DNA of 34,832 bases, taken from Candidatus Bathyarchaeota archaeon (GTDB taxonomy: Archaea; Thermoproteota; Bathyarchaeia; Bathyarchaeales; Bathycorpusculaceae). The notes under the pieces are model-generated. The model saw nothing but the letters and a program-made list of their open reading frames with translations. It was not told the origin of the DNA and did no database searches. The translations under genes and the position numbers were made by a program. The stretch spans positions 1 through 34,832 of the forward strand of contig JAUWJK010000007.1 in the NCBI GenBank assembly GCA_030607735.1, given 5' to 3'. Each line of letters begins with the position of its first letter. Position 1 is the first letter of the stretch. Of this stretch, positions 1 through 34,832 are shown in pieces.

Positions 1-47
1 ATGAAAAATAGATTGATCTGATTCAATATTTCCATTAGTTGATTAAA

Positions 48-776
48 ATGACAATGAGAGCATTTGATGTAGCAATTATAGGTATTTGTGCAGCTTTGTA
101 CGCAGTAATTGGTCGATTAACAGATTTTGGATTAACAGTAGGAGGCGTATCTTTTCTCCCAGCTGTTGTAATACCAGCAGTATTCGCTGTACTTTTTGGA
201 CCTTGGACAGGAGGAGTTGGAGCAGCAATAGGTATTTTTATAAAAGACATGATAACTCATGGTGATCCTCTATTAAGTCTTAGTGCTGGTGTCACAAGCA
301 ATTTTGTAGCATTTTTCTTAATTGGATACATTTCGCGTACTGAACTTGATAGTAAAAAAATTATTGCGAGCCTAATTATCGGTAGCGCTACAATATTAGC
401 GGCGTTTCTGTTGCCAGATCTTTCAGTGTTTCAAACTATTGTTTTGTTTGTTGGTACTGTTATTTCTACTTTAATCATAATTGCAGTTGTTTACAAATTC
501 GCACATGAGTGGAAAAGTTATACAGTTGGATCTATTATCGGGATTGGTGTAGGTAGCATCATAATTCCAATTGTACTTTGGGTATATAGTCAGATTTTAG
601 TTTCACCAAATGTCTATAATGCACCATTGCAGGTTTCAATTATGCCCATAATATTTGTTTGGACCTTTGCGACTGAAATACCTTTTATTCTTTTTCTAGG
701 ACCACCCATAATAAAAGCTTGTTACAAAGCATTTCCATCCCTCAAAAAAGAGAAGAAAGAAGAGAAAAACAATTGA
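48..776 (+). CDS. ECF transporter S component (putative pantoate/CoA-precursor uptake)
   Basis: This is a hydrophobic protein of about 242 residues with roughly six membrane segments. The N-terminal helix reads IGICAALYAVIG and is followed by the Gly/Pro-rich loop VGGVSFLPAVVIPAVFA, as is usual for substrate-binding S components of energy-coupling factor transporters. No EcfA or EcfT gene is in the window, so it would depend on a shared energizing module encoded elsewhere. It ends with TGA inside TTGA, where the TTG starts pantoate kinase, so the two genes are translationally coupled. That context suggests a substrate of the archaeal CoA pathway, most simply pantoate. The substrate is inference; the family call is from the overall pattern. 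ATG at 48 was chosen; TTG at 39 and ATG at 54 are possible. Confidence 0.8.
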   Translation: MTMRAFDVAIIGICAALYAVIGRLTDFGLTVGGVSFLPAVVIPAVFAVLFGPWTGGVGAAIGIFIKDMITHGDPLLSLSAGVTSNFVAFFLIGYISRTELDSKKIIASLIIGSATILAAFLLPDLSVFQTIVLFVGTVISTLIIIAVVYKFAHEWKSYTVGSIIGIGVGSIIIPIVLWVYSQILVSPNVYNAPLQVSIMPIIFVWTFATEIPFILFLGPPIIKACYKAFPSLKKEKKEEKNN

Positions 777-1711
777 CATCTAGAAGCTCAAAAGCATTTT
801 CTCCAGCAGGAATCTCTAGCTTTTTTGAAGTTTGTGACAAAACAGCTGAAGGAAAACAAATCAAAGACTTAAAGAAAATAGGAGCAAGAGGTGGAGGTTT
901 TGGTATTCAGAAAGGAATACTAACTGAAGTTTCAGCCGTGGAATCAGAAAAAAATAATATAACAATTGTAATAAATGGAAAAATTGCAATTGACGCAGAT
1001 ACAACAAAAACTGTTGCAAAAATGCTTTTAGATAAAGTCTATAAAAATTACCAAATAACTATTAAACATAAAGTCGAAATTCCAATAGGAACAGGTTTTG
1101 GCACCAGTGCCGGCGGAGCATTAACAACAGGTTTGGCTCTTTCAAAAATCCTGCAACTGAACCTTACCTATAATCAAATTGGCAAAATTGCCCATATAGC
1201 TGAAGTTAAATGTAAAACGGGATTAGGCACAGTTGGACCTCTCATGATAGGAGGCTGTGTTTTAACTATTGAACCAGGAGCACCAGGAATTAGCATACTC
1301 GATCGGATTCCATTAACTGATGAATATGCAATAATATCAGGAATTGTGAACCCTATACCAACAAAACAAATATTAAACTCCCAAAAAAGAAGACAAGAAA
1401 TAAATTGTTGGGGAAAAAAAACCCTTAAACAAATCCTCTATGAACCAACAGTAGAAAACTTTCTAAATTGTTCATTGAAATTTGCTGAAAAAACAGGTTT
1501 TATGACATCACAAACTAGAAAATTGGCAAAAATCGCAAAAGAATTAGGGGCAATAGGGTCAGCTCAAAATATGGTTGGAGAAGCAATCCACACTCTTACT
1601 CTCCAAAAAAACATAAAAAGTATTGTGGAAGCTTTTAACAAGATACTGCCAAAAGAAAAAGTTTTTACTTCAAAAATTGATTTTCAAGGAGCCAGACTAC
1701 TAAAAAATTGA
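773..1711 (+). CDS. Pantoate kinase (GHMP family)
   Basis: Phosphorylates pantoate to 4-phosphopantoate, the first step of the archaeal route to 4'-phosphopantothenate, which replaces bacterial pantothenate kinase. The product is about 312 residues. It opens with KAFSPAGISSFFEV, like the AFSPxHIxxFFE start of the archaeal enzyme. It carries the GHMP glycine/serine ATP loop PIGTGFGTSAGGALTTGLA near residue 105 and GCVLTIEPGAPG further on. A longer open frame begins at 719 but that part overlaps the transporter gene. TTG at 773, overlapping the upstream stop as TTGA, puts the start just before the conserved N terminus. It is followed by CoaD through a second TTGA overlap. The cytoplasmic enzyme and both neighbours form a CoA-synthesis operon. 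Confidence 0.88.
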   Translation: MTSRSSKAFSPAGISSFFEVCDKTAEGKQIKDLKKIGARGGGFGIQKGILTEVSAVESEKNNITIVINGKIAIDADTTKTVAKMLLDKVYKNYQITIKHKVEIPIGTGFGTSAGGALTTGLALSKILQLNLTYNQIGKIAHIAEVKCKTGLGTVGPLMIGGCVLTIEPGAPGISILDRIPLTDEYAIISGIVNPIPTKQILNSQKRRQEINCWGKKTLKQILYEPTVENFLNCSLKFAEKTGFMTSQTRKLAKIAKELGAIGSAQNMVGEAIHTLTLQKNIKSIVEAFNKILPKEKVFTSKIDFQGARLLKN

Positions 1712-2184
1712 AAAAATACAAAAAAGTGGCAATTGGCGGAACTTTTGATAAACTCCACAAAGGACACAAAATCTTACTTTCAAAAGCGTTTGAGATAGGT
1801 GAACATATCCTAATTGGGTTATGTTCTGATGAATTTGTAGACAGCATTAGAAAACCCCATCCTACAGCTCGATTTGAGAAAAGATTGGAAGAACTTGAGG
1901 TTTTTTTAAAAAGACAAGAGTTCTATGAAAGAGCTGAAATTATTCCACTAAATGACCCTTTTGGAAACACGATAAGTAACAAATGCATAGAAGCATTAGT
2001 TGTAAGTCACGAAACAAAAAGAGTGGCTATTGAAATTAATAAAAAACGTGCCAGAGCTGGTTTTCATCCACTTGAAATTATAATAATAAACATGGTTCCA
2101 GCTGAAAACTATAAACCAATTTCAACAACAAGAATTCGAAAGGGAGAAATAGATCGAGAAGGACACATCTTAAGAAAACTTTAG
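1708..2184 (+). CDS. coaD: Phosphopantetheine adenylyltransferase, archaeal type
   Basis: Transfers AMP from ATP to 4'-phosphopantetheine to give dephospho-CoA, the penultimate step of CoA synthesis. The 158-residue protein has the nucleotidyltransferase signature at its N terminus: AIGGTFDKLHKGHKILL (T/HxGH type, here HKGH) and, near the C terminus, the second ATP-contact motif ISTTRIRKGEID. Length and motifs match the archaeal/eukaryotic PPAT family rather than bacterial CoaD. The TTG start at 1708 overlaps the pantoate kinase stop as TTGA. It is the last gene of the rightward CoA operon and converges on the RHH fusion gene 16 bp away. Confidence 0.9.
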   Translation: MKKYKKVAIGGTFDKLHKGHKILLSKAFEIGEHILIGLCSDEFVDSIRKPHPTARFEKRLEELEVFLKRQEFYERAEIIPLNDPFGNTISNKCIEALVVSHETKRVAIEINKKRARAGFHPLEIIIINMVPAENYKPISTTRIRKGEIDREGHILRKL

Positions 2185-2200
2185 GAAGTTTCTAGTATTT

Positions 2201-3130
2201 TTAAAGAATTTCACCGATTATAGAGAGTGGTTTAGCAAATAGAGAAGAGATATCATCAGTTTTTTCAGGAGGAACAGTAAAAAGAACAACAGTTGCAGGT
2301 CCTGCTGATTTGTGTAAATCCACTTTTTGGACATTTCTTAATTTTAATTGCCTTCCAATGCCATTTGCTAGCATTCTAGCCTCATTAGCAATTCCATGGG
2401 AACCAACAGTAACAATATCATGAATAAATCTCTTTTGAGAGAGCAAAGTTACATCTCTCAAATTAGCAATCTCACCTCTGGATTCAGAAGGAACAACTTC
2501 GTTACCAATTCTGGGTTTTCCAAGAGCCATAAGTAAATCACCTGGATGAGTTTTTCCAACTCTTAGCTGATCATCATTAGCTAAGCCAATAACTGTTAAC
2601 CCAACTCCTGTCTGAACAGTTTTAAAGTTGTCCTCTGTATTTTCCATTAATATCTGATTAGGTTCAAGACCCAATACTTGAGATTCATTCCTTATTCCTT
2701 GTAATATTTCATAACCAGTTGGCTCTTTCTCAACCCCCAAAGTGGCAGATATTAATAACGGAAAAGCACCTGTAGCCGCTACATCCATAAGTGCAACTCT
2801 TGCAAGAAATTTTCCAAGAACTTTGCCTTCAACGTTTATTTGATCCATGGCTTTTGGACCAATCCCACCAGAAGATGTCGAACCCACCACTATAGCATGA
2901 CCTGTAGGAATTTTGAGAATGGAAACGTCCCCTCGTCGAGAATAGCTAACTTGAGAAGGTTTAACTTTAAAAGTTATAGGTCTTAGCAAAGTTCCAACAT
3001 TTTCAATAATATGCAGATAAACTACTAGTGATTGTCTTATAATTTCAGAACGAGTAATCCCATGCTTGTTTGAGAGATGTTCCAGCTTGGATGTTACTTC
3101 ATCAGAAATGCGTACATTTACAACCTTCAC
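2201..3130 (-). CDS. Ribbon-helix-helix DNA-binding domain fused to an AIR-synthase-like domain (putative ligand-sensing repressor)
   Basis: The protein has 309 residues with a GTG start. Residues 1-45 form a CopG/NikR-type ribbon-helix-helix: strand KVVNVRISDEV, helix SKLEHLSNKHG, then ITRSEIIRQSLVVYL. Residues from about 60 to 309 are homologous to the AIR-synthase-like protein at 3725-4501. Shared blocks include SGGIGPKAMDQI, LGKFLARVALMDVAATGA, EPTGYEILQGI, QTGVGLTVIGLA and KSAGPATVVLF. The neighbour's GCDSAGG is GSTSSGG here, and its TGGSEKNF is MENTEDNF, so the likely metal/phosphate-binding Asp and Gly-Gly are lost. This suggests a domain kept for ligand sensing rather than catalysis. 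It is divergent from the ECF S/AIR-synthase pair, which it could control. The regulatory role is inference. Confidence 0.75.
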   Translation of the reverse strand: MKVVNVRISDEVTSKLEHLSNKHGITRSEIIRQSLVVYLHIIENVGTLLRPITFKVKPSQVSYSRRGDVSILKIPTGHAIVVGSTSSGGIGPKAMDQINVEGKVLGKFLARVALMDVAATGAFPLLISATLGVEKEPTGYEILQGIRNESQVLGLEPNQILMENTEDNFKTVQTGVGLTVIGLANDDQLRVGKTHPGDLLMALGKPRIGNEVVPSESRGEIANLRDVTLLSQKRFIHDIVTVGSHGIANEARMLANGIGRQLKLRNVQKVDLHKSAGPATVVLFTVPPEKTDDISSLFAKPLSIIGEIL

Positions 3131-3212
3131 AAGTAATACACACTACGGTTGTAATACATATGGTAAGTCTTTTATTATTTTCCATTCCATCTTAAGAAAA
3201 GATGATAAAAAA
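3131..3212. promoter_or_regulatory. Divergent intergenic region with direct repeats (candidate operator)
   Basis: This 82-bp region separates the RHH-fusion gene (leftward) from the ECF S gene (rightward). It contains two copies of GTAATACA at 3133-3140 and 3151-3158, 18 bp apart, which suits cooperative binding of RHH dimers on one face of the helix. Read leftward, the second copy falls inside the TATA-like stretch ATGTATTAC, about 25 nt upstream of the GTG start. Read rightward, TTTTATTATT at about 3169-3178 could be the TATA box for the transporter operon. The repeats are visible; operator function is inferred. Confidence 0.4.
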
Positions 3213-3728
3213 ATGGCTAATAAAACAACTAAAATAAGTAATATGTTGAAAATTTCTTCACCTTGGTTTTTTGCACGATTAGCAATTTTTTCTGCACTAA
3301 CAGTTATAGGTTCTACTATTAAGACGCCAAGTCCCATTCCATCTGTATCTTTTGATTCAACTCCCGGATTCTTTGCAGCCTTATATTTTGGAATTCTTGA
3401 TGGAGCATTAATTTCAGGAATAGGACATTTGGTCACCTCTACCCTAAGCGGATTTCCACTAGGCATTTATCACATTCCAATCGCTATGGGTATGGCATTA
3501 TCTGGAGCGGCTATAGCTTTAATAAATAAAATAAACAAAAAATGGGGATTTATTCCAGGTCTAATAATAGGAGTAATAATTAACACTGCATCAGTAGTGT
3601 TTGCAGTTCCTGTAATAACTTGGGCTGGTGCAATTGCATTTGCTCCAGTTCTATTATTCGGCGCAAGTTTAAATGCTATTGTTTCAGGAATAATGTATAT
3701 TGCTTTGAGAGGAAAACTTTCAATTTGA
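3213..3728 (+). CDS. ECF transporter S component, CblT-like (predicted alpha-ribazole uptake)
   Basis: Small membrane protein of 171 residues. The start used is ATG at 3213 (MANKTTKIS), because the longer open frame runs back into the divergent gene. After a charged N terminus come about five hydrophobic segments with the pattern STPGFFAALYFG, GHLVTSTLSGFPLGIYH and IAMGMALSGAA. This pattern resembles S components annotated as CblT/CbrT-type transporters of cobamide precursors. It is coupled by a TTGA overlap to a stand-alone AIR-synthase-like protein, the same pairing as the CblT transporter and CblS kinase of alpha-ribazole salvage in Firmicutes. No ECF energizing genes are nearby. The S-component call is firm; the alpha-ribazole substrate rests on context and recalled family features. 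Confidence 0.72.
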   Translation: MANKTTKISNMLKISSPWFFARLAIFSALTVIGSTIKTPSPIPSVSFDSTPGFFAALYFGILDGALISGIGHLVTSTLSGFPLGIYHIPIAMGMALSGAAIALINKINKKWGFIPGLIIGVIINTASVVFAVPVITWAGAIAFAPVLLFGASLNAIVSGIMYIALRGKLSI

Positions 3729-4501
3729 AAAAAGATTTGTTTCTTCCAACACCGATGAAATCAATCAGAGATATTCTTATCTTTGAGTTTTCTTCTGGTG
3801 AGAAATTGGTAGTTGGATGTGATTCAGCTGGAGGAATTGGCCCAAAATCACTAGATAAGATTAAAGTTGATGGATACACTCTAGGAAAATTCACTGCACG
3901 AGTTACATTGATGGAAGTATTAGCTACTGGCGCAAAACCATTTTGCATAATAGATACACTTAGCGTAGAATTAAAACCCACTGGACTTGAGATTTTAGAG
4001 GGAATAAAAGAAGAAGCAAAAATAGCAGGTTTAGATCCTAAAGCTGCAATAACTGGAGGATCAGAAAAAAATTTTAAAGTTGAACAAACGGGCATAGGAG
4101 TTACTGTTATCGGACTAGCAAAAAAAGAAGGTCTGCGAATTGGAACATCAAAACCAAATAATATTATTGTAGCCATTGGCACACCTTGCGTAGGAAACGA
4201 AGTTATTTATGCAGAAAAAAACCAACGAATTGCAGATTTAATAGACCTCCAAAACCTGCTAAATTGCAAGTTTATCAATGAGATTATTCCAGTGGGTTCA
4301 GAAGGAATCAATTATGAAATTCAAGTATTAGCAAAGTGCTCTAATCTTAAATACAAACTAATTAATCAATCCAAATTAAATTTGAAAAAATCAGCAGGCC
4401 CAGCTACCGTAATTCTTGCTAGCTTAGATAAATCAAAACTAGCTGAACTTAAAACAATTATCGCCAAACCTATTAAAATAATCGCGCAATTACTCGCATA
4501 A
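3725..4501 (+). CDS. AIR-synthase-like (PurM/ThiL superfamily) protein, CblS-like kinase candidate
   Basis: The protein has 258 residues from the TTG at 3725, which overlaps the transporter stop as TTGA. It is a single PurM-like ATP-binding fold: VVGCDSAGGIGPKSLDKI near residue 25 (with Asp where the RHH-fused paralogue has Thr), then LGKFTARVTLMEVLATGAKP, TGGSEKNFKVEQTGIGVTVIG and the C-terminal KSAGPATVILAS. It lacks the second-substrate features of PurM, ThiL or SelD that I would expect in a housekeeping enzyme of those types. Coupling to an ECF S component suggests it phosphorylates the imported small molecule, as CblS does with alpha-ribazole. An internal ATG at 3755 is a less likely start because there is no gap to the upstream gene. 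Confidence 0.72.
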   Translation: MKKDLFLPTPMKSIRDILIFEFSSGEKLVVGCDSAGGIGPKSLDKIKVDGYTLGKFTARVTLMEVLATGAKPFCIIDTLSVELKPTGLEILEGIKEEAKIAGLDPKAAITGGSEKNFKVEQTGIGVTVIGLAKKEGLRIGTSKPNNIIVAIGTPCVGNEVIYAEKNQRIADLIDLQNLLNCKFINEIIPVGSEGINYEIQVLAKCSNLKYKLINQSKLNLKKSAGPATVILASLDKSKLAELKTIIAKPIKIIAQLLA

Positions 4502-4514
4502 ACTTAGGTAATAG

Positions 4515-4588
4515 CGGGCCCGGCGGGAATTGAACCCGTGACCCTCGGATTAAGAGTCCGATGCTCTGCCTTGCTAAGCTACGGGCCC
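4515..4588 (-). tRNA. tRNA-Lys(CTT)
   Basis: Read on the reverse strand, the acceptor stem GGGCCCG (4582-4588) pairs with CGGGCCC (4516-4522), and the discriminator is G at 4515. The anticodon arm GGACTCTTAATCC gives anticodon CTT, and the T arm contains GGGTTCAATTCCC. No intron is seen and CCA is not encoded. A TATA-like stretch (read leftward TTTAATATC) lies about 10-20 nt before the 5' end. Confidence 0.95.
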
Positions 4589-4737
4589 ACTAAAGATATT
4601 AAAAAACAAGCTTCATCAAGAAATATAGAGCTTACGGTTTCACATCATTTGTTTTTCATAAAACAATTCTCTAATTCAATCAAGTATAATAACATCTAAT
4701 ATCTAAACTGATTATAAAAATCTTAAAGGAAAGTATT

Positions 4738-5193
4738 ATGTTTCATAATAAACCCATTTCAATAACTCCAATTGGATATGTAGTAACCCAAGCTAAAGGT
4801 TCTGAGGTAAGGGATAAAAACATAATATCTCAAATAATTATCTACAATAAGTTTATTGAAGCCCTAAATTGTTTGGAAGAATTTTCTCACTTATTTATCC
4901 TGTTTTGGTTAAATAAAATTTCAACTAAAGACTTGCCCTTAAAAGTCCATCCTAGGGGTAGAAAAGAATTACCATTGGTTGGAGTTTTCGCTACAAGAAG
5001 CATGTTTCGTCCAAATCCAATTGGATTGACAATAGTTAAATTAATCAAAGTTGAAAAAAACGTATTATCTGTTCGCGGACTAGATGCATTCAATTTATCA
5101 CCTGTTTTAGACATTAAACCATACGATTTTTGGGATAAAAACAAAGAGATTAGCGTCCCAAAATGGTGGCAAAGTCTGGAAAAAGAAAAATAA
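4738..5193 (+). CDS. trmO: tRNA (N6-threonylcarbamoyladenosine(37)-N6)-methyltransferase TrmO (TsaA-like)
   Basis: SAM-dependent methyltransferase with the unusual beta-barrel TsaA fold; it methylates t6A at position 37 of ANN-decoding tRNAs. The protein has 151 residues, typical of the archaeal single-domain form. The N terminus ITPIGYVVT is followed by the family hallmarks HPRGRKELPLVGVFATRS (residues about 70-87), RPNPIGLT and VRGLDAFNLSPVLDIKPY. The ATG is preceded by AAAGGAAAG, a plausible ribosome-binding site. It is next to, and on the opposite strand from, a tRNA-Lys gene, but nothing shows coregulation. Confidence 0.88.
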   Translation: MFHNKPISITPIGYVVTQAKGSEVRDKNIISQIIIYNKFIEALNCLEEFSHLFILFWLNKISTKDLPLKVHPRGRKELPLVGVFATRSMFRPNPIGLTIVKLIKVEKNVLSVRGLDAFNLSPVLDIKPYDFWDKNKEISVPKWWQSLEKEK

Positions 5194-5267
5194 GCATTAT
5201 TTATGATTCAATGATGTTTAATTAATAGATCTATTTACTACATTTCACATGCTAAGGGTGGAAAATT

Positions 5268-5603
5268 ATGGATAAAGAACTAATCATGATAATGATTACC
5301 TCCAATTCAGAAAAAGAAGCAAAGATAATAATAAAAAATTTATTAAAAAATAGATTGATAGCATGTGGAAATTTAATTGGTCCCATATTTTCTAGTTTTT
5401 GGTGGGAAGGAGAAATTGAAAATAGCATAGAATATTTAGTTTTATTGAAGTCTAGAAAGGATTTATTTAAAAAAATTGAACAAGAGATATTGAAGTTTAA
5501 TAGTTATGAAATACCTGAAATTATTGTTTTTCCAATTATTGAAGGTTCAAAAGCGTATCTAGATTGGATAAATAAATGTCTTAACAAGTTTAACAAGCTA
5601 TAA
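5268..5603 (+). CDS. cutA: Divalent-cation tolerance protein CutA1
   Basis: The 111-residue protein is the usual length for CutA1, a trimeric ferredoxin-like-fold protein linked to divalent metal binding and tolerance; its molecular role is not settled. Family landmarks are ITSNSEKEAKIIIKNLL at the N terminus, RLIACGNLI, FWWEGEIENSIEYLVLLKSR and the C-terminal YEIPEIIVFPIIEGSKAYLDWI. It has a good Shine-Dalgarno (AAGGGTGG at 5254-5261). The stop codon sits directly before the palindrome upstream of the trp operon. Confidence 0.9.
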   Translation: MDKELIMIMITSNSEKEAKIIIKNLLKNRLIACGNLIGPIFSSFWWEGEIENSIEYLVLLKSRKDLFKKIEQEILKFNSYEIPEIIVFPIIEGSKAYLDWINKCLNKFNKL

Positions 5604-5604
5604 C

Positions 5605-5640
5605 GTACATTTATGTACTCAAAAGTCTTAAATAATACAA
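5605..5640 (+). promoter_or_regulatory. Putative trp operon operator and promoter
   Basis: A perfect 14-bp palindrome, GTACAT-TT-ATGTAC (5605-5618), lies 10 bp upstream of a TATA-like element TTAAATAAT (5628-5636). Its position fits a repressor or activator site. Its half-sites share GTACA with the TGTACA box known for the TrpY regulator of Methanothermobacter. No TrpY gene is in the window, so the regulator is unknown. It could instead belong to the end of cutA. Confidence 0.4.
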
Positions 5641-5676
5641 ATAAGTAGTGTTCAGAACCTTAAGGAACGTGTTAAC

Positions 5677-5785
5677 ATGAGGGATAGTATTTGGCAACCA
5701 CCAACCTAAGAGAACCAGTAAAACTCACAAATTAAAATATAAAAAAATCCCTTTTTCAGAAACTCCACTTGACATTTTTTCAAAG
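5677..5785 (+). other. 5' extension of trpE without an in-frame start; short Trp-containing ORF inside
   Basis: The trpE frame stays open upstream from 5786 to the stop at 5678-5680. It encodes KLKYKKIPFSETPLDIFSK directly before the first ATG, which looks like a normal TrpE N terminus. No ATG, GTG or TTG exists in that frame here. Two other frames do have starts. ATG 5677 gives MRDSIWQPPT and stops at 5707-5709; shifting +1 at its stop joins the trpE frame. TTG 5691, preceded by GAGGGAT, gives a start resembling MATTNLREPVKLTN; it would join trpE if one A were added in the AAA at 5729-5731. This could be an assembly error, a real mutation, a recoding site, or a leader ORF. Confidence 0.55.
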
Positions 5786-7093
5786 ATGCACAACAATTAT
5801 AAAAACGCATATATTCTCGAATCTATGGAAGGACCAAAAAAATTAGTCGAGTTTTCTTTCATAGGATTTGATCCTAAAGTAACAATTGAGATAAAAAATA
5901 AAGTGGCCATCATCCGTAATGAAAAAACAGGTGAAGAAAACAGGGAAAAAACTAACACCCCCCTAAAAACTCTTAAAAAAATTATGAAACATGAAACAAT
6001 TCCAAACAACGAATTCAGACTGATTGGAGGTGCAATAGGTTATATTTCCTACGATGCTATCCGTTATTGGGAAAAAATCCCCAATAACGCGAAAAACGAT
6101 TTGAACTTTCCAGATATTCAACTGGGAATTTTTGACGATGGCATAGTTTTTGATCATAAACAAAAAAAAGCCTTTTACTATTACCTTACAGACAACAGAT
6201 TATCAGAAGTTAAAGAACTACTCAAAAAACCAAGCAATTATCAACCCCTAAGTCATAGTCAACCAAAATTAAACATAACAAAAAAACAATTTGAAAGAGC
6301 TGTCAAAAAAGCTAAAAACTATGTAACTGCTGGCGATATTTTTCAAGTGGTCCTTTCTAAAAGATATGAGTTCTCAATTAAAGGAAATCTACTTTCTTTT
6401 TATAGATCTTTACGCGAAATTAATCCATCACCCTACATGTATTTTCTCAAAGAAGGAGATAGAAAAATTGTTGGATCAAGTCCAGAAATGCTCGTTAGAG
6501 TTGACAAAAGAGAGGTTAACACATTTCCGATAGCAGGTACAAGACCCTGTGCAGATAATCCTATTAAAAACAAACTATTAGCCCAAGATTTGCTAAATGA
6601 TCCAAAAGAACGAGCAGAACATTTAATGTTAGTTGATTTAGCAAGAAATGATATCGGACGAATAGCTAAATTTGGAAGTGTCAGAGTTCCAGAATTTATG
6701 AAAGTGCACAAGTATAGCCACGTACAACATATAGTATCCCAAGTATCAGGCAAACTCAAAGATGAAAATGAAAGCTATGATGCTCTAAGAGCAGTTTTTC
6801 CAGCCGGAACTGTTTCAGGGGCTCCTAAAATTAGAGCAATGGAAATTATCGAAGAACTTGAACCAACCAGAAGAGGGCCTTATGCAGGCGCTGTAGGATA
6901 TTTCTCTTTTAATGGTAACTCTGATTTTGCAATTACAATCAGAACTTTATTTGCAAACAAAAACAAAGCTTACATCCAAGCAGGAGCTGGAATAGTAGCA
7001 GATTCTATTCCCGAAAAGGAATGGTTTGAAACAGATCATAAAGCTCAAGCTTTGATAAAAGCCTTAAAACATTGCGGAGATAAAAAACATTGA
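5786..7093 (+). CDS. trpE: Anthranilate synthase component I
   Basis: Converts chorismate to anthranilate using ammonia supplied by TrpG; first committed step of tryptophan synthesis. The 435-residue frame from ATG 5786 has AYILES (the LLES-type tryptophan feedback element), [20 protein letters not shown], the chorismate-binding core [27 protein letters not shown] and [17 protein letters not shown], and the C-terminal [15 protein letters not shown]. The start is uncertain: about 20-30 conserved-looking residues lie upstream of this ATG without a start codon. If they are absent, the protein loses its first strand. The gene ends in a TTGA overlap with trpG, so synthesis of the two subunits is coupled. 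Confidence 0.9.
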
Positions 7094-7677
7094 AGGTTTT
7101 AGTGATTGATAATTATGATTCTTTTGTTTATAATCTTGTTCAGTATGTTGGAGAATTTGGAGCAGAGGTAATTACTTATAGAAATGATCAAATAAATTTG
7201 AGTCAGATAATTAAAATGAACCCAAATAGGATCATAATCTCTCCAGGACCAGGTACACCCGAAAAAAAATGTTATTTTGGAGTTTGTACAGAAATTTTAC
7301 AAAAAGTCAGTTATAAAATCCCAACTCTTGGGGTTTGTCTTGGACACCAAGGGATAATTCATGCTTTTGGTGGAAAAATTATCTCTGCAAAAAAATTGAT
7401 GCATGGGAAAACTTGTACAATTACCCACGATGGAAAAACAATATTTAGTGGAGTAAAAAATCCTTTTACAGGAACTCGCTATCACTCGCTTGTTGGAGAT
7501 AAACTATCAATACCAACCTGTCTTGAAGTTTCAGCAGAATGCATCGATGATGGTGAAATTATGGGGATACGCCACAAAAAATACCCGATTGAGGGAGTTC
7601 AATTTCACCCTGAATCAATAATATGTGAAGATGGAAAAAAAATAATAAAAAACTTCTTGGAAGGTAGCCGAGAATGA
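7090..7677 (+). CDS. trpG: Anthranilate synthase component II (glutamine amidotransferase)
   Basis: Class I glutamine amidotransferase that hydrolyses glutamine and passes ammonia to TrpE. The 195-residue protein starts at TTG 7090 ([20 protein letters not shown]) in a TTGA overlap with the trpE stop. It has the oxyanion segment IISPGPGTPE, the nucleophile elbow GVCLGHQ (Cys near residue 80) and the catalytic His-Glu in FHPES near residue 173. Length is normal for a free-standing TrpG. It overlaps trpD by ATGA. Confidence 0.95.
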   Translation: MKVLVIDNYDSFVYNLVQYVGEFGAEVITYRNDQINLSQIIKMNPNRIIISPGPGTPEKKCYFGVCTEILQKVSYKIPTLGVCLGHQGIIHAFGGKIISAKKLMHGKTCTITHDGKTIFSGVKNPFTGTRYHSLVGDKLSIPTCLEVSAECIDDGEIMGIRHKKYPIEGVQFHPESIICEDGKKIIKNFLEGSRE

Positions 7678-8738
7678 TAATCAAAAAGGGAATTCAAAAA
7701 CTTGTGGACAAATCCGATTTAACTTTTGCTGAATCTCAAGAAATAATGAGAAAAATTATGAGAGGAGAAATGACAAATTCTCAAATTGCCGCAGTTTTGA
7801 TGGGATTAAGAATGAAAGGAGAGACAGTTAATGAACTAAATGCATTCACAGAAATAATGAAGAAAAATTGTCATCAGATACAGCCCAAAGTTAAAGGGCG
7901 TTTAGTAGACACCTGTGGTACAGGTGGGGACAGAGTTAAAACATTTAATATTAGCACAGCTGCAGCTTTTGTGATTGCGGGAGCTGAAATAGCAATCGCA
8001 AAACATGGAAATAGATCAGTGACAAGCAAAAGTGGAAGTGCTGATGTATTAGAACAATTAGGTCTTAATCTCAAGATGTCACCAGAGTGTGTTAAAAAAA
8101 CCATTGAACAAATTGGAATTGGTTTTATGTTTGCTCCTGTTTTTCACCCAGCGATGAAGTATGCTATTACACCAAGAAGAGAAATTGGAGTTCGAACGAC
8201 ATTTAACCTTTTAGGACCTCTAACTAATCCAGCGTCAGCTGATGCACAACTAATTGGTGTTTTTAATCCTGATCTAACGGAGATGATAGCCAATGTTTTA
8301 AAAAAAATTGGTTGTAAAGAAGCTATGGTTGTTTATGGATTAGATGGGATAGATGAGATTTCGACAATAGGGAAAACAGTCATTTCGTGGTTAAAAGAGA
8401 ATAAAGTTAAAACTTTGCATGTTAATCCATCAGATTTCCATGTTAAAAAAGCTTTAATTGAGGATATAAAAGGAACAAATCCAAAAGAAAGCGCAAAAGT
8501 ACTCTTCAACATTCTTAATGGTAATTACGATATTAACGACCCTAAAACACAGATTGTACTTGTCAATAGTGCTGCTGGAATTATTATTGGCGGAAAAGCC
8601 GATGATTTTATTTCTGGAATGGAGATAGCTAAAAAATCAATCAAAAGTGGAGCAGCATATAAGAAACTCAAAGAGTTAATTCGAAAATCAAACGGTGACA
8701 ATTCAAAACTTGAGGAGTTAGAAGCAAAACATGACTGA
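7674..8738 (+). CDS. trpD: Anthranilate phosphoribosyltransferase
   Basis: Transfers phosphoribose from PRPP to anthranilate. The 354-residue protein has the helical N-terminal dimerization domain (AESQEIMRKIMRGEM, then VLMGLRMKGE), the PRPP loop DTCGTGGDRVKTFNIST near residue 78, KHGNRSVTSKSGSADVLE and GVRTTFNLLGPLTNPA. All are hallmarks of a functional enzyme. The start ATG lies in an ATGA overlap with trpG. The 3' end overlaps trpC by 8 bp. Confidence 0.96.
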   Translation: MIIKKGIQKLVDKSDLTFAESQEIMRKIMRGEMTNSQIAAVLMGLRMKGETVNELNAFTEIMKKNCHQIQPKVKGRLVDTCGTGGDRVKTFNISTAAAFVIAGAEIAIAKHGNRSVTSKSGSADVLEQLGLNLKMSPECVKKTIEQIGIGFMFAPVFHPAMKYAITPRREIGVRTTFNLLGPLTNPASADAQLIGVFNPDLTEMIANVLKKIGCKEAMVVYGLDGIDEISTIGKTVISWLKENKVKTLHVNPSDFHVKKALIEDIKGTNPKESAKVLFNILNGNYDINDPKTQIVLVNSAAGIIIGGKADDFISGMEIAKKSIKSGAAYKKLKELIRKSNGDNSKLEELEAKHD

Positions 8739-9510
8739 TTTTTTAGATACATTAGCAAAAACCGCTAAAAAAACTATTAACAGCAGTTATTATAAAGAAA
8801 TATCTCAAAGCAGAAGAATCAATGTAAGTCTTAAACAAAAAATTATAGATGAGAAAAGAGCTCCAATAATTGCTGAGATTAAATCAGCATCACCGTCTGC
8901 GGGTATAATAAGAAAAGAATTTAATCCTAAAAAAATCGCGAAGAGTATGGAAAATGGTGGAGCTATCGCAATTTCAGTTTTAACAGAACCTAAACACTTC
9001 AGAGGGTCATTAGATTTTCTTGCAAAAACTAGAAACACTGTAAAGATTCCAATTCTGATGAAGGATATTATTCTAAATCCTTTGCAACTTGAAGCCGCAT
9101 TGAACATAGGAGCTAATGGTGTCTTATTTATACAGGCACTTTTTGATAGAGGTTATTGCGAGTTAGATCTTGACAAAATGGTTAATATCGCACATTCAAA
9201 AGGTTTAGAGGTTTTACTAGAAACACATAATAAAAAAGAATTTAACAATGCCTTAGATTCTTCTGCCGATCTGATAGGAGTTAACAATCGGGACCTATCA
9301 TCTTTAAAAGTGAATTTAAATGTAACAAAGAAAATTTTGAAAAATTTCAGTTCAAAAGACAAAATTGTTGTGAGTGAAAGCGGAATACACACTCCAACTG
9401 ATGTAAGTTTTTTACATAAATGTGGTGCAAATGCGTTCCTTATTGGATCATCAATTATGAAAAGTAATAATATTGAAAAAAAAGTCAAGGAGTTCGTATT
9501 TGCAATTTGA
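8731..9510 (+). CDS. trpC: Indole-3-glycerol phosphate synthase
   Basis: A TIM-barrel enzyme that closes carboxyphenylamino-deoxyribulose phosphate to indole-3-glycerol phosphate. The 259-residue protein shows the catalytic EIKSASPSAGIIR (Glu and Lys near residues 51-53), AISVLTEPKHFRGS, PILMKDII (catalytic Lys), NGVLFIQALF, GVNNRDLSSLKV and VSESGIHTPTDV. The start ATG overlaps the trpD stop (ATGACTGA), and the stop overlaps the TTG of trpF. Confidence 0.95.
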   Translation: MTDFLDTLAKTAKKTINSSYYKEISQSRRINVSLKQKIIDEKRAPIIAEIKSASPSAGIIRKEFNPKKIAKSMENGGAIAISVLTEPKHFRGSLDFLAKTRNTVKIPILMKDIILNPLQLEAALNIGANGVLFIQALFDRGYCELDLDKMVNIAHSKGLEVLLETHNKKEFNNALDSSADLIGVNNRDLSSLKVNLNVTKKILKNFSSKDKIVVSESGIHTPTDVSFLHKCGANAFLIGSSIMKSNNIEKKVKEFVFAI

Positions 9511-10166
9511 ATAATATAAGGGTTAAAATTTGTGGTATTACTAACAAAAAAGATTTATACGCAGCCGTAGCATCCGGAGTTGATGCGCTTGGATTTGTTG
9601 TAGGAGTAGAAGCGTCTCCTAGGAATTTGTCAGTATCAAAAGCAAAAAAACTAATCAAGCTAGTTCCACTTTTTGTTAATAGCGTTGTTGTGACTACTAA
9701 TGAGAGTTTAATAGAAATCGAAGAGATGTGTAAATGCTTGCAGCCTAATTCTGTACAGATTCATGGAAACAGTATACGATCTGATTTAAAATTTCTTAAA
9801 AAGGAAATTCCTAATTTATTGTTGATTGGAGCAATAAAAGCAAAACCTTACACTGCAATAATAGAAGCCAATGAGTTTTCGACAAGATTTGATGGAATTC
9901 TTCTTGACTCGTATGTTAAAGGAAAATCTGGGGGAACAGGGATGGTTCATAATTGGAAATTAAGTTTACAAATTAAAGAGATTATCAATCCAACACCTCT
10001 GATTTTAGCAGGAGGATTAAAACCTGAAAATGTGGCTAATGCGATTAGAGATGTTCAACCATATGCTGTTGATGTATCCAGTGGGGTCGAAAAAAAGCCA
10101 GGAATTAAAGATCATCAAAAAATAAGCAACTTTATAAAAAATGCCAAGAGTGAAAAAAATGAGTAA
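9507..10166 (+). CDS. trpF: Phosphoribosylanthranilate isomerase
   Basis: Amadori isomerization of phosphoribosylanthranilate, the step before TrpC. The 219-residue TIM barrel starts at TTG 9507 in a TTGA overlap. It has [12 protein letters not shown] with the catalytic Cys, [41 protein letters not shown] (catalytic Asp near residue 135) and [11 protein letters not shown] ending in VDVSSGVE. It sits between trpC and trpB, in reverse of the metabolic order. Confidence 0.95.
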
Positions 10167-11352
10167 ATACCCAATTGATGGAAAATATGGAAAATATGGA
10201 GGTCGTTTTGTACCTGAAGTATTAATGGCGGCCATAACCGAACTAGAAGAGGCATATAGTAGTTTCAAAAATGATACCGATTTTAAAAACGATCTAAAAT
10301 ATTATCTTGCTGATTATGCTGGAAGACCAACATCATTGTATTATGCAGAGAATTTAACAAAGAAAATTGGTGGAGCTAAAATTTACCTGAAAAGAGAAGA
10401 TCTAGCTCATGGCGGTGCACATAAGATTAATAATACTATTGGACAGGCATTATTAGCCAAACGAATGGGAAAAAAGAGAATAATTGCCGAAACAGGAGCG
10501 GGACAACATGGTGTTGCTACAGCTATGGCTTGTGCTGTTTTAGGCTTGAAAGCTGAAATCTATATGGGTGTTGAGGATATCAGACGACAAAAACTTAACA
10601 TGTTCAGAATGGAACTCTTAGGTGCTAAAGTACATCCTGTTAAATCAGGTTCCAAAACATTAAAAGATGCGATTAATGAAGCACTACGAGATTGGGTTAC
10701 TAATATAGAAAGTACGTATTACTTAATCGGATCAGTTGTTGGACCTCACCCTTATCCCATGATTGTTAGAGATTTTCAAAATGTGATTGGAAATGAACTG
10801 AAAAAACAGTTCTTATTAAAAGAGAAAAAGTTACCTGACGCACTAGTGGCTTGTGTTGGAGGTGGAAGCAATGCAATAGGTACTTTCCATCCTTTTGCAG
10901 AGAATTTAGATGTAAAATTGTTTGGAGTTGAAGCTGCTGGTAAGGGAATCAAATCAGGTAAACATGCAGCTTCTTTAGGAGCGGGATTTGAAGGAATTTT
11001 CCATGGTATGTTAACCTATGTCCTTCAAGATAAAGAGGGACAAATACAAAATACACATAGTATTTCTGCAGGGTTAGATTACCCTGGAGTTGGACCAGAA
11101 CATGCTTTTTTAAAAGCTCTAAAAAGAGCACAATATAAAACAGCAACGGATAAGGAAGCAGTAGATGCTTTTTGTTTATTATCACAAGAGGAGGGAATAA
11201 TTCCAGCTCTTGAATCATCACACGCTCTAGCGTTTGCCATTAAAATAGCTCGAAAAATGAACAAAGACAAAACTGTGGTTGTAACACTTTCAGGTCGAGG
11301 AGATAAAGATGTGGAAGAAGTCGCTAATTATTTGAGGGAAAAAAATGAGTAA
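10159..11352 (+). CDS. trpB: Tryptophan synthase beta chain (TrpB1 type)
   Basis: PLP enzyme that condenses indole with serine. About 397 residues from ATG 10159 ([20 protein letters not shown]). The open frame extends to 10141, but the internal ATG in the overlap ATGAGTAA matches the same junction seen before trpA. The PLP lysine is in [15 protein letters not shown], and the phosphate-binding loop is [15 protein letters not shown] and the normal length point to the TrpB1 form that pairs with TrpA rather than the stand-alone TrpB2. It overlaps trpA by 8 bp, which fits production of an alpha2-beta2 complex. Confidence 0.96.
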
Positions 11353-12160
11353 AATTGAAAAAGTCTTCCAGATATTAAAAACCAAAGAAGAAGGAGCATT
11401 AATAGGCTATCTTACAGCAGGAGATCCGAATCCTAAAATTACACCTCTTCTGGCAAACTCACTAATCAGAGGCGGAGTAGATATTCTTGAACTGGGAATT
11501 CCTTTCTCAGACCCTATTGCAGATGGACCAACAATTCAAGCAGCAAGTTTACGTGCTTTAAAAGCTGGAACAACCCCAAACCAGGTTTTGGAGATAGCAG
11601 GTGAAATTAAAAAAAAACAGAAGATACCTATTGTAATTCTTACATATTATAATCCTATTTTCAGAATGGGATTAGAGAACTTCTTTAGGCTTTCAAAAAA
11701 ATATGGTGTGGATGGAGTTGTTGTTCCTGATCTCCCAATTGAAGAAGCCCATAAATACCTTGAAACATCAAAAAAATATGGGGTAGACACTATTTTTTTT
11801 GCAACTCCATCGACATCTGAACAAAGATTAATGAAAATAATAAAATCAAGTTCAGGTTTTTTATATCTCGTTTCACAATTTGGAGTAACTGGAACTCGTG
11901 AAACATTGCAAAATTCAACAGTAGAATTGATAAAAAAAATTCTACCAAAAACAACTAATCAAATTCCTTTAGCTGTTGGTTTCGGAGTTTCAAAACCTGA
12001 ACACGTCAAATTAATTGTGGAAACTGGTGCAGAAGGAGTTATAGTTGGGAGTGCATTTGTGAATATCATCGAAAAAAACCAAAAAAACATCAATAAAATG
12101 TTGGGTTTAATCGAAGATTTAGCTTATAAACTTAAAGAGTCAACAAAAGGGGATCCATAA
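11345..12160 (+). CDS. trpA: Tryptophan synthase alpha chain
   Basis: Cleaves indole-3-glycerol phosphate to indole, which is channelled to TrpB. The 271-residue TIM barrel has [10 protein letters not shown], the catalytic Glu in [20 protein letters not shown] (about residues 44-63), [14 protein letters not shown] with the catalytic Asp, [11 protein letters not shown] and the phosphate site [11 protein letters not shown]. Last gene of trpEGDCFBA; about 150 bp of AT-rich DNA follows before the SRP RNA. Confidence 0.96.
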
Positions 12161-12280
12161 CTCGCCAATAAAAAAATAATATTATGAAGGTTAGAATTTT
12201 GCATTATTTTATTGATATCAGAAATATTAAATTAATTTAACTAAATTAATGCATTCAACAACTAAAAAAAATTAGAAAAG

Positions 12281-12288
12281 TTTTATAG
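12281..12288 (+). promoter_or_regulatory. TATA box of SRP RNA gene
   Basis: TTTTATAG preceded by an A-rich BRE-like stretch, about 25 nt upstream of the inferred SRP RNA 5' end near 12310. Confidence 0.5.
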
Positions 12289-12309
12289 TTTTGTAAATGC
12301 TTTACTTCT

Positions 12310-12634
12310 CGGCGATGGGCCTTAGGCGGGGGGATAGGGGCCCCTTGAACCGTAAACCCTCTATATGACGGGCTAACAGCTGAGGCTGAGGCGTCAAAGG
12401 CTATTGAGGTCTTCCTTTCCGAAACAGTGACTATCCGTCTCTTGTGGCTGGCGGTCAATGAGGAACTTCCGTAGGGAAGTTAATTTCATTGTTCATCAGA
12501 CGAATCTGGCCAGGCTCGGGAGAGAGCAACCTAAGTTTGGGCGTTCAGCGCTCAAGGGGGTGCGGATAAGAGTGTAGGGTTTGAGGATTCTTGATGGATT
12601 CTGGGCGTCAAACCACAGTGGCCCATTGCTATTC
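12310..12634 (+). ncRNA. ffs: Signal recognition particle RNA (archaeal 7S RNA)
   Basis: A GC-rich island of about 325 nt with no gene, in AT-rich surroundings. Helix 8 is recognizable at about 12509-12530: the 5' loop strand CAGG, stem CTC, GGGA tetraloop, stem GAG, then the 3' loop strand AGCA, the universal SRP54-binding pattern. The 5' end GCGATGGGCC pairs with GGCCCATTGC near the 3' end, forming the closing helix 1 that is typical of Archaea. Length is in the usual archaeal range. Ends are estimated from that helix. The RNA scaffolds SRP19 and SRP54 for co-translational targeting; neither protein gene is in the window. Confidence 0.88.
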
Positions 12635-12738
12635 AAAAAAAATAATCAATTGAATCATAATTAATCAATTGGAATTTTTAATAGTAGCAAAAGTTCAATA
12701 ACAAGCCTTTTAAAATCTCATTGAATTCTTCAAGAGAT

Positions 12739-13269
12739 ATGAGTTTGTTTAAAGCTATAGTCAAAACCTTAAAAAGTAAAAGATTTTGGTTATGGCAACT
12801 CTCCGGTGCTATTATTTACTTAATACCTGTATCCATTCGCTTTTTCAGCGGAGAGGTAATAATACCTTTGTTAAATATTCCAGGATTTTGGATTGGACAT
12901 TTCATTCCAGGAAATTTTTTGGAAAAACTTTTAGTTAATGCTTTTTTCCCCGGTGGAGCAGGAGGAATTGCTGGTGAAATATTTGTAAGTAATTATAATA
13001 ATAACCCAATCGGAAAAAAAATAAAATATCAATCAAGACTTGGTGGTGCTTTACTTCAAACAGTTTTATGGTCTGCTTTTCAATATTGGGGATATTCTTT
13101 GTTAATAATAGGTCCATGGAGTACAGGAACTACTGGAGGTAATGTTTTTGAACATGCAGTTGTTTTTCCAATTAATTTTGTTTTAGCTTCAATTTCAATT
13201 TTCACTCCTGATGTTCTTAATTTTTTTAAAAAAAGAATTAAAAAAAATGAGAACAAGAAACCAAAATAA
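12739..13269 (+). CDS. Hypothetical integral membrane protein
   Basis: I do not recognise a family. The protein is about 176 residues from ATG 12739 (MSLFKAIVKTLKSKRF); TTG 12721 is an alternative. About four hydrophobic stretches can be seen: WLWQLSGAIIYLIPVSIRFF, LLNIPGFWIGHFIPG, LGGALLQTVLWSAFQYWGYSLL and HAVVFPINFVLASISIF. A Gly-rich loop (FFPGGAGGIAGE) lies in the middle and the C terminus is Lys-rich and probably cytoplasmic. It sits alone between SRP RNA and tRNA-Asp and may be its own transcription unit. Confidence 0.7.
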   Translation: MSLFKAIVKTLKSKRFWLWQLSGAIIYLIPVSIRFFSGEVIIPLLNIPGFWIGHFIPGNFLEKLLVNAFFPGGAGGIAGEIFVSNYNNNPIGKKIKYQSRLGGALLQTVLWSAFQYWGYSLLIIGPWSTGTTGGNVFEHAVVFPINFVLASISIFTPDVLNFFKKRIKKNENKKPK

Positions 13270-13338
13270 TAAAAAAGCGTTGTTTATCGAGAAAACTTAA
13301 TTAGTTAAAAGATAAAGTATTCAATTCGCAACAAAGTA

Positions 13339-13416
13339 GCCTTGGTAGTATAGTACGGCCTAGTATAAGCGGCTGTCGCCCGCTAGACCCGGGTTCGAAT
13401 CCCGGCCAAGGCGCCA
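13339..13416 (+). tRNA. tRNA-Asp(GTC)
   Basis: Acceptor GCCTTGG (13339-13345) pairs with CCAAGGC (13406-13412); discriminator G at 13413, and CCA is encoded at 13414-13416. The anticodon stem AGCGG/CCGCT encloses CTGTCGC, giving anticodon GTC. The T arm is CCGGGTTCGAATCCCGG. The D stem GTAT/GTAT has two G-T pairs. No intron. Encoded CCA contrasts with the tRNA-Lys of this window. Confidence 0.95.
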
Positions 13417-13536
13417 TTTATTTTTATATAATTTTTTTTTATATCATGTTATTGTTGAATAAAAAAAAGTATATCATCATGAATTGTTAGCTTCATAATT
13501 CAAGATTATCAAGAAATCAACAAAGATGTTTAAAAC

Positions 13537-14496
13537 ATGGTAGCATACGAGATTACAGTTGAAGGCCTTAAATATCAATATGGCAAAATTAAGGCGGTTA
13601 ATGATATTAGTTTTAAAGTTATAAAAGGAGAGATTTTCTCATTTTTAGGACCAAATGGTGCCGGAAAAACGACTACCATTAATGTTTTAACAACACTTCT
13701 TCCAATTCAAAAAGGTAAAATATCTATTTCAGGTTTTGATTTAAGAACTCAACCTGATGAAATCCGTAAGTCAATAGGCATAGTTTTTCAAAATGAAACT
13801 CTTGATTGGAATTTAACAGTAGAAGAAACTTTAGAATTTCACGGAAGACTTTATGCAATTCCAAAAAAAACTAGAAAAGATCGAATTAATGAACTCATCC
13901 AAATCGTGAAATTAGAGGAGAAAAGGGATGAATTTGTAAAAAACCTCAGTGGAGGTATGAAACGCAAATTGGAAATCGCTAGAGGTTTACTAACTAGACC
14001 AAAAGTCCTTTTTCTCGATGAACCCACAATTGGACTAGATCCCAATTCGAGGATGAGAATATGGAATTACATAAAAAAGGTAAACAAAGAGGGAGTAACA
14101 ATTTTTTTAACTACTCACTACATGGATGAAGCAGATCAATTAAGCAACAATATTTGCATTATTGATAGAGGAAAAATAATAGCTAATGGTTTTTCAGAAG
14201 TTTTAAAACAATCTTTAGGTATGGATGTTATTTATTTACAAACAGATCAAGATGAAAAAACATTTAAAATTATTAAAAAAATGAAAGAGATAAAAAATAT
14301 ACGAAAAACACCTTCTGAATTGATGATTTCTGTGGAAGATGGCCAAAAAAACATGCCAAGATTAATTGAGCAAATTAGAACTCAAGGAATTGAAATAAAA
14401 AGCATCTATTTAAAAAAACCAACTTTGGATGATGTTTTCATTCACTATACGGGCAGATATTTCAGAGAAGAAAAAAAGAAAAAAATAAACATCTAA
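13537..14496 (+). CDS. ABC transporter ATP-binding protein (DrrA-like)
   Basis: Powers export through the membrane partner encoded next. The 319-residue protein has Walker A GPNGAGKTTT near residue 40, Q-loop VFQNETLDWNLTVEE, signature LSGGMKRKLEIARGLL, Walker B VLFLDEPTIGLDP and the H-loop TTHYMDEAD. After residue 220 a C-terminal extension of about 90 residues ends in KKPTLDDVFIHYTGR, the feature of the DrrA/CcmA-like class of ABC-2 exporters. The substrate cannot be told from sequence; drugs, lipids or polysaccharides are all known for this class. The permease starts 17 bp downstream. Confidence 0.93.
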   Translation: MVAYEITVEGLKYQYGKIKAVNDISFKVIKGEIFSFLGPNGAGKTTTINVLTTLLPIQKGKISISGFDLRTQPDEIRKSIGIVFQNETLDWNLTVEETLEFHGRLYAIPKKTRKDRINELIQIVKLEEKRDEFVKNLSGGMKRKLEIARGLLTRPKVLFLDEPTIGLDPNSRMRIWNYIKKVNKEGVTIFLTTHYMDEADQLSNNICIIDRGKIIANGFSEVLKQSLGMDVIYLQTDQDEKTFKIIKKMKEIKNIRKTPSELMISVEDGQKNMPRLIEQIRTQGIEIKSIYLKKPTLDDVFIHYTGRYFREEKKKKINI

Positions 14497-14513
14497 TAAT
14501 TGAGGATACTAGG

Positions 14514-15350
14514 ATGAGAACTGAGTTTTTAACAATTTTTTGGAGAGACATGCTCAAATTCTTTCGAATAAAAGCTATGCTTTTCACATCACTAATTCAG
14601 CCAGCCCTCTGGTTAGCATTATATGGAATCTCAATGTCTAGCAATTTTGATAGTATAATTCCAAAAATTCCAATCAACCAAGGAGTTATTCAGGTAAATT
14701 ATTTAACATTCATGGCAGCTGGAGTGATATCATTAACAATTCTATTTACCTGTTTATACAGTGGAATAACTCTTCAATTTGACAAAGAATTTGGATTAAT
14801 GAAAGAAATGCTTGCCTCACCGCTTCCACGTTCCCACATATTAATAGGATTGAGTTTAAGTGGAATTGCAAAATCGTTGATTCAAACTTTTATTATATTA
14901 GTCTTTGGATATGTCTTGGGTGTTAGATTTTTTAATACTTTTTCATTAATGGAAACAATTTTTTCAGTTTTAGGAATTTTATTATTTATTTTATTGTTTG
15001 CTATTGGATTACTATTCTTGTCAAGTACAATTGCTTTAAGACTAAAAACCCATGAAGGTCTTCAAGGAGTAATAACACTTCTTTCACTTCCATTATTTTT
15101 CGCAAGCAATGCGCTATATCCCATAACTTCACTACCTTTGGCAATAAAGATTATTAGTTATGGAAATCCAGTTTCATACTTCATACAAGGCTTGCGATAT
15201 TTTACCCTGGGATCCAATTTTTATTCTTTTGGGAACTATTACCAATACAGCTCTTTTGATGTTTTATTTGCTTTGTTATTTCTTCTCGGATTTGCCATTA
15301 GCACTTATTTGTTTGCACTAAGAACTATAAAAAAAGTGAAAATTGTTTAA
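14514..15350 (+). CDS. ABC-2 type transporter permease (DrrB-like)
   Basis: Membrane subunit of the exporter, 278 residues with six predicted helices. It opens with FWRDMLKFFRIKAMLFTSLIQPALWLALYG, which matches the start of DrrB-type permeases, and has the central ABC-2 pattern FDKEFGLMKEMLASPLPRSHILIG, the coupling segment to the ATPase. The C-terminal half reads PLFFASNALYPITSLP and GNPVSYFIQGLRYF, also typical. GAGGAT lies shortly before the ATG as a ribosome-binding site. It forms a two-gene operon with the ATPase. Confidence 0.9.
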   Translation: MRTEFLTIFWRDMLKFFRIKAMLFTSLIQPALWLALYGISMSSNFDSIIPKIPINQGVIQVNYLTFMAAGVISLTILFTCLYSGITLQFDKEFGLMKEMLASPLPRSHILIGLSLSGIAKSLIQTFIILVFGYVLGVRFFNTFSLMETIFSVLGILLFILLFAIGLLFLSSTIALRLKTHEGLQGVITLLSLPLFFASNALYPITSLPLAIKIISYGNPVSYFIQGLRYFTLGSNFYSFGNYYQYSSFDVLFALLFLLGFAISTYLFALRTIKKVKIV

Positions 15351-15426
15351 CTCTTATTTGTAAAAGTAAATAAGTCTAGTCCAACAGGAATATTAGATAA
15401 AAAAAAATAAACAATATTCAGATGCT

Positions 15427-15801
15427 CTAAGTGCTTCTTTTTTTAAAAGAAATATTCTTTGTGGCTATTATATTCGCTTTGGTATCAAATAGATTTTCTA
15501 CAATTTTATCTCCAATTAAAATAGGTGCCTCTACCATAACTTTTGACAGTAACGCCATAGTTTTGAAAATTAATTTTTTTGATACGGGCTTGCTAGTTCT
15601 CACACTTACAAGAGGAAGATGGCCATTTGTTACCTTTACTGTGGTTGTAAGAGTTCTCTCAGGATTGAAACTCTCTTTTTCTGCGTATTCTAAGCCGAGC
15701 TTACATCGATTTCCACCAATACTTAGTACTGTTTTTTGGGCATATTCAACATTAAGATGACACCCCATTGGACAAACGATACAAATAATCTCTTTCTTCA
15801 T
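15427..15801 (-). CDS. DUF1667 protein, third subunit of a GlpA-type dehydrogenase cluster
   Basis: The 124-residue protein carries CIVCPMGCHLNV at the N terminus and GNRCKLGLEYAEKE (about residues 31-44), giving four Cys likely to bind a metal or Fe-S cluster, followed by the DUF1667 pattern RTLTTTVKV and KPVSKKLIFKTMALL. The biochemical role of the family is not established, but it regularly follows a glycerol-3-phosphate-dehydrogenase-like protein and an FAD/NAD oxidoreductase. Its ATG overlaps the oxidoreductase stop (ATGA), so the three genes form one leftward operon. Confidence 0.85.
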   Translation of the reverse strand: MKKEIICIVCPMGCHLNVEYAQKTVLSIGGNRCKLGLEYAEKESFNPERTLTTTVKVTNGHLPLVSVRTSKPVSKKLIFKTMALLSKVMVEAPILIGDKIVENLFDTKANIIATKNISFKKRST

Positions 15802-17051
15802 TTCTGCAATACCTCAACTCGTAAAGTGTTGATATTTTTAGTTTCACTTTTTTTTAGTTTTATCTTTATCATTTGGGCTGGATGAACCTTTCGAAATTTT
15901 TCAGCCTTTAATAGTGCATCCTTATCGAAAAATCCAATCGATGCATCTTCTCGGGGATTTAGCACACGAATCGACAGTTCGAGATCGGTGTCACGAGATA
16001 TGTATTGGGGTAAAACGTAACTTAATCCATCACCTACCTCTATATGGATTCGTTTCTCCTTTCTTTGTTCTTTGAGGATACATTCTGATGCGCTTTTCCC
16101 TGCTCTTTCAGCTTCAAGAGAAACAAAGTCCACTACATCATGGACGTGAAGAACATTTCCACACGCGAAAACACCCTGTACAGAAGTTTCAAGGTTTTCA
16201 TCCACGATAGCTCCTCTAGTAACTGGGCTAAGTTTAACACCGCAAGTTTTTGAAAGGTCGTTTTCTGGAATTAATCCTATAGAGAGTAGTAGAGTATCAC
16301 ATTTGATTTTTCGTTCTTTTCCTTTGATTGACGTCAATTTCTCATTGACCTGGGAGATGATGATTGATTCAACTCGGTTTATGCCTTGGATTTCAGTAAC
16401 GGTATGAGAGAGAAGGAGAGGGATTTCATAGTCGATGAGACATTGTTGAATATTTCGTGGTAGACCATTGGTGTGAGAAAGGATTTCTACTATGGCATGG
16501 ACTTTTGCGCCTTCTAAGGTAAGACGACGAGCCATTATCATGCCTATATCGCCAGATCCTAAAATGACAACATCTTTACCAACCATCATGTTCTTTAGGT
16601 TGATGAGGTTCTGGGCAACACCTGCAGTATAAACTCCTGCAGGTCGGGTTCCAGGAATATAGATCTGTCCTCGAGTTCGTTCACGACATCCCATAGCCAA
16701 GATAATTGCTTTAGCTTGAAAACAAAAAAGATCTTCTGGACTAGCTACAAACACCTTCTTGTCAGGTGTGATCTCAAGTGCCATGCTATTAAGCATATAT
16801 GGAATATTTAATTTCTTTAATTCATCTATATATCTTTGAGCGTATTCTGGCCCTGTTAATGGTTCATGGAAGATTTCAAGTCCAAAGCCGTCATGAATAC
16901 ATTGGGGAAGGATGCCGCCAAGCCAGTTGTTCCTTTCTATAATAATAAGATTTTGAGCACCGTTTTTCTTTGCACTAATAGCAGCAGCGAGTCCCGCTGG
17001 CCCACCACCGATTACTATTAGATCAACATCTTGAGAGGTAAAGTTATTCAC
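15798..17051 (-). CDS. FAD-dependent pyridine nucleotide-disulfide-type oxidoreductase (GlpB-like partner)
   Basis: The 417-residue protein with a GTG start has two Rossmann dinucleotide folds. The FAD site is VIGGGPAGLAAAISAKKNG near residue 12, and the NAD(P) site is VVILGSGDIGMIMARRL near residue 165. The FAD-closing segment is GAIVDENLETSVQGVFACGN near 290. The WLGGILPQCIHDGFG motif after the first fold is typical of the oxidoreductase that partners GlpA-like proteins. It probably passes electrons between the dehydrogenase flavin and a pyridine nucleotide or carrier; the acceptor cannot be told. It overlaps the GlpA-like gene by 8 bp and the DUF1667 gene by 4 bp. Confidence 0.88.
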   Translation of the reverse strand: MNNFTSQDVDLIVIGGGPAGLAAAISAKKNGAQNLIIIERNNWLGGILPQCIHDGFGLEIFHEPLTGPEYAQRYIDELKKLNIPYMLNSMALEITPDKKVFVASPEDLFCFQAKAIILAMGCRERTRGQIYIPGTRPAGVYTAGVAQNLINLKNMMVGKDVVILGSGDIGMIMARRLTLEGAKVHAIVEILSHTNGLPRNIQQCLIDYEIPLLLSHTVTEIQGINRVESIIISQVNEKLTSIKGKERKIKCDTLLLSIGLIPENDLSKTCGVKLSPVTRGAIVDENLETSVQGVFACGNVLHVHDVVDFVSLEAERAGKSASECILKEQRKEKRIHIEVGDGLSYVLPQYISRDTDLELSIRVLNPREDASIGFFDKDALLKAEKFRKVHPAQMIKIKLKKSETKNINTLRVEVLQK

Positions 17052-18528
17052 TTTTTTGCTTCTCCCTCAGTTCTTTTGTTGTCCCTATAAATAGAGGCGA
17101 TTTTTGGTTATTCAAATAAATTTCTTTAGGAAGCATTCCGTATTCCTCGGTCAGTATTTCAATAATTTTTGGTAGGCAAAAACCTCCATGGCAGCGGCCC
17201 ATACCAGCTCCCGTTCGATATTTTACTGCAGAAATGGTTCTTGCTGAAAAGGGATTATTTAAAGCATCTATAACTTCTCTTTTGGATACATGTTCACATC
17301 TACAAACCATTTCACCATATGTTGGATCTCCTTTGATTAGTGAAGCTTGTTGGCTTCTTGAGGATTCACGAAATGGAGTTGTTCTTCTTCTTGTTGGATC
17401 AAAATCTATTTTTTCTTTTATATCCTTTCTTTTTTTAATCATTTGAACAACCATTTTTGCAATAGCTGGAGAGGATGTAAGACCAGGGGATTCAATTCCA
17501 ATTAGATTAATAAAATTTTCAATGTCTTCTCGAATTATGAAATCCCTTGAACCTTTCTCTTCGGGTGGAGTAATCTTTGATCGAATTGCCGAAAAACCAT
17601 ATATGATCTCGTTTAGGGGGATTGATGGAAGTAACTCTTTTGCACCACTCATTAATTGTTTTATCTTCTCTTTTGTTGTTCTCGGGTCTTCTCGCATGTT
17701 AATAAATTCTGCACTAGGTCCTATCAAAACGTTCCCTTCTATTGTAGGTGTAAGATGAACTCCTAGAACCCCTGCAATTTTTGGGGGTACGGGATATATC
17801 ATACTGTTGATTAGTTCACCGCAATTTTTGTCCAGGATAAGATATTCGCCCCTACATGGATAGAGCTTGTATTTATCTAAGCCTAACATAGCAGAGATTC
17901 TATCTGCGTATAGACCAGCGCTGTTTACAATAATATCTGTGTAGAAAACTCCTTGAGTTGTAGTTACCTTATAACCGCTATTTACTTGTTCTATGTTCAA
18001 TACTTTTGTTTCAACATGTATTTTCACACCGTTGCTTAGAGCATTCTCAGCTAAGGCAATGGTGAAAAGATAGGGGAGCATAATTCCAGCTACTGGAGAA
18101 TATAATGCTGAAAGTGCATCCACCTTTGGTTCTCGTTTGTTCAGTTCTTTGCCTGAGATTATTGTTAATCCTTTAGCTCCATTGGCTTCACCCACAGCTT
18201 TTAGGCCTTCTAAGTCTTTGAGTTCCTCGTCCGTTCTAGCAATTACATGTTTTCCACAGAGTTTGTAGGGTACGTTAAGTTGTTTTGCTAACTTTGGAAA
18301 CATTAACCGCCCTTCAACACATAACTTACCTTTCAAACTTCCCTTTGGGTAGTAAAGGCCAGTATGTAGAACTCCACTGTTACCTTTACTCACACCACCA
18401 CACACATCGTTCTCCTTTTCTAGAAGCACAGTTTTAAGATTGAACTTTGCTAATTCCCTTGTGATAGCACAACCAACTACACCGGCTCCTATTACTAATA
18501 CATCACTTTTATCGCTCACAGTAGTCAT
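17044..18528 (-). CDS. glpA: FAD-dependent glycerol-3-phosphate dehydrogenase-like protein with C-terminal BFD-like [2Fe-2S] domain
   Basis: First gene of the leftward operon. About 494 residues from ATG 18528; a TTG at 18543 is possible. The N-terminal FAD site is VLVIGAGVVGCAITRELAKF, followed by the DAO-family pattern SKGNSGVLHTGLYY, GLYADRIS and a long substrate-binding region ending in IGIESPGLTSSPAIA. Residues from about 405 hold CRCEHVSKREVIDAL and GRCHGGFCLP, the Cys pattern of a BFD-like 2Fe-2S domain. The set matches anaerobic GlpA, which oxidizes glycerol-3-phosphate to DHAP, though related proteins oxidize 2-hydroxyglutarate or other hydroxyacids. No glycerol kinase is nearby, so the substrate remains open. 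Confidence 0.85.
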   Translation of the reverse strand: MTTVSDKSDVLVIGAGVVGCAITRELAKFNLKTVLLEKENDVCGGVSKGNSGVLHTGLYYPKGSLKGKLCVEGRLMFPKLAKQLNVPYKLCGKHVIARTDEELKDLEGLKAVGEANGAKGLTIISGKELNKREPKVDALSALYSPVAGIMLPYLFTIALAENALSNGVKIHVETKVLNIEQVNSGYKVTTTQGVFYTDIIVNSAGLYADRISAMLGLDKYKLYPCRGEYLILDKNCGELINSMIYPVPPKIAGVLGVHLTPTIEGNVLIGPSAEFINMREDPRTTKEKIKQLMSGAKELLPSIPLNEIIYGFSAIRSKITPPEEKGSRDFIIREDIENFINLIGIESPGLTSSPAIAKMVVQMIKKRKDIKEKIDFDPTRRRTTPFRESSRSQQASLIKGDPTYGEMVCRCEHVSKREVIDALNNPFSARTISAVKYRTGAGMGRCHGGFCLPKIIEILTEEYGMLPKEIYLNNQKSPLFIGTTKELREKQKSE

Positions 18529-18543
18529 CTCTTGGTTTAACAA

Positions 18544-18853
18544 TAATGGAATGTAAAGATAGTATTTGCTATAATAAAAATAATATTCAGATAATTATTT
18601 TGAAAGCATGATATTTCAATTCATTTGGTAATCTTTTCCTTTGTTCTTCAATTGGAAGAGCGTATTGATTCTCAGATTTTGAGCAGTTAGAGGAAAAACA
18701 TCATTGTTATTTTCCATTGCTAAAAAATAAACTTCGAAAGATCGATATAAAGTCGATTAAACTCCCTTCAGTTTTTTAGATCAAAAATAAGAAAATTTAA
18801 TTTTTTAGATACAGAAAATATAAGAACTATTAAAATCATCATCACAAACGAAT
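18544..18853. other. Intergenic region between glpA-like operon and nre
   Basis: No coding frame of note. It holds the divergent promoters. A TATA-like AAAATATA at about 18816-18823 lies some 30 nt before the nre ATG and suggests a nearly leaderless nre transcript. A possible small structured RNA at 18634-18697 is listed separately. Confidence 0.5.
18634..18697 (+). ncRNA. Candidate small structured RNA (three-way junction)
   Basis: A terminal stem TTTTCCT (18634-18640) / AGGAAAA (18691-18697) encloses two hairpins: GTTCTTC-AATTG-GAAGAGC (18643-18661, 7 bp with one G-T pair) and CTCA-GATTT-TGAG (18671-18683). The first two parts imitate a tRNA acceptor and D arm, but there is no T arm. Transcription is not shown and the AT-rich stem may be chance. 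Confidence 0.25.
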
Positions 18854-20194
18854 ATGACCCCATTATCCAGAATTAGTAATTTAAATTCATCTGAGAAGTT
18901 GCTTTCAGAGTATATAATAAACAACATAAAGTCTGGAGTTGAAAATAAACAACCACAAACAGATGAAACAAAAAAAGAAGCTTGTGTCAAATGCAAAGGA
19001 TCAAGACTCCTTTGCGGTAAAACTCGTTGCCCATTATTAGTAAGAACTAATTATTTTCTGAAAACTATTTCTTTGATTTCCAGCAAAGAAATTTCTGGAG
19101 TTTCCCCTCCCAGCATTTTTGTTGGCAGAATAGGCTATCCTTATGTTTATGCTGGACCCCTCGTACCCCCCATCCATGAAGATACTAGTCTTTATGATAA
19201 ACCTGAACAATGGTTTGGAAAATCAATAGACCAAATAGTAGCATTCCGCTCACTCTTAATTCGCGGTAAAAAACGCATTCATGTTAACAAATTTATGGAT
19301 GCTGGAAAAATATTTGAAAAAACACTTGATATTGCGCTTGCAGATAATAGTGTAGAAACAGAATTGAAATTTACGAAAAAACCAAAAAACTCAATTTTTC
19401 TTGATAATAATGTTCAGCCTTTTGGACCATCAGCTATTATTGAAAAATTACATGTTAACAATTCACGATATGACCACAAATTAGAAAAAGTATTCTATGA
19501 TACCGATCTAAACTCTACTCAGGCGATTTTGGAACTCTATAATAAAGATGTAAAAGTTACCAAAATTCAAAAAGCATTTAGTATTGGAGCTTTAGGCATA
19601 AAAAAAAATAGGCGTCTTGTTCCAACTCGTTGGAGCATAACAGCTGTAGATGATATTATTTCAAAAAACTTGGTGAATATTGTTAAAAGTTATCCTGAAA
19701 TAAACGAGTTTAGAGTTTATGAGTCAAAATATTTGGATAATTATTTTCAAGTTATTATGATTCCATCATCGTGGAGTTTTGAGACAATGGAAGCTTGGTA
19801 TCCGGGCACAATTTGGAATCAAAATGGAGAAAAAACAATGATCTTCTCAGATTATGAAAAATATGGTGGAAGGTCAACGTATGCAAAAATAGGTGGATGT
19901 TATTATTCAGCTCGTTTAGCTGTATGTGAACAACTTATTAAAGAAAAAAGGCAAGCGACTACAATTGTTTTACGTGAAATCCATCCAGGATACTTAATGC
20001 CTGTAGGTGTATGGCAGGTAAGAGAAAACGTAAGAAACGCGATGAAACAAAAACCTCAATTGTTTGGATCTTTAGATGATTGTTTAAAAGTCATTGGAAA
20101 AAAGTTTAAAATTTCAATGAATAAATGGATAATGCAGAGTAATATTTTGAAGAATTCGATTTATCAAAAGAAACTTTTAGATTTTTCAAAATAG
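18854..20194 (+). CDS. nre: DNA repair protein Nre (NreA/B family)
   Basis: The archaeal Nre family acts in DNA damage resistance, with PCNA as the known partner. The 446-residue protein has the zinc-type CVKCKGSRLLCGKTRCPLL near residue 47, then SPPSIFVGRIGYPYVYAGPLVPP and DKPEQWFGKSIDQIVAFRSLLIRG, all conserved family blocks. The C-terminal half carries RRLVPTRWSITAVDDIIS and ARLAVCEQLIKEKRQATTIVLREIHPGY. The last ten residues contain QKKLLDF, close to the PCNA-binding box QxxLxxFF. Length is normal. The next gene starts about 60 bp downstream and may be cotranscribed. Confidence 0.87.
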   Translation: MTPLSRISNLNSSEKLLSEYIINNIKSGVENKQPQTDETKKEACVKCKGSRLLCGKTRCPLLVRTNYFLKTISLISSKEISGVSPPSIFVGRIGYPYVYAGPLVPPIHEDTSLYDKPEQWFGKSIDQIVAFRSLLIRGKKRIHVNKFMDAGKIFEKTLDIALADNSVETELKFTKKPKNSIFLDNNVQPFGPSAIIEKLHVNNSRYDHKLEKVFYDTDLNSTQAILELYNKDVKVTKIQKAFSIGALGIKKNRRLVPTRWSITAVDDIISKNLVNIVKSYPEINEFRVYESKYLDNYFQVIMIPSSWSFETMEAWYPGTIWNQNGEKTMIFSDYEKYGGRSTYAKIGGCYYSARLAVCEQLIKEKRQATTIVLREIHPGYLMPVGVWQVRENVRNAMKQKPQLFGSLDDCLKVIGKKFKISMNKWIMQSNILKNSIYQKKLLDFSK

Positions 20195-20253
20195 AAATAA
20201 GTTTAAATAAAAAATCTTAAAAACTCTATGTGTCAGGTATACTAAGGGATATA

Positions 20254-21888
20254 ATGTCAAAACCAACACCTTCAATACCCAAATTTATTTTGCCTTTCTC
20301 AATTTTATCTGAGAGTCGTATTGACCCTTTTACTTCTGAAATGGAATTGGCTACTATTTTTGCTCTCTCTGAGCTGGGAAGAGAAAAAGGTGGAGGATTA
20401 CTCTCAAAACGACAAGAAGAAAAAATTACGTTTATATCAAAAATTGGCTATCCTATTTGGTTAATACCAATTTTCAAAAAACCGCTAGTTTTCGATGGTT
20501 TAAACCGACATGAGTATAATATGGTCTATGCTAAAATTCCAAATGTAAAAATCTTTATCGAGAATCTCAAAAGGAGTTCAAAAACATTCGAAACATATCT
20601 AACCTTTCTATCAGATTACCTCAATTACTTTGAAGCACCAATTAAAGAAAAAGAGATCTTAATCAAAGGATTAATTAGTGATTCAGATTTCCTAAGTGAA
20701 TTTGATTCTTACTATCCTAAAACCGAAGAATCAGAAAAGAGAGAAAATAGAAGTGGATTACTTTCTCCAATCATTCGAAATACAACAATTTCATCTGGAT
20801 TAGAAGATCTGAAAAATATATACACCCAAACAAACTCAAACAAAGATGGTTTGTATCGATGTATGAAACTGATTAACAAAATAACTGGGCAGCACATTAA
20901 AGAGTTAAAGAGTATGGGTAAAGAAACAAAATATAAATTTCAAGAAAAGATAAAAACTGAAGAAGAGATAGTAAAACCCAAAATTGCTCAATTAAAAAAA
21001 GAATATGATAATCTAACAGTTAAAACTACAAAAAACTTTCAAAAACTTAAACTTCCACTTCAAAAAGAAAAAATTAAACTTGAAAAAGCTATAAAGCAAG
21101 ATCAAGCGAAAATTGAAAGATGTAAACTACATTCAATGAGTTGTTCTGAAAAAAATGACAGAGCAAGTGAACAAAAATGGAAGGAAAAAGGAAATAGGAC
21201 AAAAAAAATTGTCTCTAAATGTGAAAAAGCATTAAGAGATAAAGAGAAAAAAATAGAGACTTTGAATAAAAGAAAAACGGCATCAATTTTTCAATTAAGA
21301 TCTGAATTAGAAACAAAAATTAAAAATTTACAAAAGAACCTCCAAGATCTGGAAGCATCATGTGAAGCCGAAGTATTGGCTTATGATCAAGAAATAGAAA
21401 AAGTTATAAAAAACAGCAAAATAATAATTAACCAAATTAACAGATTCATCAAAATAGAAGAAACAGACTTATCTCAATTTGATAATTTGGGTATCGAAGA
21501 AAATTCTGAATTAAGAAAATCAGCTCTATATTATATTCCCTTTTATGTAATTTGCTATAAAGATGAATCCAAAAGAAGGTACCATATTATTCCACCATCA
21601 GTTGTTAATACAGTCAGTCTTGCAACAAAATTAAAATCTGCTCTTGGAAAATCAAAGATCAAACAAGTTTTAAGTAATCGTTTTCAAGCTATAACAGCAC
21701 TTATGGATGAAATGACCATATTAATTCAACAAAATCCAATGTTTCAAACAGAACTAAAAGAGATTGGTGCAAATTTCAACTTATTAGGATATAAGCTAAT
21801 TCAGGATCAAATTGCCAGAGGATTAGAAAAGTTAAAAAATGAGGGTTGGATTTCAGAAAAAGAGTATGAAATCTTAATTCCAAAATAA
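20254..21888 (+). CDS. Hypothetical coiled-coil protein
   Basis: I do not recognise a family. The product has about 544 residues from ATG 20254, chosen over GTG 20230 because AAGGGAT precedes it at 20244-20250. Residues 1-120 form a compact domain (KFILPFSILSESRIDPFTSEMELATIFALSELGREKGGG is split here only as a description of its start; key points are the PF-x-SE segment and a GYPIWLIPIF strand). Residues about 215-410 are a long Lys/Glu-rich coiled coil with several CK/CE spots. The last 130 residues are globular again (YYIPFYVICYKDESKRRYHI). No signal peptide or membrane helix. It follows nre in the same orientation; an accessory role in DNA repair is only a guess. Confidence 0.75.
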   Translation: MSKPTPSIPKFILPFSILSESRIDPFTSEMELATIFALSELGREKGGGLLSKRQEEKITFISKIGYPIWLIPIFKKPLVFDGLNRHEYNMVYAKIPNVKIFIENLKRSSKTFETYLTFLSDYLNYFEAPIKEKEILIKGLISDSDFLSEFDSYYPKTEESEKRENRSGLLSPIIRNTTISSGLEDLKNIYTQTNSNKDGLYRCMKLINKITGQHIKELKSMGKETKYKFQEKIKTEEEIVKPKIAQLKKEYDNLTVKTTKNFQKLKLPLQKEKIKLEKAIKQDQAKIERCKLHSMSCSEKNDRASEQKWKEKGNRTKKIVSKCEKALRDKEKKIETLNKRKTASIFQLRSELETKIKNLQKNLQDLEASCEAEVLAYDQEIEKVIKNSKIIINQINRFIKIEETDLSQFDNLGIEENSELRKSALYYIPFYVICYKDESKRRYHIIPPSVVNTVSLATKLKSALGKSKIKQVLSNRFQAITALMDEMTILIQQNPMFQTELKEIGANFNLLGYKLIQDQIARGLEKLKNEGWISEKEYEILIPK

Positions 21889-21977
21889 CACAAATTGAAA
21901 CTTATTTTTCATTGTATTAATTCATGGAACATTGAAAAAAAGTCTGTTTTTTTTGACGATTCTCCAACATTTTTTAT

Positions 21978-23291
21978 TTATTTGTTTATTAATGGATAGT
22001 TATCACGTTCAAATTCAATAATTGCATAGGATTCATTCCATATTCCTGAGGATTCAATTTCCTCACTGGAGGGATATAATTCTTCATAGTCGCTCCAATA
22101 ATTACCTCCATTTGGATAGCCATCATCCCAGTAGTTTACAGATTCAGAAGAAAATACTTGATTAGTGTTTTCAGAAAATACATTATGGAAAATCGAGTTA
22201 TCTTCACAAGAAATTAGACTAATACCATATTGTTGACTGCTTCTCACAGTATTTTTGTTGAGGATATTGCTAAAAGAATAGGTAAAGTCAAATCCTACAC
22301 CACAATATGAAATTGAATTTTCAGTAATTAGGTTCGTTGGAGCTTGATTAAGTAGGATTCCTTTATCAAAATATTCAACTTGATTTTTAGAGATGGTGTT
22401 ATTCAAAGAAAAATCCGAGAGTCCAATTCCACCAAATCCATATCCAAGTTCGTTGCCTGTAATGAAATTCTCAGATGATTCTGAGAGGGCAATCCCACCC
22501 TCACAATCTGAAATAATATTCCCCAAAATATTATTATTCAAAGAGTAAGAAGCCAATCCAATAGCAGAAAGGCTCTCTGTTATCCTATTATTAGTTATTT
22601 CATTATTTGATGAGTAAACTAAACCAATCCCACCGTCACAATCTGAAATAATATTCCCCAAAATACTGTTCTTTGGAGAATAGTTGAGGTTAATAGCATA
22701 TTGATTTGAAAGTTCGTTTTCGATGATTTCATTAGTTGAGGAATGTTCTAACCAAATCCCATTAGTATTTAGTGAAAGATTATTTTGAGAAATGGTATTA
22801 TTAGAGGATAAGAAAATGTAAATACCAAAACCGAAATTGGTTATTTCCAGATTTTTTATAATCACATTATTTCGTTCAGTTAAATCTATTCCATGAGAAA
22901 GTGCTTTATTATCTCCATTAAGAACATAATTTGCACCGTCAAGCACTATGTTATTTTTTTCAATTACTATTGAACCGTAAATATCATCTAAGAGAGCATA
23001 CTGGTTATCAGAGATTTTAGAAACTGATGAAAAAGCAGGGTCAATTGTGCCGTCAGCTCTAATATAAATTGTTTCAAATGGGTTGGCTGTGGGAGTTTGA
23101 ATTATTACATAAGCGCCTATCACAATAAATATAATGACTATACCAAGAAGTATTTTGCCTTTGGGTAGTTTTCGAGGTTTGTTTTTTTCTGCTTGCTCTC
23201 TTTGTTGTTGATATGTTTTTTTTGCATTTTTTTCTTTTAGTTGTCTATCACGTTGCTTTTCTTTCCAGCTTTTCTTTTTTTGTTTTGACAT
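21978..23291 (-). CDS. Membrane-anchored right-handed parallel beta-helix (NosD/PbH1 repeat) protein
   Basis: The protein has 437 residues. A very basic N terminus (about 45 residues rich in Lys, Arg, Gln) precedes one hydrophobic helix ILLGIVIIFIVIGAYVII, so the rest is likely outside the cell. From about residue 115 there are around ten PbH1 turns of 22-23 residues with the pattern N-x-I-x-x-N-x-I, for example NTISQNNLSLNTNGIWLEHS and NEIIENELS. This is the NosD/CASH carbohydrate- or surface-binding helix. The end NYWDDGYPNGGNYWSDYEE is the common archaeal C-cap of such proteins. A surface or sugar-binding role is likely; the ligand is unknown. Two turns are nearly identical at DNA level. 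Confidence 0.85.
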   Translation of the reverse strand: MSKQKKKSWKEKQRDRQLKEKNAKKTYQQQREQAEKNKPRKLPKGKILLGIVIIFIVIGAYVIIQTPTANPFETIYIRADGTIDPAFSSVSKISDNQYALLDDIYGSIVIEKNNIVLDGANYVLNGDNKALSHGIDLTERNNVIIKNLEITNFGFGIYIFLSSNNTISQNNLSLNTNGIWLEHSSTNEIIENELSNQYAINLNYSPKNSILGNIISDCDGGIGLVYSSNNEITNNRITESLSAIGLASYSLNNNILGNIISDCEGGIALSESSENFITGNELGYGFGGIGLSDFSLNNTISKNQVEYFDKGILLNQAPTNLITENSISYCGVGFDFTYSFSNILNKNTVRSSQQYGISLISCEDNSIFHNVFSENTNQVFSSESVNYWDDGYPNGGNYWSDYEELYPSSEEIESSGIWNESYAIIEFERDNYPLINK

Positions 23292-23438
23292 TTTCTTATT
23301 ACAGCCTTGAGGTGAATATTGTTGTATTGTCGATTGAAATAAGGGTTATTAAAGATTTTTCGAAATTTAAGTTTACAATTCGTCTAGAAGATTAATTCAA
23401 AAAAATGATCTTTATTTTATAAGAAGTTTATTTAAACT

Positions 23439-23972
23439 TCAGATAAATTCCTTTTTTGATTTATTAATTAAAAATATGCTCAAGAACGAAAATACTAGCA
23501 TAGGTATTTCAGACATTAAGACAATATCCGCATAGCCATAACCATAATACCAAATTATTATGAAAGTAGCCAAAGAGGAACACAATACAATGATTGATGA
23601 AATCAAAGAAAATCTAAACCGTTTTTTTAATAGAGAAAAAAATCCGCCTATTATACCTGGAATGAAAGCAACAACATTGATTATCCCAAAAAGTAAAAAG
23701 CCCAAAAAAGTTGCTATGTATTCAGCTTCACTAACACCAATTGATATATAATAATCTACATTTGTTGCATAAGCTGCTACATTTGCCTGATAGTTTAGTA
23801 AACCAATAACTCCAAGCGTAGCTGCAAATGTAGCTGCAATAATAAGCAAAATAGCTGCACTTCCTAATAGTTCTAATTTATTCTTTTTTACATCAAAAGA
23901 ATTACCACAATAAGCACAAAAACTACTGGTTTCATCAACGATTTCTTTTCCACATTCAGCACAATTCATCAA
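23439..23972 (-). CDS. Zinc-ribbon membrane protein
   Basis: The 177-residue protein starts with a double-Cys zinc ribbon, MNCAECGKEIVDETSSFCAYCGNSF (four Cys in two CxxC pairs within residues 4-23), followed by four hydrophobic helices: AAILLIIAATFAATLGVIGLL, IATFLGFLLFGIINVVAFIPG, FSLISSIIVLCSSLATFIIIW and a C-terminal one. Such zinc-ribbon plus multi-helix proteins are common in Archaea and without a known function. ATG at 23972 gives MMNCAEC; the second Met is equally possible. Confidence 0.75.
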   Translation of the reverse strand: MMNCAECGKEIVDETSSFCAYCGNSFDVKKNKLELLGSAAILLIIAATFAATLGVIGLLNYQANVAAYATNVDYYISIGVSEAEYIATFLGFLLFGIINVVAFIPGIIGGFFSLLKKRFRFSLISSIIVLCSSLATFIIIWYYGYGYADIVLMSEIPMLVFSFLSIFLINKSKKEFI

Positions 23973-24170
23973 TAATTCAACTTCTTTTTTTGGATATGTT
24001 TGTGTTAGAGAGTACCTTGAGTTTATCTATATAACTTTATTCCAAAATTGTAAAATTATAAATTAGAAAGAATTGCGGTTTTTTGTCCCTTATTTCATTT
24101 TTATCCTCTAAATTTGTAAAAATAGGCAATTGATTAAAAAGTGAACATTTTCTAGTTTGAGGCGATAAAT

Positions 24171-24707
24171 CTATTTAAATAGTTCCATTTTTTCGTAATT
24201 TTGTATTGCCCTAGTCACTATTTCTTTAGCTTCAATTGCGTTTTTCCATTCTTTTACTCGTGTCCACTTGTGTGGTTCTAATCGTTTATAAGTCTCAAAA
24301 AATTCTTGGATTTCTTTCAATTCATGATCATGAACATCAGAGATATCCGCATAACCTTCAAATCTTGCGTCATCAACTAGAATTGAGAGTATTTTTGGAT
24401 CTAAGCCTTTTTCATCTTCTATTAATAAACAGCCAATAACTTTTACTTTCGCTACACAACCTATTTCCAAAGGTTCAAAACTCAAAGTCATAATATCTAA
24501 AGGATCACCATCGTCATACAAGGTTTGTGGGACAAAACCATATTCAACAGGAAAAACTACTGAGGAAGGGATAATTCTATTTAACACAAAAGTTTCCCAA
24601 TCAGGATTATACTCATATTTATCTCTTGAACCACTCACAACTTCAACGATCATATTCAGAAGTTCAGGAGGATTATCTCCAATTGGGATATTTTTCCAAA
24701 AATTCAT
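24171..24707 (-). CDS. ppa: Inorganic pyrophosphatase (family I)
   Basis: Hydrolyses pyrophosphate to drive biosynthetic reactions in the cytoplasm. About 178 residues from the ATG at 24707 (MNFWKNIPIGDNPPE), the usual start of the family; the open frame continues 17 residues upstream but that stretch is hydrophobic and unlike the family. Active-site features are SRDKYEYNPDW, FPVEYGFVPQTLYDDGDPLDIM (contains the DxDPxD signature), KVIGCLLIEDEKGLDPKIL and the C-terminal YKRLEPHKWTRVKEW. Confidence 0.92.
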   Translation of the reverse strand: MNFWKNIPIGDNPPELLNMIVEVVSGSRDKYEYNPDWETFVLNRIIPSSVVFPVEYGFVPQTLYDDGDPLDIMTLSFEPLEIGCVAKVKVIGCLLIEDEKGLDPKILSILVDDARFEGYADISDVHDHELKEIQEFFETYKRLEPHKWTRVKEWKNAIEAKEIVTRAIQNYEKMELFK

Positions 24708-24806
24708 TCCTAATCCCACAACTATAAAATTCAAAAAGTAAACCAATCTTTTAAACATTTTTGAAAAAATTTTTCTCGCAATATAATTCTCAGTTAAAAT
24801 GTTTTA

Positions 24807-25583
24807 TTAAAAAAAAAGTTCTAGTTTTTTATCTTCAGGTTTTTTTAACAAGTTTGCACACTTCTTTGGATCTAAAGCTATGAATTCCAAGTCTAAACTA
24901 AAAAGAAGAGTTTGTATTCCCTTACTAATATTGGGTGCAACAAGAATACCCCTAATATCTCGATCTGATTTACTTTTTATAGCAGTTACATATTTAGCAA
25001 GTTGAAGAACAGCATCTTTGCCTGCAATTCTGCGCTTTACTTCAATCACAACTAATTTACCATTTTTATCGACTCCATAAACATCAATAAATCCTGGGTC
25101 GACCTTTTTCTCATAACTAATAGGTTTGAAACCTTGTTCTATTAAAGAAGGTTTTAGCAGTATAGCTTTATGCATATCTTTCTCACTTGCAAAAAGGTTA
25201 AAGTCTGCAAAATCATCAAGACTAAATGTCGAAATCATAAAAATTTTATCAAATGATACTTTTAATGTTTCCCTGGGATTACGCCTAATTGCACTAATTT
25301 CCAAAATATTAGATTTCTTTTGAACATGTAAAATACTTCCTGGAGGTTGCCAATTAACTGGTTCATAACCAAAAGAACGATGAATGAGAATGGCTCCATC
25401 ACTCTTGACAATAAGTATTCTCTCGCCATATTCAAGATTAGAACTTGCTCTTCCATCATATTTAACTCTAAAGTTGCCAACAATTATCAGAGTCTTTTTG
25501 TTCACAAGAACTTTTCCGATAATTGTTGCAGCATCTTCTAGGGTTGGATTTTTAGCAACACTGAACTTCTCTGAGTTAATCAA
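24807..25583 (-). CDS. nucS: Mismatch endonuclease NucS (EndoMS)
   Basis: Cuts mismatched or branched DNA, serving as a non-canonical mismatch repair nuclease in Archaea and Actinobacteria. The 258-residue protein has the N-terminal DNA-binding/dimerization half with GRASSNLEYGERILIVKSDGA and HRSFGYEPVNWQPPGS, and the C-terminal RecB-type nuclease with catalytic GFIDVYG (Asp), VVIEVKRR (Glu, Lys) and VLQLAKYV (Gln). The final residues KKLELFF form a PCNA-interacting-type tail. Length is normal. It is divergent from the methyltransferase gene by about 50 bp. Confidence 0.93.
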   Translation of the reverse strand: MINSEKFSVAKNPTLEDAATIIGKVLVNKKTLIIVGNFRVKYDGRASSNLEYGERILIVKSDGAILIHRSFGYEPVNWQPPGSILHVQKKSNILEISAIRRNPRETLKVSFDKIFMISTFSLDDFADFNLFASEKDMHKAILLKPSLIEQGFKPISYEKKVDPGFIDVYGVDKNGKLVVIEVKRRIAGKDAVLQLAKYVTAIKSKSDRDIRGILVAPNISKGIQTLLFSLDLEFIALDPKKCANLLKKPEDKKLELFF

Positions 25584-25634
25584 TTATTTTAACCAAATAT
25601 TTTAGAAGGATTCTACGTAAATAAGAGTTCTGAA

Positions 25635-26234
25635 GTGTTTGATGTGCCCACATGGAATGAAAAACGTAGAGTAAAAAAATGTTATGATTTAACTTCAAAC
25701 ATTTATAATATGCGCTATTCAGAAGAGCAAAAAACCAAGTATAAAAGGGCTTTATTGAACGTAAATTTTAACCAAAAAAGCATTGTGTTGGATATTGGAT
25801 GTGGTAGTGGATTATTGTTTAGCTATTTGACATCAAAAGTTGATACAATTATTGGAATTGATTTATCAATTGGATTACTCCACAAGGCAAAAGAGAACAA
25901 TAAAGAAACAAACATTCATTTGATTCTAGCTGATGCGGATAATTTACCGCTCCAAACTAACAAAGTTAATATTGTTTTTGCATTCACTATGCTTCAAAAT
26001 ATGCCATCACCATCAATGACACTAAAAGAGATAATATTAGCTGCAAAAATTGATGGGCAAATTATAATAACTGGATTAAAAAAGGTGTTTTCTTTAGAGA
26101 AATTTAAGGAATTATTAGAAAAATCTGGTTTAAAAATAATCGCCATCGAAAATGGATCAGATTTGAAGTGTTATATAGCTATTAATAAAAAGTTGGCGAA
26201 TAGCAAAGATTTTATGGAAAGAAAAAAAATGTAA
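25635..26234 (+). CDS. SAM-dependent methyltransferase (class I)
   Basis: The 199-residue protein starts with GTG. The SAM motif I is VLDIGCGSGLLFSYL near residue 50, with the acidic motif II TIIGIDLSIGLLHKAKEN, then LILADADNLPL and a motif-IV-like VFAFTMLQNMPSP. This is the UbiE/Methyltransf_11 type. The N terminus YDLTSNIYNMRYSEEQ is typical of archaeal small-molecule or tRNA methyltransferases. Substrate unknown. The C terminus after residue 185 is polar and ends RKKM. Confidence 0.82.
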   Translation: MFDVPTWNEKRRVKKCYDLTSNIYNMRYSEEQKTKYKRALLNVNFNQKSIVLDIGCGSGLLFSYLTSKVDTIIGIDLSIGLLHKAKENNKETNIHLILADADNLPLQTNKVNIVFAFTMLQNMPSPSMTLKEIILAAKIDGQIIITGLKKVFSLEKFKELLEKSGLKIIAIENGSDLKCYIAINKKLANSKDFMERKKM

Positions 26235-26320
26235 GGAATCTTTATATCGCAAGTTTTGCAGTCAAACGTAAATAAGCGACTAAATCTTGATGCTTATTCA
26301 ACCCTTTGGTGGTGAGTTAA

Positions 26321-26527
26321 ATGCCGTTAAAAGCAATTAAAAAGAATACGGCAAATGAGCTGACTTTAGAATGTGGGTTATGCATGTTAAAAACTATAAA
26401 CTAACGCTTGATAAGAATTTTTGTGAGTTGTCAAATCTGTAACTTAGCATGTCCAAAAGAAGCAATCACCATTAATAAAAAGGTAATAGAGAAAGAAACA
26501 AAAATAGTTTTATTAAAAATTTATTAA
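26321..26527 (+). pseudogene. Decayed 4Fe-4S ferredoxin-type gene with in-frame TAA
   Basis: A single frame reads from ATG 26321 (MPLKAIKKNTANELTLECGLCM), through a TAA at 26402-26404, to a ferredoxin half with SCQICNLACPKEAITINKK, ending at TAA 26525-26527. CxxC plus CxxCxxxCP are clear iron-sulfur ligands. The ATG has a good ribosome-binding site (GGTGGTGAG), and a TATA-like TTTATATC lies at 26241. With about 68 codons it is short for a two-cluster ferredoxin and the first half lacks its CxxxCP, so both a deletion and a nonsense change are likely. It lies between the methyltransferase and rpl10, opposite in strand to the latter. Confidence 0.6.
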
Positions 26528-26544
26528 GTTCCTAATGAAAAAAG

Positions 26545-27399
26545 TTAAGAAGATTTTTCTGCTAAACTTTTTAGACTAAGCATTTCTGTATGCGCTTTTT
26601 TGATTAAGTCTGCGATATTGGTTTGGTTTGGTATTGCAGCGTTTAAGGAAAGCATAAATGCTTTTTGATGGGCAGTTTGTAATAGAATTGCAGTATTTTC
26701 AGATGTAGGATATGCTATTTCTAATGATAATGCAAAAGCTTCGTTATAACTTGAAATTAAGTTATTTTTAGTTTCTTCTAGATCGATATTAAGAGCATCT
26801 CCAGGAATTATAAGACCATTATCTAAAACGGCTCGCATAGAGAGTCCTAATTCTACAGCTTTGATTCCAAGTTTTGCTAATACCCCAGAAAGTCGTTCAT
26901 TGATTATATCGCCTTTCTTTGCTACGAAAGTATCTTTGCTTACCCAAACGCTACCAGATTGTATTCGGGTGGGTAATCCTGCAGAATTTAATAGACTTAT
27001 TATTGGGCCTGGTGGTTGACCTGTGTTACCTTCAGGGACAGTTATGTCCATTGCTGCTTTGTCACCAGTCTTGGCTATGGTTTTTATTTTTCCTTTTTCC
27101 AAAAGAATAGCTAATTTGAAGGGATTAAGATTAGTGAATAAATAGATATTTGATCCTGAAATGTAATCTTCAATTTTATTCAGATTGTTATCATTTAGTG
27201 AGTCTAAAGCAAACTTTAGCAAGTTGTTCTTGAAGACTTTCATACTAACTTTTCCAGATAGTTTCTTTTTCAGTTCTTGAAGTTGAGAAGATCTAACTTT
27301 CCTAAGACTTGCAATGCCAATAGCATTGTAACTCTTAAGTATAGTTTTTATTTCTTCGACTTCATTATTTTTTGCTTGTAATATTTGTTGGGATGGCAT
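26545..27399 (-). CDS. rpl10: Large ribosomal subunit protein uL10 (acidic stalk base P0)
   Basis: Base of the ribosomal stalk that binds 23S rRNA and L12/P1 dimers. The 284-residue protein has the rRNA-binding domain (NAIGIASLRKVRSSQLQELKKKL), the archaeal P0 insertion (DITVPEGNTGQPPGPIISLL, GLPTRIQSGSVWVSKD) and the L12-binding helix region from about residue 220 (SLEIAYPTSENTAILLQTAHQKA and ADLIKKAHTEML). It ends at LKSLAEKSS, without the charged hinge and GLxxLF tail of most archaeal P0 proteins. It follows rpl1 by 14 bp. No L12 gene follows. Confidence 0.92.
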   Translation of the reverse strand: MPSQQILQAKNNEVEEIKTILKSYNAIGIASLRKVRSSQLQELKKKLSGKVSMKVFKNNLLKFALDSLNDNNLNKIEDYISGSNIYLFTNLNPFKLAILLEKGKIKTIAKTGDKAAMDITVPEGNTGQPPGPIISLLNSAGLPTRIQSGSVWVSKDTFVAKKGDIINERLSGVLAKLGIKAVELGLSMRAVLDNGLIIPGDALNIDLEETKNNLISSYNEAFALSLEIAYPTSENTAILLQTAHQKAFMLSLNAAIPNQTNIADLIKKAHTEMLSLKSLAEKSS

Positions 27400-27413
27400 T
27401 TTATTCCTCTTGT

Positions 27414-28064
27414 TTAAGGTTTAATTTTCACTGGAGTACCCATAGAAGTTTTGATAAAAAGAAACTTTATGTTTTTAAGACCTCTTTTGAGTTTTCCATC
27501 TAGAACTCGCAAAACAGCTTGAATATTATCAACCAAATCTTCATCTTTCATATCTTCAGTTCCTATTTGACACTGAATTATTGGTTGATTTCGCATCCTA
27601 ATTCTAACTGTTTTCCTATGTTTCTCTATTTCCTTTTTAATATCCACGTTCGGAGGAACGGGTATTGGTAGTTTTCCTCTAGGACCTAAAACTGGACCAA
27701 AAGCCCTACCTACAAGTGACATCAAAGGTGCTTCAGCAATGAAAACATCATAAGTGTTACCTAATTTTCTAAGTTCCTTTTTTTTACCTGTTAACCCTTG
27801 AAGTTCAGCTTTTTCAATAACAATATCTGCATTAGAAGCTTTAGCTTTAAAAGCAAGTTCTCCTGTCGCAAAAACACAAATTTTATTGGGTTTTCCAGTA
27901 ACATGTGGAAGTTCAACAATTTGTTGAATTTTGCCTTCTGGAGTCTTCATATCTAACTCTTTAATGTCCAAAATCAAGTCTACTGATTGCGTAAACTTTC
28001 TTTCTTTGGATTTGGATTTTACTTCTTTTATTGCTGTTAATAGTGTTTTTTTATCTAAGGGCAT
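27414..28064 (-). CDS. rpl1: Large ribosomal subunit protein uL1
   Basis: Forms the L1 stalk that helps release E-site tRNA, and in many Archaea represses its own mRNA. The 216-residue protein has KFTQSVDLILDIKELDMKTPE at the N terminus, EAPLMSLVGRAFGPVLGPRGKLPIPVP in the middle (GxxLGPRGKMP family signature) and IKFLFIKTSMGTPVKI at the end. ATG at 28064. It is part of the leftward secE-spt5-rpl11-rpl1-rpl10 cluster. Confidence 0.95.
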   Translation of the reverse strand: MPLDKKTLLTAIKEVKSKSKERKFTQSVDLILDIKELDMKTPEGKIQQIVELPHVTGKPNKICVFATGELAFKAKASNADIVIEKAELQGLTGKKKELRKLGNTYDVFIAEAPLMSLVGRAFGPVLGPRGKLPIPVPPNVDIKKEIEKHRKTVRIRMRNQPIIQCQIGTEDMKDEDLVDNIQAVLRVLDGKLKRGLKNIKFLFIKTSMGTPVKIKP

Positions 28065-28120
28065 GAATGAAGCCTCGCGTTATTCAGGAATTGGAACTCA
28101 ATTATAAAAATATTCACTTA

Positions 28121-28612
28121 TTATTCGCCTTTACTAAATATTTCATTATATTTATCCGCATCAATCTCTTTTTGAACTTCACGCGGATCTTTACCATCAA
28201 CTGTTACACCCATGCTTACACAAGTTCCCAGTATTTCTTTTGTTCCTTTTTTCAAGTTTAGTGCTAACAACTGTGGAAGTTTTATCTTTGTAATGCGTAC
28301 GCATTGATCCAATGTGAGATCGCCGACGTTTTCTGTACCTGGAGTTCCTGAACCTTTTTCAATACTTAATTCACTCACAATAAGAGCTGAAGCTGTTGGA
28401 GTACCAACTGTAACTTCAAAAGATTTGTCTTCAGTATTAACTGAAATTTTAACTGGAACTCTCATTCCAGAATAATCTTTGGTGAGTTCGTTTATTTTAG
28501 TTACAACGGATACTATATTTAATCCTAAAGGTCCTAGAGCTGGACCTAAAGGTGGACCTGCAGTTGCTTGTCCTCCACTTACAAGTAATTCTATAATTTT
28601 TTTATCTGCCAT
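28121..28612 (-). CDS. rpl11: Large ribosomal subunit protein uL11
   Basis: Binds the GTPase centre of 23S rRNA. About 163 residues from the ATG at 28612 (MADKKIIELLVSGGQATAGPPLG); the open frame reaches 28648, but the first 12 residues overlap spt5 and are unlike the family. It has the L11 glycine-proline N terminus GPPLGPALGPLGLNI, the linker KISVNTEDKSFEVTVGTP, and the C-terminal rRNA-binding domain ending GTCVSMGVTVDGKDPREVQ, which is the family signature. 56 bp separate it from rpl1. Confidence 0.95.
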   Translation of the reverse strand: MADKKIIELLVSGGQATAGPPLGPALGPLGLNIVSVVTKINELTKDYSGMRVPVKISVNTEDKSFEVTVGTPTASALIVSELSIEKGSGTPGTENVGDLTLDQCVRITKIKLPQLLALNLKKGTKEILGTCVSMGVTVDGKDPREVQKEIDADKYNEIFSKGE

Positions 28613-28619
28613 TTTATGT

Positions 28620-29102
28620 TCAACCAGTTTTTTTTCTAGCTTTTTCAACTAATTTTACGTAATCTGAGTGGACTGTAATTGGTAAAGTGAATGTAGCTTC
28701 TAGCAATTCAAGTGTAACCTCAGCTTTTGATTTATCAATTCTTGTTATTTTTGCACGCATTCCCTTAAATGGTCCACCAGTGATTTCGACAACATCGTCC
28801 TCAAACAAGTTTTCGAGAACTGGTTTCCTGATTAGATATCTTTCGATTTCCGGATAACTAACTAGTCCTGGAATCCTTGAACGCACATGCCTAACTCCGG
28901 CTATTGCCTCTTCAATTAAATGCGGACCATCAGCTTCAATGAAAACATACCCTTTAAGAGTATCAGGGACAAGAAGCGCTTTAATAGGAATTTTAGAAAT
29001 TTTTATTTTGGTGGTAATAAGTCTAGCTACATTACGTTCTTGACCAGTTGTTGTTTTAACAACAAAAATCTTAGCTGAGTATTGATCCTCATTCTCATCC
29101 AT
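28620..29102 (-). CDS. spt5: Transcription elongation factor Spt5 (NusG family)
   Basis: Binds the RNA polymerase clamp to increase processivity. The 160-residue protein has an NGN domain (KIFVVKTTTGQERNVARLI ... LKGYVFIEADG) and a C-terminal KOW domain (DVVEITGGPFKGMRAKITRIDKSKAEVTLELL). The order NGN-KOW and the length are standard for archaeal Spt5. It starts 12 bp after secE, and rpl11 follows with about 7 bp between them. Confidence 0.94.
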   Translation of the reverse strand: MDENEDQYSAKIFVVKTTTGQERNVARLITTKIKISKIPIKALLVPDTLKGYVFIEADGPHLIEEAIAGVRHVRSRIPGLVSYPEIERYLIRKPVLENLFEDDVVEITGGPFKGMRAKITRIDKSKAEVTLELLEATFTLPITVHSDYVKLVEKARKKTG

Positions 29103-29114
29103 TAATTATACCTT

Positions 29115-29300
29115 CTATGTTGAGCCTGCAGTTGCTCCACCTATTGCAAAAGACAGGAGTTTTATTACAAAACCAATTAATCCAACTGCCCCTATCCCCA
29201 ATAAACTTATTTTTATAGATAGCAAAAGCTCAGTTCTTCCAGGCTTTACCGCTAGTTTAAGAGTTCTTGCACATTGAGATAGGAATGATTGTATGCCCAT
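29115..29300 (-). CDS. secE: Preprotein translocase subunit SecE (Sec61 gamma)
   Basis: Single-span clamp of the SecYE translocon. The 61-residue protein has the amphipathic N-terminal helix FLSQCARTLKLAVKPGRTELL followed by one membrane helix IGAVGLIGFVIKLLSFAI, typical of archaeal SecE. The position directly upstream of spt5 is the conserved archaeal arrangement. It is the first gene of the leftward cluster; a TATA-like TTTATTAT (about 29330-29337, reverse strand) lies some 30 nt upstream. Confidence 0.9.
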   Translation of the reverse strand: MGIQSFLSQCARTLKLAVKPGRTELLLSIKISLLGIGAVGLIGFVIKLLSFAIGGATAGST

Positions 29301-29321
29301 ATTTACCGCAAACTCAAGATT

Positions 29322-29338
29322 AACTAAAGAATAATAAA
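29322..29338 (-). promoter_or_regulatory. Promoter of secE-spt5-ribosomal cluster
   Basis: On the reverse strand GTTTATTATTCTTTAG includes a TATA-like core about 30 nt before the secE ATG, which suits a short leader. The adjacent 29340-29452 stretch is AT-rich with no gene. Confidence 0.45.
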
Positions 29339-29452
29339 CGTTACTGTAACTTTTGAGGTTTAGAGTATAACTTTTTGATTAATTCTTATTTTTTTTCTTA
29401 TCGATTTCTGATTTGATGATCTCAAGTTTAACAATAAGTATTTTTCAATGTT

Positions 29453-30277
29453 TTAAATTTTCTTGTAGGGGAGATTAATGTCCTTTAGTATTCTTAGAAG
29501 GTGTGGTTTATCTGAACTTTTTATTCCCTTCCAATCTAAAAGAGCGCATTCAACTTTTTCTACTGTTTTTTCTACACATTGATTTAGGATTTCGCTGTCC
29601 ACATATTGAATTAGATATTTGGGAATTATATGGCCAAAGATTATCTCAGAGTCAATAGCTAACTTTGTAAATTTTTGATTATAATGAGTTCCACCTATCC
29701 CTAAAACGGCGTTTTTCTTAGAGGTTTTAAATTTTGATATTGATGAAATTGCAGCATGTCCAACTACTTCAGCCGCTTTTGAATTACGCCATTGGCTAAG
29801 GGAACTGCCTAATTCTACAAACATTGTAGGAACGTTATAGGAGGGACCATGGTGAGTACATTCATAAGAAACTTCAAAGTCCAGTTTCAATCCATCTCTA
29901 AAGTAAGAAAGCGCTCTAAGAGCATTTTTCATAACTAATGCAGGTGAAATAGACACTTTTTTAGGAATTCCCCCCATTTCAGCAGTGTATAGATTACCGG
30001 GAGTATGAACTGAAAATGTTGGTTTACAGCTTGAACTACAATGTCTGGATACAAACACAATTAATTTTGGATTTTGAAAATGCTCTAGAAGATTTTGAGA
30101 GTTTATTGTTTCTTTGTTAATTATTGTTAGGAAAACGGTTTTTCCAAGAAGGTTTATTGAGTATTGAGGATTTTCTTTGGTGGATATTGTTGTTTCTTTA
30201 AACGGATAATTTTTAAGAAGTTGTTTTGTTATGTTCAAGCCTGCAATATCCTTTTTTGAAGAGATTATATGAATCAT
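29453..30277 (-). CDS. dtdA: D-aminoacyl-tRNA deacylase DtdA
   Basis: Removes D-amino acids from mischarged tRNA; the archaeal/plant (GEK1) form, unrelated to bacterial Dtd. About 274 residues from the ATG at 30277 (MIHIISSKKDIAGLNIT); the open frame extends 31 residues further but that part is not family-like. Conserved elements are FVSRHCSSSCKPTFSVHTPGN, AEMGGIPKKVSISPA, DFEVSYECTHHGPSYNVPTM (HHGP metal/active-site motif), FVELGSSLSQW, LGIGGTHYNQKFT and GHIIPKYLI. Confidence 0.93.
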   Translation of the reverse strand: MIHIISSKKDIAGLNITKQLLKNYPFKETTISTKENPQYSINLLGKTVFLTIINKETINSQNLLEHFQNPKLIVFVSRHCSSSCKPTFSVHTPGNLYTAEMGGIPKKVSISPALVMKNALRALSYFRDGLKLDFEVSYECTHHGPSYNVPTMFVELGSSLSQWRNSKAAEVVGHAAISSISKFKTSKKNAVLGIGGTHYNQKFTKLAIDSEIIFGHIIPKYLIQYVDSEILNQCVEKTVEKVECALLDWKGIKSSDKPHLLRILKDINLPYKKI

Positions 30278-30527
30278 GAAGGTACCTGTTATCATTGAAA
30301 AATAGTTCTTATGAAAAAAGGTTTCCATAAAACTTATCTGTTTAACTAAAGTCAAATTGATATTAAACACCCAAAAATACTAAAATAGTTAACCTTTTAT
30401 ATTAAAACATCCCATATAGATACTCGAAAAAGACTAACGGGAAAAACAGGGTTGTTATAAAATAAATATCCAAGAATTTTTAAATCATTACGAAGCAAAA
30501 GCCACCATTAAATTATTCAAATGGAGC

Positions 30528-31682
30528 TTGAAGAAATTCTTCAGGTTCATGTATCCTGAAATGGAGTACACCCCATTTGAAAACTTAGAAAAAATGGCGC
30601 TAAGATATTTAAAAGAAAACAAAGACATCAAGACCCACGAAAACAATATTTTAAGATTCAAAAATGAGAACAAAGACAAACCACCAAAAACACTAAAACA
30701 GCTTCTTAACGGAATAAAACAGTATTTAATGGAAAATGATATAGAATTAACTAAAAAGTTTTGGAAAAACCTGAACGGCAGGTCTAAAGCTCTCAAATCG
30801 ATGAAAGCAGTAACTAAGGATATAATACCCACAAAAGAAGAGTTAAGACAAATTCTAAACCAAATTGGGCTAAAAGGGCAAGCTTTCTATTTTTGCTTAT
30901 TATCCTCTGGAGCTAGAATAGGAGAAATATGTCAGCTTCAACTATCCGATATAGACTATACAAAAAATCCAACAAAGATTTTCATCAGAGCTGAATACAC
31001 AAAAACTGGGGAAAATAGATTTACTTTTATCAGTCAAGAAGCCACGGAAATACTAAAATCTTTTTTGAAGGTTAGAACCCAACACATCAACACTGCAATA
31101 AGTAGAAACAAAAAAATAGATTCAAACTCTCAAGTAGTATTCGGTCTTAACACTGAAAACGCTAGAGACATATGGAATAATGCAGTAAAAAAATGTGGAT
31201 TGGCCAAAAGAGATGAAAGAACCAAAAGGTTATTGTTACACCCTCACGTTTTGAGGAAATATTTTAGAACCAAACTAAGTAAGACAATCGAATTAGACGT
31301 TGTCGAGGCTCTAATGGGTCATAGCGGTTACCTTACAGAAGTTTATAGAAAACACGGAATTGAAGATTTAGCGGTTGAATACCTGAAAGTTGAGCATTTT
31401 GTAACAATATTTAGGGATTTATCAGATATCACAAAACTACAAAAACAAACCATCAAACAAAACGAGTCACTAAGACAAATGTTTTATGAGTTGCAAACAG
31501 AGAATTTTAAAATGAAGAAAGAACTCGAAGAAGTAAAGAGACTTCGAGCTATCCCAAATGATGAATTAATGAAGCAAATAAGCGACCATTTATTAAGCCA
31601 CCCAGAAATCTTGGAGAAGGTTTTTTCTAGTCTATTCGTAGCAGTAGAAGGGAAGGTTGAAGTAGTCAAAAAAAAACTTTAA
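30528..31682 (+). CDS. Tyrosine recombinase/integrase
   Basis: Site-specific DNA recombinase, probably the integrase of the mobile region to its right. The frame from TTG 30528 gives 384 residues. The core-binding domain (KKFFRFMYPEMEYTPF, LKQLLNGIKQYLMEN) is followed by the catalytic domain: Arg in SSGARIGEICQLQLSDID, Lys in YTKTGENRF, HVLRKYFRT (HxxR), GHSGYLTEVYRKHG with His and the nucleophile Tyr. A C-terminal coiled coil (about residues 305-350) follows. The same frame continues upstream to about 30438 and encodes INIQEFLNHYEAKATIKLF, a likely true N terminus, but no ATG, GTG or TTG is present there. TATA-like CTTTTATATTAA lies at about 30389. Confidence 0.88.
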   Translation: MKKFFRFMYPEMEYTPFENLEKMALRYLKENKDIKTHENNILRFKNENKDKPPKTLKQLLNGIKQYLMENDIELTKKFWKNLNGRSKALKSMKAVTKDIIPTKEELRQILNQIGLKGQAFYFCLLSSGARIGEICQLQLSDIDYTKNPTKIFIRAEYTKTGENRFTFISQEATEILKSFLKVRTQHINTAISRNKKIDSNSQVVFGLNTENARDIWNNAVKKCGLAKRDERTKRLLLHPHVLRKYFRTKLSKTIELDVVEALMGHSGYLTEVYRKHGIEDLAVEYLKVEHFVTIFRDLSDITKLQKQTIKQNESLRQMFYELQTENFKMKKELEEVKRLRAIPNDELMKQISDHLLSHPEILEKVFSSLFVAVEGKVEVVKKKL

Positions 31683-31838
31683 AGCATCCATGTTTGATAA
31701 GTACTAACATAAAGGGTTTTTAAGATGGAAAGCGAGGACATTTTCCCTATTTCCTAGTTTTATTTTCCTTTTTCGGGTTTATTCAGCAATAAATCAATTA
31801 TTTTAAATACACTAACCAACATAATACCAAAAAGAATA

Positions 31839-32285
31839 GTGGTAATTTTGACAAAGACCATAAATTTAAGTTTTAGTGGCTATTGGCGAGAGGAACATAA
31901 AGGTAGCATACCTAATGAGTCTGGAATATATGGTGTTTACACTTGCAACTACATTCCTCCAAAGGAGGACAAAAAAAGGTCAGTTACTTTGAAAAAATTG
32001 ATTTACATTGGAGAAGCTAAGGAAGTACGAGACCGTATTTCTGAACACGAAAAATGGGATGAATGGCGAAAAGAGCTTGCAGAAAAAGAACAAATATGTT
32101 TCACTTTTGCACCTGAAAATAAGTCTAACCGAGAACAGTCAGAATGTGCTCTAATCTTCTATCACAAGCCTAACTGTAATGAAAAATGCAAAGATTCATT
32201 TCCATACGAGGAAACTACGGTCACTTCGACAGGTAAGCATAAATTTATTAAATCTCCGATAACTGTTAAAAAAACTGAACAATAG
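31839..32285 (+). CDS. GIY-YIG nuclease-like protein
   Basis: The 148-residue protein has the GIY-YIG catalytic order: SGIYGVYTCNY (first motif, residues about 27-37), LIYIGEAKEVRDRISEH (second motif with Arg), a Glu in NREQSECALIFYHKP and a final Asn in KPNCNEKC. An insertion with several Lys lies between the two tyrosine motifs. Stand-alone GIY-YIG proteins are frequent in phages and mobile elements as homing-type or restriction nucleases. The start is GTG 31839 or TTG 31848; no clear ribosome-binding site. Confidence 0.7.
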   Translation: MVILTKTINLSFSGYWREEHKGSIPNESGIYGVYTCNYIPPKEDKKRSVTLKKLIYIGEAKEVRDRISEHEKWDEWRKELAEKEQICFTFAPENKSNREQSECALIFYHKPNCNEKCKDSFPYEETTVTSTGKHKFIKSPITVKKTEQ

Positions 32286-32370
32286 AAATCGAAACTCTCT
32301 TTGGCTATCCCATAACAAAAAAAGCAATCTCTTTAGGTAAGATTAGAGCTAATAAAAAAACATCTTTGAG

Positions 32371-32673
32371 TTGTTAGAGTTGAGTTATAAAGGAACAACT
32401 AGGAAAATGTTCAAAGATTCACCTTATACTAGAACAAATATTTTAGGTTCTCAAAAAAGGGATTTAAGATATTCAACCATTGAAGAGCGGTTGCGTTGGA
32501 AAGAAGCCAACAAAAACCTGACAAAAGAAAAGCGTCTTTGTTCTTTTTGTTCTGAAGTTTTGCATAAAACGTTTTGTTGTGGAAAAAAAACTGTTGTTTT
32601 AGAATCTCCTAACGTTGCTAGAAGCCAACAGGTTAAAGCTTATTGGGGTTTTGATTTGAATCTAAATACTTAA
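32371..32673 (+). CDS. Hypothetical small Cys-rich protein
   Basis: I do not recognise it. The 100-residue frame starts at TTG 32371; ATG 32407 (MFKDSPYTRTNIL) is an equally good start. The middle is basic and helical (STIEERLRWKEANKNL), followed by CSFC and FCCGKK, which may bind zinc. The end overlaps the convergent NUMOD3-type gene by about 40 bp. Its place between GIY-YIG and NUMOD3 genes marks it as element cargo. Confidence 0.45.
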   Translation: MLELSYKGTTRKMFKDSPYTRTNILGSQKRDLRYSTIEERLRWKEANKNLTKEKRLCSFCSEVLHKTFCCGKKTVVLESPNVARSQQVKAYWGFDLNLNT

Positions 32674-32869
32674 ATTTTTGGAATCTTGCTTTTTTATGTT
32701 CATCAGTAAGAGGTTTTCCCAATCTTGATAAACTCATTTTTTGACATGATTCCTTAGAACGTTTCAACCCTCGCATTTTCTGTTTTGATTCTTCGGTGTG
32801 ATGTCTACCTAAGAGGGAATTTCTAATTTTATCTTTAGTTTCTTGGGGTTGTTTTGAGCCCTTCCTCAT
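32633..32869 (-). CDS. Free-standing NUMOD3-type DNA-binding protein
   Basis: The 78-residue protein is made of three short NUMOD3-like repeats: SKQPQETKDKIRNSLLGRHH, TEESKQKMRGLKRS and KESCQKMSLSRLGKPLTDEH. These usually sit in the DNA-binding tail of GIY-YIG or HNH homing endonucleases; here no nuclease domain is attached. The ATG at 32869 has AGGTGAT as ribosome-binding site. It may be a detached specificity module for the nearby GIY-YIG protein, or a remnant. Confidence 0.65.
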   Translation of the reverse strand: MRKGSKQPQETKDKIRNSLLGRHHTEESKQKMRGLKRSKESCQKMSLSRLGKPLTDEHKKARFQKFKYLDSNQNPNKL

Positions 32870-32894
32870 TTTATCACCTATTAATTTTAATAAC

Positions 32895-32945
32895 TTCCCT
32901 ATTCACTAGCTTAAAAATGAGCTTCGCAAACCAATGAATAGGGAA
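32895..32945. repeat. 11-bp perfect inverted repeat with nested hairpin
   Basis: TTCCCTATTCA (32895-32905) and TGAATAGGGAA (32935-32945) are perfect reverse complements separated by 29 nt. Inside, GCTT-AAAAAT-GAGC forms a second small hairpin. It lies directly upstream of the NUMOD3-type gene, in a region (32870-33285) that otherwise contains only the broken zinc-finger ORF. Possible recombination site, operator or origin structure. Confidence 0.55.
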
Positions 32946-32977
32946 ATTAATTAGATTCTGCTTGACTCTAAAATTTT

Positions 32978-33193
32978 TTACTCCTTTGTCTTTCTAATCA
33001 AATAAACAGGAAAAGTTTTTCCACTCTTTTTTTGCATATGACCTACAGAGCACTTCATGAAAATCGATGCTTCATTTTCCCATACCTTTGTTTTTGGGTG
33101 GTCACACCAGCTCGTTTATCTTCCTCTCCTAACTTTTCTTTGAATTTCAGCAAACTCTAACAATAACGCTTCTTGTTTTTCTTCAGTCAACAT
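32978..33193 (-). pseudogene. Small zinc-finger-like ORF interrupted by in-frame TAA
   Basis: On the reverse strand ATG 33193 opens a 25-residue ORF (MLTEEKQEALLLEFAEIQRK...) that stops at TAA 33116-33118. The same frame continues for 45 codons, with TSWCDHPKTKVWENEAS and MKCSVGHMQKKSGKTF, ending at TAA 32978-32980. CxxH-like (WCDH) and CSVGH suggest a zinc site. It is either one broken gene or two tiny genes. AAGGAAAG precedes the ATG. Confidence 0.4.
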
Positions 33194-33285
33194 TTATTTT
33201 CTTTCCTTATCTTTCTTCAATTTTTCAAACTTCCAAATTATTAGTGAACCCTTAATCTGCTGGATGACCTTCAGCCTTTCAGATA

Positions 33286-33546
33286 TCAATGTTTGAGCTC
33301 CCTTTTTCTAAAATTTTGTTTTAATTCATCCAATTGGAGTTGAAGGTTTTCCAGCTTATATTGACTAAACAGTGTTCCATAACTGTTGATAGCTTTCAAA
33401 AGAACGTGACTCCAAGAAATTTGATTCTTGGTTTTCTTAGCTTTTTTCTTCGGGTCGAAACTGCGTAATTTGGCTACCTCTATTAAATCGTCCAAAACAT
33501 CAAATAGACCATTTAATGAGCGTGTTTCAGATTTGTTAGTTTTCAT
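33286..33546 (-). CDS. Hypothetical protein
   Basis: The 86-residue protein is basic and mostly helical, with SLNGLFDVLDDLIEVAKL near the N terminus, a Lys-rich patch (DPKKKAKKTKNQ) and a C-terminal amphipathic helix YKLENLQLQLDELKQNF that could form a coiled coil. Not recognised. Its ATG overlaps the stop of the upstream gene by 11 bp, so the two are probably coexpressed. Confidence 0.55.
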   Translation of the reverse strand: MKTNKSETRSLNGLFDVLDDLIEVAKLRSFDPKKKAKKTKNQISWSHVLLKAINSYGTLFSQYKLENLQLQLDELKQNFRKRELKH

Positions 33547-34276
33547 TTAACTCACCCAAAACAACAGATTCAAGAATCATAAAAGCTTCAGTAGCTTCCT
33601 TCAATACTCTATGACTTTTAAACCATTTTGTAAAGATAACCCTAGCCTTTATGTTATTAGGTAAGTCAGGATTTGAAAAGAACCAAAGCAAATATAATTT
33701 ATCTAACCTATCTCTAATCGAAATATGTAACTTTTTAGGTGGTTCTGTTAGATAAACAAACTCAAAACTATGTAAAGAATCAGTAGGAAATCCTGAATCT
33801 ATCAAAAAGACCTTTGAACCTTCCTGAACATGTTTAAAAATCTGGAAAAATAGCTTTGAATAAAAATTAGTATTAAAAACCTTCGGATAAAAAGGATTAA
33901 ACGGTTCCAAACTAGACATTTTTGGGTGAATTTCATGGTCAATAGTCATTGGATGATAAGGATTTGTTTGTTCAGCATACACTACATTTGGGTCATAATC
34001 AACATATTCAAGTGAACAAAAATCATTCTGGAAATCTCGATACACTTTTTCCCTATCCCTTTCGAGTTTAGAAGGCTTCTTAGGCGTAGGATGCTTATTT
34101 TTTAGATTCTTAATTTGCTTTTCAACTCTGGAAAAAGATTCAGCATCGATTAAAGAAGGAGTTGCGCGCGCGCCCAACGACTGGAAAATAAACCAGTCAA
34201 AGGGTCTAAAGAGGTTCGATGATACAAAAGGGGAACTAAAACCACCTTTACTTGACAGTGTACGGAGCCAACCCAC
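33536..34276 (-). CDS. Hypothetical protein of the mobile region
   Basis: Not recognised. The frame of 246 residues has a GTG start at 34276, but that codon lies in a hairpin and the first 45 residues (with a run encoded by CGCGCGCG) look atypical, so the true start may be a TTG further in. The body is charged then aromatic-rich (YRDFQNDFCSLEYVDYDP, YPKVFNTNFYSKLFFQIFKH), with VFLIDSGFPTDS as a possible strand-loop and a C-terminal helical part (RLDKLYLLWFFSNPDLPNNI). No membrane segment. Together with the next gene it probably forms a two-gene element operon. Confidence 0.5.
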   Translation of the reverse strand: MGWLRTLSSKGGFSSPFVSSNLFRPFDWFIFQSLGARATPSLIDAESFSRVEKQIKNLKNKHPTPKKPSKLERDREKVYRDFQNDFCSLEYVDYDPNVVYAEQTNPYHPMTIDHEIHPKMSSLEPFNPFYPKVFNTNFYSKLFFQIFKHVQEGSKVFLIDSGFPTDSLHSFEFVYLTEPPKKLHISIRDRLDKLYLLWFFSNPDLPNNIKARVIFTKWFKSHRVLKEATEAFMILESVVLGELNEN

Positions 34277-34293
34277 ACAGCACAGGGTTGGCT
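34266..34293. repeat. 9-bp perfect hairpin
   Basis: AGCCAACCC (34266-34274) and GGGTTGGCT (34285-34293) with a 10-nt loop ACACAGCACA. It spans the GTG assigned as start of the leftward hypothetical gene. It could be a terminator-like, operator or replication/nicking structure. Confidence 0.55.
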
Positions 34294-34423
34294 ACAACAA
34301 AAACATACCTTTCACTGATAATATTAGCAGGAATACAGAAGCACTCATTAAAATCAAAGTTTGGAACAACGAAGTTTATTAAAACAACAATAATTAGATG
34401 CTAGGAGCAGGAAAATAAGAATA

Positions 34424-34705
34424 ATGAACAAAATTTATCCTTCCAAGAATCATCCTAATGGTCTAAAAACTTATCCCTACTACATGATATGGAATAATAA
34501 AATTTTTACAACCGGGAGTCATCCTAATGGTCTAAAAACTTATCCCTACTACATAATAAGGGAAAATAAAATTTTTACAACCGCGAGTCATCCTGATGGT
34601 CTAAAAACTTATCCCTACTACATAATAAAGGAAAATAAAATTTTTACAACCGCGAGTCATCCTAATGGTCTAAAAACTGAACCCTACTACATAATAAAAG
34701 AATAG
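34424..34705 (+). CDS. Short tandem-repeat protein (23-residue units)
   Basis: The 93-residue protein is nearly all repeat: four units beginning HPNGLKTYPYYMI, HPNGLKTYPYYII, HPDGLKTYPYYII and HPNGLKTEPYYII, each followed by about NNKIFTTGS or ENKIFTTAS; the last is cut after YYIIKE. The pattern of alternating aromatic/hydrophobic residues suggests beta-strands in a small closed barrel or propeller-like fold. No signal peptide, no membrane segment. Function unknown. The ATG follows TAGGAGCAGG, a fair ribosome-binding site, and a TATA-like GTTTATTAAA lies about 50 nt upstream. Confidence 0.6.
   Translation: MNKIYPSKNHPNGLKTYPYYMIWNNKIFTTGSHPNGLKTYPYYIIRENKIFTTASHPDGLKTYPYYIIKENKIFTTASHPNGLKTEPYYIIKE
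34451..34705 (+). repeat. 69-bp tandem direct repeats
   Basis: Units start at 34451, 34520, 34589 and 34658, exactly 69 bp (23 codons) apart; the last is incomplete. The 33-nt core that encodes HPNGLKTYPYY is almost invariant at DNA level, with most changes in the second half of the first unit. Such high nucleotide identity implies recent amplification. Confidence 0.9.
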
Positions 34706-34832
34706 TTTTTTTTGGTCTTTTGGTTAGTTAAATTTATACTATAAAATCTCGCCGTTTGTATTGAGTATGGTCTAAGAATATGTACAAATGTTAACACGAC
34801 ACATTCAAAAAGTTTATATTTTTCTATATAAT

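Follow-up and report, generated by a model that had tools for sequence, protein, structure and literature searches.

A predicted ribbon-helix-helix regulator of cobamide lower-ligand salvage with a CblS-like domain in Bathyarchaeia

Background

Some regulators of vitamin metabolism are derived from enzymes. Examples are ThiR (with a ThiN domain), RbkR (riboflavin kinase), NrtR (Nudix domain), BirA and NadR. As generally understood, these join a DNA-binding domain to a sensor that is an enzyme of the pathway, and govern uptake or salvage of that same vitamin.

Other described systems are close in different ways. NikR and other ligand-domain RHH (ribbon-helix-helix) regulators have an RHH N-terminus and a C-terminal ligand-binding oligomerisation domain, and use an inverted-repeat operator. 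Bacterial cobalamin riboswitches control cobamide uptake and salvage genes. In bacteria like Listeria innocua, Lactobacillus and Geobacillus, the CblT/CblS salvage genes are ordered as an ECF S component followed by an AIRS-like kinase. TrmBL1/Tgr and SurR use one palindrome to activate some genes from upstream and to repress others from downstream (PMC4706686).

The locus described here lies in a stretch of 34,832 nucleotides from a Candidatus Bathyarchaeota archaeon (contig JAUWJK010000007.1 of assembly GCA_030607735.1), called the window below. It carries a gene for an RHH domain fused to a CblS-like domain, divergent from a cblT-cblS-like pair (Table 1). Like the enzyme-derived regulators, the fusion combines a DNA-binding domain with a pathway-enzyme domain, and its predicted operator precedes cblT-cblS, cobT and an orphan membrane gene called c6. 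It differs from them in having RHH for HTH, a domain of the CblS/AIRS fold, and a cobamide lower ligand in place of thiamin, flavin, NAD or biotin.

Compared with NikR, a probable AIRS pseudo-kinase takes the place of the ACT domain as sensor, and the operator has arms of 8 bp and a 2-bp spacer. The protein families of TrmBL1/Tgr and SurR are unrelated to the fusion, whose dual mode is proposed from operator position only. Where the riboswitches act as RNA, the system here is a predicted protein-DNA one. The pair at 3213-4501 keeps the bacterial gene order; unlike its bacterial counterparts it is archaeal and divergent from a dedicated predicted regulator, and the bacterial operons examined carry no such fusion.

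The general kind, a DNA-binding domain plus a pathway-enzyme sensor, is already known. Neither a regulator of RHH plus AIRS architecture nor a protein regulator of cobamide lower-ligand salvage was found in the open-access literature searched; the original prediction likewise knew of no described regulator of this architecture. Nor did that literature yield a description of an RHH domain joined to a CblS-type one, or of the operator, the spacing and the cobamide regulon that go with it.

Table 1 Features of the locus, with positions in the window unless a locus is named.
Feature	Position	Strand	Details
Predicted RHH + CblS-like (AIRS) fusion regulator	2201..3130	-	309 aa, GTG start, intact ORF
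Layout of the fusion			RHH, residues 1-48; CblS-like domain, about residues 62-309
Predicted RHH DNA-binding domain	2987..3130	-	residues 1-48, second helix 27-48 included
Predicted operator ACACTACGGTTGTAATAC	3140..3157	.	18-bp imperfect palindrome, 9 nt before the regulator start codon
TATA-like box CTTTTATT for cblT	3169..3176	+	separated from the operator by 11 nt
CblT-like ECF S component, predicted alpha-ribazole transporter	3213..3728	+	171 aa, ATG at 3213, Pfam ECF_trnsprt
CblS-like protein, predicted alpha-ribazole kinase	3725..4501	+	258 aa, TTG start
c6 orphan membrane protein	L089:1590-2177 and orthologues (alignment A4)	+	195 aa, multi-spanning

Results

Both Pfam matches of the fusion are barely above their cut-offs: RHH_1 scores 24.1 bits over residues 4-35 against a cut-off of 20.5, AIRS 24.3 bits over residues 68-155 against one of 24. 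The N-terminus is of the RHH (CopG/MetJ/Arc) kind, with a beta-alpha-alpha arrangement in some 45 residues that fits the RHH profile. Helices are found at 10-23 and 27-48 in the AlphaFold model (pLDDT 88), and the N and R of the beta strand (NVR) are invariant in an alignment of Bathyarchaeial fusions. Foldseek matches the model to PurL, SelD, ThiL, HypE and PurM with E-values down to 9e-15, which places the protein in the AIRS fold.

The AIRS part aligns without gaps to the protein of 3725-4501(+) over 229 aa, with 46% identity (E=3e-71). Given these Pfam matches and this identity, the original prediction of an RHH domain joined to an AIR-synthase-like homologue of the stand-alone protein is upheld. 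The motif differences it quoted (GCDSAGG versus GSTSSGG, TGGSEKN versus MENTEDN) are correct, and the fusion is indeed divergent from the transporter/kinase pair, which is on the + strand. No further copy of either AIRS protein was found in this organism's own 1.6-Mb genome assembly.

Both genes of the pair are intact. The stop codon of cblT overlaps the start codon of the kinase gene (TTGA, 3725-3728), so the two look translationally coupled. With the kinase as query, tblastn matched seven plasmid-collection records only, from Listeria, Levilactobacillus, Lactiplantibacillus and Cytobacillus, at about 32% identity over 88%. In L. plantarum pMF1298-5 the homologue has an ECF S gene upstream, and cobS and then a phosphatase gene (cobC) downstream; the CblT-like protein is 32% identical to the cblT product of that plasmid, so that identity to this operon is about 32% for both proteins of the pair. 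The operon in L. plantarum has been named CblT, CblS, CobS, CobC (PMC6722938). Homology to bacterial CblS and an operon shared with cblT identify the 3725-4501 protein as CblS-like. A sequence search found no solved CblS structure.

Archaea of another family have CblT-CblS next to CobY-like, CobS, CbiZ-CobZ, CbiB and CobD-like genes. CobT was not found in five kinase-bearing genomes (G197, G118, G172, G028 and G210). Because of the CblS homology, the cobamide neighbourhoods and these CobT absences, the pair is best read as a predicted alpha-ribazole transporter and alpha-ribazole kinase. Alpha-ribazole had been proposed earlier as the likely pathway; homology, neighbourhoods and a conserved operator before cobamide-ligand genes bear this out. 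As a side observation, at three loci (L109-L111, in G282, G296 and G328) CblT-CblS is convergent with a cobamide assembly cluster that carries a CbiZ-CobZ (PgpA domain) fusion.

The active site was compared in an alignment of 36 fusions, 19 archaeal kinases and 3 bacterial CblS, using kinase numbering. The kinases carry C32-D33, with Asp33 kept by 19/19 of the archaeal proteins and by 3/3 of the bacterial CblS. All 36 fusions have lost it, with T at this position in 31 and S in 5. The Gly/Ser pair at 111-112 of the kinases is Glu-Asn in most fusions. The protein of the window itself lacks both Asp33 and the Gly/Ser loop, which are conserved in all CblS. In the genome's own ThiL-like protein the counterpart of Asp33 is the Asp of a 'TD' motif, by an alignment of low hhalign probability. 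In ThiL we take this Asp to be a metal-binding residue.

The earlier claim that likely catalytic or metal-binding residues have gone thus stands for Asp33 and the Gly/Ser loop. It does not stand for Asp16, Lys41, Asp44, Arg59, Glu114 and Glu198, which are kept in nearly all fusions, as is GP225-226. The fused domain is probably a pseudo-kinase that has lost catalysis.

Among 257 searched Bathyarchaeial genomes the fusion turned up at 36 loci, the window included, and stand-alone kinases in fewer; a wider sample of the phylum was searched as well. That wider sample added one fusion, L107, in another archaeal class. It is 28% identical, has an RHH score of 23.8 bits, and is divergent from cblT alone. 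Recurrence at 36 loci and once in another class means that the architecture is not a matter of chance.

The tree groups 37/37 fusions in a single clade, with 98/86 support and in 96% of bootstraps, and places the neighbouring kinases outside it; the long branches of L107 and the bacterial rows leave the deep order unsure. Since all fusions form one clade, the fused domain is an old paralogue. The tree rules out a recent duplication of the neighbouring kinase, and with it the earlier idea that the fusion was built from a copy of the enzyme next door.

Conservation of the fused domain between lineages is about 62-66%. Most genomes with a fusion have no stand-alone kinase, and most genomes of genus g4 are of this sort, with the fusion alone. 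Such fusion-only genomes mostly have no cblT nearby and keep cobT. The proposed association of RHH+AIRS fusions with ECF S and AIRS-like genes holds at this locus and fails for the many fusion genomes that lack the stand-alone kinase. Many of these fusions are associated with other predicted target genes, which makes the association wider than cblT-cblS.

The operator has the consensus GTATTACA-NN-TGTAATAC. With a position weight matrix (PWM), 27/32 fusion upstream regions score above the 99% level of the null, and 5/32 have no good site; most of the high-scoring sites lie 6-14 nt ahead of the start codon. This matrix was built on the fusion upstream sites themselves, so the 27/32 is circular. 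Therefore the operator was tested at other genes, by scanning 50 genomes with an IUPAC pattern that allows up to one mismatch.

The scan found unlinked perfect copies in genus g4, before gene family c6, and the operator also precedes cblT-cblS and cobT. In every fusion genome examined it lies upstream of cblT, that of the window among them, and G129 has it at a second, separate cblT too; it is absent before cblT in 8/8 fusion-less genomes. Two side observations concern single sites. At 3133-3140 of the window an additional half-site, GTAATACA, runs into the operator from its 5' side and is possibly a third RHH contact. A perfect operator at G077:C2:124915-124932 is in a 95% complete genome in which no fusion was found, from an assembly gap or a recent loss.

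Target promoters have a common layout: the operator, then a BRE-like stretch rich in purines, then CTTTTAT. The operator is thus upstream of BRE/TATA at every target gene. Operator and TATA are exactly 11 nt apart in 29/36 target promoters, with 9-12 nt between them in the others, versus 0/12 with 11 nt among fusion-only promoters; relatedness inflates these counts, and divergent genes may share one TATA. In the window, the - strand reading of 3169-3176 (AATAAAAG) may be a TATA for the regulator gene as well. At the fusion's own gene, the operator lies at the predicted transcription start.

The gene family c6 has no Pfam family. Its members are 53-71% identical across genera, and each is linked either to the operator or to cobT. 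Where c6 is not behind cobT, the operator lies 59-94 nt upstream in 17 of 17 cases, and these are outside the PWM training set. In genus g17, c6 follows cobT and is divergent from the fusion, sharing the fusion's operator. c6 was found in 21/36 fusion genomes, against 0/14 of those lacking the fusion (Fisher p 9e-5), where the genomes are related and independence is overstated. c6 is predicted to be a transporter of a lower-ligand base or nucleoside.

In a subclade of genus g4 (L121:3837-5911(-), L122, L123 and L124, in G081, G101, G089 and G077), the operator precedes an operon of a Zn-alcohol-dehydrogenase and an extra TrpD-like phosphoribosyltransferase, mostly divergent from an archaeal RibD-type reductase. 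This operon is a candidate for a new lower-ligand step. The fusion-less sister genomes G078-G080 have the phosphoribosyltransferase, with no operator match on its contig.

Some neighbours were rejected as targets. The c6/c7-type divergent neighbours in genus g4 (a membrane protein and a tubulin-like one) show synteny without conserved function. At 39-2184(+) the window has one operon of an ECF S component, a pantoate-kinase-like GHMP kinase and a CoaD-like gene, which looks like one for CoA-precursor uptake and synthesis. This cluster is a convergent neighbour of the fusion at 18 loci and has no operator; this is taken as synteny. In window positions 1-6000, no cobalamin riboswitch or other Rfam element reached threshold, only tRNA.

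Discussion

Our main reading is that the fusion is a transcription factor for cobamide lower-ligand salvage, with a pseudo-kinase sensor, that binds the palindrome, represses its own gene and probably activates, or else represses, its targets. We give this a probability of about 0.72. The CblS-type domain, minus its conserved Asp, would have been kept as a ligand-binding and dimerising module, and RHH dimers at the N-terminus would bind the palindrome. Its ligand would be alpha-ribazole or alpha-ribazole-5'-phosphate. Alpha-ribazole-5'-phosphate is the most economical effector because no other metabolite is a product of CblS as well as of CobT; alpha-ribazole itself or the base is possible instead. 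As the stand-alone kinase is missing from most genomes with the fusion, alpha-ribazole imported by CblT cannot be what is sensed in every case.

At its own promoter the bound protein would repress the fusion gene, since the operator covers the predicted transcription start. At cblT-cblS, cobT, c6 and a few others it would sit next to the BRE, 11 nt upstream of TATA. There it probably helps TFB/TBP, and less likely blocks them. The TrmBL1 rule is that an upstream site activates and a downstream site represses (PMC4706686), and archaeal regulators bound upstream of BRE/TATA usually activate, as reviewed in PMC5937170. Because of these rules, the operator positions suggest activation of the targets and repression of the fusion gene. 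This fits a dual TrmBL1/SurR mode, judged from position alone. The likely logic would be that low ligand turns uptake on.

The original prediction was a repressor that senses the pathway substrate or its phosphate through a dead enzyme domain. Acting as a pure repressor, the bound protein would block TBP, TFB or RNA polymerase on both divergent sides, with ligand releasing or loading it. The operator does cover the predicted start at the fusion's own gene, and BRE overlap can also block TFB (PMC5937170). Yet all targets have the site upstream of BRE/TATA at a near-constant 11 nt, while promoters that serve the regulator only do not, and this counts against simple occlusion because occlusion needs no such constancy. 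Repression throughout is possible but not what we expect. The palindrome could also belong to another transcription factor, given that its link to the fusion is by sequence and that G077 has a perfect site and no fusion found. We consider this very improbable, as genomes without the fusion lack the site before cblT, and the fusion gene itself is preceded by it across lineages.

Two further readings concern what the fused domain does. It could still be an active kinase, in the manner of NadR or RbkR, that replaces CblS where this is missing. The domain retains most of its predicted ligand residues and is well conserved between lineages, and most genus-g4 genomes have the fusion and no stand-alone kinase; the universal loss of Asp33, the change to Glu-Asn in most, and the fact that fusion-only genomes mostly lack a nearby cblT and keep cobT make such a bifunctional protein unlikely. 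We think it similarly unlikely that the AIRS pair handles some other vitamin precursor, which the regulator would then sense. The kinase's archaeal function is indeed assigned by homology, at only about 32% identity to bacterial CblS, and the adjoining 39-2184 cluster concerns coenzyme A. That cluster, however, is convergent and has no operator, while cobamide gene neighbourhoods occur in three separate archaeal groups and the kinase's distribution is complementary to that of CobT.

The predicted regulator of lower-ligand salvage may extend to a bolder picture, which we hold tentatively and at somewhat less than even odds. Here a dual archaeal regulator family would sense the B12 lower-ligand nucleotide through a pseudo-alpha-ribazole-kinase, repress itself, and activate uptake genes from a site at a fixed distance of 11 nt from TATA. 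Its regulon would bring to light further genes of cobamide metabolism, namely that of an orphan transporter and, within a single subclade, those of a TrpD-like phosphoribosyltransferase and an alcohol dehydrogenase.

Anoxic sediments hold Bathyarchaeia in abundance. In many of the genomes a common operator precedes genes for uptake and salvage of the B12 ligand, and from it follows a prediction of what the fusion senses and controls. The regulon suggests that the orphan membrane protein is likely to transport a lower ligand, and it draws attention to the TrpD-like enzyme. The constant spacing between operator and TATA makes this a clean system in which to study the contacts of archaeal regulators with TFB/TBP. 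Together, the predicted operator and regulon make the cobamide economy of Bathyarchaeia testable from sequence, with no isolate used.
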